A DNA stretch of 64,000 nt from assembly GCA_963576725.1 (NCBI GenBank), contig OY755240.1:11267878-11331877 (forward strand), read 5' to 3'. Numbering within the stretch: position 1 is the first letter of the stretch; the number at the start of each line of letters is the position of its first letter. The translations under genes and the position numbers were made by a program. The stretch is from Azorinus chamasolen. Taxonomy: Eukaryota; Mollusca; Bivalvia; Cardiida; Solecurtidae. The notes under the pieces were generated by a model. The model did not search any database. It had not been told where the DNA came from and was given only the letters and a program-made list of their open reading frames with translations. Shown in pieces: positions 1 through 64,000 of the stretch.

Positions 1-160
1 TTCACTTCAATGTTTTTAAAAATAGTATCACCTTAATATGGATATCAAGATCTGAAGCACAGATTAGAAAGTGTCAACACTTATAAGGCATGTTGAATCA
101 GAGAAAGTTTGCAAGTGGGCGTATTATGTACCGTATGCTGTACCCTTGTTATCTTTCCGA
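1..160 (+). repeat. End of a dispersed tandem-module repeat element
   Basis: The sequence is nearly identical in direct orientation to 22787-22950, the right end of the large element at 21.5-22.95 kb. Shared phrases include 'aatagtatcaccttaatatg' and 'caagtgggcgtattatgtac'. Only the end of this copy lies in the window. No coding capacity is visible. Confidence 0.8.
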
Positions 161-230
161 GCACACACATGAATCATGCGCCACTATACCATGACACTAG
201 TACAATATACGCTTTTCAATGCAATACAAG

Positions 231-300
231 GGTTGGTAGCCCAGTGGTTTTATCACAGCAATACCGATATTAGTGTCGTGTGTTTGAGTCTCATCGTAGT
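231..300 (+). repeat. tRNA-like sequence, possible SINE head
   Basis: An A-box-like stretch (tagcccagtggt) and a degenerate B-box-like stretch (gtgtttgagtctc) are spaced as in a tRNA gene. Stems are not clearly paired, so a SINE head or tRNA pseudogene is more likely than a functional tRNA. Confidence 0.35.
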
Positions 301-591
301 TGTTTTTTACATGCATGTTTTTAAGATATGAGATTTTTAAAATTCTTTTAGGCAGGTGGACGCATGCTGGCCACGAAAAAAAATTGTGAAGTTTGTACAG
401 TGGAACTTGTCTTAGACAAACTAAATTGACAGCGTATACGTGATGTAATCAAACAATTGTGTTTAAGCAAACTCTTAGGAAGCGATCTTTGTAAAAAAAT
501 GAAAACATGAAGCAAATAATGATAAAGAGAAATTTTAGAATAAAGAATATATATATTTCCGAACTAAAATCCTTAGTTTAATTAAGTTTTA

Positions 592-658
592 CCAAGGTTC
601 GAACCAAAAACTTCTATTCTAAGAGTCAACGACCCAATCCACTGGACTATTGCGACAG
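592..658 (-). repeat. tRNA-like sequence, possible SINE head or tRNA pseudogene
   Basis: Read on the minus strand it has an A-box-like 'tagtccagtgga' and a perfect B-box core 'ggttcgaacc' about 40 bases later. The anticodon region contains CTT, which would suggest Lys, but acceptor pairing is poor. It lies about 290 bases from the opposite-strand tRNA-like sequence at 231-300. Confidence 0.4.
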
Positions 659-954
659 TTTAATACTGTATAGCGTGTGTAGTATATGGTGCTAAGCACG
701 TAGCGATTTCATTTATACAGTCAACGGAAATTCACGATTTTTCATCGACAAAAGTCGGCGGAAAGTGATGAGTGCCAGGTCAAACCTTACCGATAATACC
801 ATAAGATCTAATTTTACCTGTATGTGGTTTTGCCTGCTTGACCTTTGTAAATGAACATATCCACTATCCGACTAAATTTCTGAAGAGCTGTGTACAAAGT
901 AGAAATATTGCTACAGTGGGTGCAAGGACTCGCTTATTCTTAATTCGGAAAGTA

Positions 955-1240
955 AGACATCCCTAAAAAGCAATAATAGCAGTGCGAAAAGAAAAAATGC
1001 AGATTTAATATGTTATTTCATGAGAAGGAATTAAAAGTGTAACATTACCCATGTCGCCTACCTCCCGCTTCAGACGTATTCAATTTTCGTAACGAAAAGT
1101 ATTGAAACTGATGATCCCGATGGACCAGAGTACGGGCGACGTTTTACTGCTGTTGTGAAGTACATTAAAAATTGAAAGTAGGATATCCTAGCAAAGCAAA
1201 AATAGTAATGTGAAATGAGAAAATTCTGAATTTAATACTT
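955..1240 (-). repeat. Decayed copy of the CAGACTC-hairpin repeat family
   Basis: It shares the order of motifs of the family best seen at 46396-46950: a purine-rich 'gcaaaaa..aaaagagaaaa' part, a decayed hairpin, 'cgccta', 'ttcaattttc', 'gatcccgatgg', 'gggcgacgtttta' and 'tgctgttgtgaag'. A second partial start of the same unit follows from about 1168. The hairpin stem is no longer intact here. Confidence 0.6.
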
Positions 1241-1249
1241 TTGGAGCCG

Positions 1250-1535
1250 TATCAATATATGCTGTTTACACTTTTGACCTCATCTGAAACAACCGTCTGT
1301 AGTAACTGAAATCTATGACTGTATTAATAATTTCCTTCTTTAAGACATCGATATGATATAATCATAAAAAGTAGGTGAAAGAATGCGCTCATTTAGCTAT
1401 AAAATGAAGTTGGTTTGTCAGTAACATCAACACGTTTTCCGGAAGAGCATTGGACGCAATATGTTCTATACGAAACTATTTAATACTACCTTTGTGTCAA
1501 AGCTGTTGTTCCAATTAGAGCATCCATTTACAATT
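1250..1535 (-). mobile_element. Naiad-type PLE fragment (N-terminal part of the RT region)
   Basis: On the minus strand this resembles the Naiad segment at 45.9-47.3 kb, including 'aataatttcc', 'aagacatcgatatgatataatc' and 'caatatgttct'. It corresponds to the region just before and after the linker between endonuclease and reverse transcriptase. It is short and heavily mutated. Confidence 0.55.
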
Positions 1536-1564
1536 GTTTGCCTGAAACTAATAGTTTAATATGT

Positions 1565-1925
1565 AAAAATACAAGGATGCGTCATGCAGGAAACACCGCA
1601 TACAGAACACACAGCCGCCAGAACAGCACCACAGCAAGAAAACAAAGCACACGTATATATCTATCAAAACACAAAGAGACACGCAAAGACAAAACAAACA
1701 AAAGGGTAAGATGGACGTACCGCCATGGAACGGTCAGTGACAATAGTCACTGGAGGTTAAACTGGTTTAGGGGCGCCGAACCTCACTCATTGTCAACATG
1801 CTCTCAAAGTAAAACATGGAATATTAATCGAAACTGAGAAATATAGGTAAAAGGTTTTATACTATATAAAGTCACAGTAACAGCAGGATTTCAGTCGCAT
1901 CCATTACATTTGGAAGATCAAAGAA
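1565..1925 (-). mobile_element. Naiad 3' end, type B UTR fragment
   Basis: It begins with the type B tip (here 'atgcgtcatgcaggaaacac'), then 'gggtaagatgga', 'taccgccatggaacggtcag' and the UTR phrase 'actggaggttaaactgg'. From about 1742 onward it is part of a block duplicated at 2383-2565. Short open frames across it are UTR read-through. Confidence 0.75.
1742..1925. repeat. Direct duplication, copy 1 of 2
   Basis: The run from 'tagtcactggaggttaaac' through 'tcgcatccattacatttgga' recurs at 2383-2565 with few changes. The block starts inside a Naiad 3'-UTR fragment and extends into unrelated sequence, so it is a local duplication and not just two family members. Confidence 0.8.
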
Positions 1926-1964
1926 TTTATTTAATATTAGAGAGGTTTCGATTTCTTACTTTAA

Positions 1965-2015
1965 CGTGTATGTATACGTGTGTCTACACGTACACGTATA
2001 CGTTCCTGAATTTTC
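1965..2015. repeat. Alternating purine-pyrimidine palindromic tract
   Basis: The tract 'gtatacgtgtgtctacacg' followed by 'tacacgtatacg' is self-complementary in several registers and could form cruciform or Z-type structure. No gene is attached to it. Confidence 0.45.
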
Positions 2016-2184
2016 AAAATCATGTTTCGAAATCAGATAACGTGTACCCGTGCGGGTAATCTGTCACGATACGACTTCGTGCGGGGCCATGCCATTTTCT
2101 TTAAAATAAAAGAGATAAGGCAGAACTAGAAATTGCATAAAGTAGGAAAATTAGGCCACAAAGACGAACATAGACATAAAATCA

Positions 2185-2380
2185 ATATACAGACAGACAG
2201 AGTGACAGGCATGCAGGGAGACAAATAGACAGACTGATCGACAGACATTTCGATATACAGGCAGATAGATAGGTTGATAAACATACAGATAATTAGACAT
2301 ATCGATGGACAGATTGATAGGCAGACATGTAGAAAGATAGATAGATATACAAACAGATACAGATATACAAACAGATATAT
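2185..2380 (+). repeat. Degenerate GACA/GATA tetranucleotide tract
   Basis: The stretch consists mostly of 'gacagaca', 'agatagat', 'gacaga' and 'gatacaaacagat' units, an eroded tetranucleotide microsatellite. The second copy of the 1742-1925 block begins at its right edge. Confidence 0.8.
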
Positions 2381-2382
2381 AT

Positions 2383-2565
2383 AGTCACTGGAGGTTAAAC
2401 TGGTTTAGGTGCGCCGAACCTCACTCATTGTCAACATGCTCTCAAAGTCAAACATGGAATATAAATCGAACGTGAGAAATATAGGTAAAAGGTTTCATAT
2501 TATACAATGTCACAGTAGCAGCAGGATTTCAGTCGCATCCATTACATTTGGAAAATCAAAGGATT
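2383..2565. repeat. Direct duplication, copy 2 of 2
   Basis: Second copy of the block at 1742-1925. It joins a GACA/GATA tract on its left and a CAGACTC-hairpin repeat on its right. Confidence 0.8.
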
Positions 2566-2569
2566 GCTT

Positions 2570-2790
2570 GCGCGGCGGTCGTAAAAAGTCACCTAGTACT
2601 TCATTCTCACGATTCATTCTGGTCATTTCAGTGCCTAATTTCTTGAAAATGAATACCGCTTAAGCCGGTGCTGGGGGACATGAGCAGTATTGCATTTTTA
2701 ATTACTGCTCGTGAACAGACTCAATAAAACCGAGTCTGCATTTGTCTCTTTTCGCATTGCTGTTTTTGCCATTCGAATGATCTGATCTTA
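2570..2790 (+). repeat. CAGACTC-hairpin repeat, + orientation
   Basis: It has the family order 'cggtcgtaaaaagtc', 'acttcattctca', 'gaataccgcttaagccggtg', then an intact stem CAGACTC / GAGTCTG with 'aataaaacc' between the arms at about 2714-2736, then 'tctcttttcgcattgc'. No coding potential is seen. The following 740 bases to 3530 hold no recognised feature. Confidence 0.8.
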
Positions 2791-3529
2791 TCAGGATTTA
2801 TTTGTTATATTTTGCTAATATTGAGTAGTGCTACAGCAGTAGATTGGCACATTTACAGGCGGTTGATTCGGATGATTGATTGTGTTATTCTTTTTGTATG
2901 TAAGTCGTGCGTTTATGGATGTCAGACCTGTCATATTGAGGTGTTGAATGTGCTATTAATGAAGGCGAAATATTCTTGATCGGCAAATGTAGGATCTTTA
3001 GACAACCGTCGACTTTGTTAAATTGAGCCACAGTCTAGGCCGGCGCTGCATCCCTTGTGCGTACTTCTAATGCATATTTTGCATATCATGTTAAAGGCTT
3101 GACAAGTCAAATGTACGTCAAAGTCCTACCAGTTTGAAAATTCAGGGTTAATATGACGTATTAATTTCAATCGTGCAATGAACGAAATACTAAATAATGT
3201 CAAACTCTTTTGCAGTGTTTCAAAATCAGAAATTCAGAAATCACGTTCTCTAATCACCGTTATTACCCTCAGCATTCGGACATCCTCTCGGTCAGTATAC
3301 CGGTATGGTTATATTACACTGATTAAGTATCAAAACCCTGATAAAACACCTGCTTATTCAAAGGCGTGTTGATTAGTTTTGTACTAAGAGACCAATACTC
3401 CAGTCCTTTGGATGCGGGGCACGTATGTACCGTCATTTACAACATAATGTTGACCCAGAACAAGCTATGACCTGTTGTTCATTCAAACGCATGTAGCAAA
3501 TATAAGGCGTTCATAATGAGTAGATATGT

Positions 3530-3755
3530 CCTTAAAAGCAAAAGCAAAAGTATGTTTGCAAAACGGAGACTATTGCAGACTCAGTTTTATTCAGTCAGTT
3601 CATGAGTATCAATTAAAAGTGCAACACGTCCCCTAGTACCTTCTTAAGCAGTATTCATCTTTTAATCATTTTTAACATCAAAACTAATTATCCCAAAGGA
3701 CCAAAAATATAACAACACTGAGAATGAAGTACGGGGCGAATTTTACGACTCTATA
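3530..3755 (-). repeat. CAGACTC-hairpin repeat, - orientation, decayed
   Basis: It shows 'gcaaaagcaaaagta', 'ttgcagactcagttttattcagtcag' in pieces, 'cttcttaagcagtattca', 'aactgagaatgaagtacggggcg' variants and 'ttttacgactc'. The hairpin arms carry mutations. Confidence 0.65.
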
Positions 3756-3957
3756 ATTAAACACAGAAAGGGTGTTCAAGTTTGAACTTTCCGCTTTTAG
3801 AGGGTATGTGTAACTCATTAAAACATTGTTAAATTGTAAAATGAATCGAAACAGTGTTTGAATTGTCATACCTGAAACAGTAGATGTAATTTTAGATGAA
3901 ATCGGTTTTGTGGCGAAATGGTTAAACGGCAAGGAAAAATGCGTACCTGGACCACAT

Positions 3958-4065
3958 GGTGTCATTTTTAATTACTACTGATGAGCATACTAAATAAAAC
4001 CGAGTCTGTATTTTTCTCTTTATGCATTGCTGCTCTTGCTTTCGACAGATCTCCTACTTTGAGAA
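3958..4065 (+). repeat. Partial CAGACTC-hairpin repeat, + orientation
   Basis: Contains 'taattactactgatgagcat', 'aataaaaccgagtctg' and 'ttctctttatgcattgctg'. The left arm of the hairpin is damaged. Nothing recognised lies from here to 4285. Confidence 0.6.
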
Positions 4066-4286
4066 TTTATTAGCATTTCCAGAAATAGTAGCGTCGATAA
4101 AAATGGCCTAAGCAATTAGAGCTGAACCTGATCAGACAACTTCTATGCAAATAAAAGGTATGAAATGACGTGTACATAAAGGATATGGTTAAACATACAC
4201 TATTGATATTGGTAACTGAGTATCAGACTTGAACACATAAATAAACTGTGTGGACACTGTTCAGTCATATGATCTATTTCCTAAAT

Positions 4287-4575
4287 GGAAAAGTAGTAAA
4301 GTCAAGCAGGCAAAGCCACATACAAGATGCAACCACCACCAAAACACCGATAGACAGCATGACACACATACACACACACAACCACACACCCAAACGCACA
4401 ATCACACTCGAGATGAACACAGAAAACACCAAAAGACACACAAGAACCAGAGACAAACATTCCACACATGAACAAAATCACAAGCACAAAGACGCAAGGC
4501 AAACAAAAGGAAGGGTGACAAGGAGAGTACCGCCTTGGCACGGTCAGTAGCAAAAACACCACTGGGGGTTTAATT
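4287..4575 (-). mobile_element. Naiad 3' end, type A UTR fragment
   Basis: It starts with 'gtagtaaagtcaagcaggca', the reverse complement of the type A tip at 41380-41400, continues through a CA-rich tract and ends at 'ggggtttaattgg'. A second type A tip abuts it directly. Open frames on both strands are low-complexity read-through. Confidence 0.85.
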
Positions 4576-4945
4576 GGAAACGTAGTAAAGTCAAGCAGGC
4601 AAAGCCACATGCAAGACGCAAACACCACCAAAACACCGATAGACAGCATGACACACACACACACACACACACAACCACACACCCAAACGCACACTCACAC
4701 GAAATGAACACAGAAAACACCAAAAGACACACAAGAACCAGGGACTAACGTTCCACACATGAACAAATCACAAGCACAAAGACGCAAGGCAAACAAAAGG
4801 AAGGGTGACAAAGAAAGTACCGCCTTGGCACGGTCAGTAGCAAAATCACCACTGGGGGTTTAAACCGGTTTACGGACGTCCTAACCTCACACTTCTCTCA
4901 AAGTCACCCTAGCTTTACAAATAGTGTAAATAAAGGTATCCCCGC
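4576..4945 (-). mobile_element. Naiad 3' end, type A UTR, second tandem copy
   Basis: A second copy of the same UTR abuts the first head-to-tail and extends further into the UTR ('aaccggtttacggacgtcct', 'ctcaaagtcaccctagc'). The direct junction of two 5'-truncated units in the same direction matches the tandem habit of PLE insertions. No recognised feature lies between here and the MITE at 5281. Confidence 0.85.
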
Positions 4946-5280
4946 TAAAGCATAGAATTGTCCAGAAAAAAATATGATACCGACCTTATGTAAGGGTACT
5001 TAAAGGATAGGATACTATATCCTTCAGGAAGGAATGCTTTAACGACACTCTCAATGAGATCAGGCCTTCCACACGCAGAATGGTTTTTGTCACAGTGGTG
5101 AGTGCATATACCATAGAAACAGCTTTGTCCGCCTACAATACATGCCATACAACAGTACATACATTTCACAGACCTAATTAGTCCATATGTAAGCATTATC
5201 CCATTTATTTCCGTATTATGTAAAGAAACCCGTCGGGAACCCATCCATTTTTATATCAAACGGACACAGCAAATAATATA

Positions 5281-5485
5281 CAGTAGAACCCCGCTAATGC
5301 GACCAGTTAATGAATAAAAATTGTTGTCTTTAAAAGCAGGTGGTTGCTTAATGCAGGACAAAAGTAATGCAGAAAGCTCCTCGAGGAGCTTTCTGCATTA
5401 CTTTTGTCCTGCATTAAGCTACCACCTGCATATAGCACCCAGAATTATACCTCTTTTAGGTGGTCGCATTAGCGGGGTTTTACTG
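5281..5485. mobile_element. Palindromic MITE with TA target duplication (Tc1/mariner-pogo type ends)
   Basis: The ends read 'cagtagaaccccgctaatgc' and the complement '..gcattagcggggttttactg', flanked by TA at 5279-5280 and 5486-5487. The interior is a long palindrome centred on 'ctcctcgaggag' near 5380, with arms containing 'ttaatgcaggacaaaagtaa'. There is no coding capacity. The TIR and TA duplication resemble nonautonomous pogo/Tigger-like elements, which is an inference from end sequence. A decayed relative lies at 58960-59100. Confidence 0.85.
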
Positions 5486-5487
5486 TA

Positions 5488-7126
5488 TTTGGAGGTATGA
5501 GCCATTGAGGAAGATAGGTTCAGCAAACAGTGAACGTCCTACATACAATTACTTTGACTGCATTGACATCAGCATCACCATGGCACATATGTAATGTTTC
5601 CGTCAAACAAGCGCTTTGTATTGTTTTTGATATACAAACAGAGTAGACCAAAATCAAGCGGTTTTTATTACTGTTCCTTACATGTATATTCAGAGTATAG
5701 GGTTAAGGTATCATAACAATATTTATATAAGCATGGTAATGAAATGGTCAGCTATTCTACGTAGTTTCGTAACTCTAGGTCAAGTAATGAATGTATCTGA
5801 CGAAAATGCATTCTGATGGACCGATGGACTAACGGATAAACGAGCTAGTGTCCATCTAAATGATACCGGAGCAGGCATGGAATTGTCCAATCAAACTTAA
5901 CTTATTCAACATTCATGAAATAGGTAATTGTTGGTAGACTGGTGGTCAGTAAAATATTCCTATCGACTAAACATTAGAGAAGTTAATTTTAATATATATA
6001 AAAGGTCGTAATAATGAAACTATTCATATGAAATGTATACTACCATCAATGCATCAATTAGATTTAAGTTATTATACTCTACCGGAGTTGACATAGAAGG
6101 TCCTAGAGAGTTCTTGGTCAACAAATGGTCGTAATTCAGCTGTGATATTCACCCAACGACCTGATACAGGTGGCACCATATAAAAGCCAAGAGTCCTATG
6201 CACGAAAATATCAGATAATCAGATAACCTGTCATGTTACAATAATGCAAACATTCATAAAATGATTCTTAAAAAGTTTAATGCTCTAAACGAATTCTCAA
6301 ATGTATTTCAAACGTCCAACATGACGAACGTAGCGTGAATATTCAGGGGGTTAAGACAAAGAGCAAATTAATCTGAATTTACACTATTAGCAGAGGACAA
6401 ATATAATTCGTTTCCTGAACGGAAAATGTTAAACATGCAAATGGACTATATATACTCTTTTGTTAGTCAAATAACGCAAAGTTAAGAAAAAGAAACATTA
6501 TTTCGACCTAGTATACGTGTCACGTAAACCTTGGGCTAATTAATTAATGACCGATCGTGAAAATCAATGGTGGATTAGCATGTAGAGTATAACATGTTTT
6601 AAATGACCATTGATGACCATTAAAATCTATTTAATTCAGGATCTTAAGACACGTGATAGCTTAGTGTTGTTATCTGGGAGATTCTGCATTACTATTGCCT
6701 ACATAAAAACCAGCTGTAAGACTTGTATTCAATTCGTATATGGTATTTTAACCCTTTACTTAATAGAAACGCCTTACCATATTTTTGTAAACAAAGTAGG
6801 TAGACTCAGATCTGACGGCTCAAGTTTGCTTATGAAATTATATAGTTCTGATTCAACAGCTTCTGTCATGGTTAAAACATACTTTGTTCATTATGTACTT
6901 TAAATGTAGTTATTAACATCCATTCATGCATAATTTCTCACATGAATAGTTATAACCGAATAGTTTAAAAATGTTTTTACCATGTGAGTTTGTTAAGTGA
7001 TTAACAATGACTAACTTGTCAATGTGATAACCGGCGATCTCAGCATAATGACGTTCATAATCTAATCCATGATGGCAGTCTTGTAAAACCTCATCCCGTC
7101 GCATTCTACAAGAACAATTCACGAAT
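5488..7126. other. No recognised feature
   Basis: AT-rich sequence with only short open frames that lack recognisable domains. No repeat shared with the rest of the window was noticed here. Confidence 0.5.
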
Positions 7127-7555
7127 TAGCCATGCAGGAAACACTACATACTAAACACACCGTTACCCAAACAGTAATATGATAAAGGCTATAGCAAATG
7201 TAGATGTCTATCAAAAGATAAAGATACGCACAAAAATTCTGAAAGTAGGTGATCCTTCGAAAGCAAAAGCAGCAATGTGAAAAGAGAATATTGCAGACTC
7301 GGTTTTATTGAGTCGGTTCATTATTACAAATATATCGTGCAACACCACTCACGCCCCTAACACCGGCTTAAGCGATAGTCAATGTTCAAAATTAATCACA
7401 CCGAAACGAATGACCCCGAAGGACCAGAAACTAAAACAACACTGAGAATGAAGTATGGTGCATCTTTTTACGACCGCCACACATGCACTGGGGAGTTTAA
7501 ATCGGTTTGGGGCACCCAACCTCACACTAATTCCATCCCTACCCTTACAGACAAC
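7127..7555 (-). mobile_element. Naiad 3' end, type B UTR, split by a hairpin repeat
   Basis: The part at 7127-7233 ('agccatgcaggaaacac', 'aaagatacgcacaaa') and the part at 7488-7555 ('gggcacccaacctcacac', 'ttccatccctaccctta') are consecutive pieces of a type B UTR. The hairpin repeat at 7236-7487 sits between them. Confidence 0.7.
7236..7487 (-). repeat. CAGACTC-hairpin repeat inserted in a Naiad UTR
   Basis: It contains 'gatccttcgaaagcaaaagc', 'ttgcagactcggttttattg', 'caccggcttaagcgatag' and 'tgagaatgaagtatggtgc'. It interrupts a type B Naiad UTR, which shows that the unit can move or be copied. Confidence 0.75.
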
Positions 7556-7559
7556 CAAA

Positions 7560-8150
7560 ATAAGCTTCTGGGGGACTTAAACCTGGTTTACGGGTACCCA
7601 ACCTCGTCCTTATCCCACTTTCACAAAAGTCAAAATGTAAATAAAATTCCCCCTCCAGACAACCAAGTCCATTTGTTGTAATATTCCATTGTTTCGTCAG
7701 GAAAGAAAACCTTTTCAGCATTACATACTAGAAATGATGTTTTTGTTCTAGCATATATCATCTTGGTTAAAATAGTAATGAAAACGAAGTAAAAGTACAA
7801 AAATGAGTCATGCAGGAAACACCACATACAGAACAAACACTCGCCCGAACAGCAACACAAGGAAACAGCAAATGTACATAAGTAGAAAAAACAACAAGAG
7901 ACGCACAAAGACAAAACAAACATACAATAGGAGGAAGATGGAAGTACCGCCTTGGAACGGTCAGTGACAAAAGTCACTGGGGGGTTAAACCGGTTTATGG
8001 GCGCCCAACCTCACACTTATTCCATCCCCATCCTAAAAGACAAACAGTGTAAATAAACGTATCCCCTCTCCGACTAATCTACAACAACCGCGACAGCAAA
8101 TACAGTGGTAAAGTGCATGTATAACGAAAAAAACATTTAAGTGAACATAC
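7560..8150 (-). mobile_element. Naiad fragments: UTR piece, RT piece and type B 3' end
   Basis: A short UTR piece (7560-7655) is followed by a minus-strand RT piece (about 7660-7790; it reads in part 'FLVCNAEKVFF' and 'YYNKWTWL', like the older RT copies) and then a type B tip and UTR (7795-8150). The open frame at 7630-7977 joins the last two by chance. Confidence 0.7.
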
Positions 8151-9373
8151 TGTATTCACAGGAAAAAGGAAAAAACAACACAAAACGACATCACGACCAA
8201 AACATCGATAGAAAGAAGTAACAGACATACACAGGCCCCCCCTCCTCACCACAAACCACACACACACATACACACACATATACACAACAACAACATACAC
8301 GTGCGCGTGAGAACACACACACACACACACAAACATACACACGAGATGTATATTTTAAACATAATAAAACGCACAGGTACAAATACACAAAAACACTAAA
8401 CACACCTTAAAACAAGTGTGACAAAGAGATTACCGCATTTAAACGGTCATTGGCAAAACTACCACTGGGAGTTAAACCGGTTCACGAATGTCCTAACCTC
8501 ACACTTATCTCAAAGTCAACCTAGCTTAACAGTATCAATAAAGATATCCCAGACAGACGTCCTCACAACATATAAAACGGTAAACACAGGCCAATATGTA
8601 TAACAGCATGACAGCAACTGTGAAACTCCGTCAAATATATCCTCAAAGACTTTGCTGAAGTCAGAACAACTGAAATGGAAGCCGTTAGGGCACGACATGG
8701 AATAGGCAATTTATGAGTCTGGTATGTTTATCCCGTTTCTTGGTTTAAGAGTATTCGACCATAGCGTACTACCGTCGTCCTGTCATCCTACCAGCAAAGA
8801 AAGAAGCATAGCTACTGACTGTAAAGAAGTCAATAACCAAACATACAGTGCGTTGCAATAGAATGGGGTCATAACCTTTCTTCCTGAAAGTTTATATGGA
8901 TTTAATAAACAAATCATGAAAAATGAGTATGACCCCGAACTTTCCAAATGTTGTAGGTAACATCACCATATACTTGAGGATGAGAATTTGTTGCAGTTAT
9001 GTCCGTATATTGCAATTATATTAATTAATGAGAGGTAAAATTTGATCATAAAATTCAGAAAAACCTTTCCGAATTTTATTATATATGTAACCATGCTTAA
9101 GAAGTTTATCAGTTGTAATCAAATTGCGATTTCTTTAATCTTCTAGCAACGAACATGCGCTGGTTAGGGCAAAGCAAATGATTTAAGAAATGTAAACCCC
9201 AACTTTTTTTATGATGCAGAACGGGGCACATCTCAATCTAGAAAAGGACTATAAGCAATTTTGAAATTACAATAATTATGTCCTTTTATTGTATAGTTTG
9301 GACAAAAAATTATCATTTGTGATGGAAAGGTTCAAATCTAAAAGGGAAGTCATAGAGTCGGATATATTCGCTT

Positions 9374-9655
9374 GGTTGTTTGCCATTGACCGTTCCAAGG
9401 CGATACTGTCTTTGTTTCCATTACTTTTGTTTGCATTGTGTCTTTATCTTCCTCCTATTGTATGTTTGTTTTGTCTTTGTGCGTCTCTTGTTGTTTTTAT
9501 ATTTATGTACATTTGCTGTTTCCTTGTGTTGCTGTTCGGGCGACTGTTTGTTCTGTATGTGGCGTTTCCTGCATGAATCATTTCTGTACTTTTGTACTTG
9601 TGCTTTTTTCATGTTTAGAATGTTTATCTCTAGAACTTGTGTTGAGTAGTGTTGC
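9374..9655 (+). mobile_element. Naiad 3' end, type B UTR, nested
   Basis: It runs from 'ttgccattgaccgttccaag' to the tip 'gcatgaatcatttctgtact' and lies inside the decayed minus-strand Naiad. The bases after about 9605 are unassigned. Confidence 0.75.
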
Positions 9656-9659
9656 ACGT

Positions 9660-9778
9660 GAGTAGAACGTTGCACTTTTAATAACTACACATGAACAGAC
9701 TCAATAAAATCGAGTCTGCAATTTTCTCTTTTGGCATTTATACTTTTGCTTTAGAAGGATCACCCATTTTCATAATAT
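9660..9778 (+). repeat. Partial CAGACTC-hairpin repeat
   Basis: It holds 'gttgcacttttaataactac', the stem CAGACTC..(a)TCGAGTCTG and 'ttttgctttagaaggatcac'. It sits between two Naiad 3' ends. Confidence 0.7.
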
Positions 9779-9945
9779 GTGTGTGTTTGTTAAAGTTTTT
9801 CTGTGTTCATCTCGTATATGTGTGTCTGTTTGGGTGTGTAGTTGTGTGTGTGACATGCTATCTATCGATGTTTTACTTGAGGTTGCGTCTTGTATGTGGC
9901 TTTGCCCGACCTGCTTTACTTTACTACTTTTTCAATTGTAATAGT
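9779..9945 (+). mobile_element. Naiad 3' tip, type A
   Basis: TG-rich tract followed by 'gcgtcttgtatgtggctttg' and 'gctttactttactactttttc', the type A terminus. Confidence 0.7.
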
Positions 9946-10404
9946 TATTTTGGGTAGATAGACGAAACTGTAGATTAAAAAAGGAGTATCCAAATTCAAA
10001 ATATCGTCTAAATTCCTAACTTTCCTAAAATCATTAACAATATCAGCTTATGTATCAGGTTTTTAGGTAAGCATAAAATAACAAATTTGCAACAATAGGG
10101 ACACAATTTGGTATACTGACATTATATGGTATCACTTTAGTGCACAAATATGCTATAAAACAAAAGTGAGAGATCTTCAAACATCATTGCAAGTCTATAT
10201 TGTGTAATTGTGTAATATTCTTCTGAATTCGAAAAGAATGAACGTTGAACATTACAAGCAAGTAACTTTATTTTTCTCTTTAAATTTCTATCAATTTAAT
10301 CAGCTTATACTTTATCATATGGTGAGGTAGAGTAGTATAGAGTGTAGAGAAATCATAAGAGTTCAATAATGAAATGTAGTGTTTATTTTCTTTGATAGTA
10401 GTAA

Positions 10405-11220
10405 AAAACATGTATGAGTCATGCTGGAAACACCGCATATCAAACACACAACCGCCCAAACAGCACCACGACTACAAACAGCAAATCTACATGTATATAA
10501 AAGACACAAAGAGACGCACAAACATAACAAACAAACAAATGGGGAAAATGGAAATACCGCCTTGGAACGGTCATTGACAAATGTCACTGGGGTTTTAACC
10601 GGTTTCGGGGCGCCCAATCTCACATTTATGCCGTCCCCACCCTTAAAAATAAACTGTGTAAATGAACGTGGCCCCTCTCCGACTAATGTACCACAACCGC
10701 GATTGTAAATACAGTGGTAAAGCATATATAAAATGAACACATTTAAGTAAAACAAACTGTATCCACCTATCGCTAGTGTACTCAATGATTGAGCTGCAAA
10801 CAGAGTAACTGTAAAAAAGTAAAAAGTGCACGACAGTTACGATATATCCGAAGTCCTCCTTCCGCTTCCGGATTTAAGAGGTCGCCTTCATAGAGTACTA
10901 AACCTTTTTTGTCGGTGTACATGCAAAGAGTATTTGCATGTACACCGACAAAAAAGGTTTAGAGGCCAGCGTGATTGCCAACTTGTAAAAGGGACGCCTT
11001 TAGACTACATTTGTATTTGCCAATACGAGAGAGATCTCAATAATATTTTTTTTGTTTAGTTTATGGTACCTATATCCCTGCTTAAGTAGCCTTACAGTTA
11101 AAATGAAAATCGTCAACAGATGAACAAGCTTTAGCAAAACGAATAAGTTGAGAAATATATACCCCGTAAGATCGGGCAAGGGGAACATCTCCGTCAGGAT
11201 TAGGGAAATTTACAATATTA
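10405..11220 (-). mobile_element. Older Naiad copy, type B, 3' part (left half)
   Basis: It starts with the type B tip (atgagtcatgctggaaacac) and the UTR ('accggtttcggggcgcccaa'). From about 10890 it covers the RT C-terminus up to 'gggaaatttacaatatta' at 11220. There it is cut by the TIR element 11221-13904 and resumes at 13905. The two halves match the undivided sequence seen at 53990-54060. Confidence 0.85.
10898..10962. repeat. Perfect 30-bp inverted duplication with 5-base loop
   Basis: Arms at 10898-10927 and 10933-10962 are exact reverse complements, with 'gagta' between them. Other Naiad copies have a single uninterrupted arm here. This copy therefore gained an inverted repeat of its own sequence, most simply by template switching during DNA synthesis. 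Confidence 0.9.
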
Positions 11221-11454
11221 GAGATGTGCACGCGCAGTCGGGGTTCGCAATACGACGTTCGCAGTTCGACATTAGAGCTGGGGGTAGTCTCAAAGGGGTC
11301 TCCGGTCGCCATATCATGACAGCTTGCATCGTGCCGACAATACAATACAGGTAAGTACAGTACAAATCCCTGTACACCGAACACAAGCGGTTATATGCAA
11401 GCGTAAGATGACTGCGTTAAACACGTTTAAGTAGATAAAGCAGAGAGCATTATA

Positions 11455-11869
11455 ATGTATCCCACCACATAGCGGTGTGAGCGACATATTGATTTACTCC
11501 TTTCCGTCTCTGTGTCCGCCCGTCTTTCACAAAAAATAGTGTCCGCTCTTTAACTCTAAAAGTTCTCATCCGATATTCACCAAACTTTAAAAACATGTTG
11601 ATCGCTATAACATCTAGGCCAAGTTTGATATCCAGTAAGATTGTTTCAGGAGTTATGGCCCTTGATTTATCCAAATTTGGACTTTTTAGCATTTTCCGCT
11701 CTCTAAGTCAAAAACGTTTCATCCAATCTTCGCTTAACCTTATAAAAATGTTTATTGCTATAATATCTAAGCCAAGCTCAATATCCAGCAAGATTGTTTC
11801 AGGAACTTTAGAGTTATGGCCCTTGATTTATCCAAAGTTGGTCTTTTTTGGCTTGTTCGCTCCCTAATG
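11455..11869 (+). repeat. Tandem-module repeat (two units), inside the TIR element
   Basis: Two related units contain 'ccgctctttaactc' / 'ccgctctctaagtc', 'tgttgatcgctataacatct' / 'gtttattgctataatatct', and 'gagttatggcccttgattta' or variants. The array is interrupted by the nested Naiad and resumes after about 13313 with 'aagtcaaaaatgtctcatcc'. Confidence 0.75.
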
Positions 11870-13313
11870 AAAACGTAGTAAAGTCAAGCTGGAAAAAACG
11901 CCACCGTCACCACAACACCGACATATTTATACAGCAATTTATATGCACATTCACAAGCACGAACATAAGGAGAAAAGTACAAAAATGAGTCATGCAGAAA
12001 GCCACACACAAGACGCAACCACCACCAACACATCGATAGACAGCACGCTACACACACACAACCAAACACAGGCACATACACGAGAACACAGAAAGCACAC
12101 AAACACAAGCACAAAGACACAAGACAAACAAAAGTAAGGATGACAAAGAGAGTACCGCATTGGCACTGTCAGTAAAATCACCACTGGGGATTAAAACCGG
12201 TTTACAGATCCTAACCTCACACTTATCTCAAAGTCACCCTAGCTAAACAAACATTGTAAATAAAGGTATCCCCCCGGATTTCCCCACAACATAGAAGACA
12301 GTAATCACAGTACAAAATGTAAAACATAGCATAACAACTGTCAAATATGTACTCAATGACTTTGCTGAAGAAAGAGTAACTGCAGGGAAGCCGTTAAGAG
12401 CACGACAAAGAAAAGGTAATACATGAGTCTGGTAAGCTCATCCCATGTCTGGGTTTAAGAGTATACCATCATAGAGTGACCCTCGGCATGTCATCGTGCA
12501 AGCAAAGAGGGAAGTAGCGACCAATTGTAAAGGGGTCGATAACCAAACATGCAGTGTGTTGCAAGATAATAGGATCATAACCTTTCTTCCTAAAAGTTTT
12601 AATGCGTTTAATAAACAGATCGTGAAAATGGATATGACCCCGAATATTCCAAAGTTTTTAGATAACATCACCATAGAAATCTGGGTGAGAAATACCCTGC
12701 CGCAGTAACGTCCATAAATTGCAGTTATATTTACTAATGAGGGGTACATTTCGATAATAAAAATTGAAAAGCTTTCCGAATTTTACGATATCTGTAGCCT
12801 TGCTTAAGAAGTTTATTAGTTATAACTAAATTACAAAACTATTAAAATATTCTAGCAAAGAACAGGCTCGGGCAAAGCTAATAAGTTGAGAAATGTAAAC
12901 CCCATAAGATGTAGACCGGGGAACATCTCCATCTAGAGAAAGATAATTAACAATTTTGAAATCGAAATATTCCCTTTTATCGTATATTTTAGACGAAGCA
13001 TTATCATTAGTGATGGAAATATTCCTTTATAATCTAAAAAGGAAGCCTGAATGCCGGACCGATTCGCTTTGTTTTGGGGTAAATAGAAGAAACCATATTT
13101 TCAAAATAAGGATTATCCAAATTCAAAATATCGTCTAAATACCGAGACGTTTTATTAAAGCACCAACAATGTCAGATTGTGTATCAGGTTTTAAGCTAAG
13201 CATGTAATCCCTCTCATGGCAATATAAAAACAAATCTGCAACAAGAGGGGCACAATTTGTTCCCCTTAGGTATACCAACAACTTGACGAAATATGGTATT
13301 CACATGGCGAACA
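11870..13313 (-). mobile_element. 5'-truncated Naiad, type A, nested in the TIR element
   Basis: From the type A tip at 11870 through the CA-rich UTR (to about 12440), the RT C-terminus (12440-12950) and the core RT region (12950-13313, ending near the conserved 'ggtataccaacaacttgacg'). The UTR near its 3' tip also contains a short type B-like insert ('aaaagtacaaaaatgagtca'). Several frameshifts and stops make it inactive. Confidence 0.8.
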
Positions 13314-13947
13314 AAGTCAAAAATGTCTCATCCAAACTTCAGTTAGGCTATGCTCAGCATTGGCCTGTAGAAAACAAACTACTGGACTTATGAAAATGAA
13401 ATACACGTATAACACAATTTTATTGTAATAGAATCAGTTACAGAATGCTCCCTTATCAAACTGACAACTGGTATCGATAAGCAAAGTATCTAAATTTCAA
13501 CCAATCACAGACCATCAGTGAGTTACCATGGCAACCAATCCATTTCAAACACCTGTCATTACGTTCGGAGTACCCATATACCCCATCTCACCAATTTTCC
13601 GAAAAAATATAGTTTAGGGTACACAAATACCCATAAATGCCAACTTTCAGCAAAATCGAACACTATATAAATTTCGACAAATCAGAGCCCATCATTCAGT
13701 TACCATGGCACACAATTCTTTCGCACGATCTACAATCAATTTGCCGAAAATTAAAGCGCACTGCCACTAGATGTCAAGATATAAACGTGCCGTTCTAAAA
13801 GCTGCCATGATATTGAGATCGGAGACCGCTTTAAGACGACTCCAGCTCTAATTTCGAACTGCGAACGTCGTATTGCGAACTCCGACTGCGCGTGTACATC
13901 TCTGTTAAAATCAAAATCAACTCTTTTGTCATATATTTTAGAACAAA

Positions 13948-14268
13948 TCATTCAATTGTCATTTTAAGGTCTAGATCAAGAAAAGCTGCATAAGTGTCGG
14001 AAGGGTTAGCTTTATTCAATTTGAGTTCTTTGGGGTAAATTGTAGGAATCAGAGCATCAAAGAAAGCGTTATCTAAGTTGAAAATATCATCCAAATATCG
14101 AGAAGTTTCATTGAAGTCTTTTATAACATCATCTTGTGATTGTGGATTCAAACGTAACATGAAATCTCTCTCATAGCAGTAAAAAAACAAATCGGCGACC
14201 AGTGGTGCACAATTCGTTCCCATGGGAATACCAATCACCTGACGGTATATAGCATTCCCATAACGCAC
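13948..14268 (-). pseudogene. Naiad reverse transcriptase fragment (catalytic core)
   Basis: An open frame of about 106 codons carries RYGNAIYRQVIGIPMGTNC, ADLFFYCYERDFM, the catalytic box YLDDIFNLDN and AFLDLDLKM. These align with residues about 788-910 of the intact protein encoded at 41824-45015. In the family this segment holds the polymerase palm with catalytic aspartates. Here it is an isolated fragment of a disrupted element, so it is called a pseudogene. It differs by many substitutions from the young copy, consistent with greater age. Confidence 0.85.
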
Positions 14269-14523
14269 AAATATGTTATCCGGAAGAAAGGTTAGTGATT
14301 CGCAAACTTCTAGGCAAGTCCAATTGGTGTAATATTTCGTTTGCTTGTTAGTAAAGAAAGCCTTATCCGCATTATATGCCAGAAAGTATGTTTTTCTCGG
14401 GCAAATACTTTCTGGATTAATGTAGTCAGTTTATCTTTAATTAAATCATGAAGAAAGGCTGTGTACAAAGTAGAAAAATTGTATGTGCATACAGTGGATG
14501 TAAGAAACCTTTTCTTCTTATTG

Positions 14524-14985
14524 AAAAACTAGTAAAGTCAAGCAGGAAAAGCCACACACCAAACGCCACTATCACCAAAACGCCTACAGAAAGCAATTTA
14601 TATAGCAATTTATACACACACACATACAAGAGAAAGTCACATGCAAAACGCAATCAGCACCAACACATCGATAGACATTATGTCACACACACGCACACAA
14701 CCGAACACGCAAACACACGAGAAGAACACAGAAAACACCAACAAATACACAAGCACCAGAGACAAACATGAACAAAACACAAGCACAAAGACACGAGACA
14801 AACAAAAGTAAGGGTGACAAAGAGGGAACCGCCTTGGCACGGTCAGTAGCAAAATCACCACTGGGGATTTAAACCGGTATACGGACGGTCTAACCTCACA
14901 CTTATCTTAAAGTCACCCTAGCTAAACAAACATTCTAAATAAAAGTACCCCCGCCGGGCTTCCCCACAATATAGAAGACAGTAAG
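14524..14985 (-). mobile_element. Naiad 3' end, type A UTR, nested in an older Naiad
   Basis: It begins 'agtaaagtcaagcaggaaaa', has a CA-rich tract and ends near 'cttccccacaatatagaaga'. The flanking Naiad coding sequence is continuous across the insertion (compare 45740-45775). Confidence 0.85.
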
Positions 14986-15306
14986 TTTGTTTAAGACTTC
15001 TGAAGAGTCATAAACCAGAAGAGATTTATTCCAGAATGTTCATAAGTCATATCACAATAGAATTTATCTTCGTTAAACAGGAAGTAAAAAGTATAGATAA
15101 TTTATTAGTTGTACAAGACATAGAATTCGCAATGACGCGCTTTATATGGTTTTATGTAGTTTTGGTAACCAATACATTGTAGGAAGTTTATGTTGTTCGC
15201 ACTGTTTGACATGCTCTGAAACGATGGTCTTTTCGTCAGTACTAACTGAAAAATATGACTTTATATTAATAATTTCCTGCTTCAAGATGTCGATATAATG
15301 TAATCG

Positions 15307-15309
15307 TCA
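15307..15309 (-). other. Conserved in-frame TGA in an older Naiad copy
   Basis: The minus-strand codon order is ATT ATT ATT TGA CGA TTA CAT TAT ATC GAC, matching the TGA at 43543-43545 in the young copy. Confidence 0.8.
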
Positions 15310-15704
15310 AATAATAATGACATTATTCGATGCCTTATCAGCAGGAACAAAGACGTATTTTCAATGTAAATCCTGTGAACCCTTTCTAGGATGTCTAAAC
15401 AATTAGATGGAAGGTGTTCGTGTGAGTTATAAAATGAAATGCGTTTGTCATTTTATATCAAAAATGAGGTTTTTTTCCAATTTGAAAGAGCATGAAACTC
15501 AATATGTTCTCTACGACACTATCTAATACTAAAGTTTTGTAAATCCTCAGCAATCTGACTTTGACAAGAGTTAAAATCTACCAAGGATGGTTTTCTATAT
15601 TTTGGACCTTTATTAAGAAGAGATCATAGACGTTTACCTTTAATCATCTCGAAATTACAAGTAATCACAAGAACACATTTTCTCAATTTATTCAATAAAT
15701 ATGT

Positions 15705-15900
15705 TAAAAAGTTAATTTAAAAAGGAATATGATCCAATGATACTACAACATACTACATGTCTGGTTGTCAACCCTATTACATTTGGCAATCACGCGGCAC
15801 TCTTTTTATGGACGCCGACAGGAAAGGCTTAGTACTCTATGAAGACGCCCTCTGAACTCTGGAAACGGAAGGAGGATGTTGGATCTTTGTACTCGTTTTG
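15705..15900 (+). mobile_element. Naiad fragment: end of RT and start of type B UTR
   Basis: It reads 'ggaatatgatccaatgatac' and 'ctacatgtctggttgtcaac', the last RT codons, through 'gacaggaaaggcttagtact' just past the stop. Sequence from about 15900 to 16915 shows nothing recognisable. Confidence 0.75.
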
Positions 15901-17499
15901 TATGAAGATTTATATACACTTTTTTATTGTTTCGTTTGGATCTTCTAACAAGATAATTTGACAACATATATATATATAAAACACTCGAAGGAGAGCAAAC
16001 ATATGTATATACATGTACATTGACATTGACATCGCTTTTGAACATGGTGAATAAATGACGACTTAGTTTTAAATTCAACATGGACATTAAGGAATGCACC
16101 GGCTAATTGAACTATATCATCAGAAAATTATTGCTCACCGCATAGGCTTGAACAAGGCTTTACCTCCGTTCGCAAAGGTCAGCTGCAATTTTAGCGTAGT
16201 TCCAAGAGGAAGGGATGCTGAAATTAAATTTATGAATGTCTTAAGAGTAGTTCAACCTGTTCAATGTTTATGAGCCTCGCAAGCATTTCAATTTTGCCTG
16301 AGATATCGTTACTACACGCGGTTAATGGAGTTTTTTATTGGCAATACTTGACCTCCGGGAATTAACACGACAGGAGTCAACATACGTATAATACAGTATG
16401 ATACCACAATATCTTCTTTTTTCGTTCGAAACTATAATCACAATCGAATTCTGTTCTTTCAAACCTCAGCATAAACTGCATCGATTGCTGTATATATACA
16501 TTTTATTTTCTCTTAACAGAGATTTAATAACATATTAACAAATGAAATACTGTGTTAAAGCATATAACATATATACATGTACAATTAGTATCAAATACAA
16601 GAAATGGTAGGTCAAGACTAAAGAACAAAATACGTTGAATTGAGTAAGACAATGTAAACTCATGACATTATTAGAAAGAAGTGAAAGACGTGGCAAAGGA
16701 CAGCATAATGCAGAATGCAACGTGCTTATCACGTGATTAATTAGCATAGGGTTTTCAAGACTACCGATGGTAAGAAGTAAGACGCCTCAACTCCTTCTCA
16801 AACTTTAAGGCATTGTAACATCTTGACCTGAACCATCGATATACATATTCGTCTAAGCTCTCTGTATTTTCGCCATTTCACCTCAAAACGAAACGAATCT
16901 AGCGAGGTGGAAAAACGAAAATAAATAGTTATGCTTGTTATGGTTGCATATTCACATCAGTGAATAAGCCCATAACGTCTGTAATACAAGCGGTTTAAGC
17001 GACAAATGGGATAGATAAGCGAATTGCATTTTCATAATAGGTGTCGTTGGTATAATGTGTATGGACCGTACTACCAAGCATGATTTGAAATAGCATTTCA
17101 GAGTTGCTCTGGCAACTAATGGTAGGTTAGAAGTGGTAGTTAATAAAATCAAAAATATGTTTTCTGTCACACTGTAACAACATGTTTGCACTAGTCGCTG
17201 GTTTGAGAATTGCATAAAGCGCAGATGAAGTCCTTGTACGTCCGAATTCGCGCAATTGAAGATTTATCGTTATGTCTAATGACGATTTTTGGAAGTCTCC
17301 ATACGTCTGCGAGAGTGATGCCAACGTGAAAAACCGATATCTGCAAACACCTCTGTCTACCGATATGCGTTGAATAATTACTAGCAAAACTGCCATATTT
17401 GCATAACTGTGTAAATAAGATACTGTACTGACTTAATCTATTAAATACGTCTGCAATCACTCATTTTTTGTAGTATATATCCATTCAAAGCCATTCTTG

Positions 17500-17859
17500 T
17501 TAAAACAAATTAAGTATAAAACTAAATATCCCTTTGCAAAGCATATTTGTAGGCATAGTGCATAGTTTTTGGAGAAAACAAAGTTTTTGTCTGTGTATTT
17601 CTCCTTCCATAGGTAACCAACCAAGCAGCGGTAGAGCCATATCTGTTCTAGTTCTCTGTGGAAGTTTCTGTACGGCTTTGGAGCACAGGCGCTTTACTTT
17701 TTCTATATTGTTTATATCTTTCGCCGATAGAGAATTCCAAAGGTCACTACCAAATAACACTGTCGATAGTGTGACCTTCTCAATAAGGGATTTTAGGATA
17801 GCAGGGTCAATACACAAGCGATCAGCGTAAAGAAAATAAAGTGTTGCGCCGATTTTCAC
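17500..17859 (-). pseudogene. LINE pol C-terminal fragment
   Basis: About 119 codons reading LSTVLFGSDLWNSLSAKD, LPQRTRTDMALPLLGWLP and HRQKLCFLQKLCTMP. This pattern, a 'LFGxxLW' helix followed by 'RTRxDM..LLGW', is typical of the region after the polymerase domain in several molluscan LINE families, recalled from general knowledge. It is part of the LINE relic spanning 16920-20280 and has no start or context of its own. The exact LINE clade cannot be fixed from this fragment. Confidence 0.7.
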
Positions 17860-17954
17860 AGCATGTCTTAACCATTAAGGAATTGGACAAATACGATGTC
17901 AGTTGGATGCCTACGTGTTTAACTGCATCAGATCCTGGTATATTGAAGGGACCT

Positions 17955-18165
17955 AAAGTACAAAAATGAGTCATGCAGGACAACACACCATATACAGAAC
18001 AAACAGCCGCCCGAATAACAACACAAGGACAAAGCACATGTATATAATTATAGAAACACCAAGCGACACACAAAGACAAAACAAACATACAATAGTGGGG
18101 AGATGGAAGTACCGCCTTTGACGGTCAGTGACAGAAGTCACTGGGGGGTTAAACCGGTTTTTGGC
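17955..18165 (-). mobile_element. Naiad 3' end, type B UTR, nested in the LINE
   Basis: Starts 'agtacaaaaatgagtcatgc' and ends near 'gggttaaaccggtttttggc'. LINE coding sequence lies on both sides. Confidence 0.85.
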
Positions 18166-18296
18166 TAAAGCCATGCTATTTTCAAGTACACTTAGTCTTT
18201 GATTTAGAAAACCTCATAATTACGCCTGCTCCTGTTCTCGTTAAAAGAAAACCTCCATTTCCTGGAATACATACTTACGATATCTAGCACTTTGCT

Positions 18297-18584
18297 TTAG
18301 TTGGTCAAATTGTTACTAACGACAGCAATGACAGGATTCCAGGTATGCATACTGCCTATGCCTGCGCTTAATCTTCTCGTTTCTAATTCATTAAGTAATC
18401 CATTGATGTAGAGAACGTACAACACACTTGACAAAACACCACTCTGTCTAGTTCCCTGTTTCATGGGAAATGCAATGGACATATTTCCGTTTACAAGAAC
18501 CTGACTTAGTGTGTTATTATAACCGTCTCGAATAACGTTTAAAATGGACCCAATTATACGAAAGTCATGTACCGTTTTTAACAA
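18297..18584 (-). pseudogene. LINE reverse transcriptase fragment (palm)
   Basis: The reading frame includes IIGSILNVIRDGYNN, LVNGNMSIAFPMKQGTRQSG and VLSSVLYVLYINGLLNELE, which correspond to RT motifs around the conserved 'G.RQG..LSP..F.L' box. The upstream bases to about 18700 continue with AAFLDASNAFDHVWLAGLL, holding the first catalytic aspartate. The box here reads GTRQSGVLSS, with a serine for the usual second glycine. The later F/YxDD box is not intact in this frame. Part of the 16920-20280 relic. Confidence 0.75.
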
Positions 18585-18774
18585 ACCAGCAAGCCAAACA
18601 TGATCAAAAGCATTTGAGGCGTCTAGAAATGCAGCGTATGTGCCACTACCAAGTTCTTTGTTATACGCAACTCAAATCAAATAATATATTGCATTAAGCA
18701 CATATGTATATGCTTATAGCAAGCCAATATACAGGCATTAGACGTGAATTCTTTGCTACTCAAATTGATTTACA

Positions 18775-18950
18775 AAGAGTGAGTGAGTGAGTTGGGTTTT
18801 ACGGCACTGCGACACTAAATTGGTCATATAGCGCCGATGAATTATGAGATGAAATGATGATAAGGGATGATATCAGGAAGATGATTTCGGCTAATCATGC
18901 ACTGCTATGCACTGGGATCAAAAAGAGCTTGAAATACAACTTAACATGAA
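18775..18950 (+). repeat. Molluscan 'gagtgagtgag' dispersed repeat (SINE-like)
   Basis: It begins 'gagtgagtgagttgggtttt', a start widely seen in molluscan genomes (general knowledge), followed by 'acggcactgcgacactaaat'. It is inserted in the LINE relic. The right boundary is uncertain. Confidence 0.6.
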
Positions 18951-19394
18951 TTTTGAATTAGACTGTATTGGAATTTATTTAATATTTCCTTTGTTTTACT
19001 CTCTACACAAATTTGCAAAGTACAGATATCTTGATATACCTTAAACAACTGCTTTGGGATCTGATAATAACATATTGGTAATGTCTTGTAATGTAGGTCA
19101 TGTATAATATTAGTGTTTCAGGTGTTTCTTTCTTAAGTCATTATATTTCGAACATGTTATAGAGTATTATATCCCGCAGATTAAAAGACAGTGTTAACAA
19201 CCTAAATTGTTTCTTGTAGCCGTGGTTTTGCAGATTAGGGAATGGTGATGGCAAAAGGCAAGTTAAACTGTCTAACCTGTTTTAACGATAGTTTCAAATA
19301 GCTTCAATATCACTGGTAGTAACGTGACATGTCTGTAACTAGACGCCTGTTCTTTAGACTAACCTTCCTTTAATAGGTATGCTGATAACTCTCG

Positions 19395-19880
19395 TCTTAC
19401 TTCATTCTCAGTGTTGTTATACCTTCTGATCCTTCGAGATCATTAATTTCAGTACTTCTTGTTCTGAAAATTGAATACCGCTTAAGCCGGTGCTGGTGGG
19501 CGTGAGCAGTGTTGCACTTTCAATTACTGCTCATGCACAGACTCAATAAAACCGAGTCTGTAATTTTCTCTTTTTGTGTTGCAATTTTTGCTTTCGGGGG
19601 ATCACCACCCTTCAGAATTTATAATCTTCACAACAGCAGGTGTTAGGTGCGTGTGTGGCGGCCGTACAACGTCGCCCCGTACTTCATTCTCAGTGTTGTT
19701 ATACCTTCTGATCCTTCGAGATCATTAATTTCAGTACTTCTTGCTCTGAAAATTGAATACCGCTTAAGCCGGTGCTAGGGGGCGTGAGCAGTGTTGAGAC
19801 TCAATAAAACCGAGTCTGCAATTTTCTCTTTTTGTGTAGCAATTTTTGCTTTCGGGGGATCACCACCCTTCAGAATTTAA
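19395..19880 (+). repeat. CAGACTC-hairpin repeat, tandem array
   Basis: Two units about 280 bases apart: 'ctgaaaattgaataccgctt' at about 19464 and 19748. Each has 'aataaaaccgagtctg'; the second has lost the left hairpin arm. It interrupts LINE sequence between two adjoining RT motifs. Confidence 0.85.
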
Positions 19881-20309
19881 ATACGAAAGGTGTGCACCCC
19901 TTCATCAACATTGCATTAAAAAGAATATAGAGGTGTTGTACAACTATATTGCCACTGTATCTTATGTACTCATTCACAATGCCGTCATGCCCTACTAGTG
20001 CTATACCTAAATTAAGGTTCTTGCAAGACTTTTTAATTTAATTAATATAAATTTCAACAGTTAAACAAAGCTATGTTGGACTATGATTGACACTGCCTTG
20101 CAAGTTACTACACAGCTCTAAGAATTCTTCAACTTCTTGAATGTATTATCAAAACCTGGATTTTCGTTTGGTATGAACAATTTGGAGTAGTGATTAGAAA
20201 ACGCGTTAGATATCAGTTCATTGTCGCCAATAAAAATGCCATTTTTAGAAATACGTGTCACGAGATTCGAGGATTTGTTTCGTCTTCACTTTCTGTCTAT
20301 ATCATGTTT

Positions 20310-21245
20310 AGCGCTAGAGTACATAGAGTACTACCCTCGGCCTGTCATCGCGCAAGCAAAGTGGGAAACAAGCTACCGACTGTAAAGGGGTAAATAACCA
20401 AACATGCAGTACATTGCAATATAATGCGATCATAATCTTTCTTCCTTTTAATGCGTTTAATAAACAAACCATGAAAATGGATGTAACTTCGAATTTTCCT
20501 AAAATGGAAAAGTAGTAAAGTGAAGCAGGCAAAGCCACATGCAAGACGCAACCACCACCAAAACACCGATAGACAGCATGACACACACACACACACAACC
20601 ACACACCCAAACGCACACACACACACACGAAATGAACACAGAAAACACCAAAAGACACACAAGAAACAGGGACAAACGTTCCACAACATGCACAAACCAC
20701 AAGCACAAAGACGCAAGGCAAACAAAAGGAAGGGTGACAAAGAAAGTACCGCCTTGGCACGGTCAGCAGCAAAAAACACCACTGGGGGTTTAAACCGGTT
20801 TACGGACGTCCTAACCTCACACTTCTCTCAAAGTCACCCTAGCTTTACAAATATTGTAAATAAAGGTATCCCCGCTGGACTTACCCACAACATAGACGAC
20901 GGTGAAGTACAAATATGATTCATGCAGGAAACACCACATACAGAACAAACAGCCACCCGAACAGCAACACAAGAAAACACAGCAAATGTACATAACTAGC
21001 GAAGACATTAAGAGACACACAAAGACAAAACAAATTATAGGGGAAGATGGAAGTACCGCATTGGAACGGTCAGTGACAAAAGTGACTACGCTTGTAGATA
21101 ACATCACCATAGGAATCTGGATGAGTAATACCTTGTTGCAGTAACGTCCGTAGATTGCAATTATATTTACTAATGAGAGGTACATTTCGATTTTAAATTT
21201 TTATGATATCTGCAACATTGCTTAAGAAGTTTATCAGTTATAACT
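20310..21245 (-). mobile_element. Naiad RT C-terminal fragment with nested type A and type B 3' ends
   Basis: RT C-terminal sequence lies at 20315-20500 and resumes at about 21086-21245 ('gtagataacatcaccatagg'). Between them is a type A 3' end (20503-20900, 'gtagtaaagtgaagcaggca') and a type B 3' end (20905-21085, 'tgattcatgcaggaaacacc'), both minus strand. Open frames on either strand are UTR read-through. Confidence 0.8.
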
Positions 21246-21515
21246 AGAACTGTAAGCCAAAGACTAACGAATACCCCCCCCCCCCACACACACACACATG
21301 ACTGCTTGCCAGAACACCTATCATCAATCTGAACATATAGACTAAGGGCCAGCTGTACACTAGGTCCCCCCAGCGGGATTTTATCACACCTATATCACTG
21401 TAAAGCTTAATATATCTTCCATCGAATGTCACTCGTTGGATGTTATATGGATGCTGATTAAGCTTACAGTATGCGATTGATTATCTGCCCCTGAATTCGT
21501 AATATTACGTTTTTA

Positions 21516-22950
21516 TACGCCCACCTAATAAAGGTGGTCGTATATTGGCGTGGCCCAGTCCGTCCGTCCGTTCGTTCGTTCGTTCGTCCGTCAACATTTT
21601 GTTTGTCCGCAGTTTTCTCGTAAAACTGTTTGACAGACATTCACACAAATGTTTAATGTATCAAGATCTGAAGCTGAGTTGATTCTGAGGTTCATTTGAT
21701 TTGTCGTTTCAGAGTTATGGCCCTTGTCCTTAAAATGCAAATAGTTTGTCCGCTGTTTTCTGGGAAAACTATTTGATAGATATTAATGAAACTTCACACA
21801 AATGTTTAATGCATCAAGATCTGAAGCTGAATCGATTCAGGGGTTGATTTGATTTGTCGTTTCGGAGTTATGGCCCTTTTACTTAAAAATAATGTAAATA
21901 CATGCAAATAGTTTGTCCGCTGTTTTCTGGAAAAACTATTTAAGATATATTAATGAAACTTCACACAAATGTTTAATGCATCAAGATCTGAAGCTGGGTT
22001 GATTCTGAGGATCAATTGATTTTTTGTTTCAGAGTTATTACCCTTGTCCTTAAAAAATAATGCAAATACATGCAAATAGTTTGTCCGCTGTTTTCTGGGA
22101 AAACTATTTGAGAGATATTAATGAAACTTCACACAAATGTTTAATGCATCAATATCTGAAGCTGTGTCGATTCTAATGTTCATTTGATATTTTGTTTCAG
22201 AGTTATGGCCCTTTTACTTAAAAAATAATGCAAATATATGCAAATAGTTTGTCCGCTGTTTTCTGGGAAAACTATTTGACAGATATTAATGAAACTTCAC
22301 ACACATGTTTAATGAATCAAGACCTGAAGCTAAGTCAATTCTGAGGTTCATTTGATTTGTCGTTTTGGGGTTATGGCCCTTGCACTTAAAAGAAATAATG
22401 CAAATCTATGCAAATATATATGAGGATGGCCGTAACTTTTTCGTTTGAAATGATATTTACTTCAATTTTTTTATAAGGTTAAACCTTAATATGAATTTTC
22501 ACATATATTGCGGGGTTTTTGGTAAGTCATGTTATTCTAAAGTTATGGTCCTTGAACTTTGTGTGTTCGTTGCTTTGTTTGTCGGTCAGCGTTTAGTTTG
22601 TCTCTTGTTTTCTGGGAAAACTATAAAATGATATAAATGAAACTTAACACAAATGTTTTAAGCAACAAATTCTGAAGCTGAGTTTATTTTGAGGTTCATT
22701 CAGTTTGTCTTTACAGAGTTATGGCCGTTGCACTTTTCAAAAATCTGCAAATATGAGGATTAGCTGTAACTTTTTTATTTAATAAGATATTCACTTCAAT
22801 TTTTTTAAAAATAGTATCACCTTAATATGGAAATCAAGATCTGAAGCACAGATTAGAAAATGTCAACACTTATAAGGCATGTTGAATCAGAGACAGTTTG
22901 CAAGTGGGCGTATTATGTACCGTATGCTGTACTCTTGTTATGTTTTTGTA
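21516..22950 (+). repeat. Noncoding element: terminal hairpin, CCGT/CGTT tract and ~168-bp tandem modules
   Basis: It begins with a hairpin (cgcccacctaa / aaggtggtcgta near 21518-21545), then 'gtccgtccgtccgttcgttc', then a tandem array. The phrase 'gtttgtccgc' recurs at 21601, 21744, 21911, 22079 and 22247 (spacing 143, 167, 168, 168), and each unit carries 'gagttatggccctt' or a near variant. The right end matches bases 1-160. The architecture resembles noncoding Helitron/Helentron-derived 'pearl'-type elements of bivalves, which is an inference. No protein is encoded. Confidence 0.8.
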
Positions 22951-23189
22951 TACAAGAGATTATGGAGTCCAAAACGACAAGTTCTCAACCCACATTGCTT
23001 AAAATTATATTTTATGTCGATCAACATATTTGAAAAAGAAAAGATAACTTTGAACTGAAAACAGCAATAATTATCTCCCTTGTAACTGTAAAAAAGAAAC
23101 GACTTAGCCTTAATATACGTACAACAAGCTATTTTTCAGTTATATATGGACAAACATTTTGCATAAGGCACTGAATACAATGTATCATC

Positions 23190-23835
23190 ATTAGGGTCCT
23201 GCATTGAAAATGCAGGAGCCCTATAGGAATCACATTTTCTGTCCATTAGAACGTCCGTCCGTCCATCCGTCCGTCCGTTAACACTTGATGTGACGCGATA
23301 ACTCAAAACAGTACTCCATATATTGGTTTCATATTAAGAACATATGCTTAGTACCACCAGAGGAAGATGCCTATAGTTTTGGGTTTGAATCAGATCACTA
23401 TGTCTAGATTCATCTGCCCTTGATTCATCCAAACTGTCAAACAGTTATCTGCCCCTGATTCATGAAAATTACCATTAAATTTTGTCAACACTTTTGATGT
23501 GAAGCGATTACTCAAACAGTATTTCACATATTGGTTTCATATTAAGGGCATATGTTCAGTATCACCAGAGAAACAGGCCTATAGTTTTTGAGTTGAATCA
23601 GCTCATTATGTCTAGATTTATCTACCCTTGATTCATCCAAAATGTCATAATCTTTTGTCAACACTTGATCTGAAGTGATAACTCAAAACAGTACTTCACA
23701 CATTTGGTTCATATTAAGGGCATATGCTTAGTATTAGGAGAGGAAGACACCTACAGTTTTTGGGTTGAATGAGATCATCATGTTCAGAGTTATCTGCCCT
23801 TGATTTATCAAAAATGCCACATTCGACAAAGATCA
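23190..23835 (+). repeat. Noncoding element: terminal hairpin, CCGTCCGT tract and ~180-bp modules
   Basis: The start folds as 'gggtcctgcattgaaaatgc' with 'aggagccc'. It is followed at about 23250 by 'cgtccgtccgtccatccgtc'. Three modules starting at about 23280, 23488 and 23660 share 'acacttgatgtg', 'catattggtttcatattaag' and 'tctgcccttgattcat'. Confidence 0.75.
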
Positions 23836-24179
23836 TCTGCATGGCTCTCTCTGACCAAGTCAGTTTTCTAGTTTAGATATTATCTACATCATAAAACAAT
23901 TTCATAACGTATTTATTATTTCTATACTGTAATTGTACGTCTAATATTGAATGTGCTCATAAACTATTTCCTATTACTGCACTTTGTTTGGTTATTTGCC
24001 AAATGATTCTAGGGCAGTTATCTCAGAAGTGCTGAGGCTAGTAGATTCTTCTGAATAATAATTTTCCAAAAAGGTCGCACCAACGACATTAGAAAAGTGC
24101 TAGTCGTTACACTGTTTGAGAGGCCACAAGCAGACCTAGAGAATGTACCGGTAGTTTGTTCTGTGAGGATGCAAAAGGG

Positions 24180-26230
24180 CGCAGATAAAAGGAAGAAAAT
24201 GTAGAGCTATTCTTCCAGGAAACAGCCGTAAGGGTTAATGGAGGTTAAGAAGAAGAGAATGACGAAACAGCCAATTGTCGGCGTACTGAATCAGAGTGAG
24301 ACCAATCTGCTAGTGATAGGCCGCTACGACCCCCATGGGTTTGGTGAAATCTCTGGGGGCCGTAATGAGGCCAAAGGGCAATGTCCGGGACTAGTAAACA
24401 GTACCCAAGACAGAAGCGCAATTTGTGTCTGTCTGCTGAGTGAATTGGGAGATGAAAATATGCATCCGAGAAATCCATGGAAATGCCCCATTGGTCTGGT
24501 TTGATAGACAGCCGAATGGAAGCGATGGTCTCCATCTTGAAAGATTCGACATACTTGTTTACAGTAGAAAGGTTGATGATTGGTCAAATTGCGCCATTTT
24601 TCTTTGGAATTTGAAATAGACGGCTGTAAAAGCCGGCCGAATTCTCGTTCAGTACCGTTTCTACTGTCCCTTTTGCGAGAAGCCAGGATCCAGAGTCCGG
24701 TGTGTTCGCATGATCCGACGACTGATGAATAGGGACCCAGGAAATAGGAGGCTGCCGAACCAGAGGGATATGATAGCCTGCCTCTACAATAGAGAGGGAC
24801 CAAGGATCCTGTGTGATATTGCGCCATGCTGCGACAAAGTGAAGCAGTCTGGCGTCCACAAGAATGGAAGGTCGGATAGGAGTGGGTGCAGAAAGAGCTA
24901 GTTCCTAGAGCTGACGACTCGAAGGGTCAGAACTCCAAGGGTGGGAGCGGGGCCAGCTCTGGACCGCCTGGTCCGTGGTGGCGGAACAGGGACCAGTCAA
25001 ATGTTGCTCTTGGCCGAACCGCACTGAAGGGGAGAATATGGCTTGTTCTTAAGACCATGTTTCTCCTGGGGCGTAGAAAGGCCCTTAAAGGTTTGCACAT
25101 AGCCACGGGGACCTTTAGGATCTTCCAAGGAGAAGGGCAAGATACCGGAGAATGCCTTGGAGAAGTATTGTCCACTTGTTCCTTCTCCTTAATTTTGCCT
25201 CCAAAAATAAGCTCCGAGGCAAATTGACCCGCCCGCAATTCAACCTTGGAGGTGTCTTGCAGGCAGAGGCGGACTAAAGACCCAGCTGGTAGGAAAGGCG
25301 CTTGGTAACTTCAGAGAAAGGAGACTCTGAAGCTAGCTCTTCTTATAGAGCAGCAGCTAAAAGGTCCATGTTGGAAGCAACTCCCATTCGCTGTCTCTGT
25401 CGCAACTCCTACCGCTTGAATAGAGACGAGGCCCCGGGGCTGTTGGCATCCAGCAAGGGGATCCGGTAAAATAGCCCAGGGTGGCTGTCAGAAGAGGCTG
25501 GAGGCCTGATAGATGAGGAAGGAGCCATGGATCTCGAAAGTTGTGAGGACATGGTCCCACCGACTGCAAGCCTGAAATGGAAATCTTCATCCTGGTCTGC
25601 CAGCCAAACAGAAGGAATCTAGACGGGGGAGAGACTTTGAAAGATTAGGAAGCTCTCCCTGTTCAGAGTAGTTCAAAGGACAAGAGCGAGTCCTTGTGAG
25701 TTAGCTTAGGGGGACTAGGCATATGGAAGGCGGGAGGAAGGCGAAAACAGTCCTCACACGCCTTATCAAAAGCAAACGATGACGGCTCAGATTCGTCGAC
25801 GACTGAGCCTCCTCTAGGTCCGACGCTCCAGTTGTATCCGACTCCCCGATTGTCCCTATGAGCCATTATTTACAGGACTTCCTGTTCCCCCTCAGACTAC
25901 ACCCTGGTGACTGTCGACGACAGCGTTACCCGGAGAGGAGGTCCTCCTACAGGCTCTGAAGAGTGGACTGTGAGTGGGCAAGGAAGAGGACTGTCGCTCC
26001 CTGAGTCGAACTTACCACATGCCCTGACCGGTATGGAGGCCAGACAGGCTGTTGGGGGGCAAAGCCAGGAGGAGCCCAAGAAGGATAGGGGAATGGGGGC
26101 CACCGAGGTGGGTCAAGACCCTGCTAGTTGGGCTGCCAGCAAGGCACGTCCTGCTGGTTCCAGGCAGTGAGTACCGGCTGGCGAGATCGTCAAGCCGGCG
26201 TATCTGAAGAGACAGAACGATATCGATATA
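24180..26230 (-). mobile_element. DIRS-like retrotransposon relic (gag-like region and RT)
   Basis: This block is visibly more GC-rich than its surroundings. Minus-strand translation gives a pre-RT region (WRNITQDPWSLSIVEAGY, then FYSRLFQIPKKNGAI), the RT motif MDFSDAYFHLPIH and, after a frameshift, LPFGLITAPRDFTKPMGV and QYADNWLF, the last replacing the usual Y.DDW box. These are diagnostic of DIRS-order RTs. Upstream (25.2-26.2 kb) is an acidic, serine-rich gag-like region with stops. No tyrosine recombinase or terminal repeats are seen. Confidence 0.75.
24245..24859 (-). pseudogene. DIRS-like reverse transcriptase, frameshifted
   Basis: Two overlapping minus-strand frames together hold the RT N-terminal half. 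The first (24859-24584) carries AWRNITQDPWSL, the E/KG box (KGTVETVLNENSAGFYS) and QIPKKNGAI. The second (24535-24245) carries MDFSDAYFHLPIHSADRH with the first catalytic aspartate. After about 24430 the homologous reading shifts frame (LPFGLITAPRDF) and meets a TAG before QYADNWLF, where one catalytic aspartate is changed to asparagine. The enzyme would convert element RNA to cDNA in a working DIRS. Here it is clearly inactivated. Confidence 0.8.
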
Positions 26231-26267
26231 ATATCCCATTTTAGTTCGGGGTTTGTGGGGATATAAA

Positions 26268-27310
26268 GCTACAATAGTAGTTTGTTTTCAAACTTGGACA
26301 ATTATGTGCATAGAGAATGTTGTTGTTATTATCATGTGCAAATTTACTTTGTCATTCATCTTAAAACCACTTATTGACAAAGTAGCATTTGTTGCATTTT
26401 GTTATACTGAAATAATACTGTGTATCTACGGAACAGAAAATGAATAAATAAATGACCTGACAACATTTAGGTGTCATTTGAAAACGTTTTATATGAAAAA
26501 TGATAACACATAACATACTCATTTGCTGAATAAGATCATTTTTTTTATTTTAAGCATTAATTAATATTCATGAATATGCAAATGAGTACAATTGTAGTTT
26601 GTTATCAAACTGCGACAATTTTGTGCATAGAGAACGTTGTTGTAATCATCATAAGCAAATTTACTTTGTCATTTATCTGAAAACCACTTATTGACAAATA
26701 GCATATTTTAATTTTTGGGGTCATTTTCCCCACCCACTTTCTTTTGCCATACCGAAGTAATACTGTGTATCTATGGAACACAAAATGAATAAATAAATGA
26801 CCTAACAGCAGTCATGTGTCATTTGAAACCATGTAATATGAAAAATGATTAAATATAACATATTCGTTTGCTAAATAAGGTCATTTTTTAAAACAAAAAA
26901 AGGCATTTTTTAGATTCTCATTAATATTCATGAATATGCAAATGAGCAAGATAGCAGTTTGTTCTCAAACTGGGAGAATTTTGTGCGTAGAGAACGTTGT
27001 TGTAATTATCATGTGCAAATTTATTTTGTCATTCATCTTAAAACCACGTATTGATAAAATAGCATTTTTTACATTTTGTTGGGTCATTTTACCCCATCCA
27101 CTTTCTTTGCTATACTAACTCAATACTGTGTATCTATGGAACAGAAAATGAATAAATAAATGACCTGACAACATTTATGTGCCATTTGAAACCTTTTAAT
27201 ATGAAAAATGAATAATCATAACATACTTGTTTGCTAAATAAGGTCATTTTTTAACAATTTAAGCAGTTTATTTCAGATTCTCATTAATATTCATGAATAT
27301 GCCAATGAGC
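26268..27310 (+). repeat. Tandem repeat, about 360-bp period, three units
   Basis: The palindromic core 'ttaatattcatgaatatgca' begins at 26561, 26921 and 27284 (spacing 360 and 363). Each unit also has 'gtttgtt.tcaaactg', 'agagaacgttgttgtaat' and 'gaatgaataaataaatgacc' variants. No open frame is shared by the units. The first unit starts near 26268. Confidence 0.85.
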
Positions 27311-27639
27311 AAATTATGAATAAAAGACTCCTGCCATGTGATAAATATATTGATATTATTTTAAAACTATTTTGGATGTTTTATAAACAAACTAAATTAT
27401 GTTTTTGCATCTTAATGACACTAATGCTGAAACTTCGAAATGTTGGCGGTTGCCATGGAAACGCGTTGACCGTATGCTTATCCTGCATCCAATACTTGTC
27501 CAATAACCGGAACTTGTTAACATATACCCTAAGCTTTAAGAAACTATAGGTGTACCAAACTCCCACTAGGTTATGGGTCGATTATGGGCCCTTGGCCTAA
27601 TATGTACATACAGAAACATGGAGAGATTTAAAACAATAC

Positions 27640-28640
27640 ATGCCCAAACCCAATTTATGTAACAACTAGAAAAGTGTGTCTGTAAGACACAGCGATGCCC
27701 ACGATAAGTACATGTTGATTGCCTAGCTGAGCGTAAAATTCCAAAGTCATTTGACCTTGGGTTTCCTGGAGGCATGGGCTGGGTGCATAAAGAAAGTAGG
27801 AATGATGTTTGATATGTATCTGCATTTCCATACCAATAGCTATAGCAGTTAGTAAGATATAAGTCGATGAAAAAACTGTGACAAACAAGTGTCATTTGAC
27901 AGTGACATTGAGCTTTCGGGAAGCATGAGTTGGGTGTGCAATGAAAGTATAGATGATATTTAATGTGTATATTCAATTCCATGCTCATAGCTACAGTGGT
28001 TAGGGAGAAACAATACAATGAAAAAACTGTGACAACCAACTGCACGTAAAATTTGACCTTGACCTTTGGTTTGCGGGCAGCATGGTCTGCGTATGCAATG
28101 AAAGTATGGGTGGTGTCTATGCAATTTCATGGCAATAGCTACAGTGGTTAGGGAGAAATAAGACAATGAAAAACTGTGACAACCAACTGCATGTAAATGT
28201 GATAATGAACTGCACGTACAATTTCCAAGTCATTTGACCTTGACCTGGGGCTTGCGGGCAGCATGAGTGGGGTGCCAAATGAAAGTATGGATATTTTTAA
28301 TGTGTATATGCAATTCCATGGCAATAGTTACAGTGGTTAGGGAGGAATAAGACAATGAAAAACTGTGACAACCGACTGCACGTTAATATGACAACCAACT
28401 GCACGTAAAATTTCGTAGTCATTTGACCTTGACCTTGGGCTTGCGGGCAGCATGGGTGGGGTGACAAATGATAGCACAGATGGTAATGATGTGTATGTGA
28501 AGTTTCCTGCGCAGAAGTGTAGAAATTACTGACATATAATACTTTATAGAAAAAGCGTGATGCACGGACAAACAGTCAGAAAGACGGACGGACAGGTGCA
28601 AACCATAATGTCCCTGACTGACGTCACGGGGGCATAAAAA
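27640..28640. repeat. Tandem-module noncoding element ending in a GGAC tract
   Basis: Four to five irregular modules (roughly 130-190 bp) share 'ttccatggcaatagctacag', 'tggttagggagaaataagac', 'aaaactgtgacaacc' and 'tgaccttgacctttgg'. It ends with 'agacggacggacaggtgc' and 'gggggcataa' near 28590-28640, the same terminal style as the other tandem elements but inverted. Minus-strand open frames are repeat read-through. Confidence 0.75.
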
Positions 28641-29109
28641 TGACAAGATGTTTAGTAATAAAGAAAAATGAAGAATAATTCAGAATTCAGAGAAATAAAA
28701 CCCTTTCATAAGTTTTATCCACACAACATATTTTTCTCATACTCTAAGTACATGTGTAATAAATTATAGGAGGATTGAAATCAATGTCTTGGTCCCTAAC
28801 CGGTTGAACGCACAATTTAACGAAAAGCACTTATGTGCTGCACATTCATACAGGAACCTGTATAGCATACTTATTGATTTAAATATATCACTTCTAACAT
28901 GTAATATTCAATCCAAGATCAATCACAAACATAAATAAAGCAACTTTGACTAAATATTGTCAAGTCCAAAAAGGGAGATAAGTCTGTTACAATTTATAGA
29001 AGTGTTATGGCTGCTGCAAGACAATGTCATCCAATAAGTTGAGGCAGCTTTTTTATTATGTGATGTGTCAACTCCAAAGTTCTAAACCTAGGTACCTTTT
29101 CAGAATAAC

Positions 29110-29620
29110 ATTAAGTTCAAGGACCATAACTCTGACAAAAAATATTCAACCAGACAGATATCCGAACTTAAGCTGTAACTCATCTAGATTTAGCTTTATG
29201 TCAAATATAAAGTTAATATATCTAACCACTTCCAAAGAAATGCCGGAAAATTGAAATTTTGACAAAAAATTAAAGTTCAATAGCCATAACTCTGGCAAAA
29301 ATTATTCAACCAGACAGAGACTGGGAATTAGGCTGTAAATTAACTAGATTTAGGTTTATGCCAAAAATAAAGTTGATATCTCCAACCACTTCAAAAACAT
29401 TCTGGAAAATTCAAAATTTAAAGAAATGAATTAAAGTTCAAGAACAATAACTCTGGAAATAATTATTCAACCGGACTGAGATTGGACCATAAGCTGTAAC
29501 TTATCTAAATTTAGCTTTGTAGAAAATACAGAGTTGATATCTCCATATCTTCCACAAAAAGTCCAGAAAACCGGCAAACATTGGTAGGGGACTATAAGGG
29601 GGAGATAACTCCTGAAGTAG
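29110..29620 (+). repeat. Tandem repeat, 160-bp period, three units
   Basis: Units begin at about 29111, 29271 and 29431 with '(t)taaagttcaa', followed by 'ccataactctg', 'attcaaccagacagag', 'aactagatttag' and 'tccaaccacttc'. The phrase 'aaggaccataactctg' is the reverse complement of the 'gagttatggtcctt' phrase of the other tandem elements. Confidence 0.8.
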
Positions 29621-29679
29621 TGGTCCGATCATAATGGAAGTATGCGGTGCACAGCTTTATATGGTCAAATGGCTATACA

Positions 29680-30335
29680 TGTTTCTCACTTTGTTCATCA
29701 ACTATGTTAAAAAAAACATTAAAAAGGGATATGATCCTATAGTACTACAACATACTGCATGTTTGGTTGTCAACCCTTTTACAGTTGGCAATTACGCTGG
29801 CCTCTTTGCATGTACGCCGACAAGAAAGGTTTAGTACTCTATGAAGGCGACCTCTTCAGAAACGGAAGGAGGACGTCAGATATCTGTACTATTTCTTTTT
29901 TGTCGTACCCTTTATTACTTGTCTACAGTTACTCTGTTTGCAGCTCAATCATTGAGTACACTAGCGATAAGTGGATACAGTTTGTTCACTTAAATGTTTT
30001 CGTTATACATGCACTTTACCACTGCATATGCCATCGCGGTTGTTGTAGTTTAGTCGGAGAGGGGATACGTTTATTTACACTGTTTGTTTTTTAGGGTGGT
30101 GATGAAATAAATGTGAGGTTGGGCGCCCATAAGCCGATTTAATCCCCCAGTGATTTTGTCACTGACCGTTCTAAGGCGGTACTTCCATCTTCCCCCTATT
30201 GTATGTTTGTTTTGTCTTTGTGCGTCTCTTGATGTTTTTTATAGTTATGTATATTTGCTCTTTCCTTGTGTTGCTGTTCGGACGACTGTTTGTTCTATAT
30301 GTGGTGTTTCCTGCATGACTCATTTTTGTACTTTT
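29680..30335 (+). mobile_element. 5'-truncated Naiad: RT C-terminus plus type B 3' UTR
   Basis: About 50 RT codons remain (GYDPIVLQHTACLVVNPFTV, ending at the TAG at 29832-29834). The complete type B UTR of about 500 bases follows, to the tip 'gactcatttttgtactttt' at 30335. This copy and the one at 32938-33604 give the cleanest view of the type B 3' end. Confidence 0.85.
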
Positions 30336-30344
30336 CAACAAAAC

Positions 30345-30470
30345 TGTAGAAAAAGAAGGCCGGACAAAATTGTGTCCACGGACAGATGGACGGACAGACG
30401 GACGGACGGACAGGCAGACGGACAACCTGATTCTAGTATAACCCCCAAACTTCGTTGTGGGGGTATAATT
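30345..30470. repeat. Hairpin plus GGAC tract terminus of a tandem-module element
   Basis: Contains 'gacggacagacggacggacg' and a hairpin 'acccccaaacttcgttgtgg' followed by 'gggt'. It resembles the ends of the 21.5 and 23.2 kb elements in inverse orientation, but the modules are missing. Confidence 0.65.
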
Positions 30471-30672
30471 AGATTACGACTATTAAAATCGTCTAGCAAA
30501 GAACAGGCTCTGGCAAAATCGGATAAGTTGACAAATGTAAATCTCATAAGATGTAGAACGGGCACATCTCCACCTAGGAGAGGATAATTAACACATTTGG
30601 AATTGAAATCCTCCCTTTTATCGTACATTTTGGACGAAACGTTATCATCTATGACGGAAATACTCATATCTA
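30471..30672 (-). mobile_element. Naiad RT fragment, minus strand
   Basis: Matches the RT region coding 'SVIDDNVSSKMYDKRED', 'GGDVPV' and 'FARACSLLDDFNSRN' of other copies. Frameshifted and isolated. Confidence 0.8.
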
Positions 30673-30726
30673 AACATGGACAGTGTCCCTTAAAAGGGAC
30701 ATAGGCGATTAGTCTTGACCCACAAC

Positions 30727-30800
30727 TGAGTCTGCAGTTTTCTCTTTTCGCATTGCTACTTTAGTTTGCAAAGAATTTCTCACTTTCAGAATATTATACC
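30727..30800 (+). repeat. Short CAGACTC-hairpin family fragment
   Basis: It carries 'gagtctgcagttttctcttt', 'cgcattgctactttag' and 'tcactttcagaatatta', the right part of the family. Confidence 0.6.
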
Positions 30801-30804
30801 AGCA

Positions 30805-31092
30805 AATGTTTTGTTTGGTCTGCACATCAACAAAATACATGGGTTCCAAAACTAGATCTGAACGGGTTTGCCTATAATTTGGGAATTCGTCGGTTAACGT
30901 ACCTGCATTCACAATCTTCTGAGTTCCTAAATCTCTCAGAAGTCCCTCTATAGCAGGATCTGTAGGGTCATACAGTGCATTTTGTCGTATACCATAGTGA
31001 AACTGTGTGTAATTTGGATAATCTTTATATCTGAAATGCAACATTTGTTTTGATATTCTAACGAGTAACTCCTTTATCTCATAGAGACGCAT
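30805..31092 (-). CDS. Unidentified open frame, possible host exon
   Basis: About 96 codons of non-repetitive sequence from the ATG at 31092 to about 30805, after which the frame runs into a hairpin-repeat fragment and stops at 30709. The translation is compositionally normal for a protein (for example FRYKDYPNYTQFHYGIRQ, DPAIEGLLRDLGTQ, YFVDVQTKQNICWYN), with no signal peptide or obvious membrane segment. An in-frame TAG lies 10 codons upstream of the ATG. I do not recognise the family. It could be an exon of a host gene truncated by repeats or a fragment of an unrecognised element. Confidence 0.3.
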
Positions 31093-31099
31093 TCTCGTG

Positions 31100-32937
31100 T
31101 CATGGCAAACGTAGATTACCTATATCAGACAGCAATGTGCGTCATTTAATCTGCCGTGTTTCACTTATGACAATAATGATCTACAGTTTCTGCCATGATC
31201 ACAATTATCTTTTTACAGTGACTATTATGCAAATTATTTAATGAATATGCATGAACAGAAATATAACAGATGTCAGGAAGGAAATCAGGAAATCCATGCT
31301 GTTATGTATGCTATTTGTTAAAATTTAAATTATGAAAATCTTTTGGAGAGATTCAGTTTTTCCATGTCGATGCGTAACAATTTAACGTTTATAAATGTAT
31401 AAAAGTCTGGACCGTTTATAGCAATATAAGAATCCGAAATGTATATACAGGTATACGAGTCTGTGGCCAATATGGTGTCAGGGAAACTGACAGTCAGGCA
31501 GTTTTTATATTCAGCAGATATGTATTACACAACAACGTATGGTAAAGATAAATTAATAAGTTTATTTAAGTCTAATGCATTCATTGACGGGGACGCGATA
31601 TGGCGACTGAATTCTGCGATAACTTTGACAGAGTGTAAGGTTACCCGATTATGGGTCAGATTATTACAAAGGTCATGTGAAGGTATTTCAAATAATGTTT
31701 TCCGCGTAAAGCTTTAGTTCTGAAGGCAGAAAACATATGTAAATGAATAATCCTCTTGTATAAAGACCTTCGAGTGGCGATACCAAGTCTGGTGACAGGC
31801 AAACTGACCTGAAGGAAGACTTTAGGTAGTTCATCAAATAGTAGCCGGTAATCAACGTCGAACATGATTATGTCTGGTTATAATATCTGAAATAGTATTA
31901 AGTTTAGCTCGCCAACTGACAAAATTCCCAATCACACCGAGATCCGCACACACAAGAGATCCGATTATTACATCAATGGCTATAGAAACGGCAGCATTGG
32001 TCGTTAAAGGCATTTCAAAGTTCCTTATATAAGTACCCCCCTTTATACACAATATCCAGCTGTGCTCCTGCAGTGTCCAGTCAGGTTCCATAGCCATAAG
32101 AGATACGGTTATGCAATTATACATTGAGTATCTGTGATGGTAGCCCGCCTTATCAGTTTGTGTATCAGATGCCTGTCCGTCAACTCCAAAAAATACACAG
32201 CATGGTGTTAATGGGTTAACATTCCTTTCGAAATGTCTTCGCCACCGGTCCCCAAGTCCAAAGCCAAAAGAAAACAGAACCGTGACAGCACCATCTATAA
32301 CATTGACGCCCCATTGATATTTCTTACAGACGCTGACCCAATTTTTATCCTCTAATTGAATTCGATGGAGTTAGTATATGTGTTACTTTTTGACATTGAG
32401 CAGTGGTGAAGGGATTGTTTGCTGGCCTTCTTCAGCACATGGGATTATGGTTTTCTTTCACGCTTGTCTGATTGTACTTTTTAGAACTCACTCTGAACTG
32501 CAACCACGCAATAAGCAGTTGTGTGAACCGTTTCCAGAGATATGATGTCACCCTTGTCAGTCACTTGTCAGTGCATATCACCCTGTTCAAACCCTTTAGG
32601 TTGACTGCGATGTGGGATTATACCCAGACCTGTGGCTACCATTGATTTCACTTCCCACAGCAACTGTGTGAACTGATTGTCATAGAGGCCCAGCAGCGGA
32701 GAGCAACATATTCATAATATTTTATTTGACCATTATGACGTACCTGACTTTGGCTTGATCTCTGTCATGAAAGACTATCCGAACTCACCACAAACCAGAC
32801 TACGACCTTCCTCTGCGATCAATTGCATGAACGCTTTGGAAGCCATGTTATAGACAATCATGTGTCGACGTATTTCTGATTGATGGCCTTCTATACTGGT
32901 TTCGTCACTTTATTGTAAAGTAAAATTATTGGACATA
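31100..32937. other. No recognised feature
   Basis: Mostly unique-looking sequence. The minus strand at about 32380-31700 can be read for stretches as hydrophobic peptide, but with stops and no secure family. A motif similar to the 36.3-36.9 kb minisatellite ('gtataaaagtctggaccg') occurs near 31397-31460. Confidence 0.4.
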
Positions 32938-33604
32938 CCCATTTTCTCACTTTGTTCATCAAATGTATAAAACAATTCATTAAAAAGGGATATGATCCTG
33001 TAGTACTACAACATACTGCATGTTTGGTTGTGAACCCTTTTACAGTTGGCTATCACGCTGGCCTCTTTGCATGTACGCCGACAAGAAAGGTTTAGTACTC
33101 TATGAAGGCGACCTCTTAAATCCAGAAATGGAAGGAGAACGTCAGATATCTGTACTATTTCATTTTTGTCGTACCCTTTATTACTTTTCTACAGTTACTC
33201 TGTTTGCAGCTCAATCATTGAGTACACTAGCGATAGGTAGATACAGTATGTTCACTTAAATGTTTTTTCGTTATACATGCACTTTACCACTGTATTTGCT
33301 GTCGCGGTTGTTGTAGATTAGTCGGAGAGGGGATACGTTTATTTACACTGTTTGTCTTTTAGGATGGGGATGGAATAAATGTGAGGTTGGGCGCCCATAA
33401 ACCGGTTTAACCCCCCAGTGACTTTTGTCACTGACAGTTCTAAGGCGGTACTTCCATCTTCCTCCTATTGTATGTTTGTTTTGTCTTTGTGCGTCTCTTG
33501 TTGTTTTTTCTACTTATGTACATTTGCTGTTTCCTTGTGTTGCTGTTCGGGCGAGTGTTTGTTCTGTATGTGGTGTTTCCTGCATGACTCATTTTTGTAC
33601 TTTT
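32938..33604 (+). mobile_element. 5'-truncated Naiad: RT C-terminus plus type B 3' UTR
   Basis: It begins 'cccattttctcactttgttc', codes the last RT residues (frameshifted) to the stop near 33093, and runs through the full type B UTR to the tip at 33604. It is closely similar to 29680-30335. Confidence 0.85.
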
Positions 33605-34724
33605 ACTTTATCATTAGCGTTTCAATGGAATTAAATCCGTCAGCGCTGTAGGGCCCATCCAATATCTAAGTCGCCGTCCTGCCTTAATTCCTAACTGACA
33701 CAGCTCTGATGGATCGCTTACCACTGCCCCCGTTTTGTGTCAACACATGCTTGTATCATAGTCACACAGTTTCCACTCGTTAACGCCTCTGTGACCGCTT
33801 AATAAACTCAAATTGGAGTTACTCAAGAACAACGCCCTTTGGTAAGTAATGGTTGTTAATTTTATAGCCGTGTTATTCTCAAACAATAAGCTCTTGTTCT
33901 GACATGGTGCTTGCTTGGTACACGATTTCTGGAAAAATGATATACTCTCTGTTATCATGACATACTTCACGGCCTAAGCTTGGAAATACACTTCGGTACA
34001 TGTCTGGCAAAACAACCCAAATGTTGTGCCGTCTGACGTACCACAGTCAGAAGAGGGTTTTCGCCAGTCTGAATCATTCTCGATCATTTCACAAGGCGCA
34101 TGCTAGCGAAGCTAAAACTTCCATTGTCATAAGACGACTTTCCGACTCGTTTTCAAACACCTACAACAACGAAGCCTAGACAATCTTGTGTTCAGAGTTT
34201 GGTGTCAGCCCGAGGATGGAATGGAGACAGATAAGTTTCCCTATCATAGACGGTCCTGTACAGTGCTGACAAACATATATACATGTATAATGAGTCCAAA
34301 TACAGGCAGACTAGACCAAAAGGTTTCAGGCGGGCAGTATTGCAAACTGTCTTCAAACGATGAAAGAGGTCCATAGTGTGCATCCAGCAGTTACCTGTCG
34401 TTGATGTCGTCTGTAGCACTTTTGTGCTGGGCAGTTCTAAGGAATCAACCCGTCTGATATGGAACGGTTGAACGTTTATTTCTTCACATACGTGTGAACT
34501 GTATTTTGGGTCCATGTACTGAACCGAACGTGTATTAAAGGAGGATTCAGCTGATTTGTGGCAGAATCATCAATTGACCTCCGGTCGGCAATTCAGCGCT
34601 ATCAGGACGTCTTGCAGTATGTAGAGTCTTGTGTAATTGCGTATTCGACGTATGCCTGTATATGGCTCTAAGCAACATGGTTATGACCATATCCTCCAAC
34701 CAGTCTGATTATAAACACATTGTT
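33605..34724. other. No recognised feature
   Basis: Sequence is not obviously shared with other parts of the window. Short frames of about 60-107 codons on both strands show no recognisable domain. Confidence 0.4.
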
Positions 34725-35097
34725 ACTCATGAACAGACTCAATAAAACCGAGTCTGAAATTTTCTCTTTTTGCATTTTTACTTTTGCTTTTGAGGGATCA
34801 CCCATTTTCAGAATATTTGTACTTCACAACAGCAGATGTCAAGTGCTTGTGTGGCGGCCGTAAAAAGTCGCCCCGTACTTCATTCTCAGTGTTGTTATGT
34901 TTTCTGGTCCTTCAGGATCATAAGTTTTGATGTTATTTGTTTTGAAAATTGAATACTGCTTAAGCCGGTGCTAGGGGGCGTGAGTAGTGTTGCAGTTTTA
35001 AGTATTACTCATGAACAGACTCAATAAAATCGAGTCTGCAATTTTCTCTTTTTGCATTTCTACTTTTGTTTTCGAGGGATCACCCATTTTCAGAATA
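34725..35097 (+). repeat. CAGACTC-hairpin repeat, tandem array
   Basis: Two hairpins (at about 34734 and 35016), each with CAGACTC, AATAAAA(C/T)C and GAGTCTG. Between them are the full internal motifs 'gtgtggcggccgtaaaaagt', 'cgtacttcattctcagtgtt' and 'tactgcttaagccggtgcta'. Sequence from 35098 to 36030 has no recognised feature. Confidence 0.85.
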
Positions 35098-36033
35098 CAT
35101 AAATATTAACAACTTTCCCATATATAAAAATTACACCAAAAGAACCACATATGTCCTCCCAAATACGGAGACGCGGGCATCAACAGCGATAAGGGATATG
35201 CATTCTCGTGAGGATCAAAAGCTATTAGTAGTAGGCAACTTAGAAGTCGGCCTACTGACTTACGATTCGATAGAAACTTGCAAATCGCTACAACGAGCAG
35301 TCATCTTACGCAAAGAACTAGCACCATAGTATGTTTCGCAAGCCAGTCACTCAGCTGTATATACAAGTAGCTTAAAACATTGCCAATGACTATTGTGCGG
35401 TTGGAACCAATGGATCTCAAATATTATTTACCCATTTCCTTCCTCAACAGATAGCGTAGGGGTTGTGGCAGGAGCAGTGATACCGCCTCAATGATGTGTG
35501 CAATAGCAAAGGTGCTTATTATCCTCCAAATAACGGTCAGAATATGACCCCAGACAGCTCTTCAGACAGAAGTTATGGCACTGTAGTTGCGCTATTGATG
35601 GCGAGTCTTGATAAGTCCTGTATCTGAATAATTTGTGTTTCATTGCTTGATACTATTGATGGTCTTACTAGAAAGGCCAGTTGCGAGTGACATTTCATGA
35701 AACCCCAGCGCTCTAGTAATACCAACACCTTAATTTCTCAGGGTCACGGAATACATCATATTACGATGTTTTCATTTTTATGGTTAGTGCTGGTTTCATT
35801 TACCCATTTGGCAAACTTGGTAGAAGACTGCATGCAAAGATTAAGATAGTCCATTACATTTTAGACTAACCCCTTGTGATAAAGATCCTCATTATATGGA
35901 AAACCAAATACAGTGCTCCATCCCTACAACGACCCACTCAATAACGATTCCCTCCTTACAACAACGCATGTCACTGTTTCCGAAACAACAAGGCTCCAGA
36001 AACAACTTTTTCCATCGTAATTTCTTTATGCAT

Positions 36034-36118
36034 CCATCAAACCCTTTGTTGTGACCACTCTTTAGAATCGTCACTTTGTGATGATTCTAAAGAGTGGTCA
36101 CAACATAGGGTTTGATGG
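36034..36118. repeat. Long near-perfect hairpin (36-bp arms)
   Basis: Arms 36034-36069 and 36083-36118 are reverse complements with one mismatch. The 13-base spacer itself continues pairing (gtcac / gtgat). No TIR with target duplication was identified, so it may be a local inverted duplication or the core of a small fold-back element. Confidence 0.85.
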
Positions 36119-36294
36119 AGGCTTAACGGGTTTAGTTCTCGAAAAACACCTTATTTGGGGATCTGCAAACAATCGGATACACGTGTCCCCTTGATAGATA
36201 CCCACATCAGTAAGAATATGGAACTTCGGGACATGTAAAACATTATTAATAACAACGTATTTCGAAAGAGGATGGAGAAAGCAGGTCATGTTAG

Positions 36295-36880
36295 TAACAT
36301 AGTCCAGACCGTATAAATATATCAGTAAAGAGTGTAGATCGTATAAATCAGTACACGAGTGCGAATTGCATATACGAGAGTACCAGTATAAGATTTGGGT
36401 CGAAAAAGTCAGTGTAAGAATACAGAACGTATAAACAGCATAAGATTCCCTAACGATTATAACAACATAAGAATTCGGAACGTATATATAAGTCTAAAAG
36501 ATTCTTTACCGTAAATATCAGCATCAGAGTTCGGACCATATATATCACCGTAAGAATTCAGAATTTATATAAAAGTATGAAAGTCCAGCCCGTGTATATA
36601 CATTTAAGAATGTGGTACATATACACAGGTATAAGAGCAGTTATATACAAATATAAGATTCCTCGCCTGTATATACCAAAACACGCTCAGACGGAAGTTA
36701 CCATCATAGCAGTCTGGATTTTTTATATCAGTGTATGAAAAACCCGGAAGGCATATAACATTATCAAGGTATTGATGGTGTATGGATATTACAGTATATA
36801 AATCCGGAACGTTTTAACAGCATAAGGGTCCTGGACGTTTAGACGAGTGCAAGAGTCCAGTACGTATATTAAACGAGTCG
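36295..36880 (+). repeat. Highly decayed minisatellite, ~30-40 bp period
   Basis: Phrases of the type 'cgtatatatcagtataag' plus 'agtccggac' recur many times with drift: 'accgtataaatatatcagta', 'gtataaacagcataagattc', 'cggaacgtatatataagtct', 'cggaccatatatatcaccgt', 'cagcccgtgtatatacattt'. The period is irregular. A related patch lies near 31397-31460. Confidence 0.65.
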
Positions 36881-36916
36881 GATAACCCCCTGGTAAAAGT
36901 TTAGTCCCAAGGCTAT

Positions 36917-37033
36917 AACATTTCTGAGTCTGTCTGAGATCATTCTCAAGTATCAGATTAGTAAGATTCTTAGCAAGCTCAAAATCCGACCAGTCATATG
37001 CTTGAGAATGATCTCAGACTCAGGCAAAATGTT
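36917..37033. repeat. Inverted repeat, ~33-bp arms with 50-base spacer
   Basis: Arms 36917-36950 ('tgagatcattctcaag') and 37001-37033 ('cttgagaatgatctca') pair over about 33 bases with a few differences. This could be a small fold-back MITE, but its boundaries are not clear. Confidence 0.75.
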
Positions 37034-37396
37034 TTAGAACCTCGTGGCATGGGCATTCACCATTTCTTTAATAGCGCGTATTATTCGTGCATGCTAAATT
37101 GACATATTGACAAACTGCTGTACATCTCTTGATTAACATATAAGCACCAAACAACGTACTCATATTTCGTTCAGTTCATATATACAAACTTACACTGTCA
37201 TGTTTTCAGATACGCCGAGTCTTTGACTGGTTAACTTTGTCGCTGTTCCAAATTGTTGCACTGTTGGTATGTATGACTGTTTCCTTAAGTATTCAACGGA
37301 AAATTGAAAGGTTGCATCCTCGTTAAGTCTTTGTAAGAACCTGTAAGAGTAGTACTTATCGTGGACATATAAATACAGAAGAATTGTTAATAAAAG

Positions 37397-38305
37397 TACA
37401 AAAATGAGTCATGCATTAATCACCACATTACATAACAAACAGCCGCCCTAACAGCAACACAAGGAAACAGCAAATATACATAACTATAAAAACATAAAGA
37501 GACGCACAAAGACAAAACAAACATACAATAGGGGGAAGATGGAAGTACCGCCTTTGAACGGTCAGTGACAAAAGTCACGGGGGTTAAACCGGTTTTTAGG
37601 CGCCCAGCCTCACACTTATTCCATCCCCACCCTTCAAGACAAACAATGTAAATAAACGTATCCCCACTCAGACGAATCTACAACAACCACGATGGCAAAT
37701 ACAGTAATAAAGTGTATGTATAACGAAAACATTTAAGAGAACAAACTGTATCCACCTATCGCAAGTGTACTCAATGATTGAGCTGCAAACAGAGTAACTG
37801 TAGAAAAGTAATAAAGGGTACGACAAAAACGAACTAGTGCAGATATCCGACGTTCTCCTTCAATTTCTGGATTTAAGAGGTCGTCTTCATAGAGTGCTAA
37901 ACTTTTCTTGTCGGCGTACATGCAAAGAGGCCAGTGTGATTGCCAACTGTAAAAGGGTTGATAACCAAACATGCAGTATGTTGTAGTACTATAGGATCAT
38001 ATCCCTTTTTAATGATTGTTTTAACATATTTGATGAACAAAGTGAGAAAATGGGTATGTCCAATAATTTTACGAAGTTTGTAAATCACATCACCATAAAC
38101 TTCAGGATGTGAAATACCGTGTCGCAGAAGCGCCTTGATATTACGTTGGTACCTGCCAATAAGTGAGAGATTTCGATAGTAAAATTTAGAGAAAGTTTTT
38201 CTTAGTTTATGGTATCTATATCCTTGCTTAAGCAGCTTTTTATTTAAAATGAGATTTCGACTGTTAAAATCGTCAATAGATGAGCAAGCTCTAGCAAAAC
38301 GAATA
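37397..38305 (-). mobile_element. 5'-truncated Naiad, type B, tandem downstream unit
   Basis: Minus-strand unit from the type B tip at 37397 through the UTR and RT C-terminus to 'RFARACSSIDDFNSRN' near 38305, where it abuts the tip of the next unit (38306). In transcription direction this truncated copy follows a longer one, a head-to-tail PLE tandem. It has an open RT end segment but no upstream catalytic part. Confidence 0.85.
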
Positions 38306-39714
38306 AAAGTACAAAAATGAGTCATGCAGGAAACACCACATACAGAACAAACAGTCGCCCGAACAGCAACACAAGGAAACAGCAAATGTACATAACTATA
38401 AAAACAACAAGAGACGCACAAAGACAAAACAAACATGCAATAGGGGGAAGATGGAAGTACCGCCTTGGAACGGTCAGTGACAAAAGTCACTGGGGGGTTA
38501 AACCGGTTTATGGGCGCCCAACCTCACACTTATTCCATCCCCACCCTAAAAGACAAACAGTGTAAATAAACGTATCCCCTCTCCGACTAAACTACAGCAA
38601 CCACGATGGCAAATACAGTGGTAAAGTGCATGTATAACGAAAACATTTAAGTGAACAAACTGTATCCACCTATCGCTAGTGTACTCAATGATTGAGCTGC
38701 AAACAGAGTAACTGTAGAAAAGTAATAAGGGGTACGACAAAAACGAAATAGTACAGATATCCGACGTTCTCCTTCCATTTCTGGATTTAAGAGGTCGCCT
38801 TCATAGAGTACTAAACCTTTCTTGTCGGCGTACATGCAAAGAGGCCAGCGTGATTGCCAACTGTAAAAGGGTTGAGAACCGAACATGCAGTATGTTGTAG
38901 TACTACAGGATCATATCCCTTTTTAATGAATTTTTTAACATATTTGATGAACAAAGTGAGAAAATGGGTATGTCCAATAATTTTACGAAGTTTGTAAATC
39001 ACATCACTATAAAATTCCGGATGTGAAATACCGTGTCGCAGAAGCGCCTTGAGATTACATTGGTACTTGCCAATAAGCGAGAGATTTCGATAGTAAAATT
39101 TAGAGAAAGTTTTTCTTAGTATATGGTATCTATATCATTGCTTAAGCAGTTTCTCAGTTAAAATGAGATTTCGACTGTTGAGATATATAAACCTCATACG
39201 ATTGGGCACGGGGAACACCTCCGTCAAGATGAGGGTAATTTACAATAGAAAAAATAAAATCATCTCTTTTGTCGTATATTCTAGAATAAATCATTCCATT
39301 ATCAATTTTAAGGTCTAGATCAAGAAACGCTGCATAATTGTCGGAAGGGTTATCTTTCTTCAATTTGAGTTCTTTAGGATAAATTGTAGGAATGAGAGCA
39401 TCAAAGAGAGGGTTATCTAAGTTAAAAGTATCATCCAAATATCGAGAACTTTCATTGAAGGCTTTAATAACATCTTCTTGCGATTGTGGATTCAAACGAA
39501 ACATGAAATCTCTCTCATAGCAGTACAAAAACAAATCTGCGACTAGTGGTGCACAATTCGTACTCATATGAATACCAATTACCTGACGGTATATAGCATT
39601 ACCATAACGTACAATTATATTATCAAAAAGAAAGGTTAGTGATTCGCAAACTTCTGAGCAAGTCCAATTTGTGTAATATTTCATTTACTCATCAGTAAAG
39701 AAAGCTTTTTCGGC
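38306..39714 (-). mobile_element. Older Naiad, type B, 3' half (target of the young Naiad)
   Basis: Type B tip and UTR (38306-38815), RT C-terminus (38815-39170) and RT core (39154-39684). At 39714 it is cut by the young Naiad and continues at 45608 ('tacatgccaggaatgatgtt'); related copies at 7.7 and 14.38 kb show the undivided order. The right half extends, with another insertion, to 48133. Confidence 0.85.
39154..39684 (-). pseudogene. Naiad reverse transcriptase core fragment
   Basis: About 176 codons: CESLTFLFDNIIVRYGNA, YRQVIGIHMSTNCAPLVADL, YCYERDFMFRLNPQSQ, YLDDTFNLDN, AAFLDLDLKIDNGM and IVNYPHLDGGVPRAQSY. The canonical GIPMGTN box is changed to GIHMSTN, so even this open stretch is unlikely to encode an active polymerase. 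It belongs to the older minus-strand element interrupted by the young Naiad at 39715. Confidence 0.85.
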
Positions 39715-39843
39715 AATGAACAGTATAACATTTCTTTACTGAGCTCTTATGATTTCTCTACACTCTATACTACTCTACCTCACCATCTTATAAAGGATAG
39801 ACTTATTAAATTAATAGAAAAAACCTTTGCCAGAGAAAACAAA

Positions 39844-40809
39844 ATGTTCATTGCTTGTAATGTTCAACGTTCATTCTTTTCGAATTCAGAAGTTGAACAT
39901 TACACAATGTGGACTTGCCTTGATGTTTGTAGATCTCTTACCTTTCTTTTAGATAATATATTTGTGCGTTATGGAGATACCATATATCGTCAAGTTGTTG
40001 GTATACCCATGGGTACAAATTGTGCCCCTCTTGTTGCAGATTTGTTTTTGTATTGCTACGAGAGGGATTTTATGCTTAGCTTAAAACCTGATACACAGAC
40101 CGATATTGTTAATGCTTTTAATAAAACTTCAAGGTATTTAGACGATATTTTGAATTTAGATAATCCTTATTTTGATACTATGGTTTCTTCAATCTACCCA
40201 AAAGAACTGTCTTTAAATAAAGCTAATCAATCTGACATTAATGCTTCATTTCTAGATTTGAATCTTTCAATTACAAATGATAAAGTTTCGTCCAAAGTAT
40301 ACGATAAAAGAGAAGATTTTAATTTTAAAATTGTTAATTATCCTTTTCTAGATGGGGATGTGCCACGTTCTACATCTTATGGTGTTTATATTTCTCAACT
40401 TATTAGGTTTGCCCGAGCCTGTTCTTTGCTTGAAGATTTTAACAGACGTAATTTAGTTATAACTGATAAACTTCTTAAGCAAGGTTACAGATATCACAAA
40501 CTTCGGAAAACCTTTTCTAAATTTTATTATCGAAATTTACCTCTCATTAGTAAATATAATTGCAATCTACGGACGTTACTGCGACAAGGCATTTCTCAAC
40601 CAGAATTTTATGGGGATGTTATCTACAAACTTAGGAAAATTCGGGGTCATATCCATTTTCATGATTTGTTTATAAAACGCATTAAAAATTTTAAAAAGAA
40701 AGGTTATGATCCTATTATATTGCAACACACTGCATGTTTGGTTATCGACCCTTTTACAGTCGGTAGCTACGCTTCCCTCTTTGCTTGCGCGATGACAGGC
40801 CGAGGGTAG
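39844..40809 (+). pseudogene. Truncated Naiad RT (C-terminal two thirds), in the upstream unit
   Basis: The 321-codon frame is identical to the last 321 residues of the full-length product. It has GIPMGTNCAPLVADLFLYC, the catalytic YLDDILNLDN and the C-terminal thumb-like region. It lacks the first catalytic aspartate motif in frame after its ATG (that motif, DFSTLYTTLP, lies just upstream in the open frame at 39751-39780). There is no endonuclease or linker, so this is a structural by-product of the tandem insertion and not an independent gene. Confidence 0.9.
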
Positions 40810-41401
40810 TACTCTATGATGGTATACTCTTAAACTTGGATACAGGATGAGCTTACCAGACTCATGTATTATTTTTTCCCTGTCGTGCCCTTAACGGCTT
40901 ACCTGCAGGTGCTCTGACTTCAGCAAAGTCATTGAGTACATATTTGACGGATTGTCACAGTTATTATGCTATGTTTTACATGTTGTCCTGTGTTCACCGT
41001 CGTCTATGTTGTGGGTAAGTCCAGCGGGGATACCTTTATTTACAATATTTGTAAAGCTAGGGTGACTTTGAGAGAAGTGTGAGGTTAGGACGTCCGTAAA
41101 CCGGTTTAAACCCCCAGTTGTGTTTTTGCTGCTGACCGTGCCAAGGCGGTACTCTCTTTGTCACCCTTCCTTTTGTTTGCATTGCGTCTTTGTGCTTGTG
41201 GTTTGTTCATGTTGTGGAACGTTTGTCCCTGGTTCTTGTGTGTCTTTTGGTGTTTTCTGTGTTCATTTCGTGTGTGTGTGTGTGCGTGTGCGTTTGGGTG
41301 TGTGGTTGTGTGTGTGTGTGTGTCATGCTGTCTATCGGTGTTTTGGTAGTGGTTGCGTCTTGCATGTGGCTTTGCCTGCTTGACTTTACTACTTTTCCAT
41401 T
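40810..41401 (+). other. Naiad type A 3' UTR, first copy
   Basis: About 590 bases without coding sequence. It holds the conserved block 'ccggtttaaacccccag', 'gaccgtgccaaggcggtact', a TG-rich microsatellite (41270-41322) and the terminus 'gactttactacttttccat'. This UTR is the piece most often found alone elsewhere in the window. Confidence 0.85.
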
Positions 41402-41823
41402 TATAAGCACAATAGTGTTGTGTGTGCAGTGTGGCGGCGGTGAAACGTCTCCCCGTACATCCAATCAATATTGTTTTCTTCCTCTTGCAGGAATTGCTCT
41501 ACATTCAATGTGTTTCCTCATACCTTTACACCGTACTTTGCACTTCATGGTGGCTTCCGTACTCACCGACATATTGTGTGACTATTTTAATTTCCCTTTT
41601 AAGATTTGTGCCGTTTGCGTTTTCTCTAGTGCGACTTTACCTTATTTGTGTTTCTTCTTACTTTTTACCCATTCAATGTTTCACTATTCAATGTTTCATT
41701 CATATTCTTAGTCTTCTTTATTTTTGTCATAACCTCTGGTATGTTTTCTATTATTTTACACCACTTTTCGTTACATACGTATGTCGCTTTTTACAGAAGG
41801 GTGCTACAATTACTACACAAAAT
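41402..41823 (+). other. Naiad 5' leader
   Basis: The stretch between the upstream unit and the likely start codon is open in the coding frame from 41422. The hypothetical peptide is rich in hydrophobic and aromatic residues without PLE similarity, so I treat it as 5' UTR. Translation could in principle begin upstream of 41824. Confidence 0.55.
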
Positions 41824-44800
41824 ATGAATAGTCTCCCTAAACTCAAAATTAATAACTTAAACTTACACTCTGTGTCTTCCGTTCAGATTCCTCATAACCT
41901 GGCTAATTTCCAATCACTACAGCCGTCAGTTTGTATTAAACCTCTAAAATTGTCTTCTGCTTCATCTTTTCATGTTCCCTCTTCGGCTATTAGTAACATT
42001 TTTCATAATGGACCTAAAATCGTTTTGTCTCCTTTAAAGCAATCTATCATTCGTTATAGTAAAGTCCATCTAAATTCACATTATTTGAACAAAAGACATA
42101 GGGTGTATCCAATAATTACTAAGTGCAATAGTAAGAGGTGTATGTGTTGCAATTTCATTTCTACTAGATCAACAATTAAATCTCTTGTTAATGGTAGAGT
42201 GTTTAGTGTGAAGATTAATTCTGATTTAGACTGAAACTCATCTAATATTATATATGTTCTTACATGAAATGCGCCACGTTGTGGCATTCAATATGTAGGT
42301 CAGACAGGACGTTCTTTAAAAACTAGGTTTCGTGAACACAATTACCATTGCCGGATCAAAAAAGTACGCAATTTTCTTTACCAGCATTTTCGTCATACAG
42401 GACATTCTTTCAAATATGTTTCGGTTCAACCAGTAGAACAAATTTATTATGATTCTAAAACTACTGGTAGTTTAAAATCTAAAGCTCGTTTCATCACAGA
42501 GCTAGACTGGATAAAGAAATTACAAACACCTTTTCCTTTAGGCCTTAATGATAACATTTTCCAAAGCGGCAATATTTCTAAAGATCCAAGTATCGACATT
42601 TTCTCTATATTTTCTATTCGAAAACGTAAAAGTAGATCACATGGCAGACGTAGAAATGGTAATATTAAGCGTAAATTACGTCGTAATATGTCTATTCATG
42701 ATTTACATACTATTCTAAAACAAACTGGTAAACATTCTATGTTATCTTGTTTATCGTCTTTACCCTTTTCCTGTCTTAAGTCAATAGACGAAGAGGCTGA
42801 TAAAATCTATATGCGTACAGATCCGTTAATTAATACTGCCTCACTTATACAAAGTTACACACAGCATGTTCTTCGTCCACGTATTGATAAAGAATCTGAA
42901 CATAAAAGACATTTTCTGAAACTTCAGTTCCTAAATAAAGGTATCGATTTTATTGATATTCAAAGTATATTTCGTGATAAGAATGTAATCGATGCTATTC
43001 CCAAATATTTCATCAACTCTGAATCACCTATCATCTGTTATAAATATAATAAACCTATTAGAAATGTTATTTTGAACTACAATAAAATTGTCTCTGACTT
43101 AAATATTGATGTTAATACCCCTATTTCTTGAGATTGTAGCATTTCTAGCTTTTGCTATAAACCAGTTGGTCATGTCATTACTGGTAATTTTGATATCATT
43201 AAGGATAAACGTCTCAGGACCCTCCTAACTAAAGGACCTAAATATAGATTACCTTCCCTTATTGATTTTGACGCTTGTCGAACTCATATTGCGGAAGCTA
43301 TTCAAGAATTCTGCATCAAATGGTGTCGACGAGAACATGCTGATGTTAATGCCCTTTCGGATTGGAAGAAATGTATTTTCGATATTATTGATACACGAAT
43401 AACTTTTTACAAATCAAATAACCATCTTTTACCACCTCGACCTAGAGTTACATTTCGCTACTTGAAGAAAAACATTTCTAATTTTCATTCAGATTATGTT
43501 CTTGTTCCTGCTGACAAGGCATCAAACAATGTAATCATTATTTGAAGATTGTATTATGTTGATGTTTTAAAGAAGGAGCTAACTGATTCAAAAACTTATA
43601 TAACAGTTCAAACACCTGAAAAAGATATAGTCTCGGAACATGTAAAAATGTGCAATGATTTTAAGTCTGGTCCTAACATAAAACAACATAAACTTTCTAC
43701 TTTGTACTGGATTCCGAAACTACATAAAAACCCTTATAAGTCGCGTTTTATTGCCAACTCTAGCTGTTGTACCACTACTAAATTATCTATACTTTTGACG
43801 TCCTGTCTTACTACGATCAAAGAACATGTTAAACGCTACTGTGATAAAATATATGAAAATTCTGGTATTAATGTTTTTTGGTCCATAAAAAATTCAAATG
43901 ATGTTTTAACAAAACTTGAAAATGAACAGTATAACATTTCTTTACTGAGCTCTTATGATTTCTCTACACTCTATACTACTCTACCTCACCATCTTATAAA
44001 GGATAGACTTATTAAATTAATAGAAAAAACCTTTGCCAGAGAAAACAAAATGTTCATTGCTTGTAATGTTCAACGTTCATTCTTTTCGAATTCAGAAGTT
44101 GAACATTACACAATGTGGACTTGCCTTGATGTTTGTAGATCTCTTACCTTTCTTTTAGATAATATATTTGTGCGTTATGGAGATACCATATATCGTCAAG
44201 TTGTTGGTATACCCATGGGTACAAATTGTGCCCCTCTTGTTGCAGATTTGTTTTTGTATTGCTACGAGAGGGATTTTATGCTTAGCTTAAAACCTGATAC
44301 ACAGACCGATATTGTTAATGCTTTTAATAAAACTTCAAGGTATTTAGACGATATTTTGAATTTAGATAATCCTTATTTTGATACTATGGTTTCTTCAATC
44401 TACCCAAAAGAACTGTCTTTAAATAAAGCTAATCAATCTGACATTAATGCTTCATTTCTAGATTTGAATCTTTCAATTACAAATGATAAAGTTTCGTCCA
44501 AAGTATACGATAAAAGAGAAGATTTTAATTTTAAAATTGTTAATTATCCTTTTCTAGATGGGGATGTGCCACGTTCTACATCTTATGGTGTTTATATTTC
44601 TCAACTTATTAGGTTTGCCCGAGCCTGTTCTTTGCTTGAAGATTTTAACAGACGTAATTTAGTTATAACTGATAAACTTCTTAAGCAAGGTTACAGATAT
44701 CACAAACTTCGGAAAACCTTTTCTAAATTTTATTATCGAAATTTACCTCTCATTAGTAAATATAATTGCAATCTACGGACGTTACTGCGACAAGGCATTT

Positions 44801-45015
44801 CTCAACCAGAATTTTATGGGGATGTTATCTACAAACTTAGGAAAATTCGGGGTCATATCCATTTTCATGATTTGTTTATAAAACGCATTAAAAATTTTAA
44901 AAAGAAAGGTTATGATCCTATTATATTGCAACACACTGCATGTTTGGTTATCGACCCTTTTACAGTCGGTAGCTACGCTTCCCTCTTTGCTTGCGCGATG
45001 ACAGGCCGAGGGTAG
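41824..45015 (+). CDS. Naiad PLE polyprotein: GIY-YIG endonuclease + RT, with four in-frame UGA (probable selenocysteine)
   Basis: Self-mobilisation protein of a retroelement. From the ATG at 41824 the frame runs 1,063 codons to TAG at 45013-45015, with no TAA or TAG inside and four TGA at codons 137, 148, 436 and 574. Around codons 110-160 there is a Cys-rich stretch (KRCMCCNF) and the GIY-YIG core (NIIYVLT-U, then GIQYVGQTGRSLKTRF). A basic region follows (SIRKRKSRSHGRRRN, about 265-280). Near 436 is the linker with U-D-C in place of CxC, then YKPVGHVITGNF. RT motifs are DFSTLYTTLP (about 712), GIPMGTNCAP (795) and YLDD (840). Family knowledge: GIY-YIG nicks the target and the RT, related to telomerase, primes on it. 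The 41824 start was chosen as the first ATG close to recognisable sequence; an earlier start is possible. If UGA were read as stop, no piece would hold both enzymes. Confidence 0.9.
42232..42234 (+). other. In-frame TGA 1 (codon 137), probable Sec
   Basis: Context is D-L-D-U-N-S-S-N-I-I-Y. Related GIY-YIG PLE proteins, from memory, have a cysteine at this position just before the first strand of the domain. Confidence 0.75.
42265..42267 (+). other. In-frame TGA 2 (codon 148), probable Sec
   Basis: Context is I-I-Y-V-L-T-U-N-A-P-R-C-G. The usual residue after 'IYL(I/L)(T/S)' in this domain is cysteine, paired with the later C in 'CG'. Confidence 0.85.
43129..43131 (+). other. In-frame TGA 3 (codon 436), first position of the CxC motif
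   Basis: Context is N-T-P-I-S-U-D-C-S. The Naiad-defining CxC motif becomes UxC. The older copy has TGA at the same place (47501-47503). Confidence 0.88.
43543..43545 (+). other. In-frame TGA 4 (codon 574)
   Basis: Context is N-N-V-I-I-I-U-R-L-Y-Y-V. Relatives have a cysteine followed by a basic residue here, as I recall. TGA is also kept in copies at 47072-47074 and 15307-15309. Confidence 0.85.
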
Positions 45016-45607
45016 TACTCTATGATGGTATACTCTTAAACTTGGATACAGGATGAGCTTACCAGACTCATGTATTATTTTTTCCCTGTCGTGCCCTTAA
45101 CGGCTTACCTGCAGGTGCTCTGACTTCAGCAAAGTCATTGAGTACATATTTGACGGATTGTCACAGTTATTATGCTATGTTTTACATGTTGTCCTGTGTT
45201 CACCGTCGTCTATGTTGTGGGTAAGTCCAGCGGGGATACCTTTATTTACAATATTTGTAAAGCTAGGGTGACTTTGAGAGAAGTGTGAGGTTAGGACGTC
45301 CGTAAACCGGTTTAAACCCCCAGTTGTGTTTTTGCTGCTGACCGTGCCAAGGCGGTACTCTCTTTGTCACCCTTCCTTTTGTTTGCATTGCGTCTTTGTG
45401 CTTGTGGTTTGTTCATGTTGTGGAACGTTTGTCCCTGGTTCTTGTGTGTCTTTTGGTGTTTTCTGTGTTCATTTCGTGTGTGTGTGTGTGCGTGTGCGTT
45501 TGGGTGTGTGGTTGTGTGTGTGTGTGTGTCATGCTGTCTATCGGTGTTTTGGTAGTGGTTGCGTCTTGCATGTGGCTTTGCCTGCTTGACTTTACTACTT
45601 TTCCATT
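45016..45607 (+). other. Naiad type A 3' UTR, second copy
   Basis: Apparently identical to 40810-41401. It follows the TAG stop and ends at the junction with older Naiad sequence at 45608. The TG-rich tract lies at 45476-45529. A small perfect stem (tgactt / aagtca) sits at 45121-45137. Confidence 0.85.
45022..45056 (+). promoter_or_regulatory. Candidate SECIS-like element (weak)
   Basis: ATGA at 45022-45025, twelve bases, then AAA at 45038-45040, and GGATGA at 45051-45056, allow the non-Watson-Crick quartet order U.U, G.A, A.G. The helix between is short (GTAT / ATAC plus a C-G pair, with mismatches). The 5' ATGA and the AAA are conserved in both UTR types, but the 3' strand of the stem is not conserved in older copies. 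Other parts of the UTR could hold the real element. Confidence 0.25.
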
Positions 45608-46082
45608 ACATGCCAGGAATGATGTTTTCCCTGGCAAATACTTTCTGGATTAAGTTAGTAAATTTATCTTTAATTAAATTATGAGGAAGAGTTGCGTACA
45701 TAGTAAACAAATCGTACGTGCTTACAGTGGATGCAATATACCTTTTGTTCTTAAATTTGTTTAAGACTCTTGAATAGTTCTTAATAGACCAGAATATATT
45801 TATTCCAGAATTGTCATAAGTCTTATCACAGTAGAATTTTACATGTTCTTTTACCTTCGTTTTAACAAGATGTCAAAAGTATAGACAATTTAGTAGCTGT
45901 ACATGAGCTAGAATTTGCAATGAAACGCGCTTCATATGTTTTTTATGTAGTTTTGGTAACCAATACATTGTAGGAAGTTTATGTTGTGTAATTTTAATAT
46001 CGGTTCCACGTTGTTCACACTTTTTGACATGGTCTGAAACGATGGTCATTTCGTCAGTAGTAACTGAAATGTATGACTTTGC
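45608..46082 (-). mobile_element. Older Naiad, type B, RT N-terminal part
   Basis: Continuation of 38306-39714 after the young insertion. It shows 'ctggcaaatactttctggat', 'tgtttaagactcttgaatag' and 'agaatttgcaatgaaacgcg', matching 14385-15240 in order. It is cut at 46083 by the hairpin-repeat array and resumes near 47029. Confidence 0.8.
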
Positions 46083-47028
46083 GTGAGTAGTGGTGCAGTT
46101 TTAATTACTACTCATGAACAGACTCAATAAAACCGAGTCTGCAATTTTCTCATTTTGCATTTTTACTTTTGCATTCGCAGGATCACCTATTTCAGAATAT
46201 ATTTACTTCACAACAGCAGGTGTTAAGTGCTTGTGTGCGGCTGTAAAAAGTCGCCCCGTCCTTCATTCTCAGTGTTGTTACATTTTCTGATCCTTCGGGA
46301 TCATTAGTTTTGAAAATTGAATACTGCTTAAGCCGGGGCAAGGGGCGTGATTAGTGTTGCAGTTTTAATTACTACTCATGAACAGACTCAATAATTTCTG
46401 AAGGGTGGTGATCCCCCGAAAGCAAAAATTGCAACACAAAAAGAGAAAATTGCAGACTCGGTTTTATTGGGTCTGTTCAGGAGCAGTAATTGAAAGTGCA
46501 ACACTGCTCACGCCCCCTAGCACCGGCTTAAGCGGTATTCAATTTTCAGAACAAGAAGTACTGAAATTCATGATCTCGAAGGATCAGAAGGTATACCAAC
46601 ACTGAGAATGAATTACGGGCGACGTTTTACGGCCGCCAAACAAGCACTTAACGCCTGCTGTTGTGAAAATTATAAATTCTGAAGGGTGGTGATCCCCCGA
46701 AAGCAAAAATTGCAACACAAAAAGAGAAAATTGCAGACTCGGTTTTATTGAGTCTGTTCATGAGCAGTAATTGAAAGTGCAACACTGATCACGCCCCCTA
46801 GCACCGGCTTAAGCGTTATTCAATTTTCAGAACAAGAAGTACTGAAATTCATGATCTCGAAGGATCAGAAGGTATAACACTGAGAATGAAGTACGGGCGA
46901 CGTATTACGGCCGCCACACAAGCACTTAACACCTGCTGTTGTGAAGATTATAAAAACCGAGTCTGCAATTTTCTCCTTTTGCATTTTTACTTTTGCTTTC
47001 GAAGGATCACCCATTTTCAGAATATGGG
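46083..47028. repeat. CAGACTC-hairpin repeat array in both orientations, inserted in Naiad
   Basis: A + unit at 46083-46395, two - units at 46396-46675 and 46676-46945, and a + partial at 46946-47028. Each full unit is about 280 bases. The units in opposite orientation meet mid-unit, producing long inverted repeats. Flanking Naiad coding sequence ('gtatgacttt' left, 'attaataatttcctgcttca' right) is continuous across it. Confidence 0.85.
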
Positions 47029-47071
47029 TATTAATAATTTCCTGCTTCAAGACATCTATATAATGTAATCG

Positions 47072-47074
47072 TCA
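47072..47074 (-). other. Conserved TGA, equivalent of 43543
   Basis: The minus-strand reading is ACT GTG ATT ATT ATT TGA CGA TTA CAT TAT, the same context as in the young copy. Confidence 0.85.
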
Positions 47075-47500
47075 AATAATAATCACAGTATTCGATGCCT
47101 TATTAGCAGGAACATAAACGTATTTTGAATGGAAATCCTGTAAACCCTCTTTAAGATGTCTAAAATAAATTCTAGGTTTAGGTGGAAGAAGGTGTTTATT
47201 AGAGCTATAAAAAGAAATGCGTTTGTCTATTATATCAAAAATTAGTGTTTTTTTTTCAATTAGAAAGAGCATTAGACTCAACATGTTCTCTTCGACACCA
47301 TTTGATACTAAACTTTTGTAAAGCCTCTGCAATCTGAACTCGACAAGAGTTAAAATCTATCAAGAATCTATCAAGGATAATATTCTATATTTGGAACCTT
47401 TATTCAAAAGATATCGTAGACGTTTATCTTTAATTATCTCAAAATTACCAGTAATAACATAACCAGCCGGAGAATAGCAAAACTTTGAAGTGGCGCAATC

Positions 47501-47503
47501 TCA
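47501..47503 (-). other. Conserved TGA at the CxC motif, equivalent of 43129
   Basis: The minus-strand reading is CCT GAT AAT TGA GAT TGC, i.e. U-D-C, the same as the young copy. Confidence 0.88.
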
Positions 47504-48169
47504 ATTATCAGGAATGTTATCATTGATATTAAGGTCGGTCATAATTTTATTATAGTTGAAAATTGTATTTCTGATGGGTTTGTTATATTTGTAGCAGATG
47601 ATAGGTGGTTCTGTATTTTTAAAGTTTTTAGGGATAGTGTCAATCCCATTTTTGTCTCTAAAACTACTTTGGAGGCCAATAAAACCAATACCTTTATGAA
47701 TAAAAGAATTTTTTAAGAAGAATCTTTGGTGTTCAGATAATGTATTAATGTGCGGTCTGAGAACATGTAGAGTAAAGCTTTGTACCAAACTATCCGTTCC
47801 TAGGAGAGGATCTGATCTAATAACAATTTTATCGGCTTGCTCTTCAATTTCTTTATTTTAATGAAGATATAGATAAGGAGGAAAGTCTAGAAAGCAAGAC
47901 ATGTTTACCAGAAATAAGACCTAAAGTATGTAGATCAAGAATAGTCATTTTCAAACGAGAATTTTCTTTAATATTACCATTTTTACGAATGCCATTTGAT
48001 CGAGATTTGAGTTTTCTTATAGAAAAAATATCTATATCAGGATCTTTAGAAATATCTCCAGTCTGGTAAATATTATCATCCAATCCTAAAGGAAAAGATA
48101 GCATAAGCCTACTAATTACTTGCACGTGCATTTATAAATGTTGCAGTAACTTGTATCAGGTACCCGTTT

Positions 48170-48425
48170 GGTAAATAAGAGTGAAAAAGTAGTCAGGGAG
48201 GAAAGGTCGCACACAAGACGCAAAACAGTGGCACACACACACGCATGCGAGCACACACTCACGTTCACACACATTTATGTATGTGTCTGTGTGCGTCTCG
48301 GTGTGTGTCGGTGTGTGTATGTCTGTCTGTGTGTTTCGTGTGTGTTTTTGTGTATGTGTCGCATGACTATTATCGATGGAATGGTGATGATTGCGTCTTG
48401 TGTACTTGCATTGACTGGTTTTTCA
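48170..48425. repeat. CA/TG-rich junction of two Naiad type A-like tips in inverse orientation
   Basis: The left side reads as a minus-strand tip ('agtgaaaaagtagtcaggga', then CA-rich). The right side is TG-rich and ends with 'gatgattgcgtcttgtgtac', like a + tip. Together they form a loose inverted repeat. The region 48426-49535 shows nothing recognisable. Confidence 0.5.
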
Positions 48426-49539
48426 TTCATATCAACTATAATGTTTAACACTCGTGATATATTTTGCTACATCTTAACATTATCCGTTCAATGTTTACGA
48501 TGTTACAAACATGTCATAACACATACGGTTGTTTGTCAAGTGGTGGCTGTTGTATTTCAAGCAATCAAAGAAATTTATTCCTAACCTACCAAGTTCTTCT
48601 TGATTCTGCCATTTTAGGAACACCACAATGATACTCGGCTGTTAGTGTTTTAAAGAAGTAAAATAAGTTTGGTGCAGTTGAAATAACATTTGTAACAGAT
48701 CAGATTGTGAGAAAGGAGCCAACCACACTACCAAAATAACATCGTAAGGCTTAACCCTTCCCCATGAATATTAGTCTAATAATTTATTACAACAAGCATA
48801 TATACTGTTTGTTGAATGTGACAGAAAGATCTGAATCAGATACATATTGTTCCACAAACAAATAAAGCAGGCCCTGGTCATACGGTTCATTCAAGGGCTG
48901 TCTAGTGTGTATCGACTATATTTAAAAGGTATTTTAAGAGAAAAGGGCTAAAACATATATACAAACTTGTTAATAACTTTGCTCGCTGTGTACACTTCCG
49001 TTGTATTCAGATCTGATGGCAACTCCGAAATCCTCACTTTGGTCTGAAAACATGAAACAAATCAGACAAATACGCCCCAAAACATCAATGCAATTATTAA
49101 GAAATGGACTCAAACAGTTCATTCAACCAGTGTATGCTGAGTTGTCTACATATACTTACGGTCGGATGTACAGTATAACGTCTCTAAACAGGAAATCTAT
49201 TAGAGAAGGCTCTACATGTTTGGGGTGGCTGCTGACGGGAGGGTGAAAGTCATGAAGAAAACCCTTATGGGAATTTTCTTCATCACCTTTACTCTGCATT
49301 AAGCTGAAACTTGTCTCCAAGACCAACATATATTCTAACTTTAACGTCCGGTTAAGAGAGGTTGTATTCTATCTCCATGTAGATATTTGTGGTTTGCAGT
49401 ATTCGTGTAATCGGTATTCTAATGTCGATACGAGGTCCAGTAAGTCGTTGGCATTTACCTTATATTTGTTTGTATAATGTTGAAAATAGCAAATTCAGAA
49501 AATGACAAATAATGCGGTACAAAGTACATACATTTACGT

Positions 49540-50110
49540 TGACCTTTCAGATACATCACATAATATACAACGTGGTGTTTAGTACAATCATTACCGGTGA
49601 CCTGTCAGATACATCACATAATATACAACGTGGTGCATCGCATAACCCTTCGCTTGCTAATCGCGTCAATATACCTACCTGTAAATAGTGAAGACCCAGA
49701 TGAGACAGCTCCTGCTGGAGCTGTCTCATCAGGGTCTGCACTATTTACAAATTGATTTTACAATCAGTGCATTCCACAGCAGTGCTTGCACAGCGATATA
49801 CATGTACACAGTAAAGATATATGTAATTATACAACAGGGCATGGGTAAAGAAGGAGAAATGCATTTTAAAATTCAGCAAGCGAAGGGTTAATATACAACG
49901 TGGTGCTTAGTACAATCATTACCGGTGACCTGTCAGACAAATCACATATTACACAACGCGAAACTAAATACATACGCCAAGGATGACTAGTCAGATAGAT
50001 AGTATAATTAAACAACGTGGCTCTAAGTATATACACAAACGATTGCTAGTCTGGTAGAACACATGCTATCTAACGTTGTACTAAGTAAAATGGGGTAAGT
50101 TATACAAACT
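49540..50110 (+). repeat. Tandem repeat 'acaacgtggtg..accggtgacctgtcag', interrupted by a MITE
   Basis: Units with 'catcacataatatacaacgt', 'ggtgtttagtacaatcatta' and 'ccggtgacctgtcagata' occur at about 49540-49642, and decayed units continue from 49891 to 50110. The MITE at 49643-49890 sits in the array. Confidence 0.75.
49643..49890. mobile_element. MITE with ~16-bp TIRs and central 70-bp hairpin
   Basis: Ends 'taacccttcgcttgct' at 49643 and its complement 'agcaagcgaagggtta' ending at 49890. Flanking tandem-repeat sequence resumes cleanly. TA or TAA at the ends suggests a TA target duplication. The interior has the near-perfect hairpin 49680-49749 ('gatgagacagctcctgctgg' apex). No coding capacity. 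Confidence 0.8.
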
Positions 50111-50249
50111 TGATCGCCGACTTCTGTCCTTTGTCTGACGGACGATGTCAAGGACAACAGTTGTGATGAAAAGATATACAGCCCAACAAATGTTATGGAT
50201 ATACAGGAACTGAGTAGCTTGTGCCTTTTCAGATAACGGGTCAATCTAT

Positions 50250-50470
50250 AAAGGGAAAAGTAGTAAAGTCAAGCAGGCAAAGCCACATACAAGACGCAAC
50301 CACCACCAAAACATAGCATCATGCACACAACCACACACCCAATCGCACTCACACACGAGATGAACACAGAAAACATCAACACACACACAAGAACTAGAGG
50401 CAAACACTCCACAAGGAACAAAATCACAAGCACAAAGACGTAAGGCAAACAAAAGGAACTCTCACAGACT
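50250..50470 (-). mobile_element. Naiad 3' tip, type A
   Basis: 'aaaagtagtaaagtcaagca', CA-rich stretch, 'caaagacgtaaggcaaacaa'. It lacks the rest of the UTR. Confidence 0.8.
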
Positions 50471-50554
50471 CGGTGCACCATGCCAGTGTAATAATAGAAA
50501 CAGGTTCGACTACGGAAATATTTGCCTTTCCTGAAATAAAACCAATGTAAGTGA

Positions 50555-51497
50555 AACACAGATATCATAAAATTCGGAAAGCTTTTTCAAAATTCTATTA
50601 TCGATATACCCCTCATTAGTAAATATAACTGCAATTTACGGACGTTACTGCAACATGGTATTTCTCATCCAACTTTCTATTGTGATGTTATCTACAAACT
50701 TAGGAAAATTCATGGTCATATCCATTTTCACGATTTGTTTATTAAACGCATTAAAACTTTTAGGAAGCAAGGTTATGACCCTATTATATTGCAACACAAT
50801 GCATGTTTGGTTATCGACCCCTTTACAGTCGGTAGCTATGTTTTCCTCTTTGCTTGCACGATGACAGGCAGAGGGTAGTACTCTATGATGGTATACTCTT
50901 AAACCCAGAAATGGGATGAGCTTACCAGACTCATGTATTACCTTCTCTGTCGCGCCCTTAACTGCTTCCCTGCAGTTGCTCTGTCTTCAGCAAAGTCATT
51001 GAGTACATATTTGACGGACTTTCACAGTTGTTATGCTATGTTTTACATTTTGTACTGTGATTACTGTCTTCTATGCTGTGGGGAAGTCCGACGGGGATAC
51101 CTTTATTTACAATGTTTGTTTAGCTAGGGTGACTTTGAGATAAGTGTGAGGTTAGGACGTCCGTAAACCGGTTTAAACCCCCAGTGGTGATTTTGCTACT
51201 GACCGTGCCAAGGCGGTTCTCTCTTTGTCACCCTTACTTTTGTTTGTCTTGTGTCTTTGTGCTTGTGTTTTGTTCATGTTTGTCTCTGGTGCTCGTGTGT
51301 TTCTTGGTGTTTTCTGTGTTCTGTGTGGTTGTGTGTGTGTGACATGCTGTCTATTGATGTGTTGGTGGTGATTGCGTCTTGTGTGCGACTTTCTGTTTGT
51401 GTGTGTGGGTATAAATTGCTATGTTTTCTGTAGGTGTTTTGGTGATGGTGGCGTTTTGTGTGTGACTTTTCCTGCTTGACTTTACTACGTTTTCAAC
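50555..51497 (+). mobile_element. 5'-truncated Naiad, type A: RT C-terminus and 3' UTR
   Basis: It begins in the RT C-terminal region ('attctattatcgatataccc'), with the stop near 50878. The complete type A UTR follows to 'gactttactacgttttc' at about 51497. After the stop it has 'tactctatgatggtatactc', conserved with the young copy. A TG-rich tract is present but shorter. Confidence 0.85.
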
Positions 51498-52390
51498 AAT
51501 ATATATATTTAGCGACGTTGGAAGATTTCTTTGACGTTATTGATTCGCAGACATATGGTTTAAAATATAGTTTTTCTAAATTTTCTGTATTTTAAGCATA
51601 CGAGTAGGAAATGATATTCTCCTTCAATAGCGTTTATGTTACAATTGGTGCATTGTCGATAATCTATTGACCATTTGTGTATCTTCTTTACGCTATTTCT
51701 AAATCGTGTTTGCCAGTGCAGAAATTCTCAAAATATTTGTTTTGATATAACTAAGATATGTACTTGTTTGGATTCATAATTTAAAATACAATACAACGAA
51801 CGACGTCTTCAATTATTGATATTTCCTCACCAGGATTGCATACAAATATCAAGTATTCGTTTCAGATTTTTCTGAAATTTAGTTCAGTGCTCCGGTTGTA
51901 TGGAGTTGGCAATAAAACGACCCATAAGCAAATGTTTTGTTTGAATTGAAAGGCCCGATTCACCCCTCCTTATGTAATTATATGGTCTGCATGATATTTA
52001 AAATGTGTATATCACTTTTAAGATTGTATTATTTGAGTGCAGATTGCTTAGCCAATATTTAAGCAAATTATTGTGTTCTAAATCTTTTGTGGATGCCTTC
52101 CTAACTCTCCATATAGACCATCTAAATTAGTTGATAAAGATAAAGCTTTTTACAAAATCATTTGCATTGTATCAGTTCTATATATTTTTCTTAATGATAG
52201 TGCTAAATTTCCGTAATACAGTTAAAATAGATTACACCGATAATCAAAATACTTATTTTGTTTTTGTTAAATTTTGTTAAATATATCTGTCTTACAAGTG
52301 TAAATAATTTATAAAAGGTATATTTTGAATGTTATGCTGAGTGGGTTCCGTTTTCAAACAATTTCTCTCCCAAGTATTTAAAAGATTTAA
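51498..52390 (-). mobile_element. LINE relic, C-terminal region, minus strand
   Basis: The minus strand at about 51640-51500 reads NAIEGEYHFLLVCLKYRKF, the C-terminal Cys/His knuckle typical of a LINE group, and 52080-52150 resembles 62380-62420 ('ctctccatatagaccatcta'). Many stops. Probably the same family as 61770-63650. Confidence 0.6.
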
Positions 52391-52394
52391 CAAT

Positions 52395-52452
52395 ATCTAA
52401 ACAAACAACCAATAGTGGGAAGATGGAATTACCGCTTTGTCAGTGACAATAA
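52395..52452 (-). mobile_element. Short Naiad type B UTR fragment
   Basis: 'aacaaacaaccaatagtggg' and 'aagatggaattaccgctttg' match the internal part of the type B UTR. Neither the tip nor the rest of the UTR is present. Confidence 0.65.
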
Positions 52453-52454
52453 CA

Positions 52455-52915
52455 TACTTCTAAGAAATAGTATTAACATCGTTCGATCTACATGTATACC
52501 GGTATTTTTATTGTTACTTTGTTTGACATCAGCTTTAGTTATTTCTTTCTTTGTCAATATCTCCATATATTAAGGTTTCCTTGTGATTATTTATGTTTCT
52601 GCATACATGGTAGAGCTACGAAGAGCTTTAAATTGTTCATACATGTCATTTAGTTGTACTTTTTCTGCATCATGTTGGTCTCTTTCATATTGACGTTTCA
52701 CCTCTTTTCCAAACTTGTTTTGCATTTGCCTTACTGAGTTAAAATAATTGCGCTCGTTCAATTTGTTCATGCAAATTCTTTAAGGTACCTTTTATTTTTC
52801 TATAAACGTTTTTCTTATTTATTACATCTGCTTATTAGTAACTGTTTCGTTTCGCACTAATACATTCTTAACTATTTTAAAGTTCATTTCGCTAATTTGT
52901 TTAATTTAAAAAAAA
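52455..52915 (-). pseudogene. Possible LINE pre-RT linker fragment
   Basis: The minus strand at about 52770-52600 reads FNSVRQMQNKFGKEVKRQY and AEKVQLNDMYEQFKALRSS, a charged helical stretch as found between endonuclease and RT in LINE proteins. The flanks contain stops. It lies on the correct side of the LINE relic at 51498-52390 to be its upstream part with the RT deleted, but that is only suggestive. Confidence 0.3.
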
Positions 52916-53095
52916 AAGTGAAAAAAAGCAGGAATGGCCCCTTACAAAGCTCAACCATAACCAAAGCACTGATTGCTAATACGTGAGACACACACAACCA
53001 CGCACACATAAAAACACACTCGCACACACAAAAGCAAATCTCAAACCCCAACAAAATCACAAGTACAAAGCCAACACAAAGGCAAAAAACAAAAA
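52915..53095 (-). mobile_element. Decayed Naiad type A 3' tip
   Basis: 'aaagcaggaatggcccctta', CA-rich stretch and 'aaaatcacaagtacaaagcc'. Heavily diverged. Confidence 0.5.
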
Positions 53096-54085
53096 TTAAA
53101 AGTACAAATATGAGTCAGGCAAGAAGCACCACATACAACACAAACATCCTCCCGAAGAGCACCACAACAAGACAACAGTAAGTGTGCATAAACAAAGTGA
53201 CACACAACGAAAAAACAAACAAACAATAGGGGGAGATGGAAGTACTGCCTTGAAACGGTTTAAACCGTTTTAGGGGCGCACAACCTCAATCTTATTCCAT
53301 CCAACACTAAAAGACAAACAGTGTAAATAAACGCATCCCCTCTCCAACTAATCTCCAACAACCGCGATGGCAAATACAGTGGTAAATTGCATGTGGAACG
53401 GAAACATATTTAAGTGAAACAAACTGTATCCACCTATCGCTAGTGTACTCAATCACTGAGCTGCAAGCAGAGTAACTGTAGAAAAGTAATAAAAGGTACG
53501 ACAAAAACACATAACCGACGTCCTCCTTCCGTTTCCGGATTTAAGAGGTCGCCTTCATAGAGTACTAAACCTTTCTTGACGGCGTACATGAAAAAGGGCA
53601 GCGTGATTGCCAACTGTAAAAGTGTTGACAACCAGACATGCATTATTGTGTAGTACTATAGATTCATATCTCTTTTTAATGTATCTTTTTAACATATTTG
53701 ATGAACAAAGTGAGGATATGGGTATGTCCAATAAGTTTACGAAGTTTATAAATCACATCAACATAACATTCAGGATGTGAAATACCGTGTCGCAGGAGCG
53801 CCTTAAGATTACATTTGTACTTGCCAATAAGTGAGATATTTCGTTAAAAAAATATGTTTTTCTTACTTTATGATATCTATATCCTTGCTTAAGCAGCTTT
53901 TCAGTTAAAATGAGATTTCAACTATTAAAATCAACGGCTCTAGCTAAACAAATAAGTTGATATATAAACCCCGTAAGATGGGGCACGGGACCAACTCCGT
54001 CAAGATGAGGGAAATTTACAATATTAAAATCAAAATCGTCTCTTTTGTCATTAATTTTAGAAGAAATCATTCCATTGTCAATTTT
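53095..54085 (-). mobile_element. 5'-truncated Naiad, type B
   Basis: Type B tip at about 53095 ('aaaagtacaaatatgagtca'), UTR to about 53560, RT C-terminus 53560-54085 ending near 'tttagaagaaatcattccat'. It contains the undivided 'gggaaatttacaatattaaa' that is split by the TIR element at 11220/13905. Stops and indels throughout. Confidence 0.85.
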
Positions 54086-54545
54086 GCACTTATCTCAAAG
54101 TCACCCTAGTTAAACAACCAGTGTAAATAAAAGTTCCCAACGACATTGAAGACATTGAAGACGGCTAACACAGGACTCGACTGGGAAAAGGCAATATCAG
54201 AAAAGTTCATGTATGAGTCATGCAGGAAAAACCGCACAACGAAAAACACACAACGAAAAACAGCAAATGTACATGTATATAAAATATGCAAAAAGACGTA
54301 CAAAGACATATCAAACAAAAAATAGTCGGAAGATGGAAGTGCCGCCTTGGAACTGTCAGTGACAAATGTCACTGGGAATTTATACAGGCTATGGGGCGCC
54401 CAACCTCACATTTATTCCATCCCATCCCTAAAGTACAAACAGTATAAACATACATATCCCCTCTCCGGCTAAACTACGATAACCGCGATGGCAAATACAG
54501 TGTTATATCGCATGTAAAATGAAAATATATTTACAAATCAGAAAA
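54085..54545 (-). mobile_element. Naiad UTR fragments (type A piece then type B 3' end)
   Basis: Type A internal UTR ('cttatctcaaagtcacccta') at 54085-54140, followed by a type B 3' end 54205-54545 ('gtatgagtcatgcaggaaaa'). The order suggests another tandem or nested insertion. Sequence from 54546 to 55300 has no recognised feature. Confidence 0.7.
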
Positions 54546-55304
54546 TGCTTATTTGCTTCCTGTAAATAAACATACATAGTAGGGAGTCCTGCAGAGTCCA
54601 CCAGCGACATGCCTGTCATCCACGTAGTCCCAACTTCTCAAGAGAATACTCGTAGACTTGAGGTTCTAAAAGCAAAAGCATTTAAATATTCCGAATTCTT
54701 TCGGAACGCTAGGTATATGTATATACACAGGAAATATCGAGTCTGGTTCAGATATAAATGTTACAACATAAAACCATCTATTTAAAATGCCTGCAGATGT
54801 TACTCAATAATGAATTTCACATAGGTAATTATTTCAAAATAACAGATAGATGCAATAAAGACGCTTTCTTAATGACAGTACACTAATTACATTTACTCGG
54901 GATATTCCCATCTGTCTTGTTATTTCAGCACCACACTATGGAATAACAGATAACGCACACTATATGATATACCGTAATAGATACCAGCGGCCGATGTAAG
55001 ATGCATTGATTTAAACAGATTATTGAGCGTCTCCTTTATTTTCCCACAAACCCTATGTTGCAACTACTTATAAGAGTCGCATCGAAGAGGCGTGTACACC
55101 GAACAAAACAACAAAACAAGAAAACTATATATGTTATACCCATAGTTGTATTGTGTTAAAGAACTCCTTGTTTAATGAAATTACACGTAGATAATTATGC
55201 AATATTAGCATTGGCCTGTGTTACATAATTTTAACGATTATGTTCACATCATTAATCGTGAACAACTGGTCTTAAAACTGTCCCCTGTACAAAATATCGA
55301 CTCG

Positions 55305-55656
55305 GTTACTGTCTGTAGCTACGCTTCCCTCTTTGCTTGCGTGATGACAGGCCGATAGTAGTACCCTATCATGGTATACTCTTAAACCCAGAAACGGGAT
55401 GAGCTTAACAGAATCGTGTAGTGCCTATTCTCTTTCGTGCCCTTGTTGGATTCCTTGCAATAGTTCTGACTTCAGCAAAGCCATTGAGTATATATTTGAT
55501 GGACTTTCATAGTAGTAGTTATGCTTTGTTTTACATTATGTCCTGTGTTTACCGTCTTCTATTTTGTGGGGATGTCCGGCAGGGATACCTTTTATTACAC
55601 CGTGTGTTTAGCTAGTGTTACATTGAGATAGGTGTGAGGTTATGACCTCCGTAAAC

Positions 55657-55657
<1 letters not shown>
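55305..55657 (+). mobile_element. Naiad type A: last RT codons and truncated UTR, joined to a TG microsatellite
   Basis: 'ctgtctgtagctacgcttcc', stop region and UTR up to 'gttatgacctccgtaaacc' at 55657, where the following UTR ('ggtttaaaccc..') is missing and a long TG tract begins. Confidence 0.8.
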
Positions 55658-55706
<49 letters not shown>

Positions 55707-55870
55707 TCTGTGTGTGTCTGTGTCTGTGTGTGTGTGTCTGTGTCTGTCTGTGTGTCTGTGTGTCTGTGTGTCTGTGTGTATGTGTGTATGTGTGTCTGTG
55801 TCTGTGTCTGTGTCTGTGTGCGCGTGCGTGCGACGCGTGTGTGCGTGCGCGTGCGTGCTTGTGTATGTGT
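55658..55870 (+). repeat. (TG)n/(TGTC)n microsatellite
   Basis: About 210 bases of TG with interspersed TGTC and TGCG steps. It gives long cysteine-valine open frames on the + strand and His-Thr frames on the other, which are artefacts. Confidence 0.95.
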
Positions 55871-55989
55871 CCTGTCTGACTTCTGGAAGGGGGCGGTTCT
55901 GTATAAGGGGGCGGTTCTGTATATCAAAGAGACGCGTTTCTTATCCAGTAATGTACTGTCTATTGAATGATGCACAGTCAAAATAAAAT

Positions 55990-57140
55990 ATATTCATCAA
56001 ATGGTTATTCAATCTTTGATATTGTTTGTCAACGGTGTTTGGTGTCGTCGTGTGGTTTTCACCCATTCTCTGTAGCACAGAACTAACATGTGAATGTTTG
56101 CAACAGTGTGATGGGGCCTTATTTTCCACGAGATTTAAGGAAACATTTTGCCGCTGACCTTGTGCGATTTTCACTTGCATACACCCAACCCAGTATGTTG
56201 TATGTTGTCTCTTTATGTCCAATATTTTCATCAGTTTTCAAAAGAGTACGAATGTTTTCGACAGCAACCTTCATTATTTTACTTTGTCAAGGCTTCGAAG
56301 AAACAAAGTACGAAAGAAAGTATAGATAAACTTTTTGCGTCAGCTACTGCCCAGCCAAACAAGTAATCAACTCAGACTCAACTAAACGTTTTATAAGCAT
56401 GGACCCTGACTGGGTTACCACAGACATGTACATCTCATACAACAGTGCACCAGGGACTATTGTGCTGTCTAACGGAAGTAATACCACGCATTTTATGACA
56501 TATTTTGACATAACGCCACGTTAGTGGTAAAAGATCGTACATGCGATTTTCAAACTTTCGAGAACATTGAGTGTAAAGGTTTGGGCAGTTAAGAAAAATC
56601 AGGGGTGAAAGTCACACAAACGGAATTTAACTATTAGTGTGTAATGTTGAAAGCTTGATATTGATAATAATTTCAACAACAAAAATTTACTACGACATTA
56701 ATTATAATTAAATTTGCAGATATGACACATCTTGTCCTGACATTTAAAAATGAAAAGGTCTTAACTGTCAAATACGGTCTTTTACCATAAACACATTTGA
56801 ATGATTTCATCGATTTGTAGTTTGTAAAAGGACGAATTTGGCAAAAACGACCTTTTTCAGTTACAGTTTAATGTCAAATCAATGCAAATAAATAGCATGT
56901 AAAAAGGGTCTTAAGCAAAGATTAACCGGATACTTTTTTCATTGATATTTCAGAGATAAACAGGACTTATGAAACATATTTAACTATGTCTCTGTTCCTG
57001 TGATATTCTTAATCGCTATGTGGCGTTTGTATTCAACTAATGGATTCAGATGTACAACTAATTTTGAAATTTACCTTTAGCCTACTACATTTATATAAGG
57101 TGACCACCAAATTGTTTTTAAAACAAAACAATTATGCCCA
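55990..57140. other. No recognised feature; repeated 'aaggtc..tac' phrases
   Basis: AT-rich sequence. Short open frames at 55941-56366 on both strands lack a recognised domain. Phrases such as 'acggtcttttac' near 56770 recur at 57.7-58.0 kb, so parts may be intronic or a decayed repeat. Confidence 0.35.
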
Positions 57141-57141
57141 T

Positions 57142-58300
57142 TCATACAGCAAACCAATACATAAAAGACTCATTTTGTGGGGACACATTTGTCACATGTA
57201 TAGCATCATCATAATGTTCACCCTGTCGAATTGCAAAGTATACAAATTCAATGGGTTCATAGGAACGGCACTCTTCCCAACCAGACGGTTTCACACTGAT
57301 TACTTGGGTTGAAATAGAACTGGAATAAATCCTCAAAAACAGTTGAATTTGTCTGCCACTGCTAAAGGCAAGCATCGGCCATATTGCATTCCAGTGTCCA
57401 TTTTGTCGTAAGGTGGTCACTTCTTCAAGAAAAACTTCTATTTGTTCATGTGTTTCAAATGACACAAAGGGCAAGTAACGGTCTTAGTTTTGGATCATCT
57501 AGTCACCAATTGACTTTCTTAGCTCCTCTTTCTTAAATTTGAAACGAAATAATGGTAATTTTCATACCTTAAAACTTTTATTAATAACAAGTTATAATTC
57601 ATTCGTTTCGCATAAAATATTGCTGGAACATCAATCTAGTGTTATCAAAACAGAGCCTTCATATATATAATTACTTCAGCGATAACCCAACCAAAACAGA
57701 CCCCAATAAACAAACCTATCAGTAATTACAAGAGTGGTGACAAGGTTGCGTTTATTACATTATGCAAAACCGTTTAGAGGTATAAGGTTTTATCTGTCGT
57801 ATATGACCTTTTAATTCTGATCGGCTGTAAGGATTGTAAGAATACAGCTTTTTACTGCCAAATATTTTTCCATAATTGCAGATAAGACCTTTGATTTTTA
57901 TAAATATCTTAAAAAATAGTTTGAATATAAGTTAGATATTTTTACAGAAGATTCTACAGATACATTAGCTTTGAAAAATGAAAAAAAGTCATTTTCTGAC
58001 AAAATGTCAGATACGACCTTTTATCACTAGTGTGGCAATAATATCCTCTAAAGTCTTACCATAGAACTTGGAAATCACTTCTCTTTGACGGAAATGGTCT
58101 GTGTATGTTAAATTATTGCAAAAACAATTGGAATCATAGTCAGTGGGCATTCCGAGGGCTGTGTGACGCACTAAGTCAAAACATTCCTCATAGTCCCCAT
58201 GCTTAAATAAAACCGTCGAGTTTAAGAGCTCTGGCAGCAATGTGTCAGAACCATACCCTTTCAGAAAATGGCATTTATAGTTATTCCGAAGTATGGGCAA
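57142..58300 (-). CDS. Possible two-exon host gene, OTU-like C-terminal region (uncertain)
   Basis: Two minus-strand open segments can be joined. Exon A (about 58300-58057; DTLLPELLNSTVLF, LVRHTALGMPTDYDSN, FRQREVISKFY) ends at a donor-like 'atg|gtaaga'. Exon B (about 57486-57142) follows an acceptor-like 'aaactaag|acc'. The phase fits, giving ..KFYDRYLPFVSFETHEQ. Exon B then reads NGHWNAIWPMLAFSSGRQIQ and AIRQGEHYDDAIHVTNV. The pattern 'W..ll A...gr.I.lf' followed by 'G.HYD' resembles the C-terminal half of OTU/vertnin-like proteins of invertebrates, but the N-terminal D-G-N-C box is not in view. It may be a host gene or a domesticated or transposon-borne copy. Confidence 0.35.
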
Positions 58301-58324
58301 GATAAATTGTTCTGACGATGAGCA

Positions 58325-58900
58325 TATAAGTACGCGTATGAGTCATGCAGGAAACACCGCATACAAAACAAAAAACTACCTAAACAGCACCATGACGAAA
58401 AATAGTAAATGTACGAGTATATAAAATATACAAAGAGACGCACAAAGACATAACAAACAAACAATAGGGGAAGATGGAAGTACCGCAGTGGAACGGTCAG
58501 TGACAAATGTCACTGGGGGTTTAAACCAGTTTAGGGGTGCCCCATCTCACACTTATTCCATCCCCACCCTCAAGGACAAACAGTATAAATAAACGTATCC
58601 CCTCTCCGACTAATCTACAACAACCGCGAATAGAGTGCTAAAGTGCATGTAAAACGAAAATATATTTAAGTCAAATAACTGTATCCACCTATCACTAGTG
58701 TACTCAATGCTTGAGCTGCAAACAGAGTAACTGTAGAAAAAGTAATAAAGGGTACGATAAACCGAGATTCCGTATTGAAGAGGTCGCCTTTAAAAACGTT
58801 CTTGTTGGAGCACATGCACAGAGGACAGCGTGCTTGCCAACTGTAAAAGGGTTGACAACCAGACATGCAATATGTTAACCCTCGGTCTACCGAATAGTTA
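58325..58900 (-). mobile_element. 5'-truncated Naiad, type B: 3' UTR and last RT codons
   Basis: Tip at about 58325 ('gcgtatgagtcatgcaggaa'), UTR ('aggggtgccccatctcacac'), and RT end up to 'tgacaaccagacatgcaata' near 58875. It lies next to the possible exon at 58057-58300, and one open frame (58506-58261) spans the junction by chance. Confidence 0.85.
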
Positions 58901-58959
58901 TAATATACAGTAATAACCTGTCCATAAGCAGGCATTCATTGATTGAAAATAAGAGTCGT

Positions 58960-59100
58960 AAAATCAGGTTGTTGGTTAATGCAGGTCAAAAGTAATGCAG
59001 AAAGCTCCTATATGAGTTTTCCGTATTGACCTGAATTAAGCTACCACATGCCTAACATTACCATAATTAGACCTCTTTCTGATGGCCGCTTAAGAAATGT
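58960..59100. mobile_element. Decayed copy of the 5281-5485 MITE
   Basis: 'gttaatgcaggtcaaaagta', 'atgcagaaagctcct' and 'gacctgaattaagctacca' match the palindromic core of the intact MITE. The TIRs are eroded. Confidence 0.7.
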
Positions 59101-59310
59101 TTTGCTGCATCTCCCTGTTCCGATTACTTCAAGTGCTGACTCTCTGCCTTTCCTTCATTGGCGACAATGTAATTGATAACAGTCGAAACTGTTTGCAAAT
59201 ATCGGAATAGGATTGATCCTAGTCATGGTTAACGTACCCCATCCCACCCCACCCCTAGTCTTTTTTCATGGGTATCAAATTGTTCGTCGGAGTCCTCAGA
59301 ACACGTGTTA

Positions 59311-59990
59311 AGCATGCCCCTAAAATAATTTTGTCACAGCTATGTTTTATTTAAACGGTTTTCATGCTAACCCGAGGTAATTTTCGAAACGACATTGGTT
59401 AAGAAAATGCGTCATAACTTTGCTTTTAGAGGCAATGGAAGGACAAAACAAGAACCAAAGTAAAGCAGAAACATATCTTAGCTTGAATATGATATATAAT
59501 TTTATTAATATTCATAAATGTATTCTTATGAATATTAATGCCAACGGGAAAATGCGGGTTTTAGAAAAAGGGAGTCTAATAGGTTTGTAAATGCACAAGA
59601 GTTATTGAATTCAGGTTTAAATCGTTCATTTGGGTCTTACAAATACATTTTGAGCATGTCCCCAAAAATAAGTTTGTCACAGCTACGTTTTATTTAGCGG
59701 TTTCCATCGTAACCCTAGGTATTTTTCAAAACTACCTTGGCTAAGAAAATGCGACATAACTATGCTTTTGGAGGCAATAGAAGGACAAAACTAGTACCAA
59801 CGTCAAGCAGAGACATATAGCTTGAATATGATATGTAATTTTATTAATATTCATAATGTATTCTTATGAATATTAATGACGAATTAAAAAGATGGGGTGC
59901 AAAAAAGGTTTTTTGTTTAGTCTGAGAGGCCTATTGATGGACAAGAGTTATTGGATGTTGGTTTAAATGTTTTCATGTGATCATAAAAGG
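59311..59990 (+). repeat. Tandem repeat, ~342-bp period, two units
   Basis: Units start at about 59311 and 59653 with 'agcatg(c/t)ccc' and share 'gtcacagcta(t/c)gttttatt', 'taagaaaatgcg(t/a)cataac' and the palindromic 'ttattaatattcata'. The last motif resembles the core of the 26.3-27.3 kb array. Confidence 0.8.
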
Positions 59991-60194
59991 AAAAAACACA
60001 TATTTGATTCATTTAATATTTCTATAAAGCATGTATATGTAAGCTAACTTGCATAAAATGTGCGTAAATGAAATCGCAGTTTTATAACAATTAGCAGTGT
60101 TATATAAGCATTGTATTTAGTATTGATTTGAGTATTTTGTCTTTTCAGTGATTTATCTAACGTTAAATACCAGATACTGTACCAAAAAGACGAG

Positions 60195-61400
60195 AGAAAA
60201 GTGTCTTGTGTACATATTTGTACAGCATGCCAGACCAACGCAATGCTTCTTGTTGGCATTTCGCGGCAGACTGAAACACGCATAAAGTGTGTCTGGCCTG
60301 CTGCGAAATGCTCCGCTTCAGCTCCCTGTCCAGTTTCGTTCCTCTGGAAAGGGGAGACGTGGGAGCTCGCTGCCCAAACGGAAGAAGTATTATTCTCTTT
60401 GGTAAGCGACTCCATCGCCTTCAAACACAGACAAACCAGTGTCCTCTAAAGCCCAGAAGAAGCCTGATTCTTCTTAATATATTTCATCTACAGACCCTGC
60501 AGTGCAGTCAATTCCCAAGTTGTTAGTTGCCGCTCGACTCCCGACTTCTGGCCCGGGTGCGGATTTCCTGTTCACCCTTTGATGGCGCCCTTTGCTGTGG
60601 TGTCCCGTTCAGCTTGTGCCCAGGAGAGTTTTGCCTGGTCCTGGTACTTTTAGCACCACTCCTCCCGGTTATCTGACACCGGTCCCCAGTGTCATGGTAT
60701 CCTGGCTTCCGTTCATGACGTCACCAGCAGAACGGTCTACCGGGTGATGTGACAGAGAATTCTTTGGCCCGGTTTTCCGTGTTTGCTCTCTACCGGTCCT
60801 CCGATGGCCTTGTCCAGTCTTTTGACCTGGATACCGAATTGGACCGGTAAATCAACCGGTCCAATCTTTCTACTTGGCATTCTTTCTCTATACCGCATTA
60901 CAGTGGTGAAAGTCAACAGGTAGCTGGCCCGGCTAAGTCTAGACGTTCTCGGTCGTCTAGTCCCCGCCATTACTCTTCGTCTTCTGAGTACAGTTCGGGC
61001 TCCCCAATCCCCCCTTAGGGAGCGTAAATGCCCTTCTTATTCTTCTGATAGGAATGGACACTCGCGCTGCTCTCCTCACAGACGCAGTTTGTGGTCTCGC
61101 CATTACTCTTCTAGACGCAGACACGGCTCTTCCCCTTCTGAGTCGCCGGCTGGTCCTCTCGCCTGCCGACACACGTTTCTGGGAACTAGCAAGCTTCTCT
61201 TACTGGCGACCTGACCAGCAGAGTCACTGGACTTAGTGACCCTATTCCCCTTTCCTCTCGCCCCCAGCCGGTCTGACTTACACCCCATTCAGGGTCTGTT
61301 GTGAGTTCATCTCTGGAGGGGGTGGGTAGCTCTCGGGTGAACCCTTCCATAGTCCACACTTCTGTGTCTGTGGCGGGTCCCACGGGTGATGGTCGTGTCG
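60195..61400 (+). pseudogene. GC-rich retroelement relic, DIRS gag-like (uncertain)
   Basis: This block is GC-rich against AT-rich flanks, like the DIRS relic at 24.2-26.2 kb. Frames at 60280-60420 read KVCLACCEMLRFSSLSSF, reminiscent of the Cys-rich part of DIRS Gag. 60930-61150 reads, with frameshifts, SRRSRSSSPRHYSSSSEYSS and SLWSRHYSSRRRHGSS, an SR-rich region common in such Gag proteins. No RT is found. Alternatives are an unrelated host SR-protein pseudogene or another retroelement. Confidence 0.4.
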
Positions 61401-62186
61401 TCGACCTTCCCGTTCGTCTGCCTTATTTTATATAACATAACATATCCTTTTTTGGGCATAAATTTGCATACGCATAGTATAGCCAATATGGTCAAATTTG
61501 TACACAAAGTACTTGACATAAATATAATATTCGAAATTTTAAATCATTTTAGCTGAGAAGCTCAATTTGTAAACGGTCATATGAAAATGTCCATGAATAT
61601 ATAAGGATCTTCTCTAAAGTAAAAGTACATGTTTAGTACTATACGGAAACATACAATACGGATATATTGAAATCGGTAAACATCATACACATGTACTTAA
61701 AGGCATAGTATAAATACTTGGCAAATTTAATCTGTTGGTTCTTATGTCTGCTGCTCATTATTATTTCAAGTTTCTAGATTATTGGCCATCGACAAAAGTA
61801 TGATTTTAAGTATTGTTTTCTTAGTGATAAGTATTTGGGACACACAATAGGGAAATGATATCCTGATTCTATCGTATTCATATAACAATTTTCGCATAAA
61901 CGATCTTCCCTAATATTGTTGTCATATTTGCCTGTTTCAATTTTAAGATTGTGTGATGACAGTCTAAATCTAGTCAGTAAAAGTTTGTTATCACTTATAT
62001 GGTCGAGATAATTTTCATATTCAAATTCATGTTTATAAATATTATAGAATGATAATCTGTTTGAATTATTTATATTTGTATACCAATTTTGTTTAAAAAT
62101 ATCTAGTATCCTATTTTATTGTGTTGTAGTTTATTTCTATATTATATTGCTGTGTCCATATATATTGTAGTCTCATTTCACATAGA

Positions 62187-62217
62187 TAAAAGTACAACAA
62201 TGAGTCATGCAGGAAAC
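62187..62217 (-). mobile_element. Isolated ~30-base Naiad type B tip inside the LINE
   Basis: 'aaaagtacaacaatgagtca' followed by 'tgcaggaaaca' equals the type B terminus with one change. LINE sequence lies on both sides. Confidence 0.7.
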
Positions 62218-62756
62218 AGTCTTTATTTATATGCCCATTTGAGTCCTTGTATGTGATATTGTTGTCAGCATCTTTTAACATGCTATACATTGATTTTAAA
62301 AGTGAGTTTTCGTTTAGTTGTAATGATTTTAACCAATATTTAAACATAGTTATTTTTCCACTAATATGCATTGGATATCAGCCAAGTTCTCCGTATAGAC
62401 CACTCAAATTAGTACATTTTTCACACCTAATATTTTTGTTATAAATTTACAATGTATTTGCTCAATGTCTTGATATTTATGACCTCCTAATATTTCTGCT
62501 CCATAGCTTAGAACTGATGCAACAAGATTATCAAATAATTTGCATTTATCTTTAACATTCAATTCAATTTGGTTGGAAACAATAAATAAATTATGTTATG
62601 CACAAGCGGCATGTTGTGCTAGTCTTTTCTGTGTACGATTAATGTGTTCGTTTTTTTTAAATAAATGCATGCCTAGATATTTAAATGAGTGAACAACCTC
62701 TAAAGCTGTATCGTCTAGAAAAAAATCGTGCGAAGTATGTCTACCTATCTCAAAAA

Positions 62757-62942
62757 TCATGATTTGGGGGTTTTGTATTTATTTTCAACCCCAATTTGAG
62801 AATATGTATTCAAATTATTAAAGAGTAGTTGTAATCCGGTGGATGAATGTGAGAACAAAATTGCATCATCTACAAATAGTAATTTTAAGAGCTTTATTTC
62901 GTTTAGTGTAAAAGTGTCGTCTGTAGTTGTATTTTCATTCAA
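62757..62942 (-). pseudogene. LINE RT fragment with intact catalytic FVDD box
   Basis: The frame contains LNEIKLLKLLFVDDAILFSH and LQLLFNNLNTYSQIGV, the polymerase catalytic box and the following helix. The preceding segment (63250-62939) is in another frame, with GQNRGIQARAYYFYSLL in place of the usual QGD..SP..F. It is part of the LINE at 61770-63650. Polymerase residues are preserved but the reading frame is broken. Confidence 0.8.
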
Positions 62943-63673
62943 GTGTCCAATGATATCATTAACAAACTATAAAAATAGTAGGCCCGAGCTTGGATCCCCC
63001 TGTTTTGCCCCGATATCGGAATAAAAAAAGGTGTAACATCTGAGTTAAACCGTATAACAGCCTTAACGACAGTATACATGTATGCATTTACAAAGCGTTC
63101 ACTTACGTTTTCATTTCTTAGGCTTTGATATATGTAAGATCTGTTCATTTTATCAAAACATTTTTCAAAATCGATAAACGCACAATATAGTTTTTGTCGT
63201 CTACTTAAAGTTGTTTTTTTTAAATAATTGAATTCAGAAGAAATATGCAATCAATAGTTGATTTGCCTTTTTTGAAATCCAAACTGGTTATCTATAATTT
63301 TATCATGGAAAGTTGTCCATTTTGTTAAAACGATTGAGTAGAATCTGTGAGTAAATTTTTGAAATTATATTTGTTAATGTCATACCTCTGTAGTTTTTGC
63401 ATCGTTTATATCACTACTTTTATAAATTGGTACAATAATTCCAGATCCCCATGATGTTGGGTATTCTTGGTTTAAAAATATTCTATTAAATAAAAGTAAT
63501 AGCAATGGTGAAAGGTCTTCAAATGTATGTTTATATATTTCTGATGTAATACAATCTATACCGCTGCTTTTATTATTCTTTTGTGAAAATACTGCTTGTT
63601 TTAATTCTTCCATTGTAATTTCACTATCTAAGATGTGATCGTCGTGTTGTTGTTGTGCTTGTTACTGTCTTGT

Positions 63674-64000
63674 TAGGACCCCACCCCTTGGTGCGGGTCC
63701 CCTATAGCAATCGCCTCGTCCGTCAGTCAACCAGTCCGTCCGTCAGTCCGTCCGTCAGTCAGCCAGTCACGCTTTTCTTGTCCGCTCTCTAACTCAAATA
63801 GGTTTTGTCTTAGTTGTGGCCCTTGATTAAGTGAAAATCGGCAGCTTTAGCCTTGTCCGCTCTGTAACTCAAATAATTTTCAGGCGATCTTCACCAACTT
63901 TCAGAGAATGTTTATAGGTATAAATTCTTGACCAATTTTAATTACCACCTAAATCGCATTAGACATCTTTGAGTTATGACCCTTGATTCAGTCAAAATTG
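63674..64000 (+). repeat. Noncoding tandem-module element, start (runs off window)
   Basis: It begins with the hairpin 'aggaccccaccccttggtgc' / 'gggtccc', then 'ccgtccgtcagtccgtccgt', then modules with 'ttgtccgctctctaactcaa' (about 63778) and 'cttgtccgctctgtaactca' (about 63853), and 'gagttatgacccttgattca'. The same architecture as 21.5 and 23.2 kb. Confidence 0.8.

Follow-up and report, generated by a model that had tools for sequence, protein, structure and literature searches.

We posit, at a probability of roughly 0.95, that unit A of the 64-kb window (the whole stretch of DNA analysed) is a Penelope-like retrotransposon of the Naiad type and codes for a selenoprotein, its in-frame UGA codons being read as selenocysteine (Sec). 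The initial annotation had described one frame of 1,064 codons with four TGA and neither TAA nor TAG; the four TGA stand, and the frame runs to 1,063 codons before a closing TAG. The frame contains no internal TAA or TAG and no frameshift, its only internal stops being TGA at codons 137, 148, 436 and 574, and the remaining five frames over 41824-45015 hold 54 to 146 stops each. The layout of the unit is given below, with Cys counts taken over those rows of a family alignment (120 rows in all) that have a residue at the site.

41402-45607, plus strand: full-length Naiad element, unit A, recent
41824-45015, plus strand: single ORF of 1,063 codons with four in-frame TGA, then a TAG stop
42232-42234, plus strand: TGA codon 137, predicted Sec; family column Cys in 49/49
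42247-42441, plus strand: GIY-YIG endonuclease core, residues 142-206, with Y144, Y157, R168, H172 and E205 conserved
42265-42267, plus strand: TGA codon 148, predicted Sec, at the first Cys of the Cys/Cys/His/His set in the endonuclease; column Cys in 49/49
43129-43137, plus strand: CxC motif of the linker, here UxC, with TGA codon 436 (43129-43131) followed by codons 437-438, with C438 a sense codon; Cys in 96/106 at 436 and 102/105 at 438
43495-44895, plus strand: reverse transcriptase (RT), telomerase-like fold, with D712 and YLDD 840-843
43543-43545, plus strand: TGA codon 574, predicted Sec, at a strand end near the RT start; column Cys in 109/119
45008-45082, plus strand: SECIS element (fold range; Rfam SECIS_1 match 45014-45076), helix I including the TAG stop
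39715-41401, plus strand: 5'-truncated tandem copy of A in a pseudo-LTR arrangement, with codons 700-1063, stop, SECIS and 3' UTR

Unit A reads as a recent insertion of a Naiad-type Penelope-like element. Copies elsewhere in its own 1.72 Gb genome are 98.9-99.9% identical to it across most of the unit, and the upstream tandem copy matches 43921-45605 at 1,685 of 1,685 bases, with 2 further bases matching by eye; a tandem piece of more than 1 kb also adjoins seven genome copies (L009, L010, L011, L018, L022, L024 and L026, their flanks covered to about 1 kb only). Naiads are defined by a Cys/Cys/His/His set in the endonuclease and a CxC motif between endonuclease and RT; they have an insertion-in-fingers domain, are not known to carry a hammerhead ribozyme and show an insertion bias for microsatellites. 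The Naiad features seen in A are a GIY-YIG endonuclease N-terminal to the RT, the CxC motif in its UxC form, a telomerase-related RT and the tandem partial copy. The Cys/Cys/His/His set is present too: in the 47 rows that reach over both codon 137 and codon 148, C148, C153, H172 and H188 occur in 47/47 and H194 in 45/47. The RT carries the motif residues D712 and YLDD 840-843. The modelled RT fold matches telomerase, and the endonuclease model points, via a second look, to I-TevI; Foldseek alone gave no match for this model at E 0.001 or better, and a PDB sequence profile search gave none either. In the 64-kb window Rfam listed no hammerhead family, whether at gathering score or with the E-value limit relaxed to 10, and ARAGORN found no tRNA.

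The TGA codons had been proposed to fall where the family has Cys, among them the first position of the CxC motif and the 'IYVLT-C' site of the endonuclease, and the alignment agrees: all four TGA columns are Cys columns, the CxC motif lies at 436/438 and the 'IYVLT-C' site is codon 148. All four belong to a set of 13 conserved Cys columns, and none of the 21 further Cys in the frame is linked to TGA. Trp appears at column 574 in 8/119 rows and at 436 in 4/106, in close relatives, as expected if TGA had been translated as W.

The same codons recur in the scored copies of the host genome. A search of the 1.72 Gb gave 48,754 candidates, only 43 of which, all full-length and ranked by protein score, were scored; by their stop counts 43/43 carry four TGA, and 42 have no other stop. 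Among 30 fetched young copies (A and 29 others), TGA occupies each of the four sites in 30/30, no sense codon being seen there, and the nine other conserved Cys columns are TGT or TGC in 270/270 codons and never TGA. These copies differ by 56 distinct silent and 31 distinct amino-acid changes (neutral silent share 0.213), a count that is biased towards constraint because the copies were ranked by protein score and that we do not use as proof. The window also holds older relatives and further SECIS elements.

45606-48116, minus strand: older Naiad copy B, 5' piece, residues ~230-741, with TGA at 436 and 574
38416-39714, minus strand: copy B, 3' piece, from residue ~743, with its own SECIS at 38750-38812; the two pieces of B are read as parted when A inserted
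15151-15399, minus strand: third Naiad fragment; site 574 is TGA
40808-40870, plus strand: the same SECIS, letter for letter, in the tandem copy upstream (Rfam SECIS_1)
33094-33156, plus strand: SECIS of another Naiad fragment, 25.7 bits
50877-50939, plus strand: SECIS of another Naiad fragment, 23.9 bits; the fold of 50871-50945 has -29.0 kcal/mol and z -4.2
15831-15893, plus strand: SECIS of another Naiad fragment, 24.2 bits

Unit A reads as lying within an older Naiad, and a TG repeat (48278-48360) begins ~160 bases away from the 5' end of B (48116). The older window copies cover Sec sites three times and have TGA in 3/3, whereas the other conserved Cys columns are TGT or TGC in 13/15 cases over all 32 HSPs and in 9/9 over HSPs at 55% identity or more, with TGA at 0. 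Outside the conserved Cys columns the 32 HSPs contain 36 stops per 2,831 codons, 14 of them TGA, and many of these copies are decayed. Between A and B, five blocks pooled (781 codons) give a dN/dS of 0.15 at a near-saturated dS of ~1.8, and two of the three blocks past codon 574 give 0.16 and 0.14; other single HSPs, comparing A with decayed copies, reach 0.66. We read the protein downstream of the TGA codons as being under purifying selection, and B, with its synonymous sites near saturation, keeps TGA at both Sec sites that it covers.

Database relatives carry the imprint of these codons in the places where their ORFs stop. The search admitted proteins 0.55-1.75 times the query length, and among the best 120 of 410, which were mapped, 106 end exactly at residue 435 (67) or 573 (39); 12 of 13 N-terminal relatives end exactly at 136 (9) or 147 (3), the thirteenth (P0254) ending at 105, so that in 118 of the 133 mapped relatives the ORF stops at a TGA site of A. 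Three relatives that end before 148 have Cys at 137. The other 14 of the 120 end once each, at 312, 364, 408, 417, 420, 432, 433, 437 (P0235), 442, 449, 459, 484, 529 and 577, which we read as decay, contig ends or misalignment. Because of the length filter and the restriction to the best 120 of 410, ORFs with Cys at every site are under-sampled, which does not account for the exact ORF ends; since the relatives are known as proteins and not as DNA, the stop in them is presumed to be TGA. Two codons past TGA 436, C438 is Cys in 43 of the 45 mapped relatives with a residue there. On a tree of 111 relatives (13 rows were left out for cover or unclear state), column 436 needs 19 changes between stop and Cys, 13 of them forced, with a bootstrap range of 18-19; an earlier tree of 123 rows, including long-branched outgroups, gave 19 changes, 10 forced. 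We tentatively suggest, as a possibility somewhat short of even odds, that Sec and Cys are readily exchangeable in the Naiad clade, with at least 13 UGA/Cys switches at the first Cys of CxC among the 111 relatives, C438 nearly constant, and a SECIS built around the stop codon. A scan of viral contigs found no relative. A scan of genome contigs found four loci, all in bacterial MAGs; two of these, L001 (TGT/TGC at all four) and L002 (Cys at 574), are the only ones that cover any of the sites, and TGA occupies none of them.

The candidate SECIS begins within the stop codon of A, with core elements AUGA at 45022-45025, AAA at 45038-45040 and GA at 45065-45066. A SECIS search over 45016-45607 had been proposed; a SECIS-like hairpin is indeed present, but that range starts too late and would lose part of helix I because the hairpin starts in the stop codon (match from 45014). 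The Rfam SECIS_1 score is 20.8 bits for A and 23.2 for the usual form, in genome copy L008. In the whole window all four SECIS_1 matches listed lie at Naiad 3' ends. None of the SECIS matches, those of A and L008 included, reaches the Rfam gathering score of 35, at which a scan of the window gave no match; E-values range from 0.5 to 3.5, and the match of A itself is the weakest and is missing from the whole-window list at E 10. In an alignment of eight copies, 84.8% of cells are paired, as against 34-44% when the alignment is slid, and six pairs show double changes, which may represent few events because the eight copies mostly fall into two subfamilies. The number of double-change pairs was reached in 42 of 500 shuffles, and further pair types, at 14, lie below the shuffle mean of 17.3; neither measure lends the structure support. 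When nine regions were folded the hairpin was absent in three: 55354 and 8702, where the AUGA cores are changed, and 37870, a region whose first cut ran through the hairpin and which folds weakly over 37826-37902 (z 0.67). In copy 29822 the apical A's are absent. An AUGA:GA core with apical A's is described for SECIS in a passage of one paper (PMC8704476), and the AUGA, A and GA features are kept in the hairpin of A, 3' of the UGA codons. The comparison supports a SECIS in A that covaries between two subfamilies.

We propose that one mRNA, read from 41824, carries at its stop codon a SECIS hairpin that would bring in the host SECIS-binding protein, eEFSec and Sec-tRNA, allowing the ribosome to decode four UGA as Sec and to complete a 1,063-residue endonuclease-RT. 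Sec would stand in place of four conserved Cys: two belong to the endonuclease, one to the CxC linker, and one lies near the RT start. The protein would nick its target, copy its own RNA and leave the tandem 5'-truncated arrangement. From these data we infer that the UGA are decoded as Sec, that the enzyme is active and that the Cys/Sec sites serve as metal ligands. Decoding four UGA in one mRNA is costly. Sec most likely arose here by a near-neutral swap, TGC or TGT to TGA being cheap and reversible given a SECIS and a host that decodes UGA well; as a side effect, RT output would be tied to selenium.

Could the four TGA instead be ordinary nonsense mutations in a dead element? Many window copies are indeed decayed, TGT or TGC becomes TGA in a single step, and copying of a dead master in trans, stops included, is conceivable in principle; yet four independent single-base nonsense mutations would all strike the 13 conserved Cys columns with a probability of 2-7 in 10 million (calculated without a fourteenth column, 1057, which is Cys in 20/40), and the remainder of the 1,063 codons is unbroken. 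The earlier argument against decay, from the lack of TAA, TAG and frameshifts, holds up, the chance that all four such mutations would be TGA being 0.005-0.006. Decay would further have to explain four TGA common to every scored young copy, the same stops in near-saturated copy B and in the ends of database ORFs, and a covarying SECIS. In our view the exact stops shared by diverged copies, together with downstream constraint, already refute it, and we regard it as vanishingly improbable.

Two other readings dispense with selenium. A host that reads TGA as ordinary Cys, as is known in Euplotes, would explain TGA on Cys columns, but it is extremely unlikely here: such a code should not confine TGA to four of the 13 conserved columns and spare the other 21 Cys, leave the nine remaining columns TGT/TGC in every young copy and free of TGA in older window copies, hold C438 as Cys two codons from TGA 436, or place a covarying SECIS at Naiad ends. 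Reading TGA as Trp is unlikely because the sites are Cys columns and the frame has 6 TGG codons. Alternatively, leaky UGA or deliberate truncation could yield short pieces, with the 3' hairpin serving retrotransposition. 3' structures recruit RT in other retroelements, and Sec decoding in A is read from sequence; however, a leaky stop has no need of Cys columns or of 19 swaps with Cys, and the AUGA, A and GA features of a SECIS are all retained in the hairpin, which leaves this reading very unlikely. Sec decoding of the four UGA remains the preferred explanation.

A mobile element with several Sec in its only enzyme would tie its copying to host selenium and the Sec machinery, and selenoprotein transposons at high copy number might draw Sec-tRNA away from host selenoproteins. 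Genes of this kind are broken up by standard annotation, and their relatives stand in public databases as fragments whose ends fall exactly at Sec codons. Repeated Sec/Cys exchange at one site would let a long-standing question in selenium biology, that of Sec being adaptive or neutral, be asked directly; if the exchange reading is true, Naiads are a natural repeated experiment on Sec and Cys, with a transposition rate dependent on host selenium supply.

Multi-Sec Naiads of clams and spiders were reportedly described by Craig, Yushenova, Rodriguez and Arkhipova in 2021 (Mol Biol Evol 38:5005-20). The initial annotation placed A in that class, and the Cys-column TGA, the SECIS and the same TGA in young copies fit; it also called a selenium-dependent mobile element unusual biology, and by its own citation the class is already in print. 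Among the papers that our literature search covered, none joined Penelope-like elements with selenoprotein and Naiad, or with selenocysteine; wider searches gave one paper on transposable elements of Orthoptera and one on a plant genome. That A is a new member of this published class is well supported by an N-terminal GIY-YIG domain, CxC linker, C-terminal RT, pseudo-LTR tandem, lack of a hammerhead and several in-frame UGA, all features of the class, and the evidence for A is unusually complete. Cys-only Naiads (for example P0015, P0020, P0023 and L001) share its domain order and Cys columns but have Cys in place of UGA, at ~31-42% identity. Penelope elements proper, unlike A, have a C-terminal endonuclease and are not known to use Sec. 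They share the tandem pseudo-LTR organisation, described for an Anolis Penelope element in a passage of one paper (PMC11167929). Mollusc selenoprotein P, whose Sec count is given as 46 for oysters and 132 for one species of bivalve (PMC8230778), likewise has many UGA decoded per mRNA, but it is a secreted host protein and A is a mobile element.

Element A, a recent full-length Naiad, and the features of the window that bear on it are as follows:

41402-45607, plus strand: element A, about 4.2 kb
41824-45015, plus strand: ORF of A, 1,063 codons closed by TAG
45014-45076: candidate SECIS hairpin of A
39715-41399, plus strand: terminal 1,685 bases of A, repeated immediately upstream with 0 mismatches
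48116 down to about 45606, resuming 39714 to 38416, minus strand: B, an older Naiad copy, with TGA at codons 436 and 574
15399-15151, minus strand: older Naiad fragment, with TGA at codon 574

The initial annotation had proposed a single frame interrupted by four TGA at positions where the family has Cys, and both parts of this proposal are borne out. The internal TGA occupy codons 137 and 148 in the endonuclease, 436 at the first position of the CxC linker, and 574 near the RT start. When 120 database relatives are aligned and the rows with a residue at each column are counted, Cys is found in 49/49, 49/49, 96/106, and 109/119 rows, respectively. The exceptions are Trp (n=4), Phe (n=4), Gln, and Thr (one each) at 436, and Trp (n=8), Glu, and Val (one each) at 574. 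The rows with Trp at TGA columns are close relatives (48-62% identity), and their Trp matches what a translation of TGA as Trp would print, a code judged here by the residue alone. Chance nonsense mutations would place all four stops within the 13 conserved Cys columns with odds of 2-7e-7.

The perfect identity between A and its tandem copy indicates a young insertion. Such head-to-tail pairs with a 5′-truncated first copy are called “pseudo-LTRs” in the Penelope literature, as excerpted from PMC11167929. A and its truncated partner read as inserted within the older, opposite-strand B. Upstream of the first ATG, the frame of A stays open for about 400 bases (41416-41823) without an in-frame ATG, and the 5′ UTR has, at 41481-41490, a pyrimidine tract and then CAG, which resembles a 3′ splice site; introns are known to be retained in Penelope-like elements. 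Nested and truncated Naiad fragments crowd both strands of the window: BLAST gave 43 pieces, a count that includes the tandem pair and overlapping TG-repeat hits. The stretch 4282-4864 is a tandem of the Naiad 3′ UTR tail.

The older copies bear on whether the TGA codons are products of decay. They cover three Sec sites, and all three are TGA. Across 32 HSPs, the 15 codons that fall on other conserved Cys columns comprise 13 TGT/TGC, one TTG, one GTT, and no TGA, and elsewhere stops number 36 among 2,831 codons (15 TAA, 14 TGA, and 7 TAG). Over 781 codons, A and B differ with dN 0.27 and dS about 1.8, which is near saturation, giving a dN/dS of 0.15 and arguing that the RT was kept under selection downstream of TGA codons present in both lineages. 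Against other, mostly decayed copies, single-HSP dN/dS ranges from 0.10 to 0.66 where computable.

The possibility, raised in the initial annotation, that most other young copies carry sense codons at these sites is not borne out. A search of the 1.72-Gb assembly that contains the window (137 contigs) with the protein of A returned 48,754 loose candidates; all 43 that were scored are full length, 99-100% identical, and carry four TGA, with one extra stop, a TAA, in one copy. Among 30 fetched copies (A and 29 others), TGA stands at all four sites in 30/30, a further nine conserved Cys columns show TGT or TGC in 270/270 cells, and the ORF closes with TAG in 29 copies, the remaining one having CAG in that place. 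Scored copies were chosen by protein score and thus establish a design common to young copies, not the frequency of broken ones. Two pairs of full-length four-TGA copies (L010/L011 and L025/L026) are arranged head to tail with a spacing of about 4.2 kb; these are full tandems, so tandems are not limited to the truncated kind.

ORFs of relatives end at the same codons. Among the best 120 of 410 relatives listed for residues 90-436 and mapped onto the query, 106 end exactly at 435 (n=67) or at 573 (n=39), the latter having Cys at 436; the length filter of the search leaves ORFs that have Cys at all sites underrepresented. For residues 1-136, nine of 13 relatives end exactly at 136, and another three, all of which have Cys at 137, end exactly at 147. 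The remaining one, P0254, ends at 105, which would place a stop on conserved Cys 106: possibly a fifth Sec site, or else a contig end or decay, in a single case. All these ends come from protein records, from which the identity of the stop codon is deduced. Four relatives ending exactly at 435 (P0181, P0183, P0187, and P0199) represent clusters of 539 to 1,412 sequences, which may reflect very high Naiad copy number in some genomes. A 4.6-kb contig of a Flavobacteriales MAG (L001, QIJL01000205.1) holds a long Cys-only Naiad, matching residues 98-969 with TGT/TGC at all four sites; it probably represents eukaryotic sequence assigned to a bacterial bin. MAGs from a Lucinoma symbiont and two mussel-type symbionts also contain Naiad pieces (L002, L003, L004, and P0219, the last a relative named from a clam symbiont MAG), which are probably host DNA within symbiont assemblies.

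Exchange at the CxC motif was traced on a tree of 111 relatives (residues 199-435, column 436 itself excluded, 13 rows dropped), scoring 436 as an exact stop or W in 69 rows, the stop state deduced from ORF ends, and as Cys in 42. The tree requires 19 changes (18-19 in bootstraps), 13 forced by well-supported branches; a prior tree of 123 rows including outgroups gave 19, 10 of them forced. If accepted at face value, these counts mean that the first CxC position has alternated repeatedly between the two states, while the second remains Cys in 43/45 of the mapped relatives that have a residue in that column.

The candidate SECIS of A matches Rfam SECIS_1 at 20.8 bits (E 3), below the gathering score of 35, and is predicted to fold into a long hairpin (-19.6 kcal/mol, z -2.5) with AUGA, AAA, and GA at the SECIS places, the core features being those in an excerpt of PMC8704476. 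It is a one-base variant of the form common to 27/30 genome copies, which folds at -21.9 kcal/mol and scores 23.2 bits in one of them (L008). When the whole window was scanned with E as high as 10, four SECIS_1 matches were listed, scoring 23.9 to 26.0 bits (E 0.9 to 3.5), all at 3′ ends of Naiad fragments; in this larger search the hairpin of A itself was absent from the list. Among eight aligned copies, 84.8% of cells are paired versus 34-44% in slid versions, and covariation score and paired cells exceed all 500 shuffles. Six base pairs changed on both sides, mainly dividing two subfamilies; this count is matched by 42/500 shuffles, and fewer pair types occur than in shuffles. Three of nine folded regions lacked the hairpin: two have no AUGA core, and one, initially cut short, was weak on refolding. 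Of seven copies displayed, six have the TAG stop within helix I at one shared alignment position, and the seventh has a 2-base deletion there; the putative recoding signal, in other words, encloses the stop codon.

Most likely, the host SECIS machinery inserts selenocysteine at all four UGA, yielding a full endonuclease-RT in which Sec takes the place of four conserved Cys and whose RT would then copy the element. We think that Sec/Cys swaps are mostly neutral, that they are tolerated because UGA is decoded efficiently in such hosts, and that selenium dependence is a consequence. As an example of such decoding, SELENOP carries 46 Sec residues in oysters and, in one bivalve species, 132, according to an excerpt of PMC8230778. 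Multi-Sec Naiads of clams and spiders have reportedly been described by Craig et al. (2021); element A is a new member of that group, its predicted Sec decoding backed by strong comparative evidence.
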